A stretch of DNA of 64,000 nt, from positions 62,001 to 126,000 of the forward strand of contig DATGHU010000005.1 of the NCBI GenBank assembly GCA_035307765.1. The letters run 5' to 3'. A program made the position numbers and the translations under genes. Shown in pieces: positions 1-64,000 of this stretch (its first letter is position 1; each line of letters starts with the position of its first letter). This DNA comes from a bacterium (GTDB taxonomy: Bacteria; Sysuimicrobiota; Sysuimicrobiia; Sysuimicrobiales; Segetimicrobiaceae). The notes beneath the pieces were generated by a model, which searched no databases, was not told where the DNA came from, and saw only the letters and a program-made list of their open reading frames with translations.

Positions 1-3000
1 ACTTTCCAGGAGCGTCTCAAGCTGCTTGTGGACTTCATCGCGGTAGCCGATCGGGTGGTCGTTGAGGATCACCACGTCGGCGCTCAGCCCCTTCAGGCGC
101 CAGACCTCTTGGGCCTTCAGGACGCTCTGCACCAATGGGAGCGCGTTCTCGTCTAACACGCGCACGAGCAGGATGGGAAGATCGCCGGAGATGCCGTACC
201 GCCACAGCTCGGGTTGCCCCAGCGCGTTGCGCGCCAGGACCTCCGGCTCCGCCCGCAACGAGGCATTTGTGTAGAGGACGCGCGAGGCCAGCCGCATGAA
301 CTGCTGGAACTCTTCGGGAGTGAGAGCCAGGTGGCGGAGTTCGATGCGAGCGTGGGTGAAAGCGAGGGCGAAAGCGCGCGCGGCGGTCGCGGGATCATGA
401 TAGCGCTCCGCGAGCGTGACCGCCGCCCCCCGATCCGGCGCCATCCCGGTCGAGAACGCAAGGCGGATGAACCCTCCCGCGGCCAAACGGACGCGCAGTC
501 GCAGGCTGGCTATGGGATCGAGCACGGCGCCCGTCGCGCCGGAAAGAGGTCGGCCATCGAGGGCGATGGGATCGTCAGGCCCGTGCCCGCGCCCCAGGAA
601 CGCGGCCCGATCAGTCTCCCACTCGACCGGGCCCTGCATCTCCCCTTCGACGGCGAGAACGTGCACGGCCCAGGCGCCGGGTTCGCCGGTGAGATGAGGC
701 CGCTTCCCGCACAGCAGCGCCGCGCTAGCCGGGAGAAACGCCGTCTCCAGGTAGAGTTTGCCGATGCCGGCATGGGCCAGGTCTTCCGCGGGGGACGTCA
801 GCGCGAGCTCAACATAGCTCGTCACCTCGATTACTCGCAGCCGGTCACTGGTGTTGGTCACCGAAAGTCGACGCACTTCGACGTCGTCTTCGAAAGAGGT
901 CGTGATCTCGAGTTGCGTGTCGAGCTCGTCGTCCCGACGGCGGAAAACGGCTTTGTCTGGGAAAAAGGTGACGAGGTATTCTTCCGGTGCCTTGTCCATC
1001 GGGTGGAAGGCCGCGGACCAGACCGACCTGCTGTGGACATCGCGCAGGTAGATGAACTGGCTTCCGAGGTCGCGCGTGCGGTCTTCCCGCCATCGCGTCA
1101 CGGCAAGGCCCCGGCATATCGAGGCGCCGCCCCCCGCGTTCGTGACGACCGCCGTATAGTTGCCGTTCGAGAGAAAGTGCGCCTCAGGATAGGGCGTGTG
1201 CGGGGTCCGGAACCGGCGGACTGCGCCCCCGCCCGCCGTCGGCGCGATCGGCGTCGCCTCGGCGGGCCTGGCCTGCACGACGGAGTAATGTCTGGTAAGC
1301 CGCTCTTGCAGCAGCAACTCCGTCGCTTGCACCTTTGGATCCGCGTGAAACCACTCTTGCATGGTGGAACGGCGCAGCACGTTGTCCAGGGCGACGAGGG
1401 ACATCCCCTGATGGTGGGCAAGGAACGCCCTGACAACGACGCCCGCCGCGCGGCCCCCTCTCTTGTCCGTCCGATCGCTCGCCTCGCTGGAACCGGACGT
1501 CGAGTAGTCGATGGCATCGTAATAACCAAAGCGTCCCTCCAGACCCTCTCGCGAGAGCCGCTCCATGTTCCGAACGGCCCGTTCCGGGTCTACCAAAGCG
1601 GCCAGAAGGGTGGCGTAGGGGGCGATTACCAAGTCATCCGCCAACCCCCGTTTCAATCCCAGCCCGGGTACGCCGAAGGCCTTGTACTGGTAATGCCCCC
1701 ACCGATCGAGGAAGTTGAACGCCGATTCCGAGATGCCCCAGGGAACCCCGTGGGCCTTCGCATATTCGATCTGGACGCGAACGACGTTCGCGTACGTTTG
1801 ATCGAGCAGCGTCCCGGGGTACGTCCGCGTGAGGAGGAGTGGCATGAGGTATTCGAACATCGACGCGCTCCACGAAACCAGGGTGGGGCGTCCGCCGGCG
1901 CTGACGAGCGCGCGTCCCAGCTGAAACCAGTGGTCCTGCGGAACGTCCCCCTTCGCGATCGCGATGAAGCTCGCCAGCCGCGCCTCCGAGGCGAGAAGAT
2001 CGTAGAAGGACGGATCGTACCGGCCGGGGCCCTCGGCATCGGGGAGTCGGTATCCGATGGCGAAGAGCTTCCGCGTCGAGTCGAACAGGACCGCAAAGTT
2101 CATGGCGTCCACGAGCGATGCGGCCCGGTCGGCCAGTTCCGCGAGTTTCCCGGCGAGGGCCTGATCTCCGCGCTCGGCGATGCCGGGGCCCATGGCCGCG
2201 GCGAGCCGGCGAGCCCAGAACAGGACTTCTTCCCGCTCCGGGGACGCGGTGAGTTCCTCTTCGAAACTTGCGATCGCCGTACGGAGCGGGGCGGCTCGAT
2301 CGGCCAGGCCGATGAGCTTCGCCTCTGGTGCGCCCGTTCCAGCGAGCACACCGCGAACCCCTTCCACGTCGCGCCGCAGCGCCGCGGCGCGATCTTCCGG
2401 CGCGGGGTGACCGGCCGTGAAGGCAGCCAGGCTTTCGCGCGTCAGGTCCGCGACGTCACCACACCCCGCACACTGCCTGGCCGGGTCCCAGGGATCGTTC
2501 GCCGCCTGACGCAGCCCGTGCGCGAGCGCGATCAGCGCGCCCGCCAGGTTGCCGCTATCTACCGTCGAGACGTAACGCGGCGAAAGCGGTGCGAGGGTCG
2601 TCGTATCGTACCAGTTCAGGAGGTGACCTTCGAACCGTTCGAGCGATTCGATCGTCTCGATCGCACGCTCCACCCTCTCAACCAGTTCTCCCGTGGAGAT
2701 GTGGCCGAGGTCGTGGGCGGCCAGCGTCGAGAGCAGCCCCAGGCCGATGTTGGTCGGTGACGTGCGGTGGGCCAAGAACTCGACCGGCGCTTCCTGGTAA
2801 TTGTCCGGCGGAAGCCCGTGGTTCTCGGGCCCCATGAACGTCTCGAAGTACCGCCAGGTCTTGCGGGCCATGCGGCGGAGCAGCGCCCGGTCGGCGGGGC
2901 CGAGGATACGTCGTCGAGGGGCGACGGGGCGGCTCAACCCATACGCAATCACCGGAGCGGCGAGCCAGACGGCCAGGAAGGGAGCAGCGATAAACACCGC

Positions 3001-5832
3001 GCCGGGGCGGGTGGTGAGCGTGATCCACAGCAGGAGGACCGCGACAATGGGGCTGACGACCATCTCAAGGAGAAACTGCACGAAGCCGTACCGGCCGACG
3101 AGGCGGGCGACTCTCGCCGCCGTTTCCCACTGCAGGAAACCCCCTCCGGTCGAGGCCAGCCGCACCAAGGTGACCGCAATCGCATGCAGGCTTCCGTGGG
3201 CCTGGTAGACGAGGAGGGTGATCATCACAAGGAGTTGGGCGATCGCGCCACTGAGGTCTTGCCCGACGTCTCGCAGGAAGACCCCCCAGGGCCGGTGGAA
3301 TTCTGGTCCGCGGATCAGCCGCACGAGAGCCGGGTAGACGGGGAACGCCATCACCGCAAGCGCCATCAGCGTCCACGCCAGAGGGGCGCCCGGCAGCACG
3401 GTCCAGCCCGCGGCCAAGAAGATCACCAGCGACGGCGGAACGAGGCTCCGGCGCAGATTGTCCAAGATCTTCCATCGGCTGATGAGTGGAAGGTCGTTCC
3501 GCTCGATCCCGTGTCTCCCGGGGACCCAGGGAAGCAGCCACGGAAGGACCTGCCAGTCCCCCCGGACCCATCGGTGCTGCCGGCGCATGTGCGTCAACAC
3601 GCTCGAGGGATAGTCATCGACGACTTCCACATCGGAGACAAGGGCAGGACGCGCATAGAGCCCTTCGAAAAGATCGTGCGACAGCAGCGCGTTCTCGGGG
3701 ACGCGGCCCTCGAGGGCCGCCGTGAACGCGGCCACATCATACAATCCCTTGCCCGTGTACACTCCCTCCGAGAAGAGATCCTGGTAGGTATCCGACACGG
3801 CCGTGGTGTAGGGGTCGACACCGGTGTGGCCTGCGTAGACCCGCGAAAAGAGGGAACCGGCGGCACTCCACATCGTCACGCTGACTCGGGGCTGCAGAAT
3901 GCCGTACCCTCCCGTCACCCGCCTCAACTGGAGGTCGACCCGAGCGCGATGCAGCGGGTGGAGGGCAATCCCAATGAGCTGCCGCGCGGCATCTCGGGGG
4001 AGGCGTGTGTCGGCGTCGAGGGTGATGCAATACCGGATCTTCGGCAGCACGGAGAGGTCACCGACCTGGAGACGATAACTCGTATCCGTGGCGCCCAGGA
4101 GGAGGCGGTTGAACTCTTCGATCTTCCCCCGCTTGCGTTCCCAGCCCATCCAGCAGTTTTCTCTGGGATTCCACCGCCGGGTGCGATGGAACAGATAGAA
4201 CCGATTGCCCTGTCCCTGCTCGTAGCGCGCGTTCAGCTCCTCAATGCCCGCACGGGCGGCGGCGAGAATGTGACGGTCCTCCGGCATCTCGGCTGCGGGT
4301 GCGTCGATGAAATCGCTGAGAATAGCAAAATGGATGCGGGCGTCGTCATTGCTTAGCGCCTGGACCTCCAGATGCTCGAGGAGGGCGTGGACATGCCCGA
4401 CACTCGTGAGCAGCGTCGGGATGATCACGACCGTCCGCCCCTCCTCGGGGACCCCTGCTCTCAGGTCGAGTCGAGGGAGACGCTGCGGCGTCACGAGGGT
4501 GGAGGCCAGCCACTGGACGAGCGCCGTCGCAAGATCGCTAATTGGGATGAGGACCAGCCCGGCGATCCACGCGTCCCAACGCCATCCGGGGGCCCGGGTC
4601 ATGGCCAAACCCACACCGAGTGCGGTCAACGCGCCAATGCTCCCCAGGTAGAAGAGCGCCGCGTGCGAAACAATGGATCGGCGTATCCGCTGGGGAAACC
4701 CGGGGCGGTAGGCGACATCCGCTTCAAGACTCCGTCGACCTTCCCCGATCAGGTAATGGCCGACGTGTGCCGTCGGATGGCCCCTGGGATCCCGGTCGGC
4801 CGCCTCCCTTGCGAGCTCGACGCTCCGCAGCGCGACGCGCATCTGGGCCTCACCCGTGGGCTCGGCAAGTTCTTCAACGGCCCTGCGGTACCGGTTCCGG
4901 CTGGCGGAATCCATGTTGGCGTAGATACCGGCAGGGTCGCGCTGAAGGACCTGTTCGATCGCACTCACACGCTCGAAGAACTGGCTCCAGTCCAACGAGG
5001 AGCAGAGTCGGAGGCTGGTAATCGCGTTCCCCATCGAGACCTGACTTTCGGCTTGCTCCTGATGCTCGGCGTGTATCACGTCCTCGGCGGTGAGCGTGTC
5101 CGCGGTGAGCTTCGCATCAAGGCGGGCGCGCAATTGCGAGACCCGAGGGCCGAATTCACGCACACGTTCCAACAGGCGCACAACGTAGGCCGTGGGAAGC
5201 GCATCCGGGAGATCTGGCGGCGGCCCCTCCGCCGGCGCGGCCTCAAGATGGGCGAGATATCGATCGGCGTCCATTCGCCCAGCGCGGCTTGCGAGGATTT
5301 CGTCTCCGAGTCTCCGGAGATTCTCGATCAGCGCCACCCTGAGCATCGTCGGCAATGCCCAGAGTTCGCCGATCGTCAGCGGCGCCACGGTCTGGAAAGA
5401 CGAGACGAACTGGGTGAGTCGTTGCAGATCAAGTCGGCCATCGCTATGGCGGATGAGCTCCACCGCCATTGCGTATACGCGGGCGGACGCGAGCAGTTCC
5501 CGGGAAACGATCTTGGGGAGCTCAAGGTAGTAGGATCGCGGCAAACTGACCTGGATCTCCAGAAGCTCGGTCTCGACCATGTGGTAATTATCAAGAAGCC
5601 ATTCCGCGCCAGGCATGAGAGTTTCAGCACCCCGGACATCTCTAGCCAGCGTGTGATAGGTACGGCGCAGGTTCTGGCCATTGGCATCGAGCCTGGAAAA
5701 GAAGCGTTGGGTCGCGGGTCGCGAATTCCGTACCGGTGTGAGGCGGGTGGCCAGCGCCTTGGCCAGCGCATCGAGACCCTCAATGCTCAACAACTCGCCG
5801 CGGAAAGGTCCACGATCCGCCATGGAGTCCAT
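1..5832 (-). CDS. Cyclic beta-1,2-glucan synthase-like protein (GT84/GH94), 3' end cut by window
   Basis: Reading leftward from the ATG at 5832 the frame is open for 1,944 codons and runs off the window edge, so the C-terminus is missing. An in-frame TGA lies two codons upstream of this ATG, which fixes the start; a second ATG is at 5823. Visible domains: an N-terminal helical region; transmembrane segments near residues 400-440; a GT84 glycosyltransferase with the DAD motif near residue 604 and QHRWVRGDW (QxxRW) near 750; more membrane helices near 790-950; a glycoamylase-like domain at about 985-1500 (SPTNIGLGLLS, HHQGMSLVAL); then the start of a GH94 phosphorylase-like domain near 1540 (PEAHFLSNGNY). 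Known NdvB-type enzymes are about 2,800 residues and make periplasmic cyclic beta-1,2-glucan at the inner membrane. The domain order matches; the actual product is inferred. Confidence 0.9.
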   Translation of the reverse strand, partial: MDSMADRGPFRGELLSIEGLDALAKALATRLTPVRNSRPATQRFFSRLDANGQNLRRTYHTLARDVRGAETLMPGAEWLLDNYHMVETELLEIQVSLPRSYYLELPKIVSRELLASARVYAMAVELIRHSDGRLDLQRLTQFVSSFQTVAPLTIGELWALPTMLRVALIENLRRLGDEILASRAGRMDADRYLAHLEAAPAEGPPPDLPDALPTAYVVRLLERVREFGPRVSQLRARLDAKLTADTLTAEDVIHAEHQEQAESQVSMGNAITSLRLCSSLDWSQFFERVSAIEQVLQRDPAGIYANMDSASRNRYRRAVEELAEPTGEAQMRVALRSVELAREAADRDPRGHPTAHVGHYLIGEGRRSLEADVAYRPGFPQRIRRSIVSHAALFYLGSIGALTALGVGLAMTRAPGWRWDAWIAGLVLIPISDLATALVQWLASTLVTPQRLPRLDLRAGVPEEGRTVVIIPTLLTSVGHVHALLEHLEVQALSNDDARIHFAILSDFIDAPAAEMPEDRHILAAARAGIEELNARYEQGQGNRFYLFHRTRRWNPRENCWMGWERKRGKIEEFNRLLLGATDTSYRLQVGDLSVLPKIRYCITLDADTRLPRDAARQLIGIALHPLHRARVDLQLRRVTGGYGILQPRVSVTMWSAAGSLFSRVYAGHTGVDPYTTAVSDTYQDLFSEGVYTGKGLYDVAAFTAALEGRVPENALLSHDLFEGLYARPALVSDVEVVDDYPSSVLTHMRRQHRWVRGDWQVLPWLLPWVPGRHGIERNDLPLISRWKILDNLRRSLVPPSLVIFLAAGWTVLPGAPLAWTLMALAVMAFPVYPALVRLIRGPEFHRPWGVFLRDVGQDLSGAIAQLLVMITLLVYQAHGSLHAIAVTLVRLASTGGGFLQWETAARVARLVGRYGFVQFLLEMVVSPIVAVLLLWITLTTRPGAVFIAAPFLAVWLAAPVIAYGLSRPVAPRRRILGPADRALLRRMARKTWRYFETFMGPENHGLPPDNYQEAPVEFLAHRTSPTNIGLGLLSTLAAHDLGHISTGELVERVERAIETIESLERFEGHLLNWYDTTTLAPLSPRYVSTVDSGNLAGALIALAHGLRQAANDPWDPARQCAGCGDVADLTRESLAAFTAGHPAPEDRAAALRRDVEGVRGVLAGTGAPEAKLIGLADRAAPLRTAIASFEEELTASPEREEVLFWARRLAAAMGPGIAERGDQALAGKLAELADRAASLVDAMNFAVLFDSTRKLFAIGYRLPDAEGPGRYDPSFYDLLASEARLASFIAIAKGDVPQDHWFQLGRALVSAGGRPTLVSWSASMFEYLMPLLLTRTYPGTLLDQTYANVVRVQIEYAKAHGVPWGISESAFNFLDRWGHYQYKAFGVPGLGLKRGLADDLVIAPYATLLAALVDPERAVRNMERLSREGLEGRFGYYDAIDYSTSGSSEASDRTDKRGGRAAGVVVRAFLAHHQGMSLVALDNVLRRSTMQEWFHADPKVQATELLLQERLTRHYSVVQARPAEATPIAPTAGGGAVRRFRTPHTPYPEAHFLSNGNYTAVVTNAGGGASICRGLAVTRWREDRTRDLGSQFIYLRDVHSRSVWSAAFHPMDKAPEEYLVTFFPDKAVFRRRDDELDTQLEITTSFEDDVEVRRLSVTNTSDRLRVIEVTSYVELALTSPAEDLAHAGIGKLYLETAFLPASAALLCGKRPHLTGEPGAWAVHVLAVEGEMQGPVEWETDRAAFLGRGHGPDDPIALDGRPLSGATGAVLDPIASLRLRVRLAAGGFIRLAFSTGMAPDRGAAVTLAERYHDPATAARAFALAFTHARIELRHLALTPEEFQQFMRLASRVLYTNASLRAEPEVLARNALGQPELWRYGISGDLPILLVRVLDENALPLVQSVLKAQEVWRLKGLSADVVILNDHPIGYRDEVHKQLETLLES

Positions 5833-6372
5833 GGATCAGTTCGGCAAGGTTCCAAAGGAGGATTGCGATACCAAGGTCAACACATGTCCGCTCCTCTAAA
5901 CCCGTGAGTCTCCCGGTGCTCCCAATGAGAGCCCTCGAGGACTAGCAGTGGTCCCCACGCACGTTGGTAACACTCACGGGGGCTGGGACACGAGCTCCCA
6001 GCGGGTGTCAAGCGATGATGCAGGATGCGATGCCCGTCCGCGAGGGGAAACCCGTGTCAGCAGCACCACCTGCAAACCTTGTTCGATAGGTATTATAACA
6101 TCCGAGCCGTGGTGTCGTTCACGATCGACGGTCGGACAAAGTCGTTCGCTGCTCGCGAGTCTGGGGCGAGCCAAGAGCACGAGGGAAGATTTGGCGCGCC
6201 ACCGCGCAGTCGCCTAGGGCGGGAGCACAGAGGAACCTCACCCGGCCCCGCGCTTCGATGCATACGGAGGTTGGATCATCGTCGCGGGGACAGCGTAGGA
6301 CGATGGCCCTTGGCAATGACCCGCCCCTCTGACGGTGGTCTGCCCGTCCAGGGGGCATAGGCGCGCTGCCGC
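5833..6372. other. 540-bp intergenic region
   Basis: The gap between the glucan synthase-like gene and the RND permease gene, both leftward. Frames in it are short and low in complexity, with no domain I recognise. Apart from the candidate -10 near 6092, I see no tRNA, repeat or clear terminator. Confidence 0.5.
6092..6121 (-). promoter_or_regulatory. Candidate promoter for the glucan synthase-like gene
   Basis: On the minus strand a consensus -10 (TATAAT, 6092-6097) is preceded, at 18 nt, by a weak -35 (TGAACG, 6116-6121; 3 of 6 matches). It would give a leader of about 250 nt before the ATG at 5832. Only the -10 is convincing. Confidence 0.3.
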
Positions 6373-9300
6373 CTAGCCCCGTTCCACGGGCGGCGCCGAG
6401 GTGGCTGGAGCCTCGGGGACCGCCGACGGTCCTTCGGAGCCTCGGCGGCGATTTTTCCCTGCCACCAACACGTAGAGTACAGGAATGAAGAAGATGCCGA
6501 ACAATGTGGCCACGGCCATGCCGCCGACAACACCGGTGCCGAGGGAGTGGCGAGCGTTGGCGCCCGCTCCTGCGGCGAACACCATCGGGAGCGCGGCGAA
6601 GACGAACGCGAGGGACGTCATCAAGATCGGACGAAGCCGCAACCGGGCCCCCGCGATCGCGGCGTCGACCACCGACAGACCTCCGCGATCGTTCTGCTCC
6701 TTCGCAAACTCCACGATCAGGATCGCGTTCTTCGCCGCGAGCCCGATGAGCATCACCAGGCCGATCTGCACGTAGACGTCGCCCAGGACATCGCGGAACA
6801 CAATCCCGCGGACGAGAATGGCGGCAAGCGAGCCAAACGCCGCGAGCGGCACACCGAGCAGCACGCTGAACGGGATGGTCCAGCTTTCGTAGAGCGCCGC
6901 GAGCAACAGGAAGACCAGCACAAGCGCGAGCACGAAGATCAGCGACTGCGTGGTCCCAGCCTGTTTCTCCTGATAGGCCAACCCGGTCCATTCGTATCCG
7001 TACCCGGCCGGTAGCGCGGTACGGGCTGTCCGCTCCATCACATCGATTGCCCGCGCCGAGCTGGCGCCGAACGGGGCCTGCCCATCCACCTCCGCGGCGT
7101 AGTACCCGTTGTAACGGGTGACGATCGCCGGACCGGTGCCGGGCGTGACCGTGACCAACGTGCTGAGCGGCACCATGCCTCCCCCCGAGGCTCGGACGTA
7201 GAGCTCACCGATGTTGGCGGAGGTCATGCGAAACGCCGGCTCGGCCTGGATCATCACCTTGTAGACCCGTCCGAAGAGGGTGACGTTGTTGATCTGCAGC
7301 CCGCCGAGGAACGCCGAGAGACTCTGGTAGACGCTGTCCACCGGTACCCCCAGCGTGCCGGCCATGTCCCGATTGACGGCCACGTGATATCGTGGCGTCG
7401 TCGTGCGGAACCCCGTGGAGAGCGCGGTCACCTCCGGATGGATGCCGGCGACCCCGATGACCTTCCCGGCGACACGCGCCAACGCACTGACGTCGCCGGT
7501 GCCATTGCGATCCTCCACCATAAACTGGAAGCCGTTGACATTGCCCTCCCCCGGCAGTGGCGGCAGCGGAAACGCGAACCCGATGGCCTCCGGATAGCGG
7601 GAGAACTCAGCGTTGGCCCGTACCAGAAGCGGGAACAGCTGGGTGTTCCGGGACCGGCGCTCGTCCCACGGTTTCAGTGTGACAAACGCCGCAAAGGCGT
7701 TGGAGCTGATCGTCCCCCCAGCGAGAAGGTCGTAGCCTCCAACCGTCACGATCGTGTCGATGCCGGGGAGGCCCCGCAGAAATCCCTCCGCCTTACGCTC
7801 GACCGCTTCCGTGCGGCTCTGCGTCGCCCCGTCCGGCAGCCGGAAGGCCACGACGAAAAATCCCTGGTCCTCGATCGGCACGAACGTCGACGGGATAAGC
7901 CGCAGGATCTCGAAGGTGATCACCGCGATCACCGCGAGGGCGCCGAGCATGAACCAGCGCCAGCGAATACACCGCCTGAGCAGCCGGATGTACACCTCGG
8001 TGCCCCGGGTGAAGAACGTGTTGAATCCCGTGAACAGCCAGCCGAGCGGCCCTCGGCCGGCGGTGTGGGGCCGGAGCAGGAGCCCGCAGAGTGCGGGCGT
8101 CAGCGTGAGCGCCACCAGCCCCGAGAGCGTCACGCTCGCGGCGAGCGTGAGCGCAAACTGCCGGTACAGCTGCCCGCTGAGACCGCCGATGAACGCGGTG
8201 GGGAGGAAGACGGCGTCCAGGACCAGCACGATGGCGATGATGGGACCCTGGACCTGGCGCATCGCCGCCTCCGCCGCCGCGAGCGGTGCGAGTCCTCCAT
8301 CGATGTGGCGTTCCACCGCTTCGACCACGACGATCGCATCGTCCACGACGAGCCCGATCGCCAGCGTCAAGGCGAACATCGTCATGATGTTCACCGTGAA
8401 ACCGAGCGCGTTGAAGATCGCGAACGTGCCCACCAGGGAGACTGGAACCGCCAGCATCGGAATGAGCGTGGCCCGAGCCCGGCCGAGAAAAACGGTCACC
8501 ACCAGCAGCACCAACAGCACCGCCAGGCCGAGGGTCCGGTTGACGTCGCGCAGCGCCGCGGTGATAAAGAGTGTCGTGTCAAAGGCGATGTCCGCGGTGA
8601 GGCCGGGCGGAAAGGTCTTGGACAGATCGGCGAGCGCCGCGCGCACTCCCTGAGACGCGGCCAGTGCGTTCGACCCAGGGCTCTGCAGCAGGATGATTAT
8701 GGCGGCGGGATGACCGTTCCGCGCACCGTCCGTGCTGTAGTCCTGGGCTCCCAGTTCGGTGCGCGCGACGTCGCGCAGCCGGACGACGCTGCCGTCCGCA
8801 AGCGTGTGGACGACGATATCGTCGAGCTGGCTCGGGTCCGTCACCTGCCCCTCGGCGGTGACCGTGTATTGGAACTCCGTTCCGGGCAGGGCCGGGCGCT
8901 GCCCCAGCGTCCCGGTCGGGGCGACGACGTTCTGCGACGCGATCGCGTTTGAGACATCGCTCGCCGTCAGCCCCAGGGCGGCAAGCCGATCGGGACGGAG
9001 CCAGGCGCGCAGCGCGTAGCTCCGCTGCGGGAAGACGAATTGATCGCCGACGCCGGGGACGCGCGTCAGCGGGTCGACCATATGAATCAACGCATAGTTG
9101 GTGAGAAACGTCGGGTCGTAGCTGTCCTGCGGTGAGTAAACCGCAATGCCCATCAAGAAGTTCGGTGATGCCTTGCGCACCGCGATGCCGAAGTTGTTGA
9201 CCGCGGCAGGCAGGTTGGCCGAGGCCTGGCTCACGCGGTTCTGTACCGCCACGGCGTCGATGTCAGGGTCGGTCCCGAGGCGGAAGGTGACGGTCAATGT

Positions 9301-9567
9301 GTACTGCCCGTTCGATGAACTCTGGGACTGCATGTAGAGCACGTTGGGCGTCCCGTTGACGGCTTCCTCAATCGGCACGGCCACGTTCTGCGCGACTCCC
9401 TCCGGGCTCGCACCGATGTACGTGGTGGTCACGGTGACGGTGGGTGGGGCGATGCTTGGGTACTGCTCGCGCGGCAGCGAGCCGTAGGAGAGCGCGCCGA
9501 CGATGATGATCAGCAGCGAGATCGACATTGCGAAAACCGGGCGGTGAATGAAGAACTGGCTCAGCAT
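6373..9567 (-). CDS. RND family multidrug efflux permease (HAE1/AcrB-like)
   Basis: 1,064-residue inner-membrane, proton-driven drug exporter of the AcrB/MexB type. The N-terminus (FFIHRPVFA) is the family signature. It is followed by a transmembrane helix, a large periplasmic loop, the TM bundle with the proton-relay region ([14 protein letters not shown], near residues 405-418), a second periplasmic loop and a second TM bundle. The start is the ATG at 9567, which has GGGAGGT about 7 nt upstream; the longer GTG at 9582 lies inside that ribosome-binding site. The start overlaps the adaptor's stop by 7 nt (ATGCTGA), so the two are translationally coupled. No TolC-like outer-membrane factor is adjacent. 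Substrate is unknown. Confidence 0.96.
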
Positions 9568-11000
9568 GCCCGGACCTCCCACGGGTCAATGCGACCGTTC
9601 GGCCCGGGCAACGCCGGCGCCGGTCGGAGCGTCGGCGTCACCTTGATGCCGGGCCGGACCTTCTGGACCCCCTCGACGATCACGCGGTCGCCCGCGCGCA
9701 GCCCATTAAGGACGACGAAGAACTGGCCGTACGGCCCGCCGTCCTCGAGTGAACGCACCAAGACACTATTGTCGGGGGCAACGACGAATACCGTCTTGAC
9801 CCCCTGAACCTCCTGCACCGCCACCTGCGGGACGAGCACGGCGTTGGGCCGGTCCTGCAGTTTGGCCCGCACACGCGCAAACATGCCCGGCCGCAGAAGC
9901 CGCTCTGGGTTGGGGAACAGTGCCTGCACGACGATCGTCCCGGTCTGGGGATCCACCGCCCGGTCGAGCGTCCGGAAGGTGCCGGGATGCGCGTAGGTGC
10001 TGCCGTCCGCCAGCACCAACTGGAACGACGGCACGCCGAGCGGAGTCGACCCCGTTCTCGCAGCCTCGGCGGAGGTGCGCTTGACGAGGCCGAGGAACGT
10101 GACCTCGCTGAGGCGGAACTGAGCGACGATCGGGTCGACCGACGACATCGTGGCGAGCTCCGCGTTGGCGGCAACCAGGTTGCCCTGGTCGACGCTCAAC
10201 AGACCCACGGTGCCGTCAATCGGCGCCCGCACCAGCGTATAGCGAAGATTGAGTTCGGCCTGCGTGACCGCGGCCTGAACCTGCTGCACGCCCGCGCGCG
10301 CCTGCTCGATGCCGATCTGGGTCGAAAGGGCGGTGTTCTTGACCACGGCCTCCTGCGCCGCAACGTTGGCGGCAGCTGCCTGCTCCGCCGCGGTGTCGTT
10401 GTCCAGTTGCTGTTGTGCGACCGCCTGTTGCGCCACCAGATAGCGATCGCGTTCCACCTGTTTCTGCGCATTCACCAGAGTCGCCTGGAGGGCCGCCTGC
10501 TGTGCCTTGGCCTGGGCGAGTTGTACCTGCTCGAGCGCCTGCCTAAGGTTCGCCTGCGCCGTTGCCAGCTGGGCCCGGGTCGCCTGAAGCGCGGCGGCAT
10601 AGGGGCGCTGGTCGATGACGAAAAGCAGCTGGCCCCGTTTGACCTCAGCGCCCTCTTTGAACAGCACCTGCTCGAGCGTCCCCCCGATCTGCGCGCGCAG
10701 GTCCACGATCTGAACAGCGACCGTTTGCGCCACATTTTCGCTATAGATGGGGACGGTGTGCCGAATCGCTTCGACGACAACGACGGAGGGCGGAGGCGGT
10801 GCGGCGGCCCGCGGGTCCTGCCCGCGCCCCCGGGCGGCCGCGCATCCGGCGAGGGCGAGGGCAACCAGGACCAGGGTGCACACAGGGCGCCATCGCTGCC
10901 ATCCACCCCGCCGACCCTGCGGCGCGGCGGGCGGCCGCACCCCGCCGGTCGGGGGTGACGACATGATCGATCGCTGCGCCGCGCGCATCCAGCTTGCCAT
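9561..11000 (-). CDS. RND efflux adaptor (membrane fusion protein), lipoprotein
   Basis: Periplasmic adaptor linking the downstream RND permease to an outer-membrane channel. From the ATG at 11000 the protein has 479 residues, with an N-terminal hydrophobic segment and lipobox (LALAGC) near residue 53. Then come the barrel-sandwich (biotinyl-lipoyl-like) half motifs, a long Ala/Gln-rich coiled-coil hairpin and the second lipoyl half ([13 protein letters not shown]), followed by beta-barrel and membrane-proximal domains. GAGG lies about 10 nt upstream of the chosen ATG; a longer frame begins at 11099 and a shorter ATG sits at 10964. The lipobox implies lipid anchoring in a diderm envelope. It is the first gene of a two-gene operon. 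Confidence 0.94.
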
Positions 11001-11024
11001 AGAATCCACACCTCTTCGTCGACG

Positions 11025-11666
11025 ATGTCCCCGGCGCCGGGCGCGGCCCCATCCGTGGTGCCGGCCGACCGGCGTCTCGCGTCGGACGGCACAAAACACC
11101 AGGGTCCGACTAAAGTTTCCACCAGGCGCCTACGGTATCTTCGCCAAACGCCGCGAGGGGGTGACCCATCCGTCCGTAGCCTTCGCGGTGCCCGTCTTCG
11201 AGGCCCGCATGTCTTATCCGGAGGCGCACTTTCGATCGGACGGCCGCTATCTCCTGGGCCGGGTGCTTGGTCCCCGACCGCACCGCACGTCGATCTACCC
11301 CTCCGGCAGACGATCCGCTTGATCTCTTTCGAATTGCCCGACCGGGTAACCGACCTGGGCATGGTCCGGGTGCCTCTTTCCGGTTCCGAAAGGAGCCGGC
11401 GTCTGGCACCCGGGGCGTAGGTCATCAACGCTGACAAAGAGACCCCCGTCACGGTGTCCCCCCTTCGGGATCGCCGTGGGCGCGAGGAATACCAGGTCGG
11501 GCGGCAAGAATACCTGTTTGAGATGACTGGGTCGGCCTCGAACCGGATCACGCGCACCGGGGACGGCAAGATCGTCGACGGCGGCCGGGAGAAGTTCGTC
11601 AGGACGATCGCCGATATCGGCGGAGAATTCCTCCCCCCCGACCTCCCCACACCGGCCCGGCGATGA
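11025..11666 (+). pseudogene. Interrupted or decaying reading frame just upstream of mltA
   Basis: One frame runs from about 11025 to the TGA at 11664-11666 and is broken only by a TAG at 11418-11420. The last part (from GTG 11454, 70 residues) reads like protein: REEYQVGRQEYLFEM, then NRITRTGDGKIVDGGREKF. Its stop overlaps the mltA ATG as ATGA, the usual arrangement for coupled genes in this window. I do not recognise a family. It could be a degraded gene, a short real gene beginning at 11454, or chance in GC-rich DNA. Confidence 0.3.
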
Positions 11667-12835
11667 ATTGGCGCCTCGCGAGCCCCGCCGCAGCTCTTGT
11701 GCTGTTCCTCGTTGCCGCGTGCACAAGTGGCCCGCCGCCTCCCCCACATCTCACGCTTACACCCGAGGGGTTCGGCGCGCTGCGGGGGTGGACCGAGGAT
11801 CGTTTGTCCGATGCGCTTTTCGCGTTCCTCATGTCCTGCGGCCAACTGGCGAAGCTCCGCGACGGCGCCGCCGTCGGCCCGCCTGCCCTGAAATCCACGG
11901 CCGCCGATTGGCGCGGCCCCTGCGCCGACGCGGGACAGGTAGTGAGAAACGACGAAGCAGCGCGGCGCTTCTTCGAGGCCGAGTTCAGGCCCTACCTGGC
12001 CGGCAACAATGGCTCGAGCGAGGGTCTCTTCACCGGCTATTACGAACCCGAGCTCAGGGGCGCACGCCAGCGCGGCGGGCGCTATCTCACACCCATTCTG
12101 AAGCGCCCCCCCGACCTGGTGACGGTGGACCTCGGCCGCTTCCGCCCCGCCTGGCGGGGCGAACGGATTGCCGGCCGCGTCGTCCACGGCACCCTCGAGC
12201 CGTACGCGAGCCGGACCGAAATTGAACATGGTGCACTCGATGCGATGCATCTTGCCATTCTTTGGGTTGACGATCCCGTGGATGCCTTCTTCCTTCAAGT
12301 TCAAGGTTCGGGACGGGTCCGACTACCGGATGGATCGATCGTGCGTCTAGGCTATGACGGGCAGAACGGGCAGCCCTACATCGCGCTCGGCAAGGTCCTG
12401 GTCGATCGTGGCGCGCTCGCCCGGGATGCGGTGTCTCTTCAATCGATCCGCGCCTGGATCGTGAACCATCCCACAGCCGGTGCGGCGTTGATGGATCAGA
12501 ATCCTTCCTACGTCTTCTTCCGTGAAATGACCGGCGCTGGCCCGGTCGGCTCAGAGGGAATCCCCCTGACGCCCGGGCGCAGCCTCGCCGTCGACGACCG
12601 GTTCATTCCTCTGGGCGCGCCCATCTTTCTCGACGCGTCGGATCGAGGTGGGCAGGTACGGCGGTTGCTGGTCGCACAGGACACCGGGGGGGCGATTACC
12701 GGACCGGTGCGTGGCGATCTTTTCTGGGGCTTCGGGTCCGAGGCTGAAGCGCGGGCAGGCACCATGCGCGCCCTCGGCCGCTACTACCTGTTATTGCCCA
12801 AGAGCATCGCGCCGCCCCCGCTGATTTCCAGGTAA
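11663..12835 (+). CDS. mltA: Membrane-bound lytic murein transglycosylase A (MltA), lipoprotein
   Basis: 390-residue lipoprotein: signal segment and lipobox (VAAC, Cys20), then the MltA barrel and a C-terminal 3D domain. Family landmarks seen are FTGYYEPEL near residue 120, the FLQVQGSGRV segment near 215 and, at the C-terminus, VAQDTGGAITGP followed by GDLFWGFG. The latter carries the catalytic Asp corresponding to Asp308 of the E. coli enzyme. MltA cleaves the MurNAc-GlcNAc bond of peptidoglycan, forming 1,6-anhydro ends, at the inner face of the outer membrane. It is a strong indicator of a diderm cell. The ATG overlaps the stop of the preceding frame by ATGA. Confidence 0.95.
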   Translation: MNWRLASPAAALVLFLVAACTSGPPPPPHLTLTPEGFGALRGWTEDRLSDALFAFLMSCGQLAKLRDGAAVGPPALKSTAADWRGPCADAGQVVRNDEAARRFFEAEFRPYLAGNNGSSEGLFTGYYEPELRGARQRGGRYLTPILKRPPDLVTVDLGRFRPAWRGERIAGRVVHGTLEPYASRTEIEHGALDAMHLAILWVDDPVDAFFLQVQGSGRVRLPDGSIVRLGYDGQNGQPYIALGKVLVDRGALARDAVSLQSIRAWIVNHPTAGAALMDQNPSYVFFREMTGAGPVGSEGIPLTPGRSLAVDDRFIPLGAPIFLDASDRGGQVRRLLVAQDTGGAITGPVRGDLFWGFGSEAEARAGTMRALGRYYLLLPKSIAPPPLISR

Positions 12836-13019
12836 GCGGGCCGCCCTCCTGAGACGAGGGAACAACCTCTCCGCGACGTCGGTGACGATGGGCCGCGCTG
12901 CACTTGAGATCACACACGATGATCGTGGCACGCCCGGATCCGTCCGGGGTCCCAACGATGGGTTGCTAAGCGGAGTTGGCCAACTCGCGCTGCTCTGACA
13001 CGGCCGGTCTCTGCCGCTG

Positions 13020-13664
13020 TCACCCTCGGGTGAGCAACTTAAACGCATGAACCCAATCATTGCGGAGGAGACCGGGGATACACCAGAGGATACAGAGGGG
13101 TTCAATCGCACGAGCGGCTTCGGCCTTACCCATATCGGCCGTCTCCCAACCGAACTGATCGAGAATGCCGGTGACAATGCTCTTCGCCGCATCGTCGTTC
13201 CCGCATATGAACATGGTGGGCTTTCCCCCGCTGAATTGTGGGTGGACCATACACGCGTTGCCGACAGAATTGAACGCCTTCACGAACCGGGCGCCGGCAA
13301 ACTCCCGCTGGAGACGCTCCATCAGTGATTCATTGAGATCGGTGAAGTACTTCAACACCCCGTTCGCGGGCGGCGCATCTGCAATGGGGTTTGTCGCGTC
13401 GATTACGACCTTTCCCGCCAGATTGGCCGCGCCTGCGGCGCGCAGGACCTCCGCCGCCGCCGTGCCCTTGACCGCCAGGACGAGGACTTCGGCGGACTTC
13501 GCCGTGTCGCCGACGCCGCCTACGCGCGCACGCGGATACTCCTTTGCCCAGTCTGCCAGTTTCGCAGGGACGCGCGTGCCTACCATCACCCCGTGACCAC
13601 ACTTGAGGAACCCGGCAGCCAGGACTTTCGCCACGTCCCCCGACCCTAGAATTCCGACGTCCAT
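13020..13664 (-). CDS. NADPH-dependent F420 reductase-like oxidoreductase
   Basis: 214 residues. It opens with a dinucleotide-binding motif (GILGSGDVAKVLAAG, residues 4-18) and contains VVIDATNP (near 87) and FVKAFNSVG (near 127), both typical of the PF03807 F420H2:NADP oxidoreductase-like family. Such proteins either transfer hydride between NADP and F420 or act as NADPH reductases on unknown substrates; F420 use cannot be read from the sequence. AAGGAG lies about 10 nt before the ATG. It stands alone on the minus strand between mltA and tRNA-Asp. Confidence 0.8.
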   Translation of the reverse strand: MDVGILGSGDVAKVLAAGFLKCGHGVMVGTRVPAKLADWAKEYPRARVGGVGDTAKSAEVLVLAVKGTAAAEVLRAAGAANLAGKVVIDATNPIADAPPANGVLKYFTDLNESLMERLQREFAGARFVKAFNSVGNACMVHPQFSGGKPTMFICGNDDAAKSIVTGILDQFGWETADMGKAEAARAIEPLCILWCIPGLLRNDWVHAFKLLTRG

Positions 13665-13836
13665 GTGCCGCCTTCTCCTTCCCTCAATGTGCTTTTCTAC
13701 TCGAATTCGCTTTCCTATTCGCTTGACGCCCCACCCCGCGCTCCCGCCTACTCATTGAGCACGGACCAGGCACGCCGTGCCGGTTCGAGGACAGCGGTGA
13801 TCTCGTTGGGTGGCGTATCGCAGGTGTCCGGTTCAT

Positions 13837-13888
13837 AAAAAAAGCCCCGATCGGTGCCCGGAGGAGATCACCGGCTCTTCGGGCGCAT
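13837..13888 (-). terminator. Candidate Rho-independent terminator downstream of tRNA-Asp
   Basis: On the minus strand, paired GC segments (including GCCCGA with TCGGGGC, and CCGGTG with CACCG inside) end directly in a run of seven T (complement of 13837-13843). It lies about 45 nt downstream of the tRNA 3' end, as expected for a tRNA transcript terminator. The stem is branched rather than simple. Confidence 0.45.
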
Positions 13889-13930
13889 CCCGAACCAGGG
13901 GAAGAGCGAGAGCCTGTACTGGGTTTGATC

Positions 13931-14009
13931 TGGCGGGAGCGACGGGATTTGAACCCGCGGTCTCCTGCGTGACAGGCAGGTGTGTTAAACCAGGCTACAC
14001 CACGCCCCC
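13931..14009 (-). tRNA. tRNA-Asp (anticodon GTC)
   Basis: Full cloverleaf on the minus strand: acceptor stem GGGGGCG/CGCTCCC (one G-U), D stem GTGT/ACAC, anticodon stem CCTGC/GCAGG enclosing loop CTGTCAC with anticodon GTC, 5-nt variable loop, T stem GCGGG/CCCGT with loop TTCAAAT. Discriminator is G, and the 3' CCA is encoded in the DNA (13931-13933). Confidence 0.96.
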
Positions 14010-14155
14010 CGCGATGGCGGCACTCCCGCCACAAGCAAGTTTACGGTCGCGATCCTACCCTGTCAACTACGCGATCCGGCACGGTAGATCAGCAGCGGCG
14101 ATGCAGGAACCCGGACGCTCGGGGTGAGGAACTCTGTGGGGACTATCTGTGGGGA

Positions 14156-15733
14156 CTAAGAGATGGGGACCTTGACGCGCCCCGGGGTTGACGGCCCCTG
14201 CGCGAGCAGTTCCGAGAGCTTATCGATCAGATCGGTGACGGTTGTGCCGTCCTCGGGAAAGGAGACGACGCCCGCGGAGATCATGAGCCGTTTTACGCTG
14301 AGGAGTTGGGCCGCCACGGCATCTTCTTCCAATCTCCGCATCAACCGCTGGAGGATGTCGACGGCGTTGATCTTGGCGACTCTCGGAAGCAATACCGCAA
14401 ACCGCCCGGCCCCGTCGTGGGCGATCACGTCGACCCGCCGCAGCGAGGTTTGCAACACCTTGATGGCGCGCCGGAGCGCGAAATCTCTGTCGCTCTCCGC
14501 GACCGCATCGCTGGAGTAGTCCTCCAACTGAATCTCCGCGATGGAGAAGACGATCAGCAGCCCCGTACATCGTCGGATTTCGTCCGTAACAAGCTTCTGC
14601 ACCCCACTCCACGGGAAAAGCGAACGGGAAGGATCGGCCCCCCCCATGTGCTGGACTTCCTCGTGCAGCCGAGCGGCCTCCAGGGCCGACACCCCCTGGG
14701 CGGCCATTCCGTGAACCCGTCGGAGCACGGACTCGGCAAAGGTCTCCGGGATATCGCCGAGCGCACACAGCCACCCGCGCAGCCCGCCGGCACGAATCAG
14801 AGGGACACATGCCAGGACCCGCTCCGGCTGGCCGTCGGTGCTTTGGATCCGATGGATCAACACCTCCCCGCCGACAGCTCCAGCGGGCAGAACGGGCAGC
14901 GACAGATCCCCCGGCGCGTGTCCGGCTTCCGCCCAGTCAAACCCTTGGGCGGCGACGAACCGGGGCAACTCATCCTCCCTCGTGACGTAGGCCACCCCTT
15001 TGGGCATCCCAACCGTCTCCAGAAAGACGCGGAGGAGAATTTCGATCACCCCCTCCACCCGCAGTTCTCCGGAGAGGTGGCTGGCCAGGTCATTGTAAAA
15101 CTGCAGTTCCTGAAGCTGCGCCTCCATCTTTTCAGTGGCTTCCCGGAGACGACGATCCAGCAAATCCGTCCACCGGGCCCGTTCCAGCGTCGCCCGGTAA
15201 TCCTGCACCAGCATGCCGAGGAACAGCGCCAGAAAGAATCCGCCGGCGATGACGGCCCCAAGCCGGAACCCGGTCGTCTCCAGCGCCGTCCCTTCCCCGG
15301 CGCGCGTCCACAGCAGGATGATTATCGCGGCCATCGCCAAAGATGCGGCAATGGCCTGGCGCAGGTTGAGCCGGGCCGCCGCCTCGAGAATCGTCAGGTA
15401 GTAGAGATAGAGAAATGGGCTGTTCAGGTTCCCCGAGATGATCACCACAAGCGTGACCACCAGAATGTCGAGGGCGATGATGAGATCAACCTTCCGGAAG
15501 AGCACGATCCAGCGAGGCCCGACCGCGAGGAGAATCACGTACGCGCCGAGGAGGACCACGATCGGGGTAACCGCTGGGTGGGTCATCGGAATGACCCCGA
15601 ACCAGAGTGCGGGAATCAGCGTCAGCAGGAGCAATACCCGCGTCAGGCTGATCCACTCTTCGCAGGAGCGGGTGCCCAGGCGCATGAAGAACGCCACCGG
15701 CAACGGCGCCTCGGTGATCAGGTCTGCGCTCAC
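14156..15733 (-). CDS. Membrane GAF protein with degenerate GGDEF domain
   Basis: 525 residues from a GTG at 15733 with GGAGGA just upstream. About five or six transmembrane helices occupy roughly residues 25-190, followed by a coiled-coil linker (RRLREATEKMEAQLQELQ), a GAF-like sensory region (about 215-350) and a C-terminal GGDEF-fold domain. Where active diguanylate cyclases have GGDEF or GGEEF, this protein has HDGAGRFAVLLP (about 439-450), so the signature and metal-binding acidic pair are lost. Likely an inactive or nucleotide-sensing regulator rather than a c-di-GMP synthase. The frame is open further upstream to 15973 but that part is low-complexity and has no ribosome-binding site. 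Confidence 0.8.
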   Translation of the reverse strand: MSADLITEAPLPVAFFMRLGTRSCEEWISLTRVLLLLTLIPALWFGVIPMTHPAVTPIVVLLGAYVILLAVGPRWIVLFRKVDLIIALDILVVTLVVIISGNLNSPFLYLYYLTILEAAARLNLRQAIAASLAMAAIIILLWTRAGEGTALETTGFRLGAVIAGGFFLALFLGMLVQDYRATLERARWTDLLDRRLREATEKMEAQLQELQFYNDLASHLSGELRVEGVIEILLRVFLETVGMPKGVAYVTREDELPRFVAAQGFDWAEAGHAPGDLSLPVLPAGAVGGEVLIHRIQSTDGQPERVLACVPLIRAGGLRGWLCALGDIPETFAESVLRRVHGMAAQGVSALEAARLHEEVQHMGGADPSRSLFPWSGVQKLVTDEIRRCTGLLIVFSIAEIQLEDYSSDAVAESDRDFALRRAIKVLQTSLRRVDVIAHDGAGRFAVLLPRVAKINAVDILQRLMRRLEEDAVAAQLLSVKRLMISAGVVSFPEDGTTVTDLIDKLSELLAQGPSTPGRVKVPIS

Positions 15734-16118
15734 AGCTCCTCCAACGCGGGGACCAGCCACCACCGTGGACCCCTCCTCACCGCGGCAAGCCAGGCGCTCC
15801 GACCGCGCAACCCCACATTCTGTGTGTGCCCCTTTCGGCATGTGCCCGGACATCGCCGGCGGCGGGGGAGGCGGCGTGTCCTCCCCTCCCCGGGAGCCTC
15901 GGGGTGACGGCGCAGTCCCCGGAGGCAGCCGACGGTCCTCCCTCCGTCCGTGCGTCCCGTGGGACGCGGCCACCTCTCGGCTCCGCCGGCGACGGAGGGA
16001 TATGAAAAACCGCCGGCGGGCGACGGGCCGGGATCGTCGGCAACATCAAGGGGACGCGGCCACAGCTCCGCATCCCCTGATCCGCGAGGCGCGCCCGCCG
16101 GACCCCGGCCTTCGCCCT
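15734..16118. other. 385-bp intergenic region
   Basis: Lies between the acyl-CoA dehydrogenase stop and the GAF/GGDEF start. It is very GC-rich, and a 13-nt word (gggacgcggccac) occurs twice, near 15960 and 16051. No coding frame, tRNA or riboswitch that I recognise. Confidence 0.4.
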
Positions 16119-17882
16119 CTACGCGGCCGGCAGCCCAAGTGGGTAGCCGCCGCCCTCTAGGATCCGCTCGGCGATCGCCCGCCGGGCGGCAAGCGTGTTG
16201 CGGGGCGGCACGGCGAGAAGGCGGCGAACGCCGATGAGATCGCGCTCCAACTGCGGCCCCTCTTCGACCGCGGAGAGCATCTCGGCGGCGAGCCCCCCGA
16301 GTCGGCGGGCCATCGCGTCGACCGCGTAGGCCGCGATCTCCGTCATCAGCGGGCCGCCGTGGGTGCCCGCGCCCGCCGCCGCGCGGAGCACCGCGGATTC
16401 GGCGGCGAAGATCTCGATCATCCCGTCGCTGACCAAGGCGAGCACCTCCTGGTGCTCGTCGAGGCTTGGGCCGAGGCGGTCGAAGGCCCGCCCCAAGCCG
16501 GCCAGGACGACCGTCTTGGCGCGGGCGAGAAGGTCCCCCCGCTCCTCCTCCGGCGCGCCCGGATCCCGGCCGAGGTGCTCCGCCGCTCGCGCCGCCGCCT
16601 CCAACACGGGCAACCGCCCGTTCGCGGCCCGTCGCAGCAGTTGTCCGGCGATCACCAGCCGGTTGATCTCGTTCGTCCCCTCGTACAACCGGTTGATGCG
16701 GGCATCGCGGTAGGCGCGGGCGGCGGGGTAGTCTTCGATGAACCCGTAGCCGCCGTAGATCTGCACCATCTCGTCCACGACGAAATCGAGCGCCTCAGAG
16801 CCGAAGACCTTGTTGATCGCGCACTCGGGAGCGTACTCGGCGAGCGCGCGGGCGGCCTCCGCCGCGCCGCCATCGCCGGTTAAGTCGATCCCGTCGAGGG
16901 CGTGGTCGAGGAGGGCGCCGGTGCGGTACACCATGCTCTCCGCGAGGTAGATGCGAATCGCCATCTCGGCGATCTTCTTTTGGATCAACCCGAACGACGC
17001 GATCGGCCGGCCGAACTGCCGCCGCTCGCGGGCGTACGCCACCGCGTCGCGGAGGGCGTGTTTCGCCGCGCCGACGCATCCGGCCCCGAGTTTCAAGCGG
17101 CCCACGTTCAGGATGTTGAGCGCCACGACGTGCCCCCGGCCCACCTCGCCAAGGACGTGCTCGGCGCTGACGCGCACGTTGTCGAGGAACAGCGTGGTCG
17201 TGGACGACCCGCGGAGGCCCATCTTGTGCTCTTCGGGCCCCACGGTGAAGCCCGAGGTCTCCCGGTCGACGATGAAGCAGGTCACCTTGTTCGGCTCGAC
17301 CTTGGCATAGAGGATGTAGACGTCGGCGATCGCGCCGTTGGTGATGAACTGCTTGCTCCCGGTCAGCCGGTAGCCGCCGTCCGGGTCCGGCACCGCGGTG
17401 GTACGGAGCGAGAGCGCATCCGACCCCGCGGTCGACTCGGTGAGCGCGTACGCCCCGACCAGTTCCGCGGTCACCATCCGGGGCAGGTAGCGCGCGCGCT
17501 GGGATCGCGTCCCGAAGAACACGATCGGCAGCATCCCGATTGTCACGTGTGCCCCCACGGTCGACGAGACCGAGCCGCGGGAGATGGTCTCGGCCAGCAG
17601 GAGCCCGGTGATCCGATCGAGCCCCACCCCGCCGAACTCCGGCGGCACGTCCGCCGCGAACACCCCAAGCGCGCCGATCTTCCGCAGCACCGACCGCATC
17701 AGCGGCAGGTCCTTCTGTTCCAAGCGGGCGTCGAGCGGACCCACCTCCTGCGCCAGGAAGGTCCGAACCGTCCGCGCGATCATGCGGTGCTCTTCGGAGA
17801 ACCGTTCCGGAGTGAAGACCTCCTCGGCCGACGGTGGCTCAAGCAGCCACCTCGCTCCTTCCGCCCGCCGGGCGATCACCAT
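16119..17882 (-). CDS. Acyl-CoA dehydrogenase (long form)
   Basis: 587 residues from the ATG at 17882 (GGGGAGAGG upstream). FAD-dependent alpha,beta-dehydrogenation of acyl-CoA. Seen: N-terminal helical domain; AYALTESTAGSDA (about residues 160-172) and the middle beta domain; the FAD/catalytic segment YGGYGFIEDYPAAR then INRLYEGTNEI near residues 395-420, which holds the usual catalytic Glu; and about 165 extra C-terminal residues, as in VLCAD-type enzymes. It follows the 3-hydroxyacyl-CoA dehydrogenase gene by 19 nt, so the block probably serves fatty acid or branched acyl-CoA beta-oxidation. Chain-length preference is not predictable here. Confidence 0.95.
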   Translation of the reverse strand: MVIARRAEGARWLLEPPSAEEVFTPERFSEEHRMIARTVRTFLAQEVGPLDARLEQKDLPLMRSVLRKIGALGVFAADVPPEFGGVGLDRITGLLLAETISRGSVSSTVGAHVTIGMLPIVFFGTRSQRARYLPRMVTAELVGAYALTESTAGSDALSLRTTAVPDPDGGYRLTGSKQFITNGAIADVYILYAKVEPNKVTCFIVDRETSGFTVGPEEHKMGLRGSSTTTLFLDNVRVSAEHVLGEVGRGHVVALNILNVGRLKLGAGCVGAAKHALRDAVAYARERRQFGRPIASFGLIQKKIAEMAIRIYLAESMVYRTGALLDHALDGIDLTGDGGAAEAARALAEYAPECAINKVFGSEALDFVVDEMVQIYGGYGFIEDYPAARAYRDARINRLYEGTNEINRLVIAGQLLRRAANGRLPVLEAAARAAEHLGRDPGAPEEERGDLLARAKTVVLAGLGRAFDRLGPSLDEHQEVLALVSDGMIEIFAAESAVLRAAAGAGTHGGPLMTEIAAYAVDAMARRLGGLAAEMLSAVEEGPQLERDLIGVRRLLAVPPRNTLAARRAIAERILEGGGYPLGLPAA

Positions 17883-17901
17883 CGCGCCCCCGCCTCTCCC
17901 C

Positions 17902-18783
17902 TCACGACGATGGAACCGGGGGGTAGACGTACCACCCCTTCCCGGTCTTGCGCCCGTAGTCGCCTCGCTCGTACCGCTCCACGATGCTGCGCGCCGGGCG
18001 CTGCGCCGGATCTCCGCTCTCCTCGAACCGCTGCATCCGCACGTTGTAGGCAACGTCGATGCCGTTGTGGTCCATCAGCTCAAACGGCCCCATCGGGTGG
18101 CGCAACCCCTTCTTCACCGCCAGATCGATGTCTTCGAACGACGCGATCCCCGCCTCGTAGAGGCGCATCGACTCGTCCATGATCGCGGCGAGGATGCGGT
18201 TGACGACGAACCCGGAGATCTCGCGGCGCAGGAGGATCGGCGTGCGGCGCATGCGCCGGGCGAGCGCCATCGCCTCCTCGGCGGTGGCCTCGCTGGTCCG
18301 CGGGTGCATCACCACCTCGACTAACTCCATCACCAGCGGCGGATTGAAAAAGTGCATGTTGCAGACCCGGTCCGCCCGCCCCGTCGCATCCGCCAGCAGC
18401 GAACTGCGGATCGTGCTCGAGTTCGTCGCCAGGATGGCGTGGGGCGGAGCGATTCGGTCGAGGGTGGCGAACACCTGGCGCTTTTCCGCCAACCGCTCGA
18501 CCACGGCCTCGATCACAAAATCGGCATCCCGCGCTCCCTCTTCGATGCTGGTGGTCCGCCGGATCCGCCCCAGCGCCTGTTCGGCGTCGCCTTCCGAGAG
18601 CCGCCCCCGCTTCACCCACCGGGCCATGTGGGCGTGGTTGCTCGACCGGGCCTTTTCCAGTGCCTCCGCGCTCACGTCGACCACCGCCGTCCCACACCCG
18701 GCCAGCGCGCCGAGCATGGCGATCTGATGCCCCATCGTACCGGCGCCCACCACGCAGAGTCGCTGCACCGCATTCCCCCCCAT
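17902..18783 (-). CDS. 3-hydroxyacyl-CoA (3-hydroxybutyryl-CoA) dehydrogenase
   Basis: 293 residues, NAD-dependent. N-terminal Rossmann motif (VVGAGTMGHQIA, residues 9-20); LATNSSTI, and the HFFNPP segment holding the active-site His near residue 143; C-terminal helical dimerisation domain with GFVVNRI and MGPFELMDHNG. The start is the ATG at 18783 with GAGGAG 9 nt upstream; the frame is open further but overlaps the SDR gene. In the same leftward operon as an SDR and an acyl-CoA dehydrogenase. Interconverts 3-hydroxyacyl-CoA and 3-oxoacyl-CoA. Confidence 0.95.
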   Translation of the reverse strand: MGGNAVQRLCVVGAGTMGHQIAMLGALAGCGTAVVDVSAEALEKARSSNHAHMARWVKRGRLSEGDAEQALGRIRRTTSIEEGARDADFVIEAVVERLAEKRQVFATLDRIAPPHAILATNSSTIRSSLLADATGRADRVCNMHFFNPPLVMELVEVVMHPRTSEATAEEAMALARRMRRTPILLRREISGFVVNRILAAIMDESMRLYEAGIASFEDIDLAVKKGLRHPMGPFELMDHNGIDVAYNVRMQRFEESGDPAQRPARSIVERYERGDYGRKTGKGWYVYPPVPSS

Positions 18784-18806
18784 CGCTTCGCTCCTCGGCG
18801 GCGTCG

Positions 18807-19583
18807 TCACCGCGCGGTCTGCCCGCCGTCCACAACCAAGACGTGCCCCGTGACGTAGTCGCTGGCCGGGCTCGCCAGGAACAGCGCCGCCCCCTTCAAG
18901 TCGTCTTCGCCCCCCCACCGGCCCATCGGAATCGTGTCGAGGATCGCCTCCCCCCGGTGCTCGATCAGCCACCGGGTCATCTTGCTCGGAAAGAACCCGG
19001 GCGCGATCGCGTTCACGGTGATCCGGTGCCGCGCCCACTTCACCGCCAGGTCTCGGGTGAAAGCGATCACCGCCCCCTTGCTCGTGCTGTAGCCGATCGC
19101 GTCCAAAACGCCCGCGTCCGCGCCAACCAATCCCGCCACGCTCGCGATGTTGACGATCTTCCCGCCCCGGCCGGCCTCGATCATGGCGCGACCCGCCGCG
19201 CGCGCCATGAGGAACACCCCGTCGACGTTGGTCTGCATGACCTTCCGCCAGGCCTCCACCGGCATCTCGAGGATTGAAGCGCCCCAGGTCGCCCCGGCGT
19301 TGTTGAACAAGATGTCTACCCGGCCGTATGCCTCGAGGGTGCGCGCGACCGCGGTTTCTACCTCATCGGCGCGACTGACATCACACGCGACGGCCCGCGC
19401 CCGGACACCGCGTTCGGTCAGGCGCGCCGCCGCCGCCGCCAGTTCGTCGGCCTTCCGCGCGGTCAGGACGACCGACGCCCCCGCCTCACCCAGCGCGGCC
19501 GCCATCTGAAACCCCAGGCCGCGCGATCCGCCGGTGACGATCGCCACCTTCTCCGAGAGGTCGAACAGCTCACGGACGTGCAT
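18807..19583 (-). CDS. SDR family oxidoreductase (FabG-like)
   Basis: 258 residues from the ATG at 19583 (GGAGG 7 nt upstream). Classical short-chain dehydrogenase: TGGSRGLG cofactor loop (residues 18-25), NNAG near 97, the catalytic Ser-Tyr-Lys set with YSTSKGA near 164, and the FabG-like C-terminus (DYVTGHVLVVDGGQTA). Its place beside hydroxyacyl-CoA and acyl-CoA dehydrogenases suggests an alcohol or 3-oxoacyl substrate in lipid or branched-acid catabolism. Its first 14 nt overlap the end of the preceding membrane-protein gene. Confidence 0.93.
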   Translation of the reverse strand: MHVRELFDLSEKVAIVTGGSRGLGFQMAAALGEAGASVVLTARKADELAAAAARLTERGVRARAVACDVSRADEVETAVARTLEAYGRVDILFNNAGATWGASILEMPVEAWRKVMQTNVDGVFLMARAAGRAMIEAGRGGKIVNIASVAGLVGADAGVLDAIGYSTSKGAVIAFTRDLAVKWARHRITVNAIAPGFFPSKMTRWLIEHRGEAILDTIPMGRWGGEDDLKGAALFLASPASDYVTGHVLVVDGGQTAR

Positions 19584-19872
19584 CGGCGCCTCCGCCCGCG
19601 GACGACCCCGACGACGGGCCGCCCCCCCCGATCCGCCATCCCGGCGCGATGGGCGATTCCATGCGCCCGACGACAAAGACGAGATAGACGATCTCGAGAA
19701 GTCCCAAGGTGTTCACAACGAGCAGAACCACGAACCATCCGGTCTGCCCCGCGCGCGCCGCCCGCCACAGGGCGAGCCCCTTCCACACGAGCGTCCAGAC
19801 CACGATCAGCGCGAGGACCCACGGGGGAAGGGCTCTCAGGGGGAACGGCTGCCACAGCGGAACCCCGGGCAT
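19570..19872 (-). CDS. Small two-helix membrane protein (DUF5652-like)
   Basis: 100 residues from the ATG at 19872 (the frame extends to a GTG at 20028, but that part is Gly/Arg-rich and poorly conserved in character). Two hydrophobic helices: PPWVLALIVVWTLVWKGLAL, then WFVVLLVVNTLGLLEIVYLV, with an Arg/Ala-rich turn between them. This pattern resembles the DUF5652 family of unknown function. The 3' end overlaps the SDR start by 14 nt, so it seems to head the beta-oxidation-like operon. Start uncertain. Confidence 0.65.
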   Translation of the reverse strand: MPGVPLWQPFPLRALPPWVLALIVVWTLVWKGLALWRAARAGQTGWFVVLLVVNTLGLLEIVYLVFVVGRMESPIAPGWRIGGGGPSSGSSAGGGADARP

Positions 19873-20066
19873 TTGCCCCGACTTCTCGGCTCGGACGGCC
19901 GTCTCCTCCAGCGGCAGCGCCCCCGTTCCCGCGCCGGCGCCGGGCTGAAGTGAGCGGCGGATCGCGCGTCGAACACCTCTGCCGATGCCCTCCGAGTCCC
20001 CTTCTCCTGATGCGACGCTCGACGCCACCGGCGGTGCGCCCCGGTGGCCCCGCGTGCGAGGCTGAG

Positions 20067-21293
20067 GTGGCCACCCCGTCTCGCCACCCGACGCGGCGCG
20101 GGACGGACCTGGCCTGGGTCTCCCTCCTGCACGTCTGGAACGATGGGTTGACCGCGGGGCTCACCGTCCTCCTCCCCTTCATCGCCGCCGATCTCCACCT
20201 GGGCTACGCGCGGGCCGGCCTGCTTCGAACGGCCCATATTTTGGCGATGAGCGGGGCGCAGATCCCGCTCGCCGCACTGGCGGGGCGCGCGGGCGAGCGG
20301 GCCGTGCTCGGGCTCGGGTTGGCCTGGTTCGGCGGGGCCTGTGCCGCGCTCGGCGCCGCCGCCACCTTCGCGATCGCGCTGGGCTGGGTGGCCGCCGCGG
20401 GGATCGGTGCGGGGGCGTACCACCCCATCGCCACCAACAGGATCGCCCGCGTCGCCGACCCCCGCGGACGGGGCCGGGCGGTCGGCGCGCTCAACGTCGC
20501 CGGCGACATCGGGAAGTTTTCGCTCCCGGCGGCGGCGGGGATCCTCGCCACCCTGGTGGGGTGGCGGGCGGGCATCGCAAGCCTGGGGGGGCTCGGGGCC
20601 GCCGTCGGGCTGGCGTATCTCTGGGCCCACCGGCACCCCGGGGGTGACCCGCAACCGTCGACCGAGGAACCGGACCGCACGAGGGGAGCGTCGACCTGGT
20701 GGGGGATCCATCGCCCCCGGGCCTTCGCCGTGATGACGGCGATCGGGGTGATCGACCAGGGGACCCGGTCCGCGGCTCTGACCTTCCTCCCGTTCCTGCT
20801 GGTGGCGCGCGGATTTGGGAAGGCCGAAGTCGGCGGCCTCTTCGCGGTCATGACGCTCGGCGGCGCAACGGGGAAGTTCGTCTGCGGCTGGCTGACCGAC
20901 CTGATCGGCGACCGGCCGGTGATCCTGACCACCGAAGCGGTCACGGCCGCCGGGGTGATCGGCCTGCTCTGGCCGCACGGCGCCGCGGTGTTTGCGGTCT
21001 ACCTCACCGCCCTCGGCATCGTCCTGAACGGTACCTCATCGGTCCTCTATGCCGGGGTGGCGGCTCTGGTGGATCAGGTGCGGGGACAGCGCGCGTACGG
21101 GGTGTTCTATACGATCACGTTTCTGGGCTCTGCGATTGCCCCCGCCGCCTACGGCGTGATCGCCGACCGATCGGGGCTGGCCGCCGTGTTTTGGACGCTG
21201 GGACTCGTCACGATAACCATCCTCCCGCTCGCCCTTCTGTTGCCCCGACACGACTTCCCCGCCGCCGCACCGATCGCCCCCGGAGGCGCGTGA
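20067..21293 (+). CDS. MFS exporter, fosmidomycin-resistance-like
   Basis: About 408 residues and 12 predicted transmembrane helices. The N-terminal LLHVWNDGLTAGLTVLLP pattern (histidine and ND in the first helix) is typical of the Fsr-type major facilitator subgroup, as is GAYHPIATNRIA. Central cytoplasmic loop near residues 195-215. I chose the GTG at 20067 (GAGG a few nt upstream); an ATG at 20010 is in frame but has no ribosome-binding site. Divergent from the small membrane-protein operon and convergent with larC. Probably exports a small molecule; substrate unknown. Confidence 0.88.
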   Translation: MATPSRHPTRRGTDLAWVSLLHVWNDGLTAGLTVLLPFIAADLHLGYARAGLLRTAHILAMSGAQIPLAALAGRAGERAVLGLGLAWFGGACAALGAAATFAIALGWVAAAGIGAGAYHPIATNRIARVADPRGRGRAVGALNVAGDIGKFSLPAAAGILATLVGWRAGIASLGGLGAAVGLAYLWAHRHPGGDPQPSTEEPDRTRGASTWWGIHRPRAFAVMTAIGVIDQGTRSAALTFLPFLLVARGFGKAEVGGLFAVMTLGGATGKFVCGWLTDLIGDRPVILTTEAVTAAGVIGLLWPHGAAVFAVYLTALGIVLNGTSSVLYAGVAALVDQVRGQRAYGVFYTITFLGSAIAPAAYGVIADRSGLAAVFWTLGLVTITILPLALLLPRHDFPAAAPIAPGGA

Positions 21294-21306
21294 CCCGGGG
21301 GGTCAC
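21290..21306. terminator. Inverted repeat spanning both stop codons of convergent genes
   Basis: GTGACC-CGGGG-GGTCAC is a perfect 6-bp stem with a 5-nt loop. It contains the TGA of the MFS gene (21291-21293) in one arm and the TGA of larC (complement of 21303-21305) in the other. It could act as a short bidirectional terminator, but there is no T tract on either side. Confidence 0.4.
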
Positions 21307-22535
21307 CGCGGCCGCGCGCGCTCCCCGAGCACGGCGGCCGCACGATGGGCCGCGGCGATCACCCATTTCACGGGGACACCGTGCTGCTGGGCGAGGGCGC
21401 GGCACACCTCAAACTCGGGGGTCATCGTCAGCACCCCCGACAGATCCTCGGCGACCTTGACGGCAACGGAACCGAACTCGGTTTCGACCTCGACCCGGCG
21501 GCGCCCGACCGAAAACCGGGTCACCTCGTAGACCCTGACCCCCAGCGTGGTCGTCTCGGCGAGGAGAATGCCGTAGAGCGCCCGCACCCGGTCGGGAATC
21601 GCGAGCACCCGCAGGAGATGTCCGGGGCGGCCTTTCTTCATCACGGCGGGGATCGTCATCACATCGAGCGCGCCGGCCGCGAGCAACCGCGCTTCGACGT
21701 GCGGGAAGAGCTGCGGGTTCATATCGTCGATGGACGTCTCCAGAACCGCGAGCCGCTCGACGCGGGCGTCGGCCGATCCGGCGTCGATCCGCTCCGCCTC
21801 GGACGGTATCGATGCGGCTTCCCCCAGCGCCTCCCCCACGAACAGCCGGAGAACGTTGGCCCTCGGCGGATCGGCCTTCCCGGCCCCGACGCCGATGCCC
21901 TCCAGCCGCATGGGGGGAAGGGGCCCCCACCCGCTGACGAGGGTCCCCAGCAACACCGCACCGGTGGGCGTGAGCAGTTCGCCCTCGACCTCGCCGGCAT
22001 ACACCGGCATCCCTTCGATCAGCACCGCGGTGGCGGGGGCCGGGACCGGGATGATGCCGTGGTCGGTCCGGACCCACCCGCGGCCGAGATTCACCGGGGA
22101 GGCGACGAGACGGTCCAGGGCGAGGGCGCGCACCCCCGCCAAGACCCCCACGACGTCCACCAGGGTGTCCAGGCCTCCCAACTCATGAAGGTGCACCTCG
22201 GCGATCGGCGTCGCGTGGACCCCCGCCTCGACCGCGGCCAGCCGTTCCAGCACCCGCGCGGCGTTGGTAGCGAGGGCGCGATCGATCCGGCTCTCGGCGA
22301 GCAGTCGGGCCAAAACGGGATAGGGCCGCGAGTGGGGCGGTCCGTCCTCCAGGACCTCGACGCGAGCGGCCGGAACGCCGCGGCGATCGACACGGCTGAT
22401 CGCGACCCGCACGGAAACGCCGAGGTCGGCGACGACATCGCGCAGCGCGGCCTCGGTCCAGCCGGCGCCCAGCAGCGCGCCGAGCAGCATGTCGCCGCTC
22501 GCCCCGCTCGCACAGTCAAGGTAGCCGATGCGCAT
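21303..22535 (-). CDS. larC: LarC, nickel insertion protein for the pincer cofactor
   Basis: 410 residues in one uninterrupted frame: N-terminal GYLDCASGASGDMLLGALL, an acidic/His-rich middle (HLHELGGLDTLVDVVG), and a C-terminal part with ETSIDDMNPQ and KKGRPGHLLRVL. LarC inserts nickel into the bis-thiolated pyridinium mononucleotide, in a CTP-dependent step, to give the nickel-pincer nucleotide used by lactate racemase-type enzymes. In Lactobacillus plantarum the gene is split and read through a programmed frameshift; here LarC1 and LarC2 are continuous. The start overlaps larB by 20 nt. Last gene of the lar operon. Confidence 0.96.
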   Translation of the reverse strand: MRIGYLDCASGASGDMLLGALLGAGWTEAALRDVVADLGVSVRVAISRVDRRGVPAARVEVLEDGPPHSRPYPVLARLLAESRIDRALATNAARVLERLAAVEAGVHATPIAEVHLHELGGLDTLVDVVGVLAGVRALALDRLVASPVNLGRGWVRTDHGIIPVPAPATAVLIEGMPVYAGEVEGELLTPTGAVLLGTLVSGWGPLPPMRLEGIGVGAGKADPPRANVLRLFVGEALGEAASIPSEAERIDAGSADARVERLAVLETSIDDMNPQLFPHVEARLLAAGALDVMTIPAVMKKGRPGHLLRVLAIPDRVRALYGILLAETTTLGVRVYEVTRFSVGRRRVEVETEFGSVAVKVAEDLSGVLTMTPEFEVCRALAQQHGVPVKWVIAAAHRAAAVLGERARPR

Positions 22536-23331
22536 CGGCGTCGCGGCTCACGGGGTGCCCGCCGTCGGCGGGCTGGGAGGCGCCCGCCGGGGTGGCATTG
22601 ATGACCGCGGCCAGATACCCGGCACCGTACCCGTTGTCGATGTTGACGACGGCGACCCCCGGCGCGCAGGCGTTGAGCATGGTCAACAACGGTGCCAGCC
22701 CGTTGAGGTGGACGCCGTACCCCACGCTGGTGGGAACCCCGATCACCGGGACGCGGGTGAGTCCCGCCACCACCGCGGGGAGCGCGCCGTCCATCCCCGC
22801 CACGACGACCAGCGCCCGCGCGCGTTCGAGCAACTCCCGCTGGGCCGCCAATCGGTGAAGGCCGGCCACGCCCACATCGTACGCGCGGATCACCGCCGCT
22901 CCCATCGCCTCGGCGGTCCATGCGGCCTCCTCCGCCACCCCGATATCCCCCGTCCCGGCGGTCAGGACCCCGACGCAGCCGGTGGGGTGCCCGGGCGGCG
23001 TCCCGACGACGACGAGCGACGCCTCTGGGACGTGGCGGGCGTCCGGGATCGCCTGGAGCACCCGGGCCGCGACCTCCGGAGCGGCTCGGGTCAGCAGGAC
23101 CGCGGCATCGGTCCGGCGCAGCGCCCGCGTGATGTCGACGATCTGCTCAAACGTTTTGCCGGGGCAGTAAACCGCCTCCGCCGCCCGGCGGCGGAGGGCG
23201 CGATGCGTGTCCACCTTCGCGAACCCCAGGTCGGCAAACGGCAGCCAGCGGAGCGCGTCGAGGGCGGCTTCGATGCTCGTGCGTCCCGCGCGCACGTCGC
23301 GCAGAAGGCGGCCGAGCGCGTCTTCGTTCAC
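22516..23331 (-). CDS. larB: LarB, pyridinium-3,5-biscarboxylic acid mononucleotide synthase
   Basis: 271 residues from a GTG at 23331 that overlaps the larE stop as GTGA. N-terminal helical stretch, then FAKVDTHRALRRRAAEAVYCPGK with the conserved Cys near residue 54, then a PurE/AIR-carboxylase-like domain (GTGDIGVAEEAAWTAE, VGVAGLHRL, VVVAGMDGALPAVV, IGVPTSVGYG). LarB carboxylates the pyridinium ring of nicotinic acid adenine dinucleotide and splits off AMP, giving the precursor that LarE thiolates. Second last of the operon. Confidence 0.96.
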   Translation of the reverse strand: MNEDALGRLLRDVRAGRTSIEAALDALRWLPFADLGFAKVDTHRALRRRAAEAVYCPGKTFEQIVDITRALRRTDAAVLLTRAAPEVAARVLQAIPDARHVPEASLVVVGTPPGHPTGCVGVLTAGTGDIGVAEEAAWTAEAMGAAVIRAYDVGVAGLHRLAAQRELLERARALVVVAGMDGALPAVVAGLTRVPVIGVPTSVGYGVHLNGLAPLLTMLNACAPGVAVVNIDNGYGAGYLAAVINATPAGASQPADGGHPVSRDADAHRLP

Positions 23332-24203
23332 GGGCGCGCCCCCCCCGCCTCCCGCTGCGCCCGCAGCGCCTCCGCGGTCAGGGCGCCCGACCGGAGGCCG
23401 CGCGGATCGACCGCGACCTCGCGGAACCCAAGTGCCCGGAGCGCGACCGTCACTTGGGGCGCCAGGGTGAGGAGCCGAGTCATCTCGGTCAGCGGCACCT
23501 CGATCCGGGCGACCTCGCCGTGGTGTCGAACCCGAACTTCGGGAAAGCCGAGCCCGTGGAGCACGCGCTCGCCCTCCTCGACCTGGCGAAGGGCCACCAG
23601 GGTCACCGGCATCCCGTGCGGCAGGCGGGAGGCGAGGCACGGCGACGCCGGCTTGTCCCAAATCTCCAGCCCCCTCCCGCGGGCGAGCCCGCGGATCTCC
23701 TCTTTGGTCAGTCCGGCCTCGACCAGGGGGGCCCGCACCGCGAACTCCGCCGCGGCCCGCATCCCGGGACGGTAGTCCCCGAGGTCGTCCGCGTTGGCCC
23801 CGTAGACCACCGCGGCGAAGCCGAGATCTCCGGCCAGGGCGCCGAGACGCGTGAAGAGTGCGTGCTTGCAGAAGTAGCAGCGCTGGACGTCGTTCCGCCG
23901 GTAGCGGGGGTCCTCGAACTCGTCCGTCTCGACGATGAGGTGGCGTACCCCGATCGCCGCCGCGATCCGCCGGGCCACCGTGAGCTCGTCGCGGGCGAGC
24001 GAGGGGGAGACGGCGGTCGCCCCGACACACCGGTTCCCCAGCACCTCCGCGGCCGCGGCGAGCAGGTACGCGCTGTCCACTCCTCCCGAGAACGCCACGA
24101 CCACCCCGGCGAAACCGCGCAGCGTCTCGTTCAGCCTCGCGACCTTGACCGCGAGCGGCTCGCGCGTCGGGCCGACGGGCTGGGGTGCCGCGCGCTCGAG
24201 CAT
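23328..24203 (-). CDS. larE: LarE, ATP-dependent sulfur insertase, probable Fe-S type
   Basis: 291 residues. PP-loop ATP pyrophosphatase motif SGGVDS (39-44) adenylates the substrate carboxylates. Three cysteines stand out: Cys110 and Cys113 (CYFC) and Cys190 (SPCLASR). The L. plantarum enzyme uses one sacrificial Cys equivalent to Cys190; homologues with the extra CxxC pair, such as the Thermotoga one, bind a [4Fe-4S] cluster that can carry the sulfur catalytically. This protein has the three-Cys arrangement, so I infer the cluster type. Sits 12 nt after the larA-like stop and overlaps larB by 4 nt. Confidence 0.94.
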   Translation of the reverse strand: MLERAAPQPVGPTREPLAVKVARLNETLRGFAGVVVAFSGGVDSAYLLAAAAEVLGNRCVGATAVSPSLARDELTVARRIAAAIGVRHLIVETDEFEDPRYRRNDVQRCYFCKHALFTRLGALAGDLGFAAVVYGANADDLGDYRPGMRAAAEFAVRAPLVEAGLTKEEIRGLARGRGLEIWDKPASPCLASRLPHGMPVTLVALRQVEEGERVLHGLGFPEVRVRHHGEVARIEVPLTEMTRLLTLAPQVTVALRALGFREVAVDPRGLRSGALTAEALRAQREAGGARP

Positions 24204-24215
24204 GCCGGCCTGGCC

Positions 24216-25544
24216 TTAGACCGTCCGCGCGCCCACGGCCGCAGCCGCGAGCGGGGAGACGAGCGTGCCGTCGGCGCTGAACCCCAGCGCAAACGGCTTC
24301 GAGGTGACCTTGGCGTGCGGGGCGAGATCGGGGACGAGGGCGGTTGAGACCGCCACCTCTCCCAAGGCCAGCGTGTTCCGAATGTAGACAAGGCGCTCGG
24401 TCCCCGGCGGGGTCGGCCGTTGGGTGGTCAGGAGCGCCGTCCAGATGGCATCCCGATCGGCGACCATGATCACCGGCAGACGCGAGCCCTCTGTGATCGC
24501 AGCGGTGATGCCGTTCATGTAGGTGGGCTCGAGATCGATCTTGTCCACTACCCGCCGCACGGTCAGGTCCGCCATCCCAATCCCGGTGGCGTTGCCGTGG
24601 GTCTCCTCGGTCAGATCGAGGACCACGATCCGCCTGATCGTGGGGCCGCCGGTGACGTGCGAGAGATACCGACCGGTGATGTTCGGGTCCATGCCGTCGC
24701 CGCTGATGTTCTTCCCGATCTCCTGGACAACGAGCACGTCGATGTCCCGCACCGGCAGGCTGGGCATGAGCTCGCGCGCGCGTGCCAGGAGCCCTGGTTC
24801 CCGCTCCACGAACGCCTCGCTCGGCACGACGGCGATCTCGACCGGGATATCGTAGGCATCCTCGACCACCGCGACGCCGAACACCAGCGGCGTCTTCTCG
24901 CGCACGATCGGCCAGGCCTCGAGCAGCCGCGGACCGAGGTCGTTCGGGCCGGTGGCGTGGATCGACATCGCCCCCCGCTGCTTCCCGGCACCGATGACCG
25001 ACATTTTGATCAGGCCGCTCTCAATCGGCCCACGGAACAGCGTGTGCGGCTTGACCCGGCCCACGACGACGGCGGCATCTGCGGCGAGGGCGTTCCGATC
25101 CCAAAAGACCCCGGACCCATCGCCGAGGCGGCCCAACTCGACGACCTCCATCCCCGAGACGATCGGCGCGCCGATCCGCGCCTCGGTCACCCCGAGCGCG
25201 GCGAGAACTTCCACCTGCCCCTCCGCCGTGGCCCCGCCGTGGCTGCCCATCGCCGGAAAGACGAAGGGCGCGGCGCCGTGGCGCTTCAACGCCGCGACCA
25301 CGGCGGCCGTGATCCGATCGATCTCCGCCACCCCCCGGCTGCCCACGGCGACGGCGACGCGACCGCCCTTCGGGATCCGGCGCACAATCTCCGGAGCATC
25401 GATCCGCCGGTGAATCTCGGCGTCCACGTCGCAGCGGCCGGGCGTGGGCCACCGCTGGCTCACCCGCACCATTTCCGGGAGCGGCACTTCGCGCGGCGCA
25501 CGGATGCCCCCCAAGGTCGTGGGCGCGATCCGATCCTGTGTCAT
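24216..25544 (-). CDS. LarA-like nickel-pincer-dependent racemase/epimerase (DUF2088)
   Basis: 442 residues from the ATG at 25544, with GGAGG 7 nt upstream. It has the DUF2088/lactate racemase N-terminal fold with cofactor and catalytic positions in the expected spacing: His102 in GSHGGA, Lys165 and His167 in VKPHTLFRG, Lys180 and His196 in SIHATG. These line up with the His108/His174/Lys184/His200 pattern of characterised LarA. It belongs to a divergent branch (VAVGSRGVAEID near the N-terminus), so lactate need not be the substrate; other LarA homologues act on other 2-hydroxyacids. Its cofactor makers LarE, LarB and LarC follow directly. Confidence 0.88.
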   Translation of the reverse strand: MTQDRIAPTTLGGIRAPREVPLPEMVRVSQRWPTPGRCDVDAEIHRRIDAPEIVRRIPKGGRVAVAVGSRGVAEIDRITAAVVAALKRHGAAPFVFPAMGSHGGATAEGQVEVLAALGVTEARIGAPIVSGMEVVELGRLGDGSGVFWDRNALAADAAVVVGRVKPHTLFRGPIESGLIKMSVIGAGKQRGAMSIHATGPNDLGPRLLEAWPIVREKTPLVFGVAVVEDAYDIPVEIAVVPSEAFVEREPGLLARARELMPSLPVRDIDVLVVQEIGKNISGDGMDPNITGRYLSHVTGGPTIRRIVVLDLTEETHGNATGIGMADLTVRRVVDKIDLEPTYMNGITAAITEGSRLPVIMVADRDAIWTALLTTQRPTPPGTERLVYIRNTLALGEVAVSTALVPDLAPHAKVTSKPFALGFSADGTLVSPLAAAAVGARTV

Positions 25545-25564
25545 CGCCATCCCTCCACCGTCGT

Positions 25565-26047
25565 TCACAGTTTGTAGCCGATCTTCCGGAGCAGATCGTG
25601 CCGCCAGGCCTTGCCCTCCTCGCCTTCGACCCCCAGCGGCGGCTGGCCGTCCACCACCCCCAGCACGCCCCGCCCATGCCCGGTGGCGGCCACGATCACC
25701 TCGACGGGGTTTGCCGTCGCGCAGTAGATCTGGCAGACCTCCGGCACCTGCCGCACGGCGCCCAGGACATTGACGGGGTAGGCGTTCCCCAGCATGATCA
25801 GGAAGGTGTGCCCGCACCCCACGGCCGCGGCGTTTCGGGCGGCCAGGTCGACGAGCGCGGAATCGGTCCCGGTCGTGCGAACGAGGCGCGCGCCGCTGGC
25901 CTCGCAGAACGCCAGCCCGAACCGGATGCCGGGAACCGCCCCCACCAGGGCCTCGTGCAGGTCCTCGACGGTCTTGATGAAGTGGGACTGGCCAAAGATC
26001 AGGTTGAGCCCGTCCGGGTTCTCCAGCGGCACCGCGTGCAGCTCCAT
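25565..26047 (-). CDS. Adenosine-specific kinase family protein (PF04008)
   Basis: 160 residues, a compact single-domain protein matching the PF04008 family: FGQSHFIKTVEDLHEAL near residue 20, LAFCEASGARLVR, GCGHTFLIMLGNAYP near 78, and CQIYCATANPVEVIVA near 104. It is known mainly from archaea and some thermophilic bacteria and has been described as an adenosine-specific kinase, though its role in cells is poorly defined. It precedes the larA-like gene by 20 nt and heads the lar operon. Because the LarB and LarE reactions release AMP, a link to adenosine nucleotide handling is possible; that is inference. Confidence 0.88.
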   Translation of the reverse strand: MELHAVPLENPDGLNLIFGQSHFIKTVEDLHEALVGAVPGIRFGLAFCEASGARLVRTTGTDSALVDLAARNAAAVGCGHTFLIMLGNAYPVNVLGAVRQVPEVCQIYCATANPVEVIVAATGHGRGVLGVVDGQPPLGVEGEEGKAWRHDLLRKIGYKL

Positions 26048-26178
26048 GCGCGACCCTCCGACTAGGGTTCTTCCACCGCGGCTTCCCGCACTCCTGGCCC
26101 CGCGAGGGCCGCCCTCCGCCCGCGGAGAAGTATCGGGCGTGCCGGCGGACGATCCCCCCGCGGCGCAAGAGGTGGTCG

Positions 26179-26871
26179 ATGCACCTGCTCAACGATCGGG
26201 ACGCCGAGACGGTACGGGCCCGGCTGGCCGCCCTCGCCCAGCCCGTCCGGCTCGTCTACTTCACCGAGGGCACCTCGGGACTGATCATCCCGGGTCGGGA
26301 GTGCCGGTACTGCGCCGAGACCCTCCGGCTGCTGGAGGACGTCGCCGGCTGTTCGGCGCAGGTCACCCTCGAGGTCCACGACCGCCTGACCGACCCCGAA
26401 CCCTTCGGACGCTACCGGATCGACCGGGTCCCCGGACTGGTCGTGCTGGGGGCGCAGGACTTCGGGATTCGCTACTACGGGCTCCCCGCGGGGTACGAGC
26501 TCGGGACCCTGCTGGGCATCATCGTGGATGTGGGACGCGGGGGCGCGGACCTCAGCGCGGACGCCCGGGGCGCCCTGGCCCAGCTTGCCGGTGACGTTCA
26601 CCTTCAGGTGTACGTCACCCCGACCTGACCGCACTGCCCGCGTGCAGCCAGGCTGGCTGCGGCTCTGGCGATTGAAAGCCCGCGCGTGCGGGCGGACATC
26701 ATCGAGGCGGCGGAGTTCCCCGATCTCGTCGAGCGGTACGCGGTGCGCGGCGTCCCGAAGACGATCTTGAACGACCGGCTCTTCATTGACGGCGCGGTTC
26801 CCGAGTCCGACCTCGTCGCCGCGGTCGGACAAGCGGGCGGCGATGGCGCCGGTGCGGAGGGAACGACATGA
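26179..26871 (+). CDS. Two-domain glutaredoxin-like disulfide oxidoreductase (PDO), probable selenoprotein with in-frame TGA
   Basis: Read straight through the TGA at 26626-26628 (codon 150) the frame gives 230 residues, the normal length of protein disulfide oxidoreductases built from two thioredoxin folds. Domain 1 has CRYC (42-45) and the cis-Pro motif VPGL near 83. Domain 2 begins VHLQVYVTPT, then the TGA, then PHC (151-153) and later GVPKT, the second cis-Pro. The TGA therefore stands exactly where the first Cys of the second CxxC should be, giving U-P-H-C. In known PDOs the C-terminal site is the reactive one. AGAGGTGG lies upstream of the ATG. The true stop overlaps the OsmC start as ATGA. 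A sequencing error or mutation is the alternative, but the downstream hairpin supports selenocysteine. Confidence 0.82.
26626..26660 (+). promoter_or_regulatory. Putative bacterial SECIS element following UGA codon 150
   Basis: After the TGA (26626-26628) come 15 nt, then a perfect 7-bp stem: GCAGCCA (26644-26650), loop GGC (26651-26653), TGGCTGC (26654-26660). The apical loop begins 22 nt after the UGA and its first two bases are G. This fits the published bacterial SECIS pattern (small loop with a G in the first two positions, about 16-37 nt from UGA). The hairpin is inside the coding region, as in all bacterial selenoprotein mRNAs. Confidence 0.65.
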
Positions 26872-27281
26872 ACGCCACGGTGCGCTGGACGTCGGGAATG
26901 GGATTCAGCGGGCTGGGGGCGGCGGGAGTCTCCATCGCCATGGACGCCCACCCGGAGCACGGGGGCCGGGACACCGGTCCGTCGCCGATGGAAACCGTGC
27001 TCCTGGCGCTGGGAGGATGCACCGGCATGGACGTGGTCAGCATCTTGCAGAAGATGCGGGCGCCGCTTTCGGGTCTCGAGATCCGGATCGTTGCCGAGCG
27101 GGCGGACGCTCACCCCAAGGTCTTCACGCGGATCGCGCTGGAGTACGTCTTCTCCGGTAAGGATCTCACCCCGGAGCAGGTGACCCGCGCCGTGGAACTC
27201 AGCCAGACCCGCTACTGCTCGGTTTCGGCGATGCTGCAGAAGGTGACGGAATTCACCTACACCTGGCGAATCGACGCCTGA
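26868..27281 (+). CDS. OsmC/Ohr family protein
   Basis: 137 residues with both redox cysteines of the OsmC fold: Cys in LALGGCTGMD (near residue 51) and Cys in TRYCSVSAM (near 117), plus the SPMETVLLALGG helix start. OsmC-type proteins reduce organic hydroperoxides through a Cys pair that needs a thiol reductant. The ATG overlaps the stop of the disulfide-oxidoreductase gene (ATGA), so the two are translationally coupled and may be a reductase-peroxidase pair; the pairing is inference. Confidence 0.92.
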   Translation: MNATVRWTSGMGFSGLGAAGVSIAMDAHPEHGGRDTGPSPMETVLLALGGCTGMDVVSILQKMRAPLSGLEIRIVAERADAHPKVFTRIALEYVFSGKDLTPEQVTRAVELSQTRYCSVSAMLQKVTEFTYTWRIDA

Positions 27282-27324
27282 GCTCCCCGCGCGGAAGGTC
27301 GGCGGCACTGCCGGGCGTGGGAGG

Positions 27325-28386
27325 CTACACCATCCCCCGCAGCCGCAGGCGCACGTCGTTGGGACTGTCCGCGTACTGCATCCCGGTGTCCGTATCGATC
27401 GCCCCACTCTGGATGAGCTGGTAGACGGCCTGATCGAAGGTCTGCATCCCGTCCTGGTTCCCCGCCTGCATCGCCGTGCGGATCCCGGCGATGTTGCCCT
27501 TCTTCAACAGGTCGCGGATGTGGGGGGACGCCAGCATGAGCTCGACGGCGAGCACCAGCCCCTCCCCGCCCCTCCGCGGGACCAGCCGCTGGGAGATCAC
27601 CCCGAGCATGTTCAGCGACAGCTGCAGCTGGACGTTGCCGTGGGCTTCCTGGGGGAAGAAGTGCAGGATGCGCTCGATCGTCTGGCTGGCGTTGGTCGAG
27701 TGCAGGGTGCTGAGGACGAGGTGGCCGGTCTCGGCGAAGTGGACCGCCGCGGTCGCGCTTTCCACGTCCCGCATCTCCCCGATCAGGATGACGTCGGGGG
27801 TCTGGCGGAGGGCGTCGCGCAGCGCCGTGTTGAAGGAATCGCAGTCCGTTCCGACCTCGCGCTGGCTCACCAGGCTCTGGTGGTCGGCGTGTACGAATTC
27901 GATCGGGTCCTCGATCGTCACGATGTGCCCGGGCGCGTGGCGATTGCGATAATCGATCATCGCGGCCAGGGTTGTGGACTTGCCCGACCCGGTGGGGCCG
28001 GTGACCAGGACCAGCCCGCGGGGGGCCATCGACAGGTCCGCGATCGCCCGGGGGATCCCCAGTTCCTCGAACGTCGGGATCTCGCTCTTGATCCGGCGGA
28101 TGACGATGGCCGGGGAGGACCGCTGCATGTAGATGTTCACCCGGTACCGGCCCAGCGCCGGGGTGAAGTAGGCGAGGTTCACCTGCTGCCGTTCATCGAA
28201 CTCCCGCTGGTGTCGCGGCTGCATCATCTGCCGCGCCAGCTCGTCGACCGCCGCGGAGGTGAGCGGGGCCGTCCCCAGCGGGGCGAGCTGGCCGGCGATC
28301 CGCAGCGTCGGCGGGGCGTCGGTCTTCACGTACAGGTCCGACGCCTCCCGGCTCGACATGTGGATGAGCAGATCGTTGATGTCCAT
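27325..28386 (-). CDS. PilT/PilU-like type IV pilus retraction ATPase
   Basis: 353 residues. N-terminal PAS-like fold, then a RecA-like ATPase with Walker A GPTGSGKST (about 128-136), the Asp box, Walker B (VILIGEMRD, near 199) and the His box (STLHSTNA). The C-terminus has HIRDLLKKGNI rather than PilT's AIRNLIRE, which suggests the PilU-like accessory retraction motor. The sequence is hexameric-motor complete, so it should hydrolyse ATP. Three nt after the pilT stop, last in a pil set with pilT and a PilB-like gene. Confidence 0.9.
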   Translation of the reverse strand: MDINDLLIHMSSREASDLYVKTDAPPTLRIAGQLAPLGTAPLTSAAVDELARQMMQPRHQREFDERQQVNLAYFTPALGRYRVNIYMQRSSPAIVIRRIKSEIPTFEELGIPRAIADLSMAPRGLVLVTGPTGSGKSTTLAAMIDYRNRHAPGHIVTIEDPIEFVHADHQSLVSQREVGTDCDSFNTALRDALRQTPDVILIGEMRDVESATAAVHFAETGHLVLSTLHSTNASQTIERILHFFPQEAHGNVQLQLSLNMLGVISQRLVPRRGGEGLVLAVELMLASPHIRDLLKKGNIAGIRTAMQAGNQDGMQTFDQAVYQLIQSGAIDTDTGMQYADSPNDVRLRLRGMV

Positions 28387-28389
28387 GGG

Positions 28390-29484
28390 TCAGCGGTTCG
28401 TCCGCATCCCGGCGAACTCCCCGCGTCCTCCACCGGAGGCGTCCTGACCGAACGCCTGCTTTTCGACGGCGCGCCGGAGCGCCTCGTCGTTGCTGATCTT
28501 TTGGGTCTTGACGAGGGCCTTGAGGGCCTGATCGAGCGACTGCATGCCCTCGCGCGCGCCGGTCTGGATCGCCGACGGGATCTGGTGGACCTTGTTCTCC
28601 CGGATCAGGTTGCGGATCGCCGGGGTGGCCACCATGATCTCCATCGCCGCCACCCGGCTCTTGCCGTCGATCGACGGCACCAGGCTCTGCGCCACGACGC
28701 CCAGCAGGGCATCGGCCAGCTGGACGCGGATCTGCTCCTGCTGATGCGGCGGGAAGACGTCGACGACACGGCTGATCGTCTGCGGGGCGTTGTTGGTGTG
28801 CAGGGTCGAGAGCACCAAGTGGCCGGTTTCCGCCGCCGTCAGCGCCTGCGCGATCGTCTCGAGGTCCCGCATCTCGCCGACGAGGATGATGTCCGGGTCC
28901 TCGCGCAGCGCGCTGCGCAGCGCGGCGGCGAAGGACATCGTGTGCGGGCCGACCTCGCGCTGGTTCACGTTGCACTTCTTGTGCTGGTGGATGAACTCGA
29001 TCGGGTCTTCGATCGTGATGATGTGGTCCTCGCGGTTGTCGTTCATGTGATCGACCATCGCGGCGAGCGTGGTCGACTTTCCCGACCCGGTGGGGCCCGT
29101 CACCAGGACCAGCCCGCGATCTTTCATCGCGAGGTCCTTCAGGATCGGCGGCATCCCCAGATCGTCGAGCGACTTGATCTTGGATGGGATCAGGCGCAGG
29201 ACGATGCCTTCCCCCAGCCGCTGCAGGAACGCGTTGACGCGGAACCGCCCTACCCCGGTCAGCTCCAGCGAGAAGTCCAGGTCGTGGGTCGCTTCGTACC
29301 GCGCCTTTTGCTCGTCGGTGAGGAGATCGTAGAGCATGTTGTGGATGTCTTCTCGGGTGAGGACCGACTTATCCAGCCGGGTGAGCTTGCCGTGCAAGCG
29401 CAGCGTGGGCGGAGAGCCGACCGTCAGGTGCAGGTCGGAGGCGTTCTGCTCCTTGGTCTGAACGAGAAGATCGGTGATGTCCAT
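28390..29484 (-). CDS. pilT: PilT, twitching motility ATPase
   Basis: 364 residues with all PilT hallmarks: Walker A GPTGSGKST (about 128-136), Asp box, Walker B (IILVGEMRDLE), His box (STLHTNNA), and the PilT-specific AIRNLIRENK near residue 285. Hexameric motor that depolymerises type IV pili at the inner membrane. A Gly-rich tail (DASGGGRGEF) follows the core. The ATG overlaps the last base of the preceding PilB-like gene. Pilin, PilC, PilQ and PilM-P genes are not in this window. Confidence 0.95.
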   Translation of the reverse strand: MDITDLLVQTKEQNASDLHLTVGSPPTLRLHGKLTRLDKSVLTREDIHNMLYDLLTDEQKARYEATHDLDFSLELTGVGRFRVNAFLQRLGEGIVLRLIPSKIKSLDDLGMPPILKDLAMKDRGLVLVTGPTGSGKSTTLAAMVDHMNDNREDHIITIEDPIEFIHQHKKCNVNQREVGPHTMSFAAALRSALREDPDIILVGEMRDLETIAQALTAAETGHLVLSTLHTNNAPQTISRVVDVFPPHQQEQIRVQLADALLGVVAQSLVPSIDGKSRVAAMEIMVATPAIRNLIRENKVHQIPSAIQTGAREGMQSLDQALKALVKTQKISNDEALRRAVEKQAFGQDASGGGRGEFAGMRTNR

Positions 29485-31052
29485 TACGCTCCCTCCACCA
29501 CTCGGGATAGCTCCTCCAAGGAGGTCAACCCGTCCTCGACCAGCGCCTGGCCCTGCGTCCGCATGAATGCGCCCACCACCTGGCCGACGTGGGCGAAGAT
29601 CGCGTCACGCGGACCCGCGCGGAGCTGCAGCCGGTCGCCCGGGCTGACGTGCCAGGCCTCGGTGAGGACGCGGTACCCCCGAAACCCGGTGAAGCTGCAC
29701 GCGGCGCATCCCCGGGGGGTGAACGTGAGCCGCCCGTCGCCGGCGCCCGACCCGCGGAGCCGCTCCTTGCACTCCGGACAGAGCAACCGGATCGGCCGGG
29801 CGGCGAGGACGGCGCGCAGGGTGGATGCGGTCACCGCCCCCCCGACCGCCTCGAGGGCCTGGCCGAGCAGCCCGACCACATCGTCCTGGGGGTGTCCGAT
29901 CACGAGGTGACGGACGCGGGACCATTCCAGCGCGCTGACCAGGGTCGGTGCCCGCGAGGCATCGTCGATCGCAATCAGGTCCGCGCCCGTGCCGCATGCC
30001 CCGTGGAGCAGGGGCACCGCCTCCTGCGGCGATCCGACCACCACCTGGCTGACCGCGGAATCCCGGTAGATCGGCAGGGTCTCCAGCGACCAGATCTTGC
30101 CCTCGGAGGCCCCCGGCAAGATCGCCCGAATCAAGGTCATCCGCACGAATGGGTCCGCACAGCCGATGAGCAGCGCACCGTGGGGGCCGTGCAGGCTCCG
30201 GCGGAGGGCCTGCGTCGTCTGTCCGTCCACCCCCAGGGGCACCAGGTCCGGCGCGCCCGTGCGGTAGGGGTAGAGGGCCACCGTCGCCGCGGGTCCCACC
30301 GTCGTGGCGAGGACGGAGACCACCGCGTGGGCTTCGACCTCGCCCACCCGGACGGTTGCGGCCGCTTGGGAGGTCGACGCCTGCCCGAGGCCGGCGAGGT
30401 CCCGCAACTGTCGGATCACCCCGGCGTGGAGCTCCTCCGGGTGCCCGGCGCGGTCGACCAGGACGCCCTGCAGCCGGTACCGCACCCGCGGCTGTCCTTC
30501 GATCGTCGGATCGAAGTAGATCTCGGTCGCCGCCTGCTGCAGCGCCTGCGCGAGGTGGAACTGGAGGTACTGCGCCTCCGCCGCGCGGACATGACGCCTC
30601 GGCGATCCGTTTCCGCGGGTGTTCAGGTTGCGCAGCATCTCCTCGATGTTGGAGGCGAGCGCGACCGCCCGGTTGACCTGCAGTCCGGTCTGCCCCGCGA
30701 CCTCGTCGACGGTGAGCTGGTCGGTCGGGTCCGCCATCGCCAGCGTCACCTGCTGGCCGAATTTGTGAATCGGCATCACGTGGCGCTCACGCAGGAACTC
30801 TTCCGGCAGGAGCCGGACCACCTCGTCATCGATGATATCGCCGCTCAAGAAGATGTACGGGTACATAAGCTGGTTGCTCAGCGCCCAGGCGACATCGTCC
30901 TCGGTCGCCGATCCCTGCTCAACCAGGACTTGCCCGAGCCGCTTCCCGGTCTGGCCCTGAGCCGCGATGGCCTTGGTCAATTGCTCCTGGGTGATCAGCG
31001 ACGTCGCCAGCAGAATCTCCCCGAGCTTTCCCGGCTTCCCTGGAGTCGACAC
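29484..31052 (-). CDS. PilB/GspE-like protein lacking Walker motifs (pseudo-ATPase)
   Basis: 522 residues from a GTG at 31052. Residues 1-145 form an MshEN-type N-domain (GEILLATSLITQEQLTKAI; LGQVLVEQGSATEDDVAWAL), normally a c-di-GMP-binding module of assembly ATPases. The rest follows the PilB/GspE plan, including the zinc-binding pairs CPEC (425-428) and CAAC (449-452). Where the P-loop should be (GPTGSGKT) it has GCADPFVRMT (297-306), and the Walker B/His box region reads ADLIAIDDASRA (357-368). ATP hydrolysis therefore looks lost. Probably a regulatory or structural partner of another PilB; it heads the pilT/pilU operon. Confidence 0.85.
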   Translation of the reverse strand: MSTPGKPGKLGEILLATSLITQEQLTKAIAAQGQTGKRLGQVLVEQGSATEDDVAWALSNQLMYPYIFLSGDIIDDEVVRLLPEEFLRERHVMPIHKFGQQVTLAMADPTDQLTVDEVAGQTGLQVNRAVALASNIEEMLRNLNTRGNGSPRRHVRAAEAQYLQFHLAQALQQAATEIYFDPTIEGQPRVRYRLQGVLVDRAGHPEELHAGVIRQLRDLAGLGQASTSQAAATVRVGEVEAHAVVSVLATTVGPAATVALYPYRTGAPDLVPLGVDGQTTQALRRSLHGPHGALLIGCADPFVRMTLIRAILPGASEGKIWSLETLPIYRDSAVSQVVVGSPQEAVPLLHGACGTGADLIAIDDASRAPTLVSALEWSRVRHLVIGHPQDDVVGLLGQALEAVGGAVTASTLRAVLAARPIRLLCPECKERLRGSGAGDGRLTFTPRGCAACSFTGFRGYRVLTEAWHVSPGDRLQLRAGPRDAIFAHVGQVVGAFMRTQGQALVEDGLTSLEELSRVVEGA

Positions 31053-31414
31053 TGTCGATCCCCCCCAACATGCTTCCGTCCCCGTCCGACAGACGACAGC
31101 GGGTCGAGGCGCTCGGGCTCCACCGCCACCAGGGGCGAGGGCCGGTACGCACCGAGACCTCGGATCCCGGCCGGCGTGGCCGAGACTGCGTCATCTTTGT
31201 ATGTCCTCCGCGGGGTCGTCGCAATCGGCTACGCTCTACTAATGCCCAAGAGAAATGTCCGATCGGACACCAAGTTTGCCGCCGGACAAACACCGGCGGG
31301 CCGCCGGGCTCACCGCGGCCGCGGACGGCGATGGGAAGAGACCCACCCTCCGCCTCCGAAGCGTTGGCGCGGGGCGGGCGCGACCGGATATACTCAACCC
31401 TGAGGTCGCCACCG
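31053..31414. other. 362-bp divergent intergenic region with palindromes
   Basis: Separates the leftward PilB-like gene from the rightward aldolase gene. It holds a perfect 12-nt palindrome, GTCCGATCGGAC (31257-31268), and a 7-bp inverted repeat CCGCCGG/CCGGCGG with a 7-nt loop (31279-31299). No credible coding frame, and no strong -10/-35 pair on either strand. Confidence 0.45.
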
Positions 31415-32500
31415 ATGATGCTGAGCAGCGGGAAGCTGACGAACCTGATGCGCCTCGCCGACGCGTCGGGGCGGTTGAAGATGCTCGCCGTCGACCAGCG
31501 GGACTCCATGCGCGCCCCGCTCGCCGCCGCCACACGACGCCGGCCGGAAGACATCACCTATGATGAACTGGCGGCGACCAAGACCCTCGTCGCCGAAGTC
31601 CTGTCGTCCCACTCGACGGCGATCCTGCTGGACCCCATCTACGGGCTGCCCCGGGGGATCACCGCGGTGGGTGGCTCCGCCGCCCTGCTCGTGGCCGTCG
31701 AGGACTCCCCCCCCGCCCTGCTCGGCCCGAGTCGGGAGCGGAAGATGGCGCTGATCGACGGGTGGTCCGTGGCCCAGGCAAAGCGGGCGGGGGCGAACGC
31801 GGTGAAGTTACTCGTCTACGACACGCCGGAGGCCTCCGCCGAGGTGCGCGCCCACCACCGCGACCTGGTGCGCAGGGTCGGCGAGGAGTGCGTATTGCAC
31901 GATCTGCCGTTCCTGCTCGAGGTGGTCGCCTACCCGATCGAGGAACCGGGCGAGGACACCCCGGAGTTTGCCCTCAAACGCCCCCGCCACACGATCGCGG
32001 CCGCCCGGGAGTTCTCGGACCCGGCCTATCATGTGGACCTGCTGAAGCTCCCATTCCCCGGCGACCTCAAGTACACGCGGCAGTTCCGCGACGCGGTGTT
32101 CGACCCCCGAGAACGTCCGGCCGTGTACACCCTCGACGACATCCGGGGCTTCTGCCGTGACCTCGATGCGGCGGCGGGGCGTCCTTGGGTCATCTTGAGC
32201 GGCGGAGTCGGGATTCGCGAGTTCCTCGCGAACCTGGATCTTGCGGTCGATGCCGGAGCCAGCGGCTTCTTGTGCGGACGCGCGATCTGGCAGGACGTGC
32301 TTCCCCTCCACCCGGATCGACAGGCGATGCGGGCTTTTCTCGCCTCGACGGCCTCTCACAACTTCGACCGCGCCAACGCCGTGGCCGAGCGGGCGCGCCC
32401 GTGGTTCGACCACCCGCACTTCGGCGGGTGGGGGCAGATCAGGCTCCAGGGCGGCGGCGCCGACTGGTACCGGCGGTACGGGGCTCCACCGCCGCTTTGA
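31415..32500 (+). CDS. LacD-type class I aldolase (tagatose 1,6-diphosphate aldolase family)
   Basis: 361 residues from the ATG at 31415 (GAGGT 8-9 nt upstream). Belongs to the DeoC/LacD aldolase superfamily: MLAVDQRDSMRAPL near residue 23, ILLDPIYGLPRG near 68, NAVKLLVYD near 127, KLPFPGD near 211 and ILSGGVGI near 257. Such enzymes form a Schiff base with a lysine and cleave tagatose-1,6-bisphosphate or related sugar phosphates to triose phosphates. No sugar kinase or transporter is adjacent, so the physiological substrate is open. The last 62 nt overlap the 3' end of the convergent mocA-like gene. Confidence 0.88.
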   Translation: MMLSSGKLTNLMRLADASGRLKMLAVDQRDSMRAPLAAATRRRPEDITYDELAATKTLVAEVLSSHSTAILLDPIYGLPRGITAVGGSAALLVAVEDSPPALLGPSRERKMALIDGWSVAQAKRAGANAVKLLVYDTPEASAEVRAHHRDLVRRVGEECVLHDLPFLLEVVAYPIEEPGEDTPEFALKRPRHTIAAAREFSDPAYHVDLLKLPFPGDLKYTRQFRDAVFDPRERPAVYTLDDIRGFCRDLDAAAGRPWVILSGGVGIREFLANLDLAVDAGASGFLCGRAIWQDVLPLHPDRQAMRAFLASTASHNFDRANAVAERARPWFDHPHFGGWGQIRLQGGGADWYRRYGAPPPL

Positions 32501-33065
32501 GTCGGGCAAAATCCTCGGGGGTATCGAGGTCCACGGCCGCCGCCTCCGGCAACGGCACCTCCGCCACCAGGTCGGGATGCTGCCGGATGAGCCGCCGCCC
32601 GCCCGCGTCCCCCTGGAGACCCCTCGCCTCCGGGAAAAGCGCGCGCCCGATCAGCGTGGGGGCACCGGCCACCCCGCCGTACCGCGAGGCGACGAGCGGC
32701 TTTCCCGTGCGGCGGTGGACGTCGATCAGCGCATCGATCACGGCGGCGTCGATTCGGGGTTGGTCCCCCAGCAGCACGACCGCCGCCTCACATTCAGGGG
32801 GCAGTGCCGCGATCCCCGCCCCAAGCGAGGTCCCCATTCCCTCGCGGTAGCGGTCGTTGACGACGAGATGGACGCCGGGGTCGCGGACCGCCGCCGCAAC
32901 GTCATCCGCCCGAGCGCCCAGGACGACGATGATCTGCTGACACGCCGACGCGCGGGCCTGCTCGATGACGTGGCGGAGCAGGATGCGGCCCGAGAACGTC
33001 AGGAGCGGCTTGGGCGTCCCCATGCGCCGCGACTCGCCGGCGGCGAGGATGACGGCGGCGATCAT
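32439..33065 (-). CDS. MocA-like molybdenum cofactor nucleotidyltransferase
   Basis: 208 residues. Nucleotidyltransferase fold with LAAGESRRMGTPKPLL (7-22), DRYREGMGTSLGAG near 71 and LLGDQPRID near 98, the MocA/MobA pattern. MocA transfers CMP from CTP to molybdopterin to form the cytosine dinucleotide cofactor used by xanthine dehydrogenase/CO dehydrogenase-type enzymes. It lies 3 nt after xdhC in the maturation block that is divergent from the coxLGMS genes, so it most likely matures that enzyme. C-terminal 20 residues are basic and low in complexity and overlap the aldolase gene on the other strand. Confidence 0.88.
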   Translation of the reverse strand: MIAAVILAAGESRRMGTPKPLLTFSGRILLRHVIEQARASACQQIIVVLGARADDVAAAVRDPGVHLVVNDRYREGMGTSLGAGIAALPPECEAAVVLLGDQPRIDAAVIDALIDVHRRTGKPLVASRYGGVAGAPTLIGRALFPEARGLQGDAGGRRLIRQHPDLVAEVPLPEAAAVDLDTPEDFARLKAAVEPRTAGTSRRRRPGA

Positions 33066-33068
33066 CGC

Positions 33069-34202
33069 TCAGGACGCCGGCGCGTGAATCGGCCCGACCC
33101 GATCACGGAGCGAGGCCGTCGCCCGACCGTTGCGGACCGCCAGGATCTCCGCCAGAATGCTGAGCGCGATCTCCTCGGGAGAGTCGGCACCGGTGTCCAC
33201 CCCGACGGGTCCGTACACCCGCGAGCGCCGGGCGCCGTCGAGGACCACCCCATCCTTCCGCAGTTCGGCGAGCAGTTTGTCCGTCCGCGCGCGGGGGCCG
33301 AGGAGGCCGATGTACCGCGCGGGGGTCTCCACCAGGCACCGGAGGATCTCGAGATCGTGGAGAAAATTGTGGGTCATGACGACGACGAAGGTGTGGCGGT
33401 CGATCCGCGCGGCCTTGGCCACGTCTCGATCCTGGACCAGGAAAACCTCATCGGCTCCGGGGAACCGTGCCTTTGTCGCATACGCCGGCCGGCTGTCGGC
33501 GACCATGACCCACCATCCCTGCGCGTGCGCCAGGCTCACGAGCGGCAGCGCGTCGTGACCGGCGCCGCAGACGAGCAGGGGGAGGGGCGGCGCGACCACG
33601 TCGATGAACAGCTCCCCGAGCCCGCCGGGAAGTTCGAGGGGCACCGTCGCCGCCGTCCCGGCCGCGATCCGGTCGCGGGCGGCGGCCGCCGCCAACGCGT
33701 CGGTCACCGCATCGCCGAGCGAGCCCTCGACCGTTCCATCCTCCCCCACGAAGAGCCGCGCGCCGACGGGGACCCGGCCGTCGGGAGACGGGGAGGCAAT
33801 CACCGTGGCGAGCGCCGCAAACCGGCGGGCGTCGATGCACCCCTGGAGCAGCGCCCCGTAGTCCGGCACAGCCTGGGGCCGCACCGCCTCCACGAACACG
33901 TCAATCGCCCCGTTGCAGCCGAGCCCGAGCCCCCAGACCGCGTCGTCGTCCGCGGTCAGGTCATAGGTCAGCATGCGCGGGCGCCCGGTGTCCAGGACCT
34001 CGCGCGCGGCCTCGGCCACATCGCCCTCCAGGCAGCCGCCGCTGATTGAGCCGAGCGTCGTCCCGTCCTGCCGGATCAGGAGGCGCGCACCGGCGCGGCG
34101 GTAGGTTGAGCCCTTCACGCGCACGATCGTGGCCAGCGCCGCCGACTCCCCCCGCGCCCGCAGGCCGGCGAGGGCGCCCAGAATCTCTCGGATCTCCTTC
34201 AT
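33069..34202 (-). CDS. xdhC: XdhC/CoxI family molybdoenzyme maturation factor
   Basis: 377 residues. N-terminal XdhC_CoxI domain with ATIVRVKGSTYRRAGARLL (about 24-42), GSISGGCLEGDV (51-62) and GLGLGCNGAID (91-101); C-terminal Rossmann-like domain starting LLVCGAGHDALPL near residue 209. These proteins bind the molybdenum cofactor, help install the terminal sulfido ligand and hand the cofactor to xanthine dehydrogenase or CO dehydrogenase-type enzymes. Its start overlaps the coxE stop by 4 nt (ATGA), and mocA follows closely, so the maturation block is one transcription unit. Confidence 0.93.
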   Translation of the reverse strand: MKEIREILGALAGLRARGESAALATIVRVKGSTYRRAGARLLIRQDGTTLGSISGGCLEGDVAEAAREVLDTGRPRMLTYDLTADDDAVWGLGLGCNGAIDVFVEAVRPQAVPDYGALLQGCIDARRFAALATVIASPSPDGRVPVGARLFVGEDGTVEGSLGDAVTDALAAAAARDRIAAGTAATVPLELPGGLGELFIDVVAPPLPLLVCGAGHDALPLVSLAHAQGWWVMVADSRPAYATKARFPGADEVFLVQDRDVAKAARIDRHTFVVVMTHNFLHDLEILRCLVETPARYIGLLGPRARTDKLLAELRKDGVVLDGARRSRVYGPVGVDTGADSPEEIALSILAEILAVRNGRATASLRDRVGPIHAPAS

Positions 34203-35491
34203 GGTCGGTCTCCTCGTTTGCGACTCGTCCTCCGCACCCGGCGCACCCCGGCCCGCGGGCTGTGGAGGTACCGCTCCAACTCCCGCAGACCGTTCAGGTT
34301 GTGCGCGGAGGCGAAGACATCGACGTAGGGCAGGGCCGCGCTCATCCCCTGGGTGACGGGCTCGTACCCCGGGCTGCCCAGAAGGGGGTTGAGCCAGATC
34401 ACCCGTCCGGCGCGGCCGTGGAGATCACGCATCGCCGCCTCGAGCACCTCGAGATCCCCGGTGTCCCATCCATCGCTGCAGATGACCACGATCGTCCGGG
34501 CGTCCACGAGCCGCCGGCCGTACGCGTCGTTAAAGTGCTTGAGGCTGGCGCCGATCTTGGTCCCCCCCGACCAATCGGGAACGCGCTGCGAGGCCTCCCG
34601 AAGCGCTTCGTGGATGTCGTGATGCCCGAGCACATCGGTCACCCGGGTGAGGGACGTGCTGAACAGAAACGACTCGACGTGGCTGAGGGCTCCCTGGAGC
34701 GCGTAGACGAACTGGACTAGGAATCGGCTGTAGATGTCCATCGAGCCGCTGACATCGCAGAGCAGCACCAGTTTGGCCTTTCGAATCTTGCGCCGCCGCC
34801 AGACCAGCTCGAAGACGTCCCCGCCGGTACGGAGGCTGCGGCGCATCGTCCGCCTCAGGTCGACGAAGGACCCCCGCCGGGCCGCTCGGGTGCGGCGGGA
34901 GAGGCGGGTGGCGATGAGGCGGGCGATGACGATGATCAGGTCGGTGATCGCCCGAAGCTCGTCGGCGCTGAACGCGCTGAAGTCCTTCCGGCTGCGCCCT
35001 TCGGCGGGACTGTAGGCGGGGACCTCCCGCTCGTCCTCCGCCTCGCCGCGCTCGTCCCATTCGGTGACCACCACGTCGCTGCCCCGCTCGTTTCCCGCCT
35101 CGCCCGGACCGGCGGGGTCGTCGTCCGCTTCGTCCTGGGGGGCCGGACCACCGGCCAGCGCGGGGCCCTGCCAGAAGCGCACGAACTCCTCATCAAACAC
35201 CGGGAGATCGTCCGTGTGCGAGCAGAACACCGTCCGCAGCGAGAGGCGCACCGCGTCGCGATCGGCGAGATCGATCTCCGTCAGGGCGCGCAGGGCATCG
35301 CTGACCTCCGCCGGCCCGACCAGGAGCCCCCGGCGCCTCAGCCGCCGGCCAAACGCGGTGACGTTCCCGGCGAGGTCTCCCGGGCGCGTCCAGGCCGGCC
35401 TGCCCGGCGCCGCGGCGCCCCCCGCCGGCGTCTCAGCGCCCCTTGGGGAGTTGGGCGGCCAGCGAGGCGATCCGCTCGGAGTTCCAGCCAT
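34199..35491 (-). CDS. coxE: CoxE-like VWA domain protein
   Basis: About 430 residues. The start is taken as the ATG at 35491, which overlaps coxD by 59 nt; the frame opens at 35554 and the true start is uncertain. After an acidic linker (DDDPAGPGEAGNERGSD) the C-terminal half is a von Willebrand A domain with the MIDAS metal site DVSGSMD and TKIGASLKHFN. CoxE works with the MoxR-type AAA+ ATPase CoxD in assembly of the copper- or sulfur-modified active site of CO dehydrogenase-type molybdoenzymes. Sits between coxD and xdhC. Confidence 0.88.
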   Translation of the reverse strand: MAGTPSGSPRWPPNSPRGAETPAGGAAAPGRPAWTRPGDLAGNVTAFGRRLRRRGLLVGPAEVSDALRALTEIDLADRDAVRLSLRTVFCSHTDDLPVFDEEFVRFWQGPALAGGPAPQDEADDDPAGPGEAGNERGSDVVVTEWDERGEAEDEREVPAYSPAEGRSRKDFSAFSADELRAITDLIIVIARLIATRLSRRTRAARRGSFVDLRRTMRRSLRTGGDVFELVWRRRKIRKAKLVLLCDVSGSMDIYSRFLVQFVYALQGALSHVESFLFSTSLTRVTDVLGHHDIHEALREASQRVPDWSGGTKIGASLKHFNDAYGRRLVDARTIVVICSDGWDTGDLEVLEAAMRDLHGRAGRVIWLNPLLGSPGYEPVTQGMSAALPYVDVFASAHNLNGLRELERYLHSPRAGVRRVRRTSRKRGDRP

Positions 35492-36410
35492 CGCCGCTCT
35501 GCCCCACCGCGTCGATGTGCTCCAGGATCGGTCCCAGGTACTGCGTGCGCACACGGGTCAGGTCCTCTTGGTCTTTGCAGAGGCACCCGAGGGTCTCCTC
35601 GACCGCCGCCGGATCGAGGTGGTCACGGTGAAGCGCCAGCAGCGCCGCGCTCCAATCGAGCGTCTCGGCGATCCCCGGCACTTTGTCGAGGTTGACCCCG
35701 CGCACCATCTGCATGAATGCGCCGATCTGCCGGGCCAGGCGATCGTTGATCCCCGGCACCTTGCGGTGAATGATGGAGAGTTCTTTCTCGAACGTCGGAT
35801 AATCGATCCACAGGTACAGACAGCGACGGCGCAGCGCGTCGCTGAGATCCCGGGTGCGGTTGCTGGTGAGGACGACGTAGGGGACGTGCCTCGCCTGGAT
35901 CGTCCCGATCTCGGGGATGCTCACCTGGAAATCCGAGAGCACCTCGAGCAGGAATGCCTCAAACTCCTCGTCCGCCCGGTCGATCTCGTCGATCAGAAGC
36001 ACCGGCGCCTGGTCGGCGGTGATCGCCTGGAGGAGCGGGCGCTTGAGCATGAACGACTCGCTGAAGATCATCTGCTCTTTCTCCGCCACCGGCAGGTCGG
36101 AGCTTTCCTCGAGTTTGATCCGGAGCATCTGCCGCTGGTAGTTCCATTCGTAGAGGGCCGTGTGCACGTCCAGCCCCTCGTAACACTGCAGCCGGATCAG
36201 CTGGGTGTCGACGGCGCGCGCCATGACCTTGGCGATCTCGGTCTTTCCCACCCCGGCGGCGCCCTCGATCAGCAACGGCTTATGGAGCACGACGCTGAGG
36301 TGGATCGACAGCGCCACATCGCGCTCGGCGATATACCCCTGCTGCCGCAGCGTTTCCATGATCTGGGCAATCCCGCCGAAGGCCTCCGGCGCACGCGATG
36401 CTGATCCCAT
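35433..36410 (-). CDS. coxD: CoxD-like MoxR AAA+ ATPase
   Basis: 325 residues from the ATG at 36410 (GGGAGGAG about 12 nt upstream). MoxR-type AAA+: Walker A IEGAAGVGKTE near residue 49, Walker B VLLIDEIDRAD near 136, sensor 1 VVLTSNRTRD near 180 and arginine-finger region LRRRCLYLWIDYP near 193. In carboxydotrophs CoxD is a chaperone that partially unfolds apo CO dehydrogenase so the active site can be completed. Here it is followed by coxE, xdhC and mocA and faces the coxLGMS genes. Confidence 0.92.
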   Translation of the reverse strand: MGSASRAPEAFGGIAQIMETLRQQGYIAERDVALSIHLSVVLHKPLLIEGAAGVGKTEIAKVMARAVDTQLIRLQCYEGLDVHTALYEWNYQRQMLRIKLEESSDLPVAEKEQMIFSESFMLKRPLLQAITADQAPVLLIDEIDRADEEFEAFLLEVLSDFQVSIPEIGTIQARHVPYVVLTSNRTRDLSDALRRRCLYLWIDYPTFEKELSIIHRKVPGINDRLARQIGAFMQMVRGVNLDKVPGIAETLDWSAALLALHRDHLDPAAVEETLGCLCKDQEDLTRVRTQYLGPILEHIDAVGQSGDGWNSERIASLAAQLPKGR

Positions 36411-36478
36411 CTCGGTACCCGCTCCTCCCAAGGAACCTGCGTCTCGATGCGGCGTCCGTGCCCGACGGCACCATCCGA

Positions 36479-36832
36479 TCACCGCAACCGATTTATTCTA
36501 GCATACCTGTTGCGGCCGGAGGGCCAGCGGCGACGGGGCACGCGGCGCGCGCGCAGCGCCGACGCGGCGGCGAGCGCGCCGCCCAATGCGAGATCGTGCT
36601 TGCGCGCGTGCGAGAGCCGCTTCAGCAGGCGCTCGAGGGCGAGCCCCGCGCGCCGGGTCGGGCATCGCCAGAGCGCGGCAAACACCTGGGGGCCCCGTCC
36701 CCGCGTGTAGCGCGAGGCGCGCCCCCCGCGGTGCGCGGCGAGGCGGCGCACGGGGTCCACGGTATACCCGGCGTAGTAGCTGCCGTCGGCGCACCGCAGC
36801 AGGTAGGCGTAGTGCGTCCGCGCCCGCTCCAT
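36479..36832 (-). CDS. GIY-YIG nuclease superfamily protein (YhbQ/UPF0213-like)
   Basis: 117 residues. One GIY-YIG domain: AYLLRCADGSYYAGYT (9-24) holds the two signature tyrosine-containing strands in the form usual for short family members; DPVRRLAAHRGGRASRYTRGRGP follows with the conserved Arg and His. The glutamate of the active site falls in LALERLLKRL near 65. Arg-rich tail. Short GIY-YIG proteins of this type have only loosely known roles in DNA repair. It lies between divergent coxD and coxL without an obvious functional tie. Confidence 0.85.
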   Translation of the reverse strand: MERARTHYAYLLRCADGSYYAGYTVDPVRRLAAHRGGRASRYTRGRGPQVFAALWRCPTRRAGLALERLLKRLSHARKHDLALGGALAAASALRARRVPRRRWPSGRNRYARINRLR

Positions 36833-36927
36833 CGCCTGGAGGGATTCGCGTGCGGGGCACGCATCCCCGCCGGGACGCCGATGAGGATAGGAGTTGGTCG
36901 GGACCCTATCGAAGGAACAACTCCCCT

Positions 36928-39261
36928 ATGAGCACACGCTACGCGGGCGCGCGCGTCCCGCGCAACGAGGATCCGGCGCTCCTGCGCGGCCGCGGCCTGT
37001 TCGTCGACGACCTCGCCCTGCCGAACCTCGCCCACGCCGCGGTGCTGCGTAGTCCGCACGCACACGCCCGCATCGTACGGATCGATGCCGGCCGCGCCCG
37101 ACGCGCCCCGGGGGTGGCCGCGGTCCTGACGCACGCCGACCTGGGCGAGTTCGGCGGCCCCCTGCCGATGCTCATCCCCCACCCCACCCTCATCCACCCG
37201 AAGACCCAACAACCCCTCGCCTCCAGCGTCGTCCGGCACGTCGGAGAGCCGGTGGCGTTGGTCGTCGCCGAGAGCCGGTACGCGGCCGAAGACGCGTCGG
37301 ACCTGATCGAGGTCGAATACGCGCCGCTGCCCGCCGCGGTCGACCTCACCGCGGCCGCGGCTCCGGGGGCGCCGCTCGTCCACGCGAACACCGGGACCAA
37401 CGTCTGCGCACACTACACGCAGCGGGTGGGGGATGTCGAGCACGCGATGGCCCTTGCTCCGCATCGGTTTCGGGAGCGGCTGGTCGTCGATCGCGGGACG
37501 GCCTCGCCGATAGAGACCCGAGGGGTCGTCGCCTCGTGGGACCCGCGCACGCAGCGGCTCGAGATCTGGGACAGCACGCAGGCGCCCATTCCGATCCGCA
37601 ACGGGCTCGCGGCGATGTTCCACCTCCCTCAGCCCAGCGTCCGGGTCGTCGCCCCCGACGTCGGCGGGGGGTTCGGACCCAAGGTGATGATGTTCTACCC
37701 CGAGGAGATCCTGGTGCCGCTGGCGGCGATGCGGCTGGGGCGGCCCGTGAAGTGGATCGAGGACCGGCGGGAGCACTTCGTCGCGACCAACCAGGAGCGC
37801 GAGCAGATTCACGACGCGGAGATCGGCCTGGACGAGACCGGCCGGATCCTCGCCCTCCGCACCGTCTTCCTCTATGATGCCGGCGCCTACTGTCCCTACG
37901 GCCTGATCGTGCCGATCGTCGCCAGCACCACCCTCCCCGGCCCCTACCGTCTTCCGAACTATCACGCCGAGTTCAACGCGGTCTTCACCAACAAGACCAC
38001 CGTGAGCCCGTACCGGGGCGCCGGGCGGCCCCACGGCGTCTTCGTGATGGAGCGGTTGTTGGACCGCGCCGCGTGCGAGCTCGGGATCGACCGCACCGAG
38101 ATCCGCCGGCGCAACCTCATCCAGCCCGACGAGTTTCCCTACGCGGTGGGCCTGATCTATCAGGACAACGCACCGGTCGAATACGACAGCGGGAACTACC
38201 CCCGCTGCCTCGAGCACGCGACGGAGATGATCGGATACGCGGGGTGGGCCGACCAGCAGGCGGCCTACCGTGCGGCCGGACGCTGCGTGGGGCTCGGGGT
38301 GGCGTGCTACGTCGAGGGCACCGGCATCGGTCCCTACGAGGGCTGCCGGGTGACCGTGGACCCCTCGGGAAAGGTGTTCGTCTCGACCGGGGTGGGCACG
38401 CAGGGGCAGGGGCACATGACCTCGTTCGCCCAGCTCGTCGCCGATCAGCTCGGGGTGACGCCGCGCGATGTCGTCGTGCGGACCGGTGACACCGACGGGT
38501 TCCGGTGGGGGACCGGCACCTTCGCCAGCCGCGCTGCGGTCGTCGCCGGCACCGCGGCCTCCCTCGCCGCCCAGGCGGTCCGCGAGAAGACCCAACTTGT
38601 GGCCGCGACGCTGCTGGAGGCACGTCCGAAGGAGATTGACCTCGCGGAGGGCAAGGTCTTCGTGCGGGGGGTCCCCGCCCGCGCGCTGTCCCTCGGCGAG
38701 GTGGCCGCGGCGGCCAACCCCTTGCGATTCGCAATGCCCGCGGAGTGGGAGGGACCCGGCCTTGAGGCCACCCGCTACTTCGCGCCCCCGCGGGGGACGT
38801 TCAGCAACGGGGTGCACGCCTGCATCGTGGAGGTCGATCCGGAGACCGGGATGGTATCCCTCCTGCGGTACGTCGTCGTCCACGACTGCGGCCGCCTGAT
38901 CAACCCGATGATCGTCGAGGGGCAGATCCACGGCGGGGTCGCCCAGGGCATCGGCGGCGCGTACTGGGAGAAGCTGGCGTACGACGCGCAGGGACAGCCG
39001 CTGGCCACGACGTTCATGGACTACCTGCTGCCCACGGCGGTGGAGGTCCCCCCGATCGAGGTCGGGCACGAAGAGACCCCCACCCCGCTCAACCCCCTCG
39101 GGGTGAAGGGAGCCGGGGAGGCCGGGGTGATCCCCGTGGGGGCGGCGATTGCGCAGGCGGTAGAGGACGCGCTGCGTCCGTTTGACATTCACATCACCGA
39201 GATGCCGCTCAGCCCCAACCGGGTGCGGCAGCTCGTGGCGAAAGCCCGGAGGACCCCATGA
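36928..39261 (+). CDS. Molybdenum hydroxylase large subunit (CoxL/XdhA family)
   Basis: 777 residues from the ATG at 36928 (AAGGA 11-12 nt upstream). Domain plan of the xanthine dehydrogenase/CO dehydrogenase molybdopterin subunit: PRNEDPALLRGRGLFVDDL at the N-terminus, VGGGFGPK near residue 249, active-site loop PYRGAGR (about 361-367), GTGIGPYEG near 466, and KGAGEAGVIPV near 729 with the catalytic Glu. Form I CO dehydrogenases have AYxCSFR in the loop; PYRGAGR is the form II-like pattern, so CO oxidation is doubtful and a purine, aldehyde or heterocycle substrate is more likely. First of coxL-coxG-coxM-coxS, each joined by 0-4 nt. Confidence 0.93.
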   Translation: MSTRYAGARVPRNEDPALLRGRGLFVDDLALPNLAHAAVLRSPHAHARIVRIDAGRARRAPGVAAVLTHADLGEFGGPLPMLIPHPTLIHPKTQQPLASSVVRHVGEPVALVVAESRYAAEDASDLIEVEYAPLPAAVDLTAAAAPGAPLVHANTGTNVCAHYTQRVGDVEHAMALAPHRFRERLVVDRGTASPIETRGVVASWDPRTQRLEIWDSTQAPIPIRNGLAAMFHLPQPSVRVVAPDVGGGFGPKVMMFYPEEILVPLAAMRLGRPVKWIEDRREHFVATNQEREQIHDAEIGLDETGRILALRTVFLYDAGAYCPYGLIVPIVASTTLPGPYRLPNYHAEFNAVFTNKTTVSPYRGAGRPHGVFVMERLLDRAACELGIDRTEIRRRNLIQPDEFPYAVGLIYQDNAPVEYDSGNYPRCLEHATEMIGYAGWADQQAAYRAAGRCVGLGVACYVEGTGIGPYEGCRVTVDPSGKVFVSTGVGTQGQGHMTSFAQLVADQLGVTPRDVVVRTGDTDGFRWGTGTFASRAAVVAGTAASLAAQAVREKTQLVAATLLEARPKEIDLAEGKVFVRGVPARALSLGEVAAAANPLRFAMPAEWEGPGLEATRYFAPPRGTFSNGVHACIVEVDPETGMVSLLRYVVVHDCGRLINPMIVEGQIHGGVAQGIGGAYWEKLAYDAQGQPLATTFMDYLLPTAVEVPPIEVGHEETPTPLNPLGVKGAGEAGVIPVGAAIAQAVEDALRPFDIHITEMPLSPNRVRQLVAKARRTP

Positions 39262-39701
39262 AGATCGACGGCACCAACACGCTCCCCGCATCGGTCGACA
39301 CGGTGTGGAAGACGATCAATGACCCTGAGGCCCTCCGGCGGTGCACGCCGGGGCTCAAAGAGCTCAAGGCGATCAGCCCCGACAACTACGCGGCCACGCT
39401 GCAGATCGGGATCGCGGCCGTGAAGGGGACCTACGCCGGGACCCTCCGCATCACGGACAAGCAGGCCCCGACCCACTATCGGATCATCCTCGAGGGAACC
39501 GGGGGGGCCGGCTTCATGAAGGGCGAGGGCACCGTGGATCTCGAACCGCAGGGGGACGGGACGCTGCTGAAGTGGGTCGGCGACATCCAGATCGGCGGCC
39601 TGATCGCGGGCGTGGGGCAGCGGATGCTGGGAGGCATCGGGAAGATGCTGATCGGACAGTTCTTCAAGTGCCTGGAGGAGTCCCTGGGGAGCGGGTCGTG
39701 A
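39258..39701 (+). CDS. coxG: CoxG-like SRPBCC family protein
   Basis: 147 residues, one START/SRPBCC fold: NTLPASVDTVWKTINDPEAL (7-26), TPGLKELK, and a C-terminal helix of Gly, Met and Leu (GLIAGVGQRMLGG). CoxG proteins recruit CO dehydrogenase to the cytoplasmic membrane. Here the gene is placed inside the structural operon, between the large and FAD subunits, with ATGA and GTGA overlaps to its neighbours, so one CoxG per enzyme is produced from the same message. Confidence 0.92.
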   Translation: MKIDGTNTLPASVDTVWKTINDPEALRRCTPGLKELKAISPDNYAATLQIGIAAVKGTYAGTLRITDKQAPTHYRIILEGTGGAGFMKGEGTVDLEPQGDGTLLKWVGDIQIGGLIAGVGQRMLGGIGKMLIGQFFKCLEESLGSGS

Positions 39702-40570
39702 AGCCGGCCGCGTTCGAGTATCACACCCCCCGCACGGTCGACGAAGCGGTGGCGCTCCTCGCCCGATACGGCGAGGAGGGAAAGGTGCTCGCCGGCGGGC
39801 AGAGCCTGGTCCCCCTGATGAACATGCGCCTGGCCCGCCCGGCGAACATCATCGACATCAACCGGATCGATGCGCTGGCGTATCTCCGCCGTGAGCGCGG
39901 CGTGCTGCGGCTGGGCGCGCTCACCCGCCAGCGGGCGGCCGAGCGGTCCCCGATCATCGCGCAGCACTGTCCGATTCTCCGGGACGCGCTGCGCCTGGTG
40001 GGCCACGCGCAGATCCGAAACCGCGGGACCGTGGGCGGGAGCATCGCGCATGCGGATCCGGCCGGGGAGCTTACCGCGATCCTCCTGGCGTTGGATGGAG
40101 AGGTCACCGTGCGCGGCCCCAAGCGCACCCGGGTCATCGCGGCCGCGGACCTCTTCGTCACGTATCTCACGACCTCGCTCGACCCGCACGAGTTGCTGAT
40201 CGAAGTTCGGTTTCCCCTCCCGCCCGAGGGGGCCGGATGGTCCTGGATGGAGATCGCACGTCGGCACGGCGACTTCGCCCTCGCGGGCGTCGGCGTGGTG
40301 CTGGCGGTGCGACGGGGGCGGATCGCCGAGGCCCGGATCGGGCTCACGGGGGTGGGCCCAACCCCGGTGCGGGCCGCCCAGGCCGAGCGGGGACTCGTCG
40401 GCCAGCCCCCCTCCACCGCGCTGTGGGCCGAAGCGGCGGAGGCGGTGCGCGGCGCCGTCGAACCGGACGGCGATATCCACGCTTCGGCGGAATATCGAAA
40501 GCACGTCGCCGGCGTGCTGACCCTCCGGGCGCTGCAGGAAGCGTACGAGCGCGCCCGCAAGGTGGCGTGA
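39698..40570 (+). CDS. coxM: Molybdenum hydroxylase FAD-binding medium subunit (CoxM)
   Basis: 290 residues from a GTG at 39698 overlapping the coxG stop (GTGA). FAD-binding motifs of the family: LAGGQSLVPLMNMRLARP (about 31-48) and GTVGGSIAHADPAGE (about 110-124). It passes electrons from the molybdenum and Fe-S centres to FAD and then to the quinone pool or another acceptor. Typical C-terminal CO_deh_flav_C region (MEIARRHGDFALAGVGVV) present; complete. Confidence 0.94.
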   Translation: MKPAAFEYHTPRTVDEAVALLARYGEEGKVLAGGQSLVPLMNMRLARPANIIDINRIDALAYLRRERGVLRLGALTRQRAAERSPIIAQHCPILRDALRLVGHAQIRNRGTVGGSIAHADPAGELTAILLALDGEVTVRGPKRTRVIAAADLFVTYLTTSLDPHELLIEVRFPLPPEGAGWSWMEIARRHGDFALAGVGVVLAVRRGRIAEARIGLTGVGPTPVRAAQAERGLVGQPPSTALWAEAAEAVRGAVEPDGDIHASAEYRKHVAGVLTLRALQEAYERARKVA

Positions 40571-41200
40571 ATGCGGCGCCGGGAGATCACCCTCCGGGTC
40601 AACGGGACGACCTTCACCGCATCCGCGGAGCCGCGGAAGACGCTCGCCGATTTCATCCGCGAGGACTGCGGGCTCACGGGGACGCACCTCGGGTGCGAGC
40701 ACGGAGTGTGCGGCGCCTGCACGATCCTCATGAACGGCCAGACCGTGCGGTCGTGCCTCATGTTCGCGGTGCAGGCGGAAGGGGCCGAACTGATGACGGT
40801 CGAGGGGCTGGCGGACGGGGACCGCCTGCACGCGATCCAACAGGCGTATTGGGATCACCACGCCCTGCAGTGCGGGTTCTGCACGCCGGGGTTCCTGATG
40901 ACGACGGTGGAGTTTCTCCAGGACCACCCGCAGCCGACCGAGCGGGAGATCCGCGAGGGACTGGCGGGCAACCTCTGCCGGTGCACGGGGTATCAAAACA
41001 TCGTCAAGGCGGTCGCGGCCGCCTCGCAGATGGTCGCCGCAGATCCGCACTGGGTGCCGCGCTGGGCTTCGCCCGAACCTCCGACCGCGGCGCGCGCATC
41101 CGCGGGGAACGGCGGGACCCCGACGTCGAGGAAACGCACCACCCGGTCCAAACCCGTCAAGCCCTCGCGATCCCCACGACGACGCCGGCCGAAGCGCTGA
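40571..41200 (+). CDS. coxS: Molybdenum hydroxylase [2Fe-2S] small subunit (CoxS), with basic C-terminal tail
   Basis: 209 residues. Plant-type ferredoxin cluster ligands Cys42, Cys47, Cys50 and Cys62 (GCEHGVCGAC), then the second cluster domain with Cys101, Cys104, Cys136 and Cys138 (QCGFCTPG, GNLCRCTGY). The family usually ends near residue 160; here about 45 extra residues rich in Arg, Lys, Pro and Ser follow (SRKRTTRSK, RSPRRRRPKR), which may be disordered or bind a partner. The ATG directly follows the coxM TGA. Confidence 0.94.
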   Translation: MRRREITLRVNGTTFTASAEPRKTLADFIREDCGLTGTHLGCEHGVCGACTILMNGQTVRSCLMFAVQAEGAELMTVEGLADGDRLHAIQQAYWDHHALQCGFCTPGFLMTTVEFLQDHPQPTEREIREGLAGNLCRCTGYQNIVKAVAAASQMVAADPHWVPRWASPEPPTAARASAGNGGTPTSRKRTTRSKPVKPSRSPRRRRPKR

Positions 41201-41215
41201 GGGGCTCCGCCCCTC
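41199..41215 (+). terminator. GC hairpin at the end of coxS
   Basis: GAGGGGC-TCC-GCCCCTC, a perfect 7-bp stem with a 3-nt loop beginning inside the coxS stop codon. A second, looser stem (CCGGGC/GCCCGG) follows. There is no T tract, so termination is inferred only from position and stability. Confidence 0.4.
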
Positions 41216-41295
41216 CGCCGGGCTGACCGCCGGCCCGGTGCCCACCGACCCGGCCCCGCGGTGAGCGGCGGCCGGACCCAACAGGGAGATCCTGG

Positions 41296-42258
41296 ATGGC
41301 AGAGAAAGATACCCCCGTGGCCACGGTGAACCGAGCAATGACCAGCCGCGTTGAGGCCCTCTCGATGAGTTGGCGGGTTGGTCGGGCGTTTCGCCAGGAA
41401 GGATGGGACGGCGAGATCCTCGCGGTCCACCCGCACAGCTGCTACCTGATGGACGAGGACGGGGCGATCTACGCGATCGTCCAGGAAAGCCTCGGCAACG
41501 GCCCGCTCAACCTCGTCATCCCCGCCGCCGCCGGGCACGCCTTCCAACATCTGTCGGTCGGCGAAACGGCACGGTCCAACGGCGACACGCTCCTGCTCAG
41601 CGACAGCCTCGACGTCGGGCTTGCCACCGCACAGCTCTGGGACCCGAAGCCGTACCCGGCGCTCGGCGCGGACCCGCAGCGGCTCCGCCAGGCGGTGTCG
41701 ACGCTGTTGCAGGCGGTGACGGCGGCGCCCCCGGAGAAGAGCCTGGCGCTGCTGCTCCCCTATCTTCAGGAGGAGGAATTGCCCGCCCCGCTCCTCAAGG
41801 TCACCCACTTCCCGCGGAGCCACGCGCTGATGGGCGGGCTCGCGGAGTCGTTGGCGGTCCGCAACCGGCGGGGGCTCAAGGTCGTGACCTCGTCGATGGC
41901 GGGGCTGGGGCCGGGATTGACGCCGTCCGGGGACGACTTCATCGCCGGGGTGCTCCTGGCGCTCGCGCTGGCGCAGGACGACCGGCCGGACGCGGAGCTC
42001 AAAGAGATCGGCGGCATGCTGCTGGAGACGGCGGCCCCCCGCACCCACGAGATCAGCGCCGCGTACCTTAAGGCGGCGCATGCGGGCGAGGCCGGCGATC
42101 GATGGCACCGGCTGCTGGGGGCGCTTGCTTCCGGGGATCCGCCCGCGATCGTCGAGGCCGCCCGTGTGGTGATGGAGACCGGTGAAACGTCCGGAGCCGA
42201 TATGCTGTCGGGATTCATCACCGCGATGCAAGCGATCCACGCCGCGCCGAGCGCCTAA
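41296..42258 (+). CDS. DUF2877/AllH-like protein
   Basis: 320 residues from the ATG at 41296 (GGGAGA upstream). Contains the DUF2877 hallmark GLGPGLTPSGDDFIAGVL (about 207-224) and a histidine-rich AAPRTHEISAAYL stretch. In E. coli, AllH (DUF2877) is one subunit of oxamate carbamoyltransferase together with FdrA/AllF and AllG, in anaerobic allantoin breakdown. An fdrA homologue lies 4 kb away (46227-48050) on the other strand, but no AllG or carbamate kinase is in this window. The gene follows coxS by 95 bp across a hairpin, so it may be a separate unit. Confidence 0.8.
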   Translation: MAEKDTPVATVNRAMTSRVEALSMSWRVGRAFRQEGWDGEILAVHPHSCYLMDEDGAIYAIVQESLGNGPLNLVIPAAAGHAFQHLSVGETARSNGDTLLLSDSLDVGLATAQLWDPKPYPALGADPQRLRQAVSTLLQAVTAAPPEKSLALLLPYLQEEELPAPLLKVTHFPRSHALMGGLAESLAVRNRRGLKVVTSSMAGLGPGLTPSGDDFIAGVLLALALAQDDRPDAELKEIGGMLLETAAPRTHEISAAYLKAAHAGEAGDRWHRLLGALASGDPPAIVEAARVVMETGETSGADMLSGFITAMQAIHAAPSA

Positions 42259-42307
42259 ACCCGCCGGCCCCCGCGCCCGGTGAGGGTGCGGAGCGGCCGC
42301 CTCGCGT

Positions 42308-44074
42308 TTACGAGTCGTCCCCCCCTCCGCCGTGCGTCCCCCGCCCCGGCCCCTCCGCCCAGGGGAGCCGTCGACTGAGAACGTCGAGCGCCTCCTGCAT
42401 CTCCCGCCGCACGATCTCGCGCCAGTAGACGCCGACGCGTCCGATGTGCCGGTACTTCGCATAGCGGCGGGACAGTAGCCGGGAGAGCGGAATCCGGCGG
42501 AGATCCCGCAGCGCCGCCAGCAGGTGCTGCCGGAGGATGGCGGCGGCCCCCGGAGGGTCGAGGTGTGCCCCGCCCTCGGGTTCCGGCACGATGGCGTCGA
42601 TGACGCCGAGGCGCAGGAGGTCGCGAGCGGTGAGCTTGAGCGCCTCGGAGAGGGCCTCCGCCTTCTTCGCGTCCCGGTAGAGGATCGCCGCGGCGCCTTC
42701 GGGAGCGATGACCGAGTAGATCGCGTGCTCGAGCATGAGCACCCGGTCCGCGACCCCGAGCGCCAGCGCTCCCCCGCTCCCGCCTTCCCCGGTGATGACC
42801 GAGACGATCGGGGTCCGCAGGCGGGACATCGTCGCCAGGTTGCGCGCGAGTGTCTGGGCGATCCCGCGCCGCTCCGATTCATAGCTCGGGTTCGCGCCGC
42901 GGGTGTCGATGAGCGTCACCACGGGGAGTTGGAACTTCGCGCCGAGCACCATCAACCTCAGCGCCTTCCGGTAGCCCTCCGGGTCGGCCATGGCCTGCCC
43001 CTCACCCTCGGTCTGCCCCGGGAGGTACTGGCGCTGGTGTCCGACGATCACCACCGTCTCGCCGTCAAGTTCCGCGAGCCCGCCGACGATCGCCGGATCG
43101 TCCCCGCCCTGCCGATCCCCGTGCAGTTCCACAAACCGCGTCGTCATCGCGGCGATGTAGTCCCGGGTCTGCGGCCGGCCGCGGTGGCGCGCCAGCCTGA
43201 CCTGCTCCCAGGCGGCCAGACCACCGACCGCGGGAGACGCCGGCAGGACCCCCACCGGGTCGCGGCTGCCGCCCCCCCGGCTGAGGTGCCCGACGAGATA
43301 CGCCACGGTCTCGCGCAGCCGCTCGCGGGGGACGATGAGGTCGACCATTCCCGCGCGCATGACCGTCTCGGCGCGGTGGGAGTCCGGAGGCAGCGGCGTT
43401 CCGGTGGTCTGCTCGATCACGCGCGGTCCCACGAACCCGATCTGAGCCCCCGGCTCGGCGATGAGCACGTCGCCGAGTGAGGCAAAGCTCGCGGTCACCC
43501 CGCCGAAGGTCGGGTCGGTGAGGATGGAGAGAAACGCCAGGCCCTCGCTGTCGTGCCTGGCCGCGGCCGCGGAGACTTTGGCCATCTGCATGAGCGAGAG
43601 CATCCCCTCCTGCATGCGCGCCCCGCCGCTCGCCGCCACGCTGACCAGCGGGATCCGGCGGCGGGTGGCGTGCTCGAAAGCGTTGGCCACTTTCTCCCCC
43701 ACCACGGACCCCATCGTCCCGCCGAGGAACCCGAAATCGAACACGACCAGGACGATTCGGCGACCGTCGACCCGACAGATCCCGCTGGTCACCGCCTCCC
43801 GCAGCCCGGTCGCCCGGCGGGCCTCGACCAATCGGTCCCGGTAGGGCCGGCGGTCCATGAACTGGAGGGGATCCACGGAAATGAGGTTCCGGTCGACTTC
43901 TTTGAACGTCCCCGGATCCGCCAGCATGGCGATCCGGGCCGGCGACGGCATCGACAGGTACCGGCCGCAGCCGGCGCAGACGTAGTGCCGCGGCCCCAGC
44001 GCGGCGGCGGGGTGCTCGAGCCCGCAGCTGGGACACGCCACCTGGGGCGGAGTCGCGCGGGGCCGCCGGAACAT
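42308..44074 (-). CDS. accDA: Fused acetyl-CoA carboxylase carboxyltransferase (AccD-AccA)
   Basis: 588 residues. N-terminal AccD half: zinc ribbon CPSC (14-17) and CAGC (33-36), then crotonase-like core (SGGARMQEGMLSLMQMAK, DPTFGGVTASFA). C-terminal AccA half from about residue 285: TTRFVELHGDRQGGDDPAIVGG, ALRLMVLGAKFQLPVVTLIDT, GEGGSGGALALGVADRVL, YSVIAPEGAAAILY. Transfers CO2 from carboxybiotin to acetyl-CoA, giving malonyl-CoA. In most bacteria accD and accA are separate; this is a natural fusion. Biotin carboxylase and BCCP genes are not here. The stop of the downstream-read CoA-transferase gene is 2 nt before its ATG. Confidence 0.93.
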   Translation of the reverse strand: MFRRPRATPPQVACPSCGLEHPAAALGPRHYVCAGCGRYLSMPSPARIAMLADPGTFKEVDRNLISVDPLQFMDRRPYRDRLVEARRATGLREAVTSGICRVDGRRIVLVVFDFGFLGGTMGSVVGEKVANAFEHATRRRIPLVSVAASGGARMQEGMLSLMQMAKVSAAAARHDSEGLAFLSILTDPTFGGVTASFASLGDVLIAEPGAQIGFVGPRVIEQTTGTPLPPDSHRAETVMRAGMVDLIVPRERLRETVAYLVGHLSRGGGSRDPVGVLPASPAVGGLAAWEQVRLARHRGRPQTRDYIAAMTTRFVELHGDRQGGDDPAIVGGLAELDGETVVIVGHQRQYLPGQTEGEGQAMADPEGYRKALRLMVLGAKFQLPVVTLIDTRGANPSYESERRGIAQTLARNLATMSRLRTPIVSVITGEGGSGGALALGVADRVLMLEHAIYSVIAPEGAAAILYRDAKKAEALSEALKLTARDLLRLGVIDAIVPEPEGGAHLDPPGAAAILRQHLLAALRDLRRIPLSRLLSRRYAKYRHIGRVGVYWREIVRREMQEALDVLSRRLPWAEGPGRGTHGGGGDDS

Positions 44075-44075
44075 C

Positions 44076-45257
44076 CTAGATCACTCGGTCGCGGCGGAGC
44101 GCGGCGATCTCCTGATCAGGGCATCCCACCTCCCGCAGGATCGCCTCCGAGTGCTCCCCCAATTGCGGCGGCGGAGAGACCACCGCGCCGGGGGTCTCGG
44201 ACAATTTCACGGGGATCCCGTTCACCCGGATCCGGCCGGCCCGCGGGTGCGGCAGCTCGACCACCATCTCCCGATGCCGTACCTGCGGGTCTTCCATCAC
44301 CTCGTGCATCCGGTAGATCGGGCCCGCCGGGACGCCTCCCCCCAGGAGGCGCTCCACCCATTCCGCGGTGCTGCGCCGGGCGAACACCGGCAGGAGCACC
44401 GCGAGGAGCTCCTCGCGGTGCCGCACGCGGTCGGCGTTGGTGGCGAAGCGGGGGTCGGCGGCGATCGGGAGCTCCACCGCGTCGCAAAAGCGCTGCCACA
44501 GCCCCTCGCTGCCGACCGCGACGTTCACGAACCCGTCGCGGGTGGGGAACGGCTGGTAGGGGACGAGGTTGAGGTGGGCCGAACCGACGCGCCTCGGATC
44601 CTCACCGGTGGCGAAGTAATTGGCGGCCATGTAGGTCATCCACGCCACCTGCCCGTCGAGCATCGCGGCGTCGATCCACTGCCCCGCCCCGGTGCGCTCG
44701 CGGACCCGGAGCCCGGCCAGGATCCCGTACGCCGCGAACATCCCGGCACAGATGTCGGCCACGGCGACGCCGACCCGCATCGGAGCGCCATCGGGCTCCC
44801 CCGTGATCCCCATGATTCCACCCATGCCCTGGACGATGAGGTCGTAGGCGGCGCGCTCACGATACGGTCCGGTCTGGCCGAACCCGGAGATCGAGCAGTA
44901 GACGAGCCGAGGCACGAGGTCGTGGACGGCGGCGTACCCCATGCCCAGGCGGTCCATCGTCCCCGGGCGGAAGTTCTCGACCAAGACGTCCGCCCGCCGG
45001 AGGAGGCGGAGGAGCAGGTCTCGTCCCCGCTGATCCTTGAGGTTCAAGGTGAGACTCTGCTTGTTCCGATTGATGCTGAGGAAGTACGCGCTCTCGCCTT
45101 CGTAGAACGGCGGCCCCCAGCCCCGCGTGTCGTCGCCAGCGTCCGGGGTCTCGACCTTGATCACGCGCGCGCCGAGATCGGCAAGCATCATCGTGCAGTA
45201 GGGCCCCGCCAAGGCGCGGGTCAGGTCCACCACGGTCAGGTCGTCGAGCGGTCGCAC
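44076..45257 (-). CDS. Family III CoA-transferase (CaiB/BaiF)
   Basis: 393 residues from a GTG at 45257 with AGGAGG 4 nt upstream; the frame is open to 45338 without support. Family III features: DLTRALAGPYCTMMLADLGARVIKVE near the N-terminus, NRNKQSLTLNLKD near 78, FRPGTMDRLGMGY near 107, and the catalytic Asp in QGMGGIMGITGE / AAYDLIVQG near 141-155. Transfers CoA between a carboxylic acid and an acyl-CoA such as succinyl-CoA or formyl-CoA. It lies between a cyclase-family hydrolase and the accDA fusion, so it may activate the acid produced by the hydrolase. Confidence 0.93.
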   Translation of the reverse strand: MRPLDDLTVVDLTRALAGPYCTMMLADLGARVIKVETPDAGDDTRGWGPPFYEGESAYFLSINRNKQSLTLNLKDQRGRDLLLRLLRRADVLVENFRPGTMDRLGMGYAAVHDLVPRLVYCSISGFGQTGPYRERAAYDLIVQGMGGIMGITGEPDGAPMRVGVAVADICAGMFAAYGILAGLRVRERTGAGQWIDAAMLDGQVAWMTYMAANYFATGEDPRRVGSAHLNLVPYQPFPTRDGFVNVAVGSEGLWQRFCDAVELPIAADPRFATNADRVRHREELLAVLLPVFARRSTAEWVERLLGGGVPAGPIYRMHEVMEDPQVRHREMVVELPHPRAGRIRVNGIPVKLSETPGAVVSPPPQLGEHSEAILREVGCPDQEIAALRRDRVI

Positions 45258-45313
45258 GGTCCCTCCTCTGGGTCGTTCCGCCCCATCCGCCGGGGCGATC
45301 CGGGATCGGCCGG

Positions 45314-46138
45314 CTACTTCTGGACGAAAGCGAAACACCGGCAGAACGCCGCTTCGCCGCCTTTAAAGCGGAACGGGAAGGCGCCGAACCACACCCGCAT
45401 GTTCAAGACCTCGTCGATCATCCCGCCGACATTCTCGACGTGGAACACCCCCCTGGGAAACAGGTAGGTATGGGTAGCCTGATACGCTTTGGGCCAGGGG
45501 AACGCCTTGTCGATCGGCATCCCGATCTTCTGCTCGACCTCTGGCACGAGGTCAGGGCGCGCCCGGCGCACGTTGGTATTAAATGGATGATCCGTCGAGA
45601 TGGCGTCGACGGCCAGCCAGCGGATCTTCCGAGCAAGGACCCAGTCGCAGAACTCCTGTTGCGGACCGGGGTGCTTGAGGAATGCCCGGGGCAGGTTGGC
45701 CTTTTCCCGGTTGCGGACCTTGTACCAGTCCTCGTTGTAGTAGTGGTGGTAGCCGGTGTGAATCACCAAGATATCCCCGCGCTGGATCCGGGTCTTGTAC
45801 TTGCGCTCCCACAACTCGAAGTGCTTCGGCCCATAGATGTCGTAGTCCCCCACGCCAAACTGCGCGAGGTCGACCACACACGCCGGACCGAACAGCTCGG
45901 CGAGCGGGATGCCCGCCACGTCGGGACCCGGGTCGTTGAAGTGGAGCGGTGAGTCGAGGTGCGTGGCGATGTGGTTTGTGCTGCTGATCAGTTGCGCGTT
46001 GACGCCCTCGAACGCCATCTTCTTGACCCACTTCACCGTTGGCCCTTCGTAGAAGGCGAACGGCGGAGAGTCCACGCTGAAGTTCTGAGAGAGATCGAGC
46101 ACGCGAAACCGGCTCATGTCCACTGGCTTGACCGCCAT
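45314..46138 (-). CDS. Cyclase family metal-dependent hydrolase (PF04199)
   Basis: 274 residues. Metal-binding signature NHIATHLDSPLHFN (about 55-68), a variant of HxGTHxDxPxHF, and GDILVIHTGYHHYY near 121. The family includes kynurenine formamidase, isatin hydrolase and other manganese or zinc enzymes that open amide or lactam bonds. Substrate not predictable; neighbours are a CoA-transferase downstream and fdrA upstream, so a nitrogen-containing cyclic acid is possible. Confidence 0.9.
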   Translation of the reverse strand: MAVKPVDMSRFRVLDLSQNFSVDSPPFAFYEGPTVKWVKKMAFEGVNAQLISSTNHIATHLDSPLHFNDPGPDVAGIPLAELFGPACVVDLAQFGVGDYDIYGPKHFELWERKYKTRIQRGDILVIHTGYHHYYNEDWYKVRNREKANLPRAFLKHPGPQQEFCDWVLARKIRWLAVDAISTDHPFNTNVRRARPDLVPEVEQKIGMPIDKAFPWPKAYQATHTYLFPRGVFHVENVGGMIDEVLNMRVWFGAFPFRFKGGEAAFCRCFAFVQK

Positions 46139-46226
46139 ATCCCACCCCTCCGCATGATTATTTCACCGCATCGGCCCCTGGTGCGTCGGACGCCGGCAGC
46201 CGCCCCCCCGGCCGATCGATGAGGAC

Positions 46227-48050
46227 TCACTCCAGCTTGGCCAGCAGGTCCAGCATCCTCCGATCCCCTTCCGCCGGCGGGCGCCAGTCCAGATCAATCA
46301 CCGACACGCCCTGTGCGCGGAGGCTCTCGGCGAAGAGCGGCAGCCCGACGTTCACGACCCGAGGCGCTCCGTCGAGGAGCCCGACCCCCGTGGTGGACCG
46401 CTCGGGCCCGGGGGGCCCGGCCGGCGCAGCAGGACCCACCCCGCCGTGATCTTCGCTCCGCGGAGCGGCGGGCACGCTCCAGGCCGCCCCGAGCGCCCGC
46501 CTCCCCGCATCGCCGGCGAGAATGGCCCCCGCCAGCGCCGCTGCGCGCGCGTTGCTCTCTTCAACCAGCACCCCGGCGGCTTCGAGGCGGGCGACCTGTC
46601 GCGTTCGGTTCTGGGGATCCTCGTCCGTCCCGCAGACGCTGGCGACCACGACCAGCCCCCGTCCCGCCGTCCCGGCCAGACGGCCGGCCGCCTCGATCAC
46701 GGGGGCCAGGGTCGCGGCCGGATCCGCGTGCACGCCCTCGCCCAAGACGACGTCGAGCAGGATGACGCCCGTCTGGGGGTCGGCCGCCTCCTGCATCAGG
46801 CGCCCGGCGCGCAGCGTCGGGTCGAGCATCGGGTGCAGGCGCCCGACCGTGAACTCGTCCGCGCCGAGGTCGAGTACGGTGTGCGCTCGGCTCCGTCCGT
46901 GAGAGGCCAGCGGTTGCCCGCCGCCGCCCGACACGTTGGTGTGGAGGGGACGGAGCACGGAGTGGAGCAGTCCCACCGCCTCCGCCCCGAGCGTCCCGCC
47001 GCTGTAGAGGGCGCGCAGGTAGCGCTGCGAGGGTGCCAGTCTGGCTCGGGCCGCATCCGCGCGTGGTACGGCGGAGCTCCACCAGACCGCCGGTTCATCA
47101 AGACCCCGAACGGTCCCCCCGGCCAGCCGCACGGCGATTGCGCCCGCCTGCTCGAGCGTCGCCACGGGGTACAGCACCCCCGGGGCGTGCGCGGGGGGGG
47201 ACCCGACGAACGCGATCACCGCCGGCTTCCCGATCGCAGCGGCGTGCGCCAGGAGCCGCGCGGCGACCGCCGGATCGGGCGGCTTGGAGACCACGACGAT
47301 CACCGTGGTGGCGGGGTCGCGGCCGAGGAGCGTGAGACCGTCGAGCATCCCAACCCCCCCCACCGACGCACTCAGGTCCCGCCCGCCGGCGCCGAGCGCG
47401 TGCGAGATTCCGCCGCCCAACCGGTGCACGAGGCTCGCCACCTCCTGCAGTCCGGTCCCCGCGGCGGCGGCGAGGCCGATCGACCCCCGCCGCACGCGGT
47501 TCGCGAATCCGAGCGCCGCACCGCCGATCATCGCCGTGCCGCAGTCCGGTCCCATGCACAGCCGGCCCCGGCGCCGGCCGGCCTGCTTCAGCCGGACCTC
47601 CTCGGCGATCGGGACGTTGTCGCTGAACAGCATCACGTGCAGCCCGACCTCCAGAGCCTCGCGCGCCGCCGACCCGGCAAACCGGCCCGGCACGGAGATG
47701 AGCGCAAGGTTGGCCCCCGGCAGCAGCCGCACCGCACCGGCCGCGGTCCTGGGGCGGTAGGCCCGGGCGGCACCATCGCCGGGCGGGGGGCGGAGCAGCG
47801 CGTCCAAGGACGCCAGCGCGGCCTCGACCTGCTCCAGCGCCTCCCCGCGCACGACGGCGACGAGGTCGTCGACCGTGGCGCCGACTCCGGGGTCGAGTCC
47901 GGCCTGGCGCAGAAGATCCAGATTCGCCTCGGTACCCATCACCACCCCGGCCTCGGCGATCCCGGGGAGACCGCGCAGCGCCTGCTGCGCCCGCATCAGG
48001 GTGACGGAGTCGACGTACGCGCTCCGCCGCAGGGTACTTCGGATGATCAT
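46227..48050 (-). CDS. fdrA: FdrA-like protein (oxamate carbamoyltransferase-like subunit)
   Basis: 607 residues from the ATG at 48050. Succinyl-CoA synthetase-like fold: N-terminal SYVDSVTLM-type region (SAYVDSVTLMRAQQAL), GANLALISVPGRFA near 118, GPDCGTAMIGG near 169, GTGLQEVASLVHRLGGGISHALG near 196, and a segment with LHTNVSGGGG. The C-terminus (VVNVGLPLFAESLRAQGV, DLDWRPPAEGD) is a small extra module also seen in long FdrA proteins. E. coli FdrA is part of oxamate carbamoyltransferase. AllH-like protein is encoded nearby; AllG is missing, so the reaction here is uncertain. Confidence 0.88.
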   Translation of the reverse strand: MIIRSTLRRSAYVDSVTLMRAQQALRGLPGIAEAGVVMGTEANLDLLRQAGLDPGVGATVDDLVAVVRGEALEQVEAALASLDALLRPPPGDGAARAYRPRTAAGAVRLLPGANLALISVPGRFAGSAAREALEVGLHVMLFSDNVPIAEEVRLKQAGRRRGRLCMGPDCGTAMIGGAALGFANRVRRGSIGLAAAAGTGLQEVASLVHRLGGGISHALGAGGRDLSASVGGVGMLDGLTLLGRDPATTVIVVVSKPPDPAVAARLLAHAAAIGKPAVIAFVGSPPAHAPGVLYPVATLEQAGAIAVRLAGGTVRGLDEPAVWWSSAVPRADAARARLAPSQRYLRALYSGGTLGAEAVGLLHSVLRPLHTNVSGGGGQPLASHGRSRAHTVLDLGADEFTVGRLHPMLDPTLRAGRLMQEAADPQTGVILLDVVLGEGVHADPAATLAPVIEAAGRLAGTAGRGLVVVASVCGTDEDPQNRTRQVARLEAAGVLVEESNARAAALAGAILAGDAGRRALGAAWSVPAAPRSEDHGGVGPAAPAGPPGPERSTTGVGLLDGAPRVVNVGLPLFAESLRAQGVSVIDLDWRPPAEGDRRMLDLLAKLE

Positions 48051-48088
48051 CGGACTCACCGACCGATCGGCCCGTTCCACCGCCGGCC

Positions 48089-49228
48089 TTAGGCCCGCGG
48101 GTCGAACTCCAGCACGCTCAACCCCCGGTACCGATCGATCGCGTACACGGTGCCGCGCGTGTCGACAAATACGTCGTTGGTCTGGGGGACCGGCCGGTCT
48201 CGGGCGGCCGGAGGGACATACACCCCCACCTCCTTCGGCTGATAGGGGTTGGAAATGTCGACGGCCCGGATGCCGCCGCTGAACCACGCGAGGAAGACGA
48301 CGTTGTCCGCGCGGATGTGTTCCCACGGCTGATGCGCGCCAAATCGGTGCCCGGGAACCACCAGCCCGGCCGGATCCGCGTGATAGGTGGCGACGGGAAC
48401 CGGCCGCGCCTCGTGCGTGATGTCCAACACCCACATAAACGCCGGCGGGTCCTCCAGCACGTCGTCGGTGACGTCCTCGTCCGTCACCACGGCAAACCGG
48501 CGGCCCCGGATCGCATGGGGCACGGGCAGAAAGGTGTGGGTGGGCGAGGTGTAGGGCGGATTCCAGGCCGCTCCCCCCACCGTCCGCGGCTGCCGGGGAT
48601 CGGAGATGTCGACGATCACGGCGCCCATGCGGCCGCACGCTGCGTAGGCCCGCTCCCCCCGCGCCAGCGCCAGGTGCACCCAGTAGTGCTCGCCCGAAGG
48701 GGGGGTACCCGCATCCGCGGCGCGCTGTCCGGGCAGCCACCACTGTCCGACGAGCGAAGGGCGGCGGGGGTCGGCGAGGTCCAGGATGGCGAGGATGTTC
48801 GAGCGGAACCCCTCCCATTCGGTCGACACGAACGCGTGGGTCCCCTGGAGGTCGAATCGGTGCACACCGCGCGCGTGGGTCCGGAAAAACGCGATCTCCC
48901 GCGGGCGACTCCGGTCGGCGATGTCGAACAACTTGAGCCCAACCGCGGGCGCGCGCCGGACGTCGCCCGGCGGAAAGCGCTCATAGTTCACCAGCATGAC
49001 GTCGCCGATGACGCGCACCTTATGCGAATGGATGTCGCCCGGAACGGGCACCTCGGCGACCAGGCGCGGAGAAGTGGGATCCGCCACGTCGATGATGCTC
49101 GTGCCGTACGGCGGGGCCATGTGAGCGATGTACGCGTACCGCCCCTCCACCACGACCTGGCCACCGCCGGGCAGATCCAGGTACCCGATCCGTGTGAACC
49201 CCGCGCCCGCTTCCGTGGATCTCGCCAT
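48089..49228 (-). CDS. LVIVD-repeat beta-propeller protein
   Basis: 379 residues from the ATG at 49228 (AGGAG about 12 nt upstream; the frame opens at 49312). Repeats of the type xxxDIxDPxxPxxV occur at least six times: SIIDVADPTSPRLV, LFDIADRSRPREI, ILDLADPRRPSLV, IVDISDPRQPRTV, VLDITHEARPVPV, AVDISNPYQPKEV. These form a beta-propeller. No signal peptide is evident at this start. Function unknown; it is 38 nt upstream of fdrA and probably in its transcription unit. May be a lactonase-like or binding propeller. Confidence 0.85.
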   Translation of the reverse strand: MARSTEAGAGFTRIGYLDLPGGGQVVVEGRYAYIAHMAPPYGTSIIDVADPTSPRLVAEVPVPGDIHSHKVRVIGDVMLVNYERFPPGDVRRAPAVGLKLFDIADRSRPREIAFFRTHARGVHRFDLQGTHAFVSTEWEGFRSNILAILDLADPRRPSLVGQWWLPGQRAADAGTPPSGEHYWVHLALARGERAYAACGRMGAVIVDISDPRQPRTVGGAAWNPPYTSPTHTFLPVPHAIRGRRFAVVTDEDVTDDVLEDPPAFMWVLDITHEARPVPVATYHADPAGLVVPGHRFGAHQPWEHIRADNVVFLAWFSGGIRAVDISNPYQPKEVGVYVPPAARDRPVPQTNDVFVDTRGTVYAIDRYRGLSVLEFDPRA

Positions 49229-49590
49229 CAGGCTGCTCGCTCCTCTCGTCCGCCATGATTCCGGCCCGGGCCGCCGGAACGCCGCTGCGGGGTCAAGGAT
49301 TCGCCCCGGCACGTCCCGCGCAGGCGTGTGACCTCAGCGACGCGGCGGGATCGAAGATCCAGAATTGAGGGACGCGCGAAGGGTCAGGACCACGGTGTCT
49401 TCGACTACCCCCCGACGATCTCCACCTTCTGACGTATTCGTTCTCGATCGTGTTTCCCCATCCATTCAGCCGCCGCGACGACGAGTCGCGGCCGCCGATC
49501 GATCCCCCACGATACGTCGAGCCCCGGAGATGGGCCGTATATCCGTCGATATGCCTTCGGAGGAGTAGGCGCGGTCGGAGCGGCCGATCG
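49229..49590. other. 362-bp intergenic region with an inverted repeat
   Basis: Between the cupin and LVIVD genes, both leftward. It has a perfect 8-bp inverted repeat GCCGCGAC/GTCGCGGC with a 5-nt loop (49472-49492), without T tract. No believable gene; a slightly less GC-rich patch (49365-49450) shows nothing I can name. Confidence 0.4.
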
Positions 49591-50001
49591 CTACCGGGGG
49601 GGCGCCGCCCAGGGCTTCTCCACGAACACCGTCCCGGCTTCGTCCTTGCTCGGGCAGTCGCCGTAGGTGAAAATCAGCTCGGCCGTCTCGGTTTCGCTCA
49701 GGTTCTCCAAGCCATGGATGACACCGGGTGGAACGAACACAAACTGGTTCTCGGTCACGGTGTACTCGGTGCGCTCTGCGCCCATGTACAGCTTCAACTT
49801 CCCTTTCCGGATAAAAAACGACGCTTCGCACGAATGGTAGTGGGCCTGATTGCGGCCCCTCGGGGGAATCGTCGTCCGTCCCATCGTGACGGTGGTCGAG
49901 TGGACGCTGTGTTTGTCGATCCCAAAGGCGATGACGAGGGGCGGTTCGTAGCCCACATCCTTGTGCATGTGCTCCGAATCGACGATGGCGAACTTCGCCA
50001 T
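49591..50001 (-). CDS. Single-domain cupin protein
   Basis: 136 residues from the ATG at 50001 with GGGAGGTG about 7 nt upstream. One cupin_2 barrel: motif 1 QAHYHSCEASFFIRKGKLKL (metal ligands His, His, Glu, near residues 53-72) and motif 2 ending VPPGVIHGLENL near 91-103. The metal ligand set looks intact. Such proteins are often dioxygenases, isomerases or sugar-binding sensors; nothing here decides which. It may head the operon that continues with the LVIVD and fdrA genes, although 362 bp separate them. Confidence 0.88.
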   Translation of the reverse strand: MAKFAIVDSEHMHKDVGYEPPLVIAFGIDKHSVHSTTVTMGRTTIPPRGRNQAHYHSCEASFFIRKGKLKLYMGAERTEYTVTENQFVFVPPGVIHGLENLSETETAELIFTYGDCPSKDEAGTVFVEKPWAAPPR

Positions 50002-50303
50002 GGTGAACACCTCCCTCCCTCGAGGCGGGGTGTTGCCTCGGCACCCACGTTTTGTATGCCCGGCGAATTTATCCTGCCCCCTTCCCCACGAATCGCTTCG
50101 CGTCGCACGCCCCGGTGGCCCCCCACGACCCGCAGGGGTGGGCGGATCCGCTTCCGGGATGCCGGCCGGCGCGCCCGGTCTGCTACAATCGGACGTATGA
50201 TGGTTCTCTCTGCGCCACCTATGCACAGGAGGACCGCGGACGCGTCCAACGTCGTGATCACCTGCCCGGGTCACCGGCGGGGTAAATCCCGGAGGGATGG
50301 GTG
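50002..50303. other. 302-bp divergent intergenic region
   Basis: Separates the leftward cupin gene from the rightward VOC gene. A good -10 (TACAAT, 50184-50189) faces the VOC gene, but I see no matching -35. No coding frame of its own. Confidence 0.4.
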
Positions 50304-50747
50304 ATGGGGGAGGTGCCCGATTCCGCCTGGTCGGACGTCCCCGGGGTGATCCGGATTCACCACGTGGGTATTGTGGTGCGGGACGCAGAGGAGGCCGCGG
50401 AGACCTACGCGCGTGCGCTCGGCCTCGAACCGATCGTCCTCGAGGACTATCGAGAGGTGGCGCGCGTGGCGTTCCTCCGCGCGGGCGAAACACTCCTGGA
50501 GTTGATTCAACCCGTGACCGAGGGGACGCTTTGGTCCGACGCCCTCCGCGATCGCGGCGAGGGGGTCCACCACCTCGCCCTCGAGGTGATCGACCTGCGG
50601 ACGGCGATGACGGCGCTGGAGGCTTCCGGCGTCGGAACCCTCGCCTCTCGCCCGCAGCGGGCGCCGGGGGATACCCTCAGCATCTACCTGGACCCCGCCG
50701 CCACGGGCGGAACGCTGATTGAATTGGTGCAGCAGATTCGCGCCTGA
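50304..50747 (+). CDS. VOC family protein, methylmalonyl-CoA epimerase-like
   Basis: 147 residues from the ATG at 50304 (GGAGG 8 nt upstream). Vicinal-oxygen-chelate fold: IRIHHVGIVVRDAEEA near residue 17 with the first metal His, LLELIQP near 64, GEGVHHLALEV near 86 with the second His, and GGTLIELVQ near the C-terminus with the metal Glu. The order and length match methylmalonyl-CoA epimerase, which interconverts R and S methylmalonyl-CoA, but no mutase is adjacent; a glyoxalase/dioxygenase-type role remains possible. Confidence 0.85.
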   Translation: MGEVPDSAWSDVPGVIRIHHVGIVVRDAEEAAETYARALGLEPIVLEDYREVARVAFLRAGETLLELIQPVTEGTLWSDALRDRGEGVHHLALEVIDLRTAMTALEASGVGTLASRPQRAPGDTLSIYLDPAATGGTLIELVQQIRA

Positions 50748-50801
50748 GCCATCCCCGGCGAGCGCTCCGCCGGACGAGCGCGGGCGGCCGGGCCGACCGG
50801 A

Positions 50802-52199
50802 CTAACGGGGGCGCCGCTGCCGCGTCCGTGAGCGGGTGCCTTCGGGCCGGCGAGTCGGCGCCCGCCGACCGTCCGTCCGCGCCAGGGCGATTTCCCCACG
50901 AAGCGAGTCCACAAACTGCCGCGCGGTCCGACAGGAGTGGCCGTTGTGCCACTGCGACCACAGCAGCGCGCGGTGCCGGACTTCCTCCGCCGGCAGGCGC
51001 ACGCCGCACCGGGCAGCCAGCACCTCGGCGATCCTCAGGTAGCGGTCCTGATCCGGAATGAGAAACGGCACGTGGATCCCGAACCGATCCGCCAGCGAGA
51101 GCTTCTCCTGGACGGTTTCGTCACTGTGCACGTCGTCGTCGACCGCGGGCCTCTGGCGGTCGCTGAACCACTCCCGCACCAGGCGCCGGCGGTTACTGGT
51201 TGCGTACAGCACCACGTTCTCTGGACGAACCTCCACGCTCCCCTCCAGGGCCGCCTTGAGCGCCTTGTACTGCGTCTCGTGCTCTTCGAACGACAGATCG
51301 TCGACGAACAAGACGAACCGTTCCCGTCGGCCGCGGAGCGGAGCGATGATCTGCGGGTAGTCGCCGAGATCCTCCTTGGCCACTTCGATCAGGCGGAGGC
51401 CCCGGCCGTGAAACTCGGTGAGCAGCGCCTTCACCGTGGAGGACTTGCCCGTGCCTCGATCCCCATAGAGGAGGACGTTGTTGGCGGGGAGCCCCGCGAC
51501 AAACTGGCGGGTGTTGGTCACCACCGGCTGACGCTCCATCGCATAGCCGACAAGGTCGTCGAGGGAAACGGGATCCGGGGCGGCGATGCCTTCGAGCCGA
51601 CCCCCGCCCGAATGGAGCCAGCGAAAGGCGCGGTACCGGCCAAAGAGTCCGACGCCGTGTGCCTCAAAATACCCCGCGAGATCCCGGACCAGTCCCCTCC
51701 AGTCCTTGGCCCCGGCGATGCGCCGCATCATCCGATGCTGCGCCGACCGATGCTCGGATCCGGCAAGCGGCCGGAACCGCTTCCACGCCACTCGCGGGAT
51801 CCCGCTGAGGCGGGCCACCGCGCCGGCGATCGACGTGCCGTCTAAAGCGTGGCATCGTTGAAGCGACGCGAGGTCCGCCCGGGTCTGTGCGATGAGCGCC
51901 GGCCCGATGGCCGACACGCCGACGCGCTCCGCCTTGTGGCTGAAGGGGTTCTCATCGGTCAGGAGGCGCCGCAGCAGATGGGACTGCCAAGCGTCTCCGA
52001 CGGGCGGCTCGCTGGCGAGCTCAACCTCCGCCGCAAGGAGCGTAAACAGCCGTCCGTAGGCAGCGACCACGCGGGCGGGATCCGGCGATGGGACGGCGAG
52101 CAACTCCATGAGCTCGAGCCAGAGGCGCCCGGCCGTATCATCGAGTACGCCGCGCAGGACGGACAGCGCACCCGCTGCGGCGCGCGCCGCCTGATACAC
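50802..52199 (-). CDS. DUF815 P-loop ATPase
   Basis: About 465 residues. I take the GTG at 52199, where conserved-looking sequence begins (YQAARAAAGALSVLRG); the frame is open to 52346 without a ribosome-binding site, so the start is uncertain. N-terminal helical part, then the ATPase: Walker A LLYGDRGTGKSS, Walker B VLFVDDLSFEE, sensor ATSNRRRLV, and LADRFGIHVPF, typical of DUF815. This AAA+-like family is widespread but uncharacterised. Stand-alone gene. Confidence 0.88.
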   Translation of the reverse strand: MYQAARAAAGALSVLRGVLDDTAGRLWLELMELLAVPSPDPARVVAAYGRLFTLLAAEVELASEPPVGDAWQSHLLRRLLTDENPFSHKAERVGVSAIGPALIAQTRADLASLQRCHALDGTSIAGAVARLSGIPRVAWKRFRPLAGSEHRSAQHRMMRRIAGAKDWRGLVRDLAGYFEAHGVGLFGRYRAFRWLHSGGGRLEGIAAPDPVSLDDLVGYAMERQPVVTNTRQFVAGLPANNVLLYGDRGTGKSSTVKALLTEFHGRGLRLIEVAKEDLGDYPQIIAPLRGRRERFVLFVDDLSFEEHETQYKALKAALEGSVEVRPENVVLYATSNRRRLVREWFSDRQRPAVDDDVHSDETVQEKLSLADRFGIHVPFLIPDQDRYLRIAEVLAARCGVRLPAEEVRHRALLWSQWHNGHSCRTARQFVDSLRGEIALARTDGRRAPTRRPEGTRSRTRQRRPR

Positions 52200-52457
52200 G
52201 GCGTGCGGCCGGCGGGTGGTTATGGCGTCTTCGTCGCGGCGCAAATCGTGCGCTTCGTCGGCGACGTCTCGACTTCCGGGGAAATGGATGGGCGCAATCG
52301 GGGCACCGCGCCCGCGCCGAGGGCACCCGCATCCCCCGACCGGCACGACCCTTCCCGCTCCTGGACGGGCCCGTGGATCGTGCCGGGCCCCGCCCCGTTC
52401 CCCCTCACCCGCTCCATCGGACCGTCCCCCCCGTCCGCCGGTGTCGACCCCTGGACC

Positions 52458-52480
52458 GCGCCCGCCGCTTCGGCGGGCGC
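52458..52480. terminator. Strong GC hairpin between thrC and the DUF815 gene
   Basis: GCGCCCGCCG-CTT-CGGCGGGCGC: a perfect 10-bp stem with a 3-nt loop, 32 nt past the threonine synthase stop. No T tract on either strand. Position and stability suggest transcription termination or mRNA 3' end protection. Confidence 0.45.
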
Positions 52481-52512
52481 CTAGGGGTTCGTCGCCGGTG
52501 AGACCCCTCCTG

Positions 52513-53736
52513 TCACGCCCGGCCGCTCAGCGGCGCCGGCGGGTGGGCCGGCTCAAACGTGGGCAGGGTCGGGTGAATCAGGTCGACATATTTCATGCCC
52601 GCTCCGGTGTTGAACAGGACCACCCGCTCGTCGGAACGGATCAGCCCGTCCTGGACCAGCGCCTTCAGCGCCGAGTACGTGGCCGCTCCCTCCGGGCAGG
52701 CGAACAATCCTTCCGCGCGGGCGAGTTCTTGCATATCGGCCAGGATCTGCTCGTCCGTTACCGCATACGACGTCCCGCCGCTGTCGCGGACGGCCTGCAG
52801 GATCAGATAGTCCCCGATCGCCTCGGGCACGCGGAGCCCTGCGGCGACGGTGTGGGCGTCCTTCCACGGCTCCGCATGTTCTCGCCCATCCCGGTGTGCG
52901 CGCACCATGGGCGCGCAGCCCGCCGCCTGCACGATGACCATCCGCGGGCGCTGGGCGCCGATCCACCCCAACGTCTGCATCTCGTCGAAGGCCTTCCACA
53001 TGCCAACGATCCCCGTCCCGCCTCCGGTCGGGTAGATGATCACGTCCGGCAGGCTCCATCCGAACTGTTCGGCCAGTTCATACCCCATCGTTTTTTTGCC
53101 CTCAACGCGGTAGGGCTCCTTGAGCGTTGACATGTCAAACCAGCCCTGCGCCTCGACCCCACCACGCAGGCTTCGGCCGGCGTCGTTGATCAGCCCGCGG
53201 ATCAGAAAGGTGTGTGCGCCGCACACATCGCACTCCACCTGGTTCACGTGCGGCACGTCGACCGGCATCACCAGATAGAGGTCGATGCCGGCCCGAGCGC
53301 AGTAAGCCGACGCCGCCGATCCCGCATTCCCCGCCGACGGCATCGACGCCATGCGGACCCCGAGCTCCTTGGCCTTGCTCACGGCCGTGGAGAGCCCGCG
53401 CGCCTTGAACGAGCCCGTGGGATTGAGCCCCTCTTCCTTCACGAAGACGTGGGTGAGCCCCAGCCGCTTTCCGATCGCGCGAAGAGGCAGCAGGGGCGTC
53501 ATCCCTTCCCCGAGCGTCATCACGTTCGCCGGGTCGTCGATCGGCATCAGCTCGCGGTAGCGCCACATCGATAGCTCGCGGCCCGCGAACTGCTCGCGCG
53601 ACACCTCGGCGCGGACCCGGTCCAGGTCGTAGCGGGGGAACAGCACTTTGCCGCACCGGGGACACACGTTGTGCAGTTCCTGCGCGGAATACTGCGCGTG
53701 ACAGTGGGTGCACTCCAGGTGGTGCAGGTATCCCAT
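52513..53736 (-). CDS. thrC: Threonine synthase
   Basis: 407 residues from the ATG at 53736 (the frame opens at 53775). N-terminal zinc ribbon with CTHC (9-12) and CPRC (25-28), found in one branch of threonine synthases. PLP-dependent fold: TLGEGMTPLLP near 74, PLP lysine 111 in NPTGSFKARG, SAGNAGSAASAYCARAG near 147, YPTGGGTGIVGMW near 248. Converts O-phosphohomoserine to threonine; related cysteate and pyridoxal enzymes are less likely given the zinc ribbon. Homoserine genes are not in the window. It has its own promoter region (53795-53855). Confidence 0.9.
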   Translation of the reverse strand: MGYLHHLECTHCHAQYSAQELHNVCPRCGKVLFPRYDLDRVRAEVSREQFAGRELSMWRYRELMPIDDPANVMTLGEGMTPLLPLRAIGKRLGLTHVFVKEEGLNPTGSFKARGLSTAVSKAKELGVRMASMPSAGNAGSAASAYCARAGIDLYLVMPVDVPHVNQVECDVCGAHTFLIRGLINDAGRSLRGGVEAQGWFDMSTLKEPYRVEGKKTMGYELAEQFGWSLPDVIIYPTGGGTGIVGMWKAFDEMQTLGWIGAQRPRMVIVQAAGCAPMVRAHRDGREHAEPWKDAHTVAAGLRVPEAIGDYLILQAVRDSGGTSYAVTDEQILADMQELARAEGLFACPEGAATYSALKALVQDGLIRSDERVVLFNTGAGMKYVDLIHPTLPTFEPAHPPAPLSGRA

Positions 53737-53794
53737 GAGACCCCCCCAAGCGAAAAGGCCCGCGCCCGGGGGCACGGACCATCAACTGGCAGGT

Positions 53795-53823
53795 ATTATA
53801 TCATAAACGCTCAGCGTTTGGAA
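53795..53823 (-). promoter_or_regulatory. Promoter of thrC with an operator-like repeat in the spacer
   Basis: Minus strand: -35 TTCCAA (53818-53823), 17-nt spacer, -10 TATAAT (53795-53800). The spacer is nearly filled by the inverted repeat AAACGC-TCA-GCGTTT (53805-53819), placed where a bound repressor would block RNA polymerase. The transcript would start about 50 nt before the thrC ATG. Confidence 0.6.
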
Positions 53824-53834
53824 GAGGCAGATGA

Positions 53835-53855
53835 GGTCTATCGACACAATAGACC
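53835..53855. repeat. Second inverted repeat upstream of the thrC promoter
   Basis: GGTCTAT-CGACACA-ATAGACC, perfect 7-bp arms with a 7-nt spacer, 12 nt upstream of the -35. It differs in sequence from the repeat inside the promoter, so a second DNA-binding protein or dimer site is possible. Confidence 0.5.
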
Positions 53856-53985
53856 ACACCGACATCGATGAAAATGCCGTTGCAAATCACTCCTGTCGCG
53901 CTTTCCACCGGAATTTCCCGTAGACATCGACTGGGGTGCGAAGGGAGTGTCCCGCGCCGGCCGCGGTCGAAGAGCTGGGTAGCGG

Positions 53986-54831
53986 TTAGACTGGGGACTG
54001 AGCGATGAACTGCAGCCAGAACCGGGGGACGCCTCCGGTGATCTTGGCGTCGCGCATGGCGGGCCGAACGGCCTGTGCCAAGGCGTCCGCGCCGATCTCG
54101 AGCGGCACATCGGGCAGCGCACCGTGGACGAAGAGGGAAAACTGCCCGATATCCTCGAGGCTCTCCGGGGAGAGCGTCACCTGGTGGAGCCGCCACGAGG
54201 GCTCCACAAACCCCGCCGCGCTCACCAAGGCTCCATACTCCTCAGGGGTGACCCATTTGAGTGAATCGGTCCGCTCGGTCCGGAGAACGGAAATTCCGCG
54301 CTCTCGGAGGTAGTGGGCAGCCCGAAGGACCCAATACCGATAGAATCGTTCTGTCCCCGGGGGGTAGCAGCCCCGGAAGAAGGTGGTATTGAAGGCAAAC
54401 GTTCCGCCCGACCGCAACACCTTGCGAATCTCGCTCAGCACCTGCCCTTTGTCCTTGATGAGGTGAATCGCGTTGCAGAAGACGACGACGTCGACCTGCG
54501 GGACGAGGCGGCTCAGGTTTTCCGCGCTCCCTTGGATGAATTCGACCAACCCGGAGGCGATGCGGCGCCTGGCACGATCGAGCTCGGAGATGGAAGGATC
54601 GACGGCATAGACCAGACCCCGGCCGTGCTCCATCAGCTTCTGGACGATCAGCTCGGTGACCGCGCCGGGGCCGCAGGCCAGATCCACAAACCGGTGACCG
54701 AGCTCGCCCACCCGCTCGACGAGCCAGCGGTTGACCTCTTCGAAGAACGGGTGGCTGGCAAAGCGGGAAAACCCATAACGGTCGTTCTCCGCAGCGGTGG
54801 CCTCGACGTCCTGCGGGTACGTCTCGCTCAC
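53986..54831 (-). CDS. SAM-dependent class I methyltransferase
   Basis: 281 residues from the GTG at 54831. A TTG further upstream (54888) is in frame but coincides with the -35 box of a good promoter. Rossmann-type methyltransferase: motif I VDLACGPGAVTELI (about 49-62), VYAVDPS near 72 binding SAM, VVFCNAIHLIKDKG near 116 and LRSGGTFAFNTTFF near 141. C-terminal part has FRYWVLRAAHYL-like helices. It resembles the Methyltransf_25/11 group acting on small molecules or lipids; substrate unknown. Confidence 0.85.
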   Translation of the reverse strand: MSETYPQDVEATAAENDRYGFSRFASHPFFEEVNRWLVERVGELGHRFVDLACGPGAVTELIVQKLMEHGRGLVYAVDPSISELDRARRRIASGLVEFIQGSAENLSRLVPQVDVVVFCNAIHLIKDKGQVLSEIRKVLRSGGTFAFNTTFFRGCYPPGTERFYRYWVLRAAHYLRERGISVLRTERTDSLKWVTPEEYGALVSAAGFVEPSWRLHQVTLSPESLEDIGQFSLFVHGALPDVPLEIGADALAQAVRPAMRDAKITGGVPRFWLQFIAQSPV

Positions 54832-54859
54832 GACTCCACCCCCACGCCGGTGTGTCTTG

Positions 54860-54888
54860 AGTATATCCGCGGGGACCGTCCGCGACAA
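54860..54888 (-). promoter_or_regulatory. Promoter of the methyltransferase gene
   Basis: Minus strand: -35 TTGTCG (54883-54888), 17-nt spacer, -10 TATACT (54860-54865). It gives a leader of about 20 nt before the GTG at 54831 and argues against the longer reading of that gene. Confidence 0.6.
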
Positions 54889-54918
54889 CCCCAGGGGCCG
54901 CCAACGACCGGCGTCAAA

Positions 54919-55587
54919 TTACTCGCCCGTCGCCACGGCCTTTGATTCGCGGCTTGCGATCGCGACGTAGATCGGATTGCGGAGGTATCGCCCCACCATG
55001 GTCCTCACCGGGTCCGGCACGGTTGAGGCAAAGAGCGCGGTCTGCCGGGTTGACGGGGTCCGCACCAGAATCTGCTCGACGTCGGACCGGAAACCCATCT
55101 CAAGCATGCGATCCGCGGCATCGAGGACCAGGAGCGTCACGCTGCGCAGGGTGAGGGTCCCACGGCCCAGATGATCGAGGACGCGCCCGGGAGTGCCCAC
55201 GACGATGTGCGGCTTGTCGCGCAGGTGCGTCACCTGTCGGGCGCTTGGCTCTCCCTCGGAGATGGCGACGATCCGCAGGCGTGTGTGCGCGCCGAGTGCC
55301 CCCAGGGCGGCGGCGACTTCGCGAGCCAGATCACGGTTCGGCACAAGCACGAGCCCCTGAACGGCTTTGCTCCGCGGATCCAGGCGCTGCAGCATCGGGA
55401 TGCCGAACGCGGCGGTTCGTGCGGACCCCGCCTCGGCCCGAGCCACCAGGTCCCGGCCGGTCTTCAGCGCCGGGATGACCTGTGCCTGTATCGGGGTGGG
55501 CGAAGACCATCCCAGCTCGCGGATCGCCTTCTGGAGCCGAGCGTCGACCAACCCGTCGAACCCTACCCCACGCGCTTGTCCCGCCAT
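54919..55587 (-). CDS. Half DEAD-box helicase domain with lost catalytic motifs
   Basis: 222 residues, matching only the first RecA domain of a DEAD-box RNA helicase. The Q motif (GWSSPTPIQ, 26-34), PNRDLA (83-88), GTPGR (131-135) and overall fold are kept. The catalytic motifs are not: motif I is AEAGSART (51-58) in place of AxTGxGKT, motif II is DAAD (156-159) in place of DEAD, and motif III reads FAST in place of SAT. The second RecA domain is absent; a TAA ends the gene. It cannot hydrolyse ATP in the normal way, yet the frame is intact, which suggests retention as an RNA- or protein-binding module. Confidence 0.85.
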   Translation of the reverse strand: MAGQARGVGFDGLVDARLQKAIRELGWSSPTPIQAQVIPALKTGRDLVARAEAGSARTAAFGIPMLQRLDPRSKAVQGLVLVPNRDLAREVAAALGALGAHTRLRIVAISEGEPSARQVTHLRDKPHIVVGTPGRVLDHLGRGTLTLRSVTLLVLDAADRMLEMGFRSDVEQILVRTPSTRQTALFASTVPDPVRTMVGRYLRNPIYVAIASRESKAVATGE

Positions 55588-55723
55588 CAACTCCACCCAC
55601 CGAGGTTCGCGCCATCGACCCAGACGGACCTACGTGGGAGGTCCCGGGGACAGGTACAACGGGAGAGCCCAAGCTCTCCCGCCGTCAACGGACGCAATTT
55701 TGAGTTGGTCGGCATCTGTGGCC

Positions 55724-55740
55724 CTATTATTCTATAATAG
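55724..55740. promoter_or_regulatory. AT-rich palindrome over the -10 region between divergent genes
   Basis: CTATTAT-TCT-ATAATAG, perfect 7-bp arms. It includes TATAAT (55733-55738), a consensus -10 for the queF side, and its symmetry offers a similar AT box to the leftward half-DEAD gene. No strong -35 is seen at the usual distance for either direction. Could be a shared divergent promoter or operator. No preQ1 riboswitch pattern was seen in the queF leader. Confidence 0.45.
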
Positions 55741-55776
55741 AGAGGCTCGGCGGTCAAATAGCGGGAGGGACGGTGG

Positions 55777-56256
55777 GTGACGGCGGCGCGGAAACGGGCG
55801 GTGCGGCAAGAGCACTCCGGCAAGGCGCAGCCGACGGCATCCGGGAAGAGCCGTCCGGGGGCGGTGGCCCCTGCACCCGACTTCCGGTTGGAGATCCGCG
55901 ACACCCAGGCGGTTCGGTCCGGGCTCCTCAAGTGGTTCCCATACGAGTATGCGGGATCGCCCGCCACCGTCGAGATTACCACGGATGAGTTCACGGCGGT
56001 CTGCCCGTGGTCGGGGCTCCCCGACTTCGGCACGGTGACCGTCCGGTACCTCCCGCGCGCGCGGGTGTTGGAACTGCGCTCGTTCAAATACTACCTCCTC
56101 ACCTACCGCAACGTCGGGATCTATCAGGAGCACGCCGCGAACAGGATCCTCTCGGACCTCGTGCGCGTCACGGTGCCAAAGTGGTTGGAGTTGGAGCTGG
56201 ATTACCGCATCCGCGGGGGCGTGCACACGGTCGTCCGCGCGCGCTGGCCGACCTGA
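55777..56256 (+). CDS. queF: QueF, NADPH-dependent 7-cyano-7-deazaguanine (preQ0) reductase
   Basis: 159 residues from a GTG at 55777 (GGGAGGG upstream). Unimodular QueF: catalytic Cys76 (TAVCPWSG) and Asp83 (LPDFG), and the QueF signature ELRSFKYY (99-106, usual form E[S/L]K[S/A]xK[L/Y][Y/F/W]) that binds NADPH. In the following segment (YRNVGIYQEHAANRI) the substrate Glu118 is kept, but the residue before it is Gln rather than the His of the Bacillus enzyme. The first 35 residues are a basic, low-complexity extension. Reduces the nitrile preQ0 to the amine preQ1 in queuosine synthesis. Four nt before queT. Confidence 0.9.
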   Translation: MTAARKRAVRQEHSGKAQPTASGKSRPGAVAPAPDFRLEIRDTQAVRSGLLKWFPYEYAGSPATVEITTDEFTAVCPWSGLPDFGTVTVRYLPRARVLELRSFKYYLLTYRNVGIYQEHAANRILSDLVRVTVPKWLELELDYRIRGGVHTVVRARWPT

Positions 56257-56259
56257 CCC

Positions 56260-56760
56260 GTGGCGCCACGAACGGCCCGCATCGCAGAGATCGGCGTGGT
56301 GGGGGCAGCCTACGCGGCCCTCACCCTGCTCGTGGCCCCCGCGTCGTACGGCCCTCTACAGTTGCGCTTTGCTGAAATGCTGAAACCCCTGGTGATCTGG
56401 GAGCCCGCGTTGATCCCGGCGTTCGTCATCGGCAATTTCCTGAGCAACCTCCCGAGCCCATTCGTCGGGCCGTGGGAACTCCTCTGGATGCCGCTGGCTA
56501 ACCTCGTCGGTGGATGGGCCGGCTGGCGGGTCGGGCGGGTCAACGCCTACCTCGGCGCCACCGTGTACGCGGTCATCATCGGCGCCGCGGTCACGACGAT
56601 GCTCTCCGTGCTGCTCCGGGCGCCTTTCCGAGCGCTGATCACCCCGCTGATCGGAAGCGAGGTGATCCTCTTGATCGCCGGGGTCCCCATGATGCACCCC
56701 GTGCACGTCGCGCTCCAACGGCTGCGTGGGCGGACGGCGGGGAGCGCCGCGCCTCGCTAG
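56260..56760 (+). CDS. queT: QueT, ECF-type substrate-binding component for queuosine precursors
   Basis: 166 residues from a GTG at 56260. Six hydrophobic segments in a small integral membrane protein. The ARIAEIGVVGAAYAALTL start, the LQLRFAEMLKPLVI segment and IGNFLSNLPSPFVGPWELLW identify the QueT family. Takes up preQ0, preQ1 or queuine, working with a shared ECF energising module; the EcfT-A-A' genes at 59135-61760 may provide it, though they lie in an operon with their own EcfS. The 3-nt gap to queF shows synthesis and salvage are co-expressed. Confidence 0.92.
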   Translation: MAPRTARIAEIGVVGAAYAALTLLVAPASYGPLQLRFAEMLKPLVIWEPALIPAFVIGNFLSNLPSPFVGPWELLWMPLANLVGGWAGWRVGRVNAYLGATVYAVIIGAAVTTMLSVLLRAPFRALITPLIGSEVILLIAGVPMMHPVHVALQRLRGRTAGSAAPR

Positions 56761-56804
56761 CGGGCGGCAGCGCCAGCCTCCGAGTTCAGCCGGGTCGATC
56801 CGGG

Positions 56805-58223
56805 TCAGCGTTCCTCGGGCGGCTCGGGGGGACGTCGCTCGTGCCATGGGGTTGCCCGCTCATAGGCATGGGCGATGGCGAGGATCGTGGCCTCGTCCAT
56901 CGGGCGGCCCACGATCTGCAGCCCAATGGGCAGGCCGTCGTCGCCGAAGCCGCACGGAACCGAGATCGCAGGAAGCCCCACGAGGTTGATGAGCCGTGAG
57001 AACCGGGTAAGGAAGCCGCGCACTTCGATCTGGCGCCCACCGACCTCGAGCGTGCGCTGGCCTATTGGCGGCGCCGTGGTGGGCACGGAGGGAAGAACGA
57101 CCGCCGCGTAAGGGGCCAGCCATTCATCGACCTCGCCCAGCAGCAGCGCGCGAACTTTCTGGGCGCGCAGGTATTGGCTGGCCGTGACGAAGGCTCCCTG
57201 GCGCAGCAGGTCGAGCGTCTCCGGACCGTAGTCCCCGGGCCGCTCACGCATCCATCCCTCGTGCACGCTGGCGGCCTCGGCCAAAATGACGGCGGTGGCC
57301 GCGGCCCGGGCTTCGTTCGGTCGGGGGAACGGGACGTCCTCCAGCCGCAGGCCCAGGGATCTCAAGACCTCGAGCGCGGCGCGAAACCGGGACCGCACCT
57401 CCTCGGTCATCTCCTGATGGTACTCGTCGTCGAGCACACCCAGGCGCCCACCCCGGGGGGGCCCACCGAGCCCGGCGTAAAAATCCGGCACGGCATGGCC
57501 GAGGGTTGACGGATCGGCGGGGTCCGGGCCGGCGATCGCCCGAAGCACCAAGGCGGCATCCTCCACGCTCCGGGTGAGCGGCCCGATGTGGTCGAGGGTC
57601 CACGAGAGCGGAAACACCCCGTGGCGGCTGACGCGGCCGTAGGTAGGTTTGAGCCCCACCACGCCGCACACCGCCGCCGGGATGCGGATGCTCCCGCCGG
57701 TGTCCGTCCCCAGTGACACCGGACCCAATCCCGCGGCGACGGCCGCACCTGAGCCCCCGCTCGATCCCCCCGGAATGCGGTCGATGTCCCACGGGTTGCG
57801 TGTCGGACCGTAGTGCGGATTGTTGGACGTCACCCCGAACGCGAACTCGTGCAGCGCGTTCTTCCCAAGAAGAACCGCACCCGCCTCCCGCAACCGCATC
57901 GTGACGGTGGCGTCGCGGATGGGGACGTGCTCGGCCAGGATCCGCGAGCCGCACGTCGTGCGCGTCCCACGCGTATCGATGAGATCCTTGAGCGAAACGG
58001 GAATCCCGTGCAGCGGTCCCCGGTACTGCCCGCCGGCAATCTCCCGTTCCGCCTCCCTGGCCTGGGCCAGGGCCACATCAGCCGTTACGGTGATGAACGC
58101 ATTCAGCACCCGACACCGCTCGATGCGAGCGAGGAGCGACTCCACGAGCGCCACCGGCGAGAGCGCCCTGGCCCGGATCTGAGGCGCCAGTTCGGCGGCG
58201 GTCGCGTAGGCCAGTTCGCTCAC
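56805..58223 (-). CDS. GatA-like amidase
   Basis: 472 residues from a GTG at 58223 that overlaps the GatC-like gene's stop (GTGA). Amidase signature family: catalytic Lys near 79 (PVSLKDLID), cis-Ser near 155 in [10 protein letters not shown], nucleophile Ser near 178 in [12 protein letters not shown], all three present. Paired with a GatC-like small subunit but no GatB, so tRNA transamidation is unlikely to be its only role; the AtzE/AtzG-type pair (amidohydrolase with GatC-like partner) is a good model. In an operon with an ECF transporter, M20 peptidase and aldehyde dehydrogenase, it probably hydrolyses an imported amide. Confidence 0.9.
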
Positions 58224-58423
58224 CGGGGGCGGCTTCCCGGGGTCATCTCCCCCCACGGTTTGGGGGTGAACGCCGGCTCCAGATCGGCGATCGGCAACGC
58301 CGTCAACCGGTCGAGGTCCACGTAGAGGGCGTCCACAAGCGGGAGTAACCGCTCCAGGTCGACTTGGGTCATCCGGACCCCGGCCAGGTGCGCGATCCGC
58401 CCCAGGTCACCGATCGTGAGCAT
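58220..58423 (-). CDS. GatC/AtzG-like small amidase subunit
   Basis: 67 residues. The GatC pattern is clear: IGDLGRIAHLAGVRM (helix 1, 4-18), DLERLLPLVDALYVDLDRL (helix 2, 22-40) and a C-terminal extended arm (LEPAFTPKP) that wraps round GatA in the amidotransferase. It is shorter than true GatC (about 95 residues). Overlaps the amidase start by 4 nt, so the two are made in equal amounts and very likely form a complex. Confidence 0.85.
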   Translation of the reverse strand: MLTIGDLGRIAHLAGVRMTQVDLERLLPLVDALYVDLDRLTALPIADLEPAFTPKPWGEMTPGSRPR

Positions 58424-58438
58424 GCCGGGCGCGCCCCC

Positions 58439-58990
58439 TTAGACGCGCGCCCGGGCCTGTCCGACCTGCACCCGCTTCCAGGAGAGGAGCACGGCAAGGG
58501 AAATGATCACGGCGACGATGATCTCGGGGATACCGTGGGTGAAGGCCACGGTCCACGCCACCTTACCCGGCAGGTAGTGGCGGGCCACACCGAGCCCGAG
58601 CACAAGGATGGTGTTCGTGGCGGTGCCGACGATCGCGGCGACCGTGATTCCCCACCACTCCCCGGCCCGACGGGCGGCGAAATAGGCCCAGGCGGCAAAG
58701 ACGCCGATGAAAATCCGTGGCACGATCGCCACGATCGGATCCTTGAACATCGGGGTCGTCGCCTGCAGAAAACTATAGATGCCGAAGATGATGCCGATCA
58801 GTCCGCCGACGATGGGTCCTTCCAAAATCCCTCCGATGATCGCCGGCACGTGCATGATCGTGGCGTTGATCCCGGTCGGCATCGGGATAAAACCGAGACG
58901 GGTGGCTCCAAGGAAGATGGCAATCGCCCCGAGGACCCCAGAGATCACGATCCCGCGCGTCGAGAGCCCTCCCTGACGTACCTCCTGCAT
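58439..58990 (-). CDS. ECF transporter substrate-binding (S) component
   Basis: 183 residues, about five or six transmembrane helices, with RLGFIPMPTGINATIMHVPAI (about 31-51), ILEGPIVGGLIGIIFGIYSF and PRIFIGVFAAW. These features match the PF12822 group of ECF S components, which includes pantothenate (PanT-like) importers. The true ligand is unknown. The ATG at 58990 lies 144 nt past the ecfT stop and 15 nt before the GatC-like gene, so it is a dedicated S component inside this operon. I found no known vitamin riboswitch in the 144-nt spacer. Confidence 0.9.
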   Translation of the reverse strand: MQEVRQGGLSTRGIVISGVLGAIAIFLGATRLGFIPMPTGINATIMHVPAIIGGILEGPIVGGLIGIIFGIYSFLQATTPMFKDPIVAIVPRIFIGVFAAWAYFAARRAGEWWGITVAAIVGTATNTILVLGLGVARHYLPGKVAWTVAFTHGIPEIIVAVIISLAVLLSWKRVQVGQARARV

Positions 58991-59134
58991 CTCCTCACCC
59001 CCTCCCGGACCTCCCCGTCAGGAACCCGGGGCCGGTTGCCGGATGTACTGGCACATTCCCTGCCGGATCTGAGCCCCCCTGCCGCCGAGGCCGCCACTCG
59101 CCGTGGCGGGCGTCACGCCTGGAATCGCCCGCGC

Positions 59135-59974
59135 CTAGAAGGGAAAGCGGACGAACAGCATGGCCACAAGAAAGGCCAACGCCGCGACGGGGGCGAGCCA
59201 GTCCAGCGGCCGCCCGGGGAGAATGGCGTAGGTGGTTCGACCTTCCCCCCCCATATACGCCCGCGCTTCCATCGCGACGATCAGCTCTTCCCCGCGGCGG
59301 AGCGCGAACGTGAACAAGGGGACGAGGACGGGGAGAAGACGCCGGGTGGCCGCCACGAAGTTCCCGCGCCGGCCGCGAATGGTGCCGCCGCGGGAGGCCT
59401 GGGCTTTCAGGAGCCGCTCCGCCTCCAAGGCAATCGTCGGGATGAATCGAAGCGCGATCGTGACCACCAGGGCCAGTTCGTGCGAGGGCACCCGCAGCCG
59501 CCGGAAGGGACGGAGCAGCCGTTCGATGCCGTGCGTGAGCTCGGTCGTTCGGGTCGATAGGGTGAACACGCTCGTCACGAGGAGCAACTCGACGAAACGC
59601 GCTGCGGAGATCACGACCAGGCGGGCGACCGCCGCGGTCACGACAATCCACCCCCAGTGAAAGATCACCGGGCTGGTGGGATCATAGTTGCGGCCGAAAA
59701 ACAGCAGCTGCAGCAGCGCGAGGATGAGCAGGAGCGGAACGGCCGGGATCAACCCGCGCAGGGCGTACGAGAAGGGGATGCGGCCGAGCACCACGACCGC
59801 CGAGCAGGCGATCAGCAGAGAGGCATTGCCGAGAATGCTGGGCGTGAAGCTCACCGCTGCGGTCAGCAGGACCGCGGCAATGATCTTCGCCCGCGGGTCC
59901 AGCCGGTGCAGGTACGAGCCGGTCGGCAGATACTGGCCGATCGTAATGTTGCGCAGCAGCTCGAACTCGTTCAC
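59135..59974 (-). CDS. ecfT: EcfT, ECF transporter transmembrane component
   Basis: 279 residues from a GTG at 59974, overlapping the ecfA2 stop (GTGA). Membrane helices flank the two coupling helices, each with an Ala-Arg-Gly-type motif: AQASRGG near 208 and MEARAYMGG near 245, which dock onto the ATPases. It transmits ATP-driven movement to the S component. First hydrophobic segments: IIAAVLLTAAVSF and LLILALLQLLFFG. Confidence 0.95.
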   Translation of the reverse strand: MNEFELLRNITIGQYLPTGSYLHRLDPRAKIIAAVLLTAAVSFTPSILGNASLLIACSAVVVLGRIPFSYALRGLIPAVPLLLILALLQLLFFGRNYDPTSPVIFHWGWIVVTAAVARLVVISAARFVELLLVTSVFTLSTRTTELTHGIERLLRPFRRLRVPSHELALVVTIALRFIPTIALEAERLLKAQASRGGTIRGRRGNFVAATRRLLPVLVPLFTFALRRGEELIVAMEARAYMGGEGRTTYAILPGRPLDWLAPVAALAFLVAMLFVRFPF

Positions 59975-60885
59975 GGACCCTCGCTCAACAGGGGCGCCAG
60001 GGCCTGCTCGGCCTCCTCTACGGTCAGCGCGTCGCCGCGAACGTGGTACCCTCGCGCGCGCAGTCGCTGGACGACCTGGGTCGCCTCGGGGGGGGCGAGG
60101 CCGAGTTCGGCGAGGCGCGCGCCGTCGACGAACACCTCCCGCGGGGTGCCGGTTGCCACCACCGCTCCGTCGTGCAGGATGTAGAGGCGGTCGCTCAGCC
60201 GAGCCACCTCCTCCATATCGTGCGAGACGAGCACCAGCGTCATCCCCTCGCGCGTGCGGAGATCCCGGATGCGCCCCCGAAGCTCCTCGCGGGCCCCCGG
60301 ATCCAACCCCGACGTCGGCTCGTCGACCACCAGCACCCGAGGCCGCAACGCGAGCACGCCGGCAAGCGCCGCCTTTCGCAACTCGCCGCCGCTCAGCGTG
60401 AAGGTGTACCGGTCCTTGAAAGCGTCGAAGGGGAGACCGACCGTCTCCATCGCCCACCGGACACGTTCACGGATCTCGAGGAATGGAAGGCGAAGCTGGC
60501 GGGGTCCGTACGCGATGTCGTCGCCGACCAGGCGCTCGAACACCTGGGTCTCCGGTTCCTGGAAGACGAGGCCCACGATGCGCCTGACGGCGGCCAGATC
60601 GACATCCGGCCTCCCCAGATCATGCCCCGCGACCAGGACCCGGCCGCGGATGGGACGCATCAGGCCGTTGAAATACTGGATTAGGGTGGACTTTCCGGAC
60701 CCGGTCTGGCCGATGACCCCGACGGCTTCGCCGGGATAGATGTTCAGGCTGATGCCGCGCAGGGCTTGGTGCTCGAACGGGGTCCCCGCCATGTAGGTAT
60801 GCCAAAGGTTCTCCACCGCGATGAGCGGAGACACCCCCGGCCGCGCGGCGGTGAGGGTTCCGGCGTGCTCCCCCCGGTCGATCAC
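59971..60885 (-). CDS. ecfA2: EcfA2 (EcfA'), ECF transporter ATPase
   Basis: 304 residues. ABC ATPase: Walker A GQTGSGKST (about 59-67), Q-loop VFQEPETQVF near 107, signature LSGGELRK near 163 (variant of LSGGQ), Walker B VLVVDEPTSGLDP near 186 and switch His in VSHDMEE near 219. Partners with EcfA1 as the asymmetric ATPase pair. Its ATG overlaps the ecfA1 stop by 4 nt (ATGA). C-terminal extension of about 40 residues with DALTVEEAEQAL. Confidence 0.95.
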   Translation of the reverse strand: MIDRGEHAGTLTAARPGVSPLIAVENLWHTYMAGTPFEHQALRGISLNIYPGEAVGVIGQTGSGKSTLIQYFNGLMRPIRGRVLVAGHDLGRPDVDLAAVRRIVGLVFQEPETQVFERLVGDDIAYGPRQLRLPFLEIRERVRWAMETVGLPFDAFKDRYTFTLSGGELRKAALAGVLALRPRVLVVDEPTSGLDPGAREELRGRIRDLRTREGMTLVLVSHDMEEVARLSDRLYILHDGAVVATGTPREVFVDGARLAELGLAPPEATQVVQRLRARGYHVRGDALTVEEAEQALAPLLSEGP

Positions 60886-61760
60886 CGGGGAATCGAGGCC
60901 CGTGCCGCCACCGCCTGCACCATCTCATCCACGGTCAGCAGGCCGGCGGGAAACGTCGGGACCCGGCGGTGCAGCCTGCCGGCGAGCGCGGCCACAGGGG
61001 GGAGGTCGAGCCCGATGCGGTGCAGCTCATCCACCTGGGCGAACACCCTGCGCGGCGTCCCCGCCAGCCGGATCGTCCCTCGGTCGAGGACGATCACCCG
61101 ATCGGCCACGGCGGCCTCGCTCATCAGGTGGGTGATGGTCACGATCGCCGTCCCGCCGCGGCGCAGGGCCGCGACCACCTCGGCCACCTCTCCTCGCCCG
61201 CGCGGGTCCAGCATGGAGGTCGCTTCGTCGAGGACCAGGCACTCAGGCTGCATGGCCAGCACGCCGGCGATAGCCACCCGCTGCTTCTGACCGGCCGACA
61301 GCAGGTGGGGCGGACGATCTCGTGCCTCCCACATTCCAACGGTCTCCAAGGCCCGGCGAACCCGCCGCCGCAACTCGGCGTGGGGCACCCCGAGGTTCTC
61401 GGGGCCGAAGGCGACGTCTTCCTCCACGATCGTCGCCACCATCTGGCTCTCCGGGTGCTGGAACACCATTCCAACGGTCTGCCGGATGGCCCGCAGGCTG
61501 CCTGGGTCGGCGGTGTCCATGCCGCGGACTCGGACCGTTCCGCGCTGGGGCCGCAGCAGCCCGTTCAGGTGGCGGGCGAGGGTGGATTTCCCGGACCCGT
61601 TCGGCCCGATGATCGCCAGGTGCTCGCCCGGGGTGACCTCAAGCGAGACGCCGCGGAGCACCCGGGCATCCGAGCCCGGCTCGCCGCCTTGCGGCGCCCC
61701 GGCGGCAGATGCGGCATACGAAAACTCCACGCCGTCGCAGACGATCAGGGGGCCCGGCAT
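60882..61760 (-). CDS. ecfA1: EcfA1 (EcfA), ECF transporter ATPase
   Basis: 292 residues. ABC ATPase with Walker A GPNGSGKST (about 52-60), Q-loop VFQHPESQMVATIVEEDVAFGPE near 99, signature LSAGQKQRVAIAG near 154 (Ala in place of the first Gly), Walker B CLVLDEATSMLDP near 173 and switch His in ITHLMSE. Drives conformational change of the S component with EcfA2 and EcfT. The ATG shares one base with the M20 gene's stop (TGATG). Confidence 0.95.
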   Translation of the reverse strand: MPGPLIVCDGVEFSYAASAAGAPQGGEPGSDARVLRGVSLEVTPGEHLAIIGPNGSGKSTLARHLNGLLRPQRGTVRVRGMDTADPGSLRAIRQTVGMVFQHPESQMVATIVEEDVAFGPENLGVPHAELRRRVRRALETVGMWEARDRPPHLLSAGQKQRVAIAGVLAMQPECLVLDEATSMLDPRGRGEVAEVVAALRRGGTAIVTITHLMSEAAVADRVIVLDRGTIRLAGTPRRVFAQVDELHRIGLDLPPVAALAGRLHRRVPTFPAGLLTVDEMVQAVAARASIPR

Positions 61761-62989
61761 CAGGCGGCACCGCCGAGAGCGTAGCAGGCGGCCACGGCGA
61801 AGATCCGGCAGGCTTCGACGAGGTCGGTCACCCGGATAAACTCATCGACCTGGTGAGGAATCGTCACGTCTCCCGGGCCGATCGTCACGATGGGAATGTG
61901 GGCCCAGGCGTGCAGGAAGGTCCCATCGGTGGCGCCGGGCACCCCTCGGTATCGCGGCGGCCGGGCTTGGACCCGCCGGCAGGCGTGCTCGACCGCCGAG
62001 ACGATCGACGCGTCCCGGGGAGTCTCCGTCCACGGCCGCTCCTCGAACACCTCGAGGTCGCCCGTGCAGCCCGGGAGGGCCGCGACCGCGGCGTCGACGG
62101 CCGCGGCGAGGTCGCGGCGGATCTCCGCGTCCGCTTGACCAGGAATCGTTCGGATATCCAGTCCGACCAGGGCCTGATCGTGCATGACGTTGAGTTGTGC
62201 CACGCTCCCCGCCGCCAGCACGGTGGGCGTGACGCTGGGCTCGCCGAGCAGCGGATGGCTCCCGTGGCGCGCCACGTATCGCTCCTCGAGCGTCCGCATC
62301 CCGGCGACAAACGCCGCCGCCGCTGGGATGGGGTTGAGGCCGCTCTTCGGCATCGCGCCGTGCGCCATCTTTCCCCTGAACCGCGCCAGCGCCCGGAGCG
62401 CGCCCTTCTGAACGAGGCAGATGTTGTTGGCTTCGGGCTCGCAGATAATCGCCCCGCAGGCCCCCTCAGCCCACCCGTTCCGGATGAACGACTTGATGCC
62501 GAGCATCATCCCCTCTTCGTCGGCAACAACCGCGATCCGGATCCGGCCGGGCAACGTGACCCCGGCGTCGCGGATCGCGCGCACCGCGGCGATCGCGGCG
62601 GCGACCCCCCCCTTCATATCGGCAGCCCCCCGCCCGTAGAGGCGCCCGTCGGCGACCACGCCGCCGAATGGCGGTACCGACCACGCCGAGGCGTCGCCCT
62701 CGGTCACCACGTCGCTGTGACCTTCCAGAATCAGGAGCGGTCCCGCCCCCCGTCCTCGCCAGTCCCCGATGACGTTGGGGCGACCCGGAGCCGCTTCCTC
62801 GCAGTGCACCTCGAGCCCGAGCCGCCGCAACTCATCGGCGACGAGCGACGCGGCGGCGGTTTCGTTGGCGAGGGGATCCTCTGGCCGGAACACGCTCGGA
62901 GTCCTCACCAGTCGGCAGGCCAGATCGATGAGATACGGCTCGTCAACCGCCGTCACCACCGCATCGACCGCCGTATCGAACGCGCGCAT
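61760..62989 (-). CDS. M20 family metallopeptidase (ArgE/DapE-like amidohydrolase)
   Basis: 409 residues. Di-zinc site: LEGHSDVV near 89, YGRGAADMKGG near 117 with bridging Asp, VVADEEGM near 154 with the Glu pair, and HQVDEFI near the C-terminus with the final His. Dimerisation (lid) domain from about 190 to 310. ArgE/DapE-type enzymes remove acyl groups from amino acids or split amides. Located 8 nt after the aldehyde dehydrogenase and overlapping ecfA1, in the same operon as an ECF importer and an amidase. Confidence 0.92.
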   Translation of the reverse strand: MRAFDTAVDAVVTAVDEPYLIDLACRLVRTPSVFRPEDPLANETAAASLVADELRRLGLEVHCEEAAPGRPNVIGDWRGRGAGPLLILEGHSDVVTEGDASAWSVPPFGGVVADGRLYGRGAADMKGGVAAAIAAVRAIRDAGVTLPGRIRIAVVADEEGMMLGIKSFIRNGWAEGACGAIICEPEANNICLVQKGALRALARFRGKMAHGAMPKSGLNPIPAAAAFVAGMRTLEERYVARHGSHPLLGEPSVTPTVLAAGSVAQLNVMHDQALVGLDIRTIPGQADAEIRRDLAAAVDAAVAALPGCTGDLEVFEERPWTETPRDASIVSAVEHACRRVQARPPRYRGVPGATDGTFLHAWAHIPIVTIGPGDVTIPHQVDEFIRVTDLVEACRIFAVAACYALGGAA

Positions 62990-62997
62990 CGAGGGGC

Positions 62998-64000
62998 TCA
63001 GTAGATATTCGACTGCCGCACCCGCCCGGTATAGTCCCAGAACACGCTCTTGATCTCAGTGAAGAATTCCAATCCTTCCTCCGCCATCTCCCGGCCGCCG
63101 ACGCCGCTCCACTTGATGCCGCCGAACGGGATCTGGGCCTCACCCCCAACGGTGGGGGAGTTCACGTGGACCATGCCGACCTCGACGCCGTCGATGAAGC
63201 GCATGATCGCGTTGGCGTCGGACGCGTAGATCGAGGAAGAGAGACCGTAGCGAAGACCATTGGTGACCGCGAGGGCCTCGTCGAGGGACGCGACTTCGAT
63301 CACCGACAGCACCGGGCCGAAGATTTCTTCCCGCGCGATCCGGTGGCCGGGCTGGACGTCCGCAAACACGGTGGGCTCGACGAAGTATCCCCGGGCGTAC
63401 GCACCATCGGCCAAGCGCCGACCTCCGCAGAGCAGGCGCGCGCCCTCGGCCCGCCCGGCCTCGATGTAGCCGAGAACCGTGGTGAGCTGGTGCGAATCCA
63501 CGAGCGGGCCCATGCCGACGCCGGCCTCCAGACCGTTGCCGACGCGGATGCTCCGGGCCCGATCGACAATCGCGTCGGCGAGCCGCGCGCGCACGTCCCG
63601 GTGCACCACACATAGGCTGGTGGCGGTACAGCGCTGGCCGGTGCTGCCAAAGGCACCCTGGACGATCCCGGCGACCGCGAGTTCCAGATCGGCATCGGGC
63701 ATGACGACGACAGCGTTCTTGCCCCCCATTTCGCAGGTGACCTTCGCCAACCGGCGGGCCGCGCGCGCGTAGACCTCTCCCCCAATCTCACAGGACCCGG
63801 TGAAGGAGACGGCCCGCACCATCGGATGGGTGACCAACGCATCGCCAACTTCGGGACCCGGCCCGACGATGATGGTCAGCACGCCCCGCGGGAGCCCGGC
63901 CTCCTCGAGGATATCCCGGTACCGCTGGGCGACGAGCGGCGTCAACGATGCCGGTTTGAGGATGACGGCGTTTCCCGCCACGAGGGCCGGGGCGACCTTC
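62998..64000 (-). CDS. Aldehyde dehydrogenase, 5' end cut by window
   Basis: About 334 C-terminal residues; the start lies beyond 64000. NAD(P)-dependent [17 protein letters not shown] at the window edge, [15 protein letters not shown] with the general-base Glu, and the catalytic Cys in [15 protein letters not shown]; then [12 protein letters not shown] and [11 protein letters not shown]. The [10 protein letters not shown] context is common in alpha-ketoglutaric semialdehyde dehydrogenases, but the assignment to that enzyme is only a suggestion. Eight nt separate it from the M20 gene; it is the most upstream visible gene of the operon. Confidence 0.93.

Follow-up and report, generated by a model that had tools for sequence, protein, structure and literature searches.

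A two-domain protein disulfide oxidoreductase of the uncultured phylum Sysuimicrobiota with a strongly supported selenocysteine at its C-terminal active site

We analysed a 64-kb stretch of DNA (hereafter the window) from a soil bacterium of the phylum Sysuimicrobiota, with emphasis on a gene for a putative protein disulfide oxidoreductase (PDO) and its immediate surroundings (table 1). Our re-reading of positions 26179-26871 agrees with a preliminary description of the locus, in which a single frame of 230 codons contains just one interruption, a TGA at codon 150; TGA is also the normal terminator of this gene (codon 231). The internal TGA falls, as had been proposed, at the first Cys position of the second CxxC motif, giving U-P-H-C at residues 150-153, and the first site, CRYC at residues 42-45, is the ordinary one that had been reported. 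When the window was scanned for TGA codons with coding-like flanks on both sides, codon 150 was the sole site lying within a single recognisable protein family, and no in-frame TGA was seen inside any other family. The remaining candidates of the window appear to be the end of one gene followed by a next gene in the same frame, as checked for queF/queT (TGA 56254). There, at 55762-56757 on the plus strand, QueF, the TGA and a QueT transporter share a frame, and these are two adjacent genes rather than a read-through protein. Upstream of the PDO gene, a divergent set on the minus strand (21303-26047) resembles a nickel-pincer (lar) cluster, with larC-, larB-, larE- and larA-like frames recognised by eye and a small conserved protein at 25565-26047 (minus strand); larA and the small protein stay beside the PDO gene in both congeners of the window genome.

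Table 1. Features of the Sec-PDO locus, in window coordinates
Feature	Position	Strand	Evidence
Shine-Dalgarno-like GAGGTGG, 3 nt upstream of ATG (short spacing), putative	26169..26175	+	Sequence; inferred
Sec-PDO gene, 230 codons + TGA stop	26179..26871	+	Sequence; TIGR02187 222.4 bits; AlphaFold2 pLDDT 93.3; 1a8l TM 0.87
CRYC, N-terminal active site, residues 42-45	26302..26313	+	Sequence; alignment
Pro85, putative cis-Pro, N-terminal thioredoxin fold	26431..26433	+	Invariant in 32 sequences
In-frame TGA, codon 150, selenocysteine (strongly supported)	26626..26628	+	TGA in 21 phylum genomes; TGC/TGT in Cys-type copies read
U-P-H-C, C-terminal active site, residues 150-153, context TPT-U-PHC	26626..26637	+	Sequence; alignment
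Bacterial SECIS-like hairpin	26643..26661	+	Stem 26643-26649 with 26655-26661; loop AGGCU 26650-26654
Pro193, putative cis-Pro, C-terminal thioredoxin fold	26755..26757	+	Invariant in 32 sequences
ATGA overlap, OsmC-like start over PDO stop codon	26868..26871	+	Sequence; kept in both congeners
OsmC-like protein, 137 aa, Cys51 + Cys117	26868..27281	+	Pfam OsmC 67 bits; adjoins PDO in L027, L028, L031

The assignment to the two-domain PDO family, already made in the preliminary description, is borne out by both sequence and predicted structure. With the TGA translated as Cys, the product reaches 222.4 bits for TIGR02187 (NCBIfam, PDO; cut-off 185) over residues 6-218, and its Pfam Thioredoxin_3 score is 74 bits. 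Among proteins of solved structure, the PDOs of Pyrococcus horikoshii (E 3e-35) and Pyrococcus furiosus (E 1e-34) are nearest in sequence. The AlphaFold2 model, with Cys replacing Sec150 (mean pLDDT 93.3, pTM 0.90), contains two tandem thioredoxin folds, each with a CxxC-type motif, and its best solved matches, at TM ~0.87, are PDOs of Aquifex and Pyrococcus (1a8l, 1j08, 2ayt). The P. furiosus, P. horikoshii and Aquifex enzymes likewise display two thioredoxin folds, two active sites and cis-Pro residues; the second site of the Pyrococcus PDOs is Cys-Pro-Tyr-Cys, whereas that of the window protein reads Sec-Pro-His-Cys. Both cis-Pro motifs had been noted as fitting the family, and the candidate residues, Pro85 and Pro193, are invariant across 32 aligned relatives.

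The same genome encodes the selenocysteine machinery. A tRNA-Sec (72.1 bits; ARAGORN call SeC, anticodon TCA) shares a contig with selB (333 bits) and selA (501.5 bits), the latter cut by the contig end, with its N-terminus beyond that end. The selD gene (393 bits; L017, G000:C34:292205-293125) contains one in-frame TGA, in the context VACAG-U-ASKL, at what we take to be the position of the catalytic Cys/Sec of SelD; selD is thus a selenoprotein gene itself. Hence all four genes for which a search had been advised (selA, selB, selC and selD) occur in the genome, selA being cut off by the contig end. UGA is apparently read as selenocysteine in this organism, yet it serves as an ordinary stop too, because codon 231 of the PDO gene is TGA.

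In a whole-genome search, 21 of 43 genomes of the phylum, the window genome included, proved to have a PDO whose corresponding codon is TGA, a recurrence well beyond chance. These span five families and retain the half downstream of the codon. Copies without an internal stop number 11 (one partial) and occur in 10 of the 43 genomes; codon 150 is TGC or TGT in all nine that were read, so that homologues aligned at this column, as the preliminary description had suggested doing, carry either Sec or Cys. Two genomes (G014 and G025) each possess a Sec-type copy plus a full-length stop-free copy. On the tree, changes between Cys and Sec at the site number 2 among 32 rows and 9 among 72 rows. A tRNA-Sec above 60 bits was found in 17 of the 21 Sec-type genomes, the other four being drafts that are 69-93% complete. 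A wider sample of 386 genomes added 13 genomes of other phyla with TGA-bearing PDOs, and in each of these the TGA occupies the C-terminal site. The nearest public relatives are two separately assembled genomes of the same genus (G030 and G031; VBAK01000101 and VBAN01000227), both with TGA and with PDOs 78-79% identical to that of the window. NCBI taxonomy assigns them to Segetimicrobium in Candidatus Sysuimicrobiota, and the window probably belongs to this genus or to a close neighbour of it. Comparing the window gene against both congeners yields a Ka/Ks of 0.14 after the TGA versus 0.23-0.24 before it; judged by these substitutions, purifying selection acts on the half after the codon, which presents no sign of the decay in close relatives that had been named as evidence against a selenocysteine. 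All PDOs of family f5 are Cys-type, and a strong tRNA-Sec is found in only some of its genomes (G034, G038 and G039 vs G035, G036 and G040), a pattern that hints at recent loss of the selenocysteine trait in part of the family.

Downstream of the UGA lies a candidate bacterial SECIS element. In the codon alignment of 20 Sec rows, a 7-bp stem (+18 to +24 paired with +30 to +36) is common to all, 21 nt after the UGA, with the loop AGGCU in most. A published bSECIS model specifies an upper stem of 4-16 bp, a loop of 3-9 nt, a distance of 16-37 nt from the UGA, and a G at position 1 or 2 of the loop, with flanking bases that can pair (PMC13188914); the hairpin fits these constraints (7 bp, AGGCU loop, 21 nt). 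Stem cells are paired in 91.4% of cases over the 20 rows vs 86.2% in shuffles (0/500 as high), and double-sided stem changes number 7 vs 2.1 (again 0/500 as high), with controls that correct for kinship only partly. The clearest compensation is A21-U33 in the window's genus vs G21-C33 elsewhere, at the third positions of two alanine codons. The residue encoded within the loop, Arg158, is specified by AGG in 19/21 Sec rows and 0/12 Cys rows, AGG making up 4.6% of the Arg codons in the remainder of these genes; similarly, stem pairs 19-35 and 20-34 are formed in 0/12 Cys rows. The outer stem pairs are broken in four rows of families f1 and f3. Folded by itself, the segment from the window has a minimum-energy structure that differs from the proposed hairpin and is no more stable than shuffles (z -0.25 to -0.46); the sequences of many relatives do fold as proposed. 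On the aligned codons, then, the hairpin is kept among Sec forms, with synonymous changes that compensate one another, and is missing from Cys forms, its support as an RNA element being comparative.

The end of the read-through frame is itself informative. Were translation to stop at codon 150, about 240 nt would remain untranslated before the OsmC-like start, an arrangement that suggests read-through. OsmC also follows the Cys-type PDO of locus L031, and the OsmC-like protein is probably a co-translated partner of the PDO. Its Cys51 and Cys117 are presumably the two cysteines seen in OsmC/Ohr peroxidases, and it is plausible that the PDO reduces it, in which case it would act as client or partner.

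Taken together, the machinery, the TGA shared by 21 genomes, the conserved hairpin and the selection acting downstream argue that codon 150 almost certainly specifies selenocysteine, the reading first advanced in the preliminary description. Other accounts of the TGA were considered. ORF calling yields a 149-codon protein whose last residues are TPT, as expected if the TGA were a true stop and the PDO truncated or decaying, its second half being pseudogenic or a protein with a start of its own; but truncation would sever the domain immediately ahead of the nucleophile, the downstream half is retained wherever the five families share the TGA, purifying selection is greater after the codon than before it, and the overlap with the OsmC-like gene lies where the read-through frame ends, all of which make a true stop extremely improbable. 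Single-base errors do occur in metagenome assemblies, and the codon might in reality be TGC or TGT; yet TGA is found in both separately assembled congeners plus 18 further genomes, and the hairpin accompanies TGA, not TGC/TGT, which leaves a sequencing or assembly error with a negligible probability. Equally negligible is a reassigned code in which TGA generally denotes another residue (e.g., Trp or Cys): although TGA does occur in frame, the same gene ends at TGA, within the overlapping ATGA start, the genome possesses tRNA-Sec, selA and selB, and the other protein families of the window lack in-frame TGA as far as the scan saw.

A further alternative concerns the family rather than the codon, namely that the protein is not a PDO but the N-terminal domain of AhpF in detached form. 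AhpF models do give matches (TIGR03143, 74.5 bits; TIGR03140, 67 bits), the N-terminal domain of AhpF (1zyn, 5h29, 6il7) has tandem thioredoxin folds in common with our model (TM 0.77-0.82), and selenoprotein catalogues name the Sec family of TIGR02187 after this very domain. Nonetheless, the AhpF scores fall far under their own cut-offs (687.65 for TIGR03143 and 502.9 for TIGR03140), whereas TIGR02187 passes its own, and PDOs are the nearest solved folds to the predicted structure. Unlike AhpF, the PDO has no flavoprotein module; its frame contains no flavin domain, and the next gene is OsmC-like. We thus consider a detached AhpF domain very unlikely. Overall, we are highly confident that the whole is best explained by a two-fold PDO with a Sec-Pro-His-Cys site, produced by hairpin-directed UGA read-through to 26871, the insertion of Sec and its chemistry being inferred.

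Selenocysteine in this family has precedents. The preliminary description knew of no described Sec form of the two-domain family; such members have in fact been catalogued since 2006 (PMC1794560, PMC9312934, PMC13188914). In the tables of the 2006 bacterial selenoproteome they figure as a "homolog of AhpF, amino-terminal domain" in Carboxydothermus and Symbiobacterium (PMC1794560), and later catalogues tie the AhpF-N homolog to TIGR02187, a UxxC motif and ABB15282.1 (PMC9312934, PMC13188914), that is, to the same model and the same motif as the window protein. Grx-like domain protein is an alternative name, with Carboxydothermus hydrogenoformans (ABB15282.1) and Symbiobacterium thermophilum as species, and a Sec form of the TIGR02187 family is also reported in Asgard archaea (PMC13188914). 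The NCBIfam name of TIGR02187 is itself PDO_seleno_TRX, and we took ABB15282.1 as a full two-domain protein on the strength of the family model. Within the catalogue sections available, Sysuimicrobiota are not named among the lineages with Sec forms, and we found no mention of a loss of the first CxxC in them (PMC1794560, PMC9312934, PMC13188914). A literature search for Sysuimicrobiota or CSP1-3 together with selenoproteins found no paper joining both among those listed. What looks new is the spread of the Sec-PDO in Sysuimicrobiota and a single-site clade of 14 Sec forms.

This sister clade (support 98/92) comprises Sec-type PDOs of families f2, f3 and f4 (L029, L030, L032-L039, L041-L043 and L045) in which the residues aligned to 42-45 no longer form a CxxC, while the Sec site, both folds and the cis-Pro residues are retained. 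The first CxxC is also missing in L086 and in the divergent L091, both outside the clade, and in 0/40 Cys-type rows. With two changes on the tree behind it, the association of N-site loss with the Sec form is suggestive. The N-terminal domain of AhpF has one redox site, and the single-site clade is similar in that respect. We lean slightly towards the view that in these 14 genomes a PDO with a C-terminal Sec became a single-site selenoenzyme, probably trading isomerase activity for a dedicated selenium-based reductase, with the window protein representing the state before the loss.

How the two-site protein is made and works can be outlined as a proposal. The ribosome would encounter the SECIS hairpin beyond the UGA, and SelB bound to it would bring to that codon the Sec-tRNA-Sec formed by SelA with selenophosphate from SelD; translation would then run on through the second domain and end at 26871, overlapping the OsmC-like start. 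With Sec as its first residue, the site is expected to be more nucleophilic at neutral pH. Sec150 would attack the disulfides of substrates, and the resulting selenyl-sulfide would be resolved by Cys153, with electrons supplied by a thioredoxin-reductase-like enzyme, perhaps via the N-terminal CRYC. Mutagenesis of a Sulfolobus PDO agrees with the earlier claim that the C-terminal site is the reactive one: this site is fundamental for thiol transfer, and isomerase activity needs both (PMC7465337). The Sulfolobus PDO receives electrons from thioredoxin reductase and with them recycles peroxiredoxins (PMC7465337; PMC7278568). We propose a reductase role for the window protein, which, having two sites, may also act as an isomerase.

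PDOs are best known from thermophiles. Our findings extend the known range of the Sec-PDO family to a deep, uncultured phylum, here in a soil bacterium, with unusually complete evidence: machinery, a conserved UGA, a covarying SECIS and Cys paralogues. Given that ORF calling ends the gene after codon 149, annotations may miss its catalytic half. The occurrence of Sec and Cys forms, and of one- and two-site forms, within a single phylum makes a natural series in which to examine the benefit of selenium at the reactive site.
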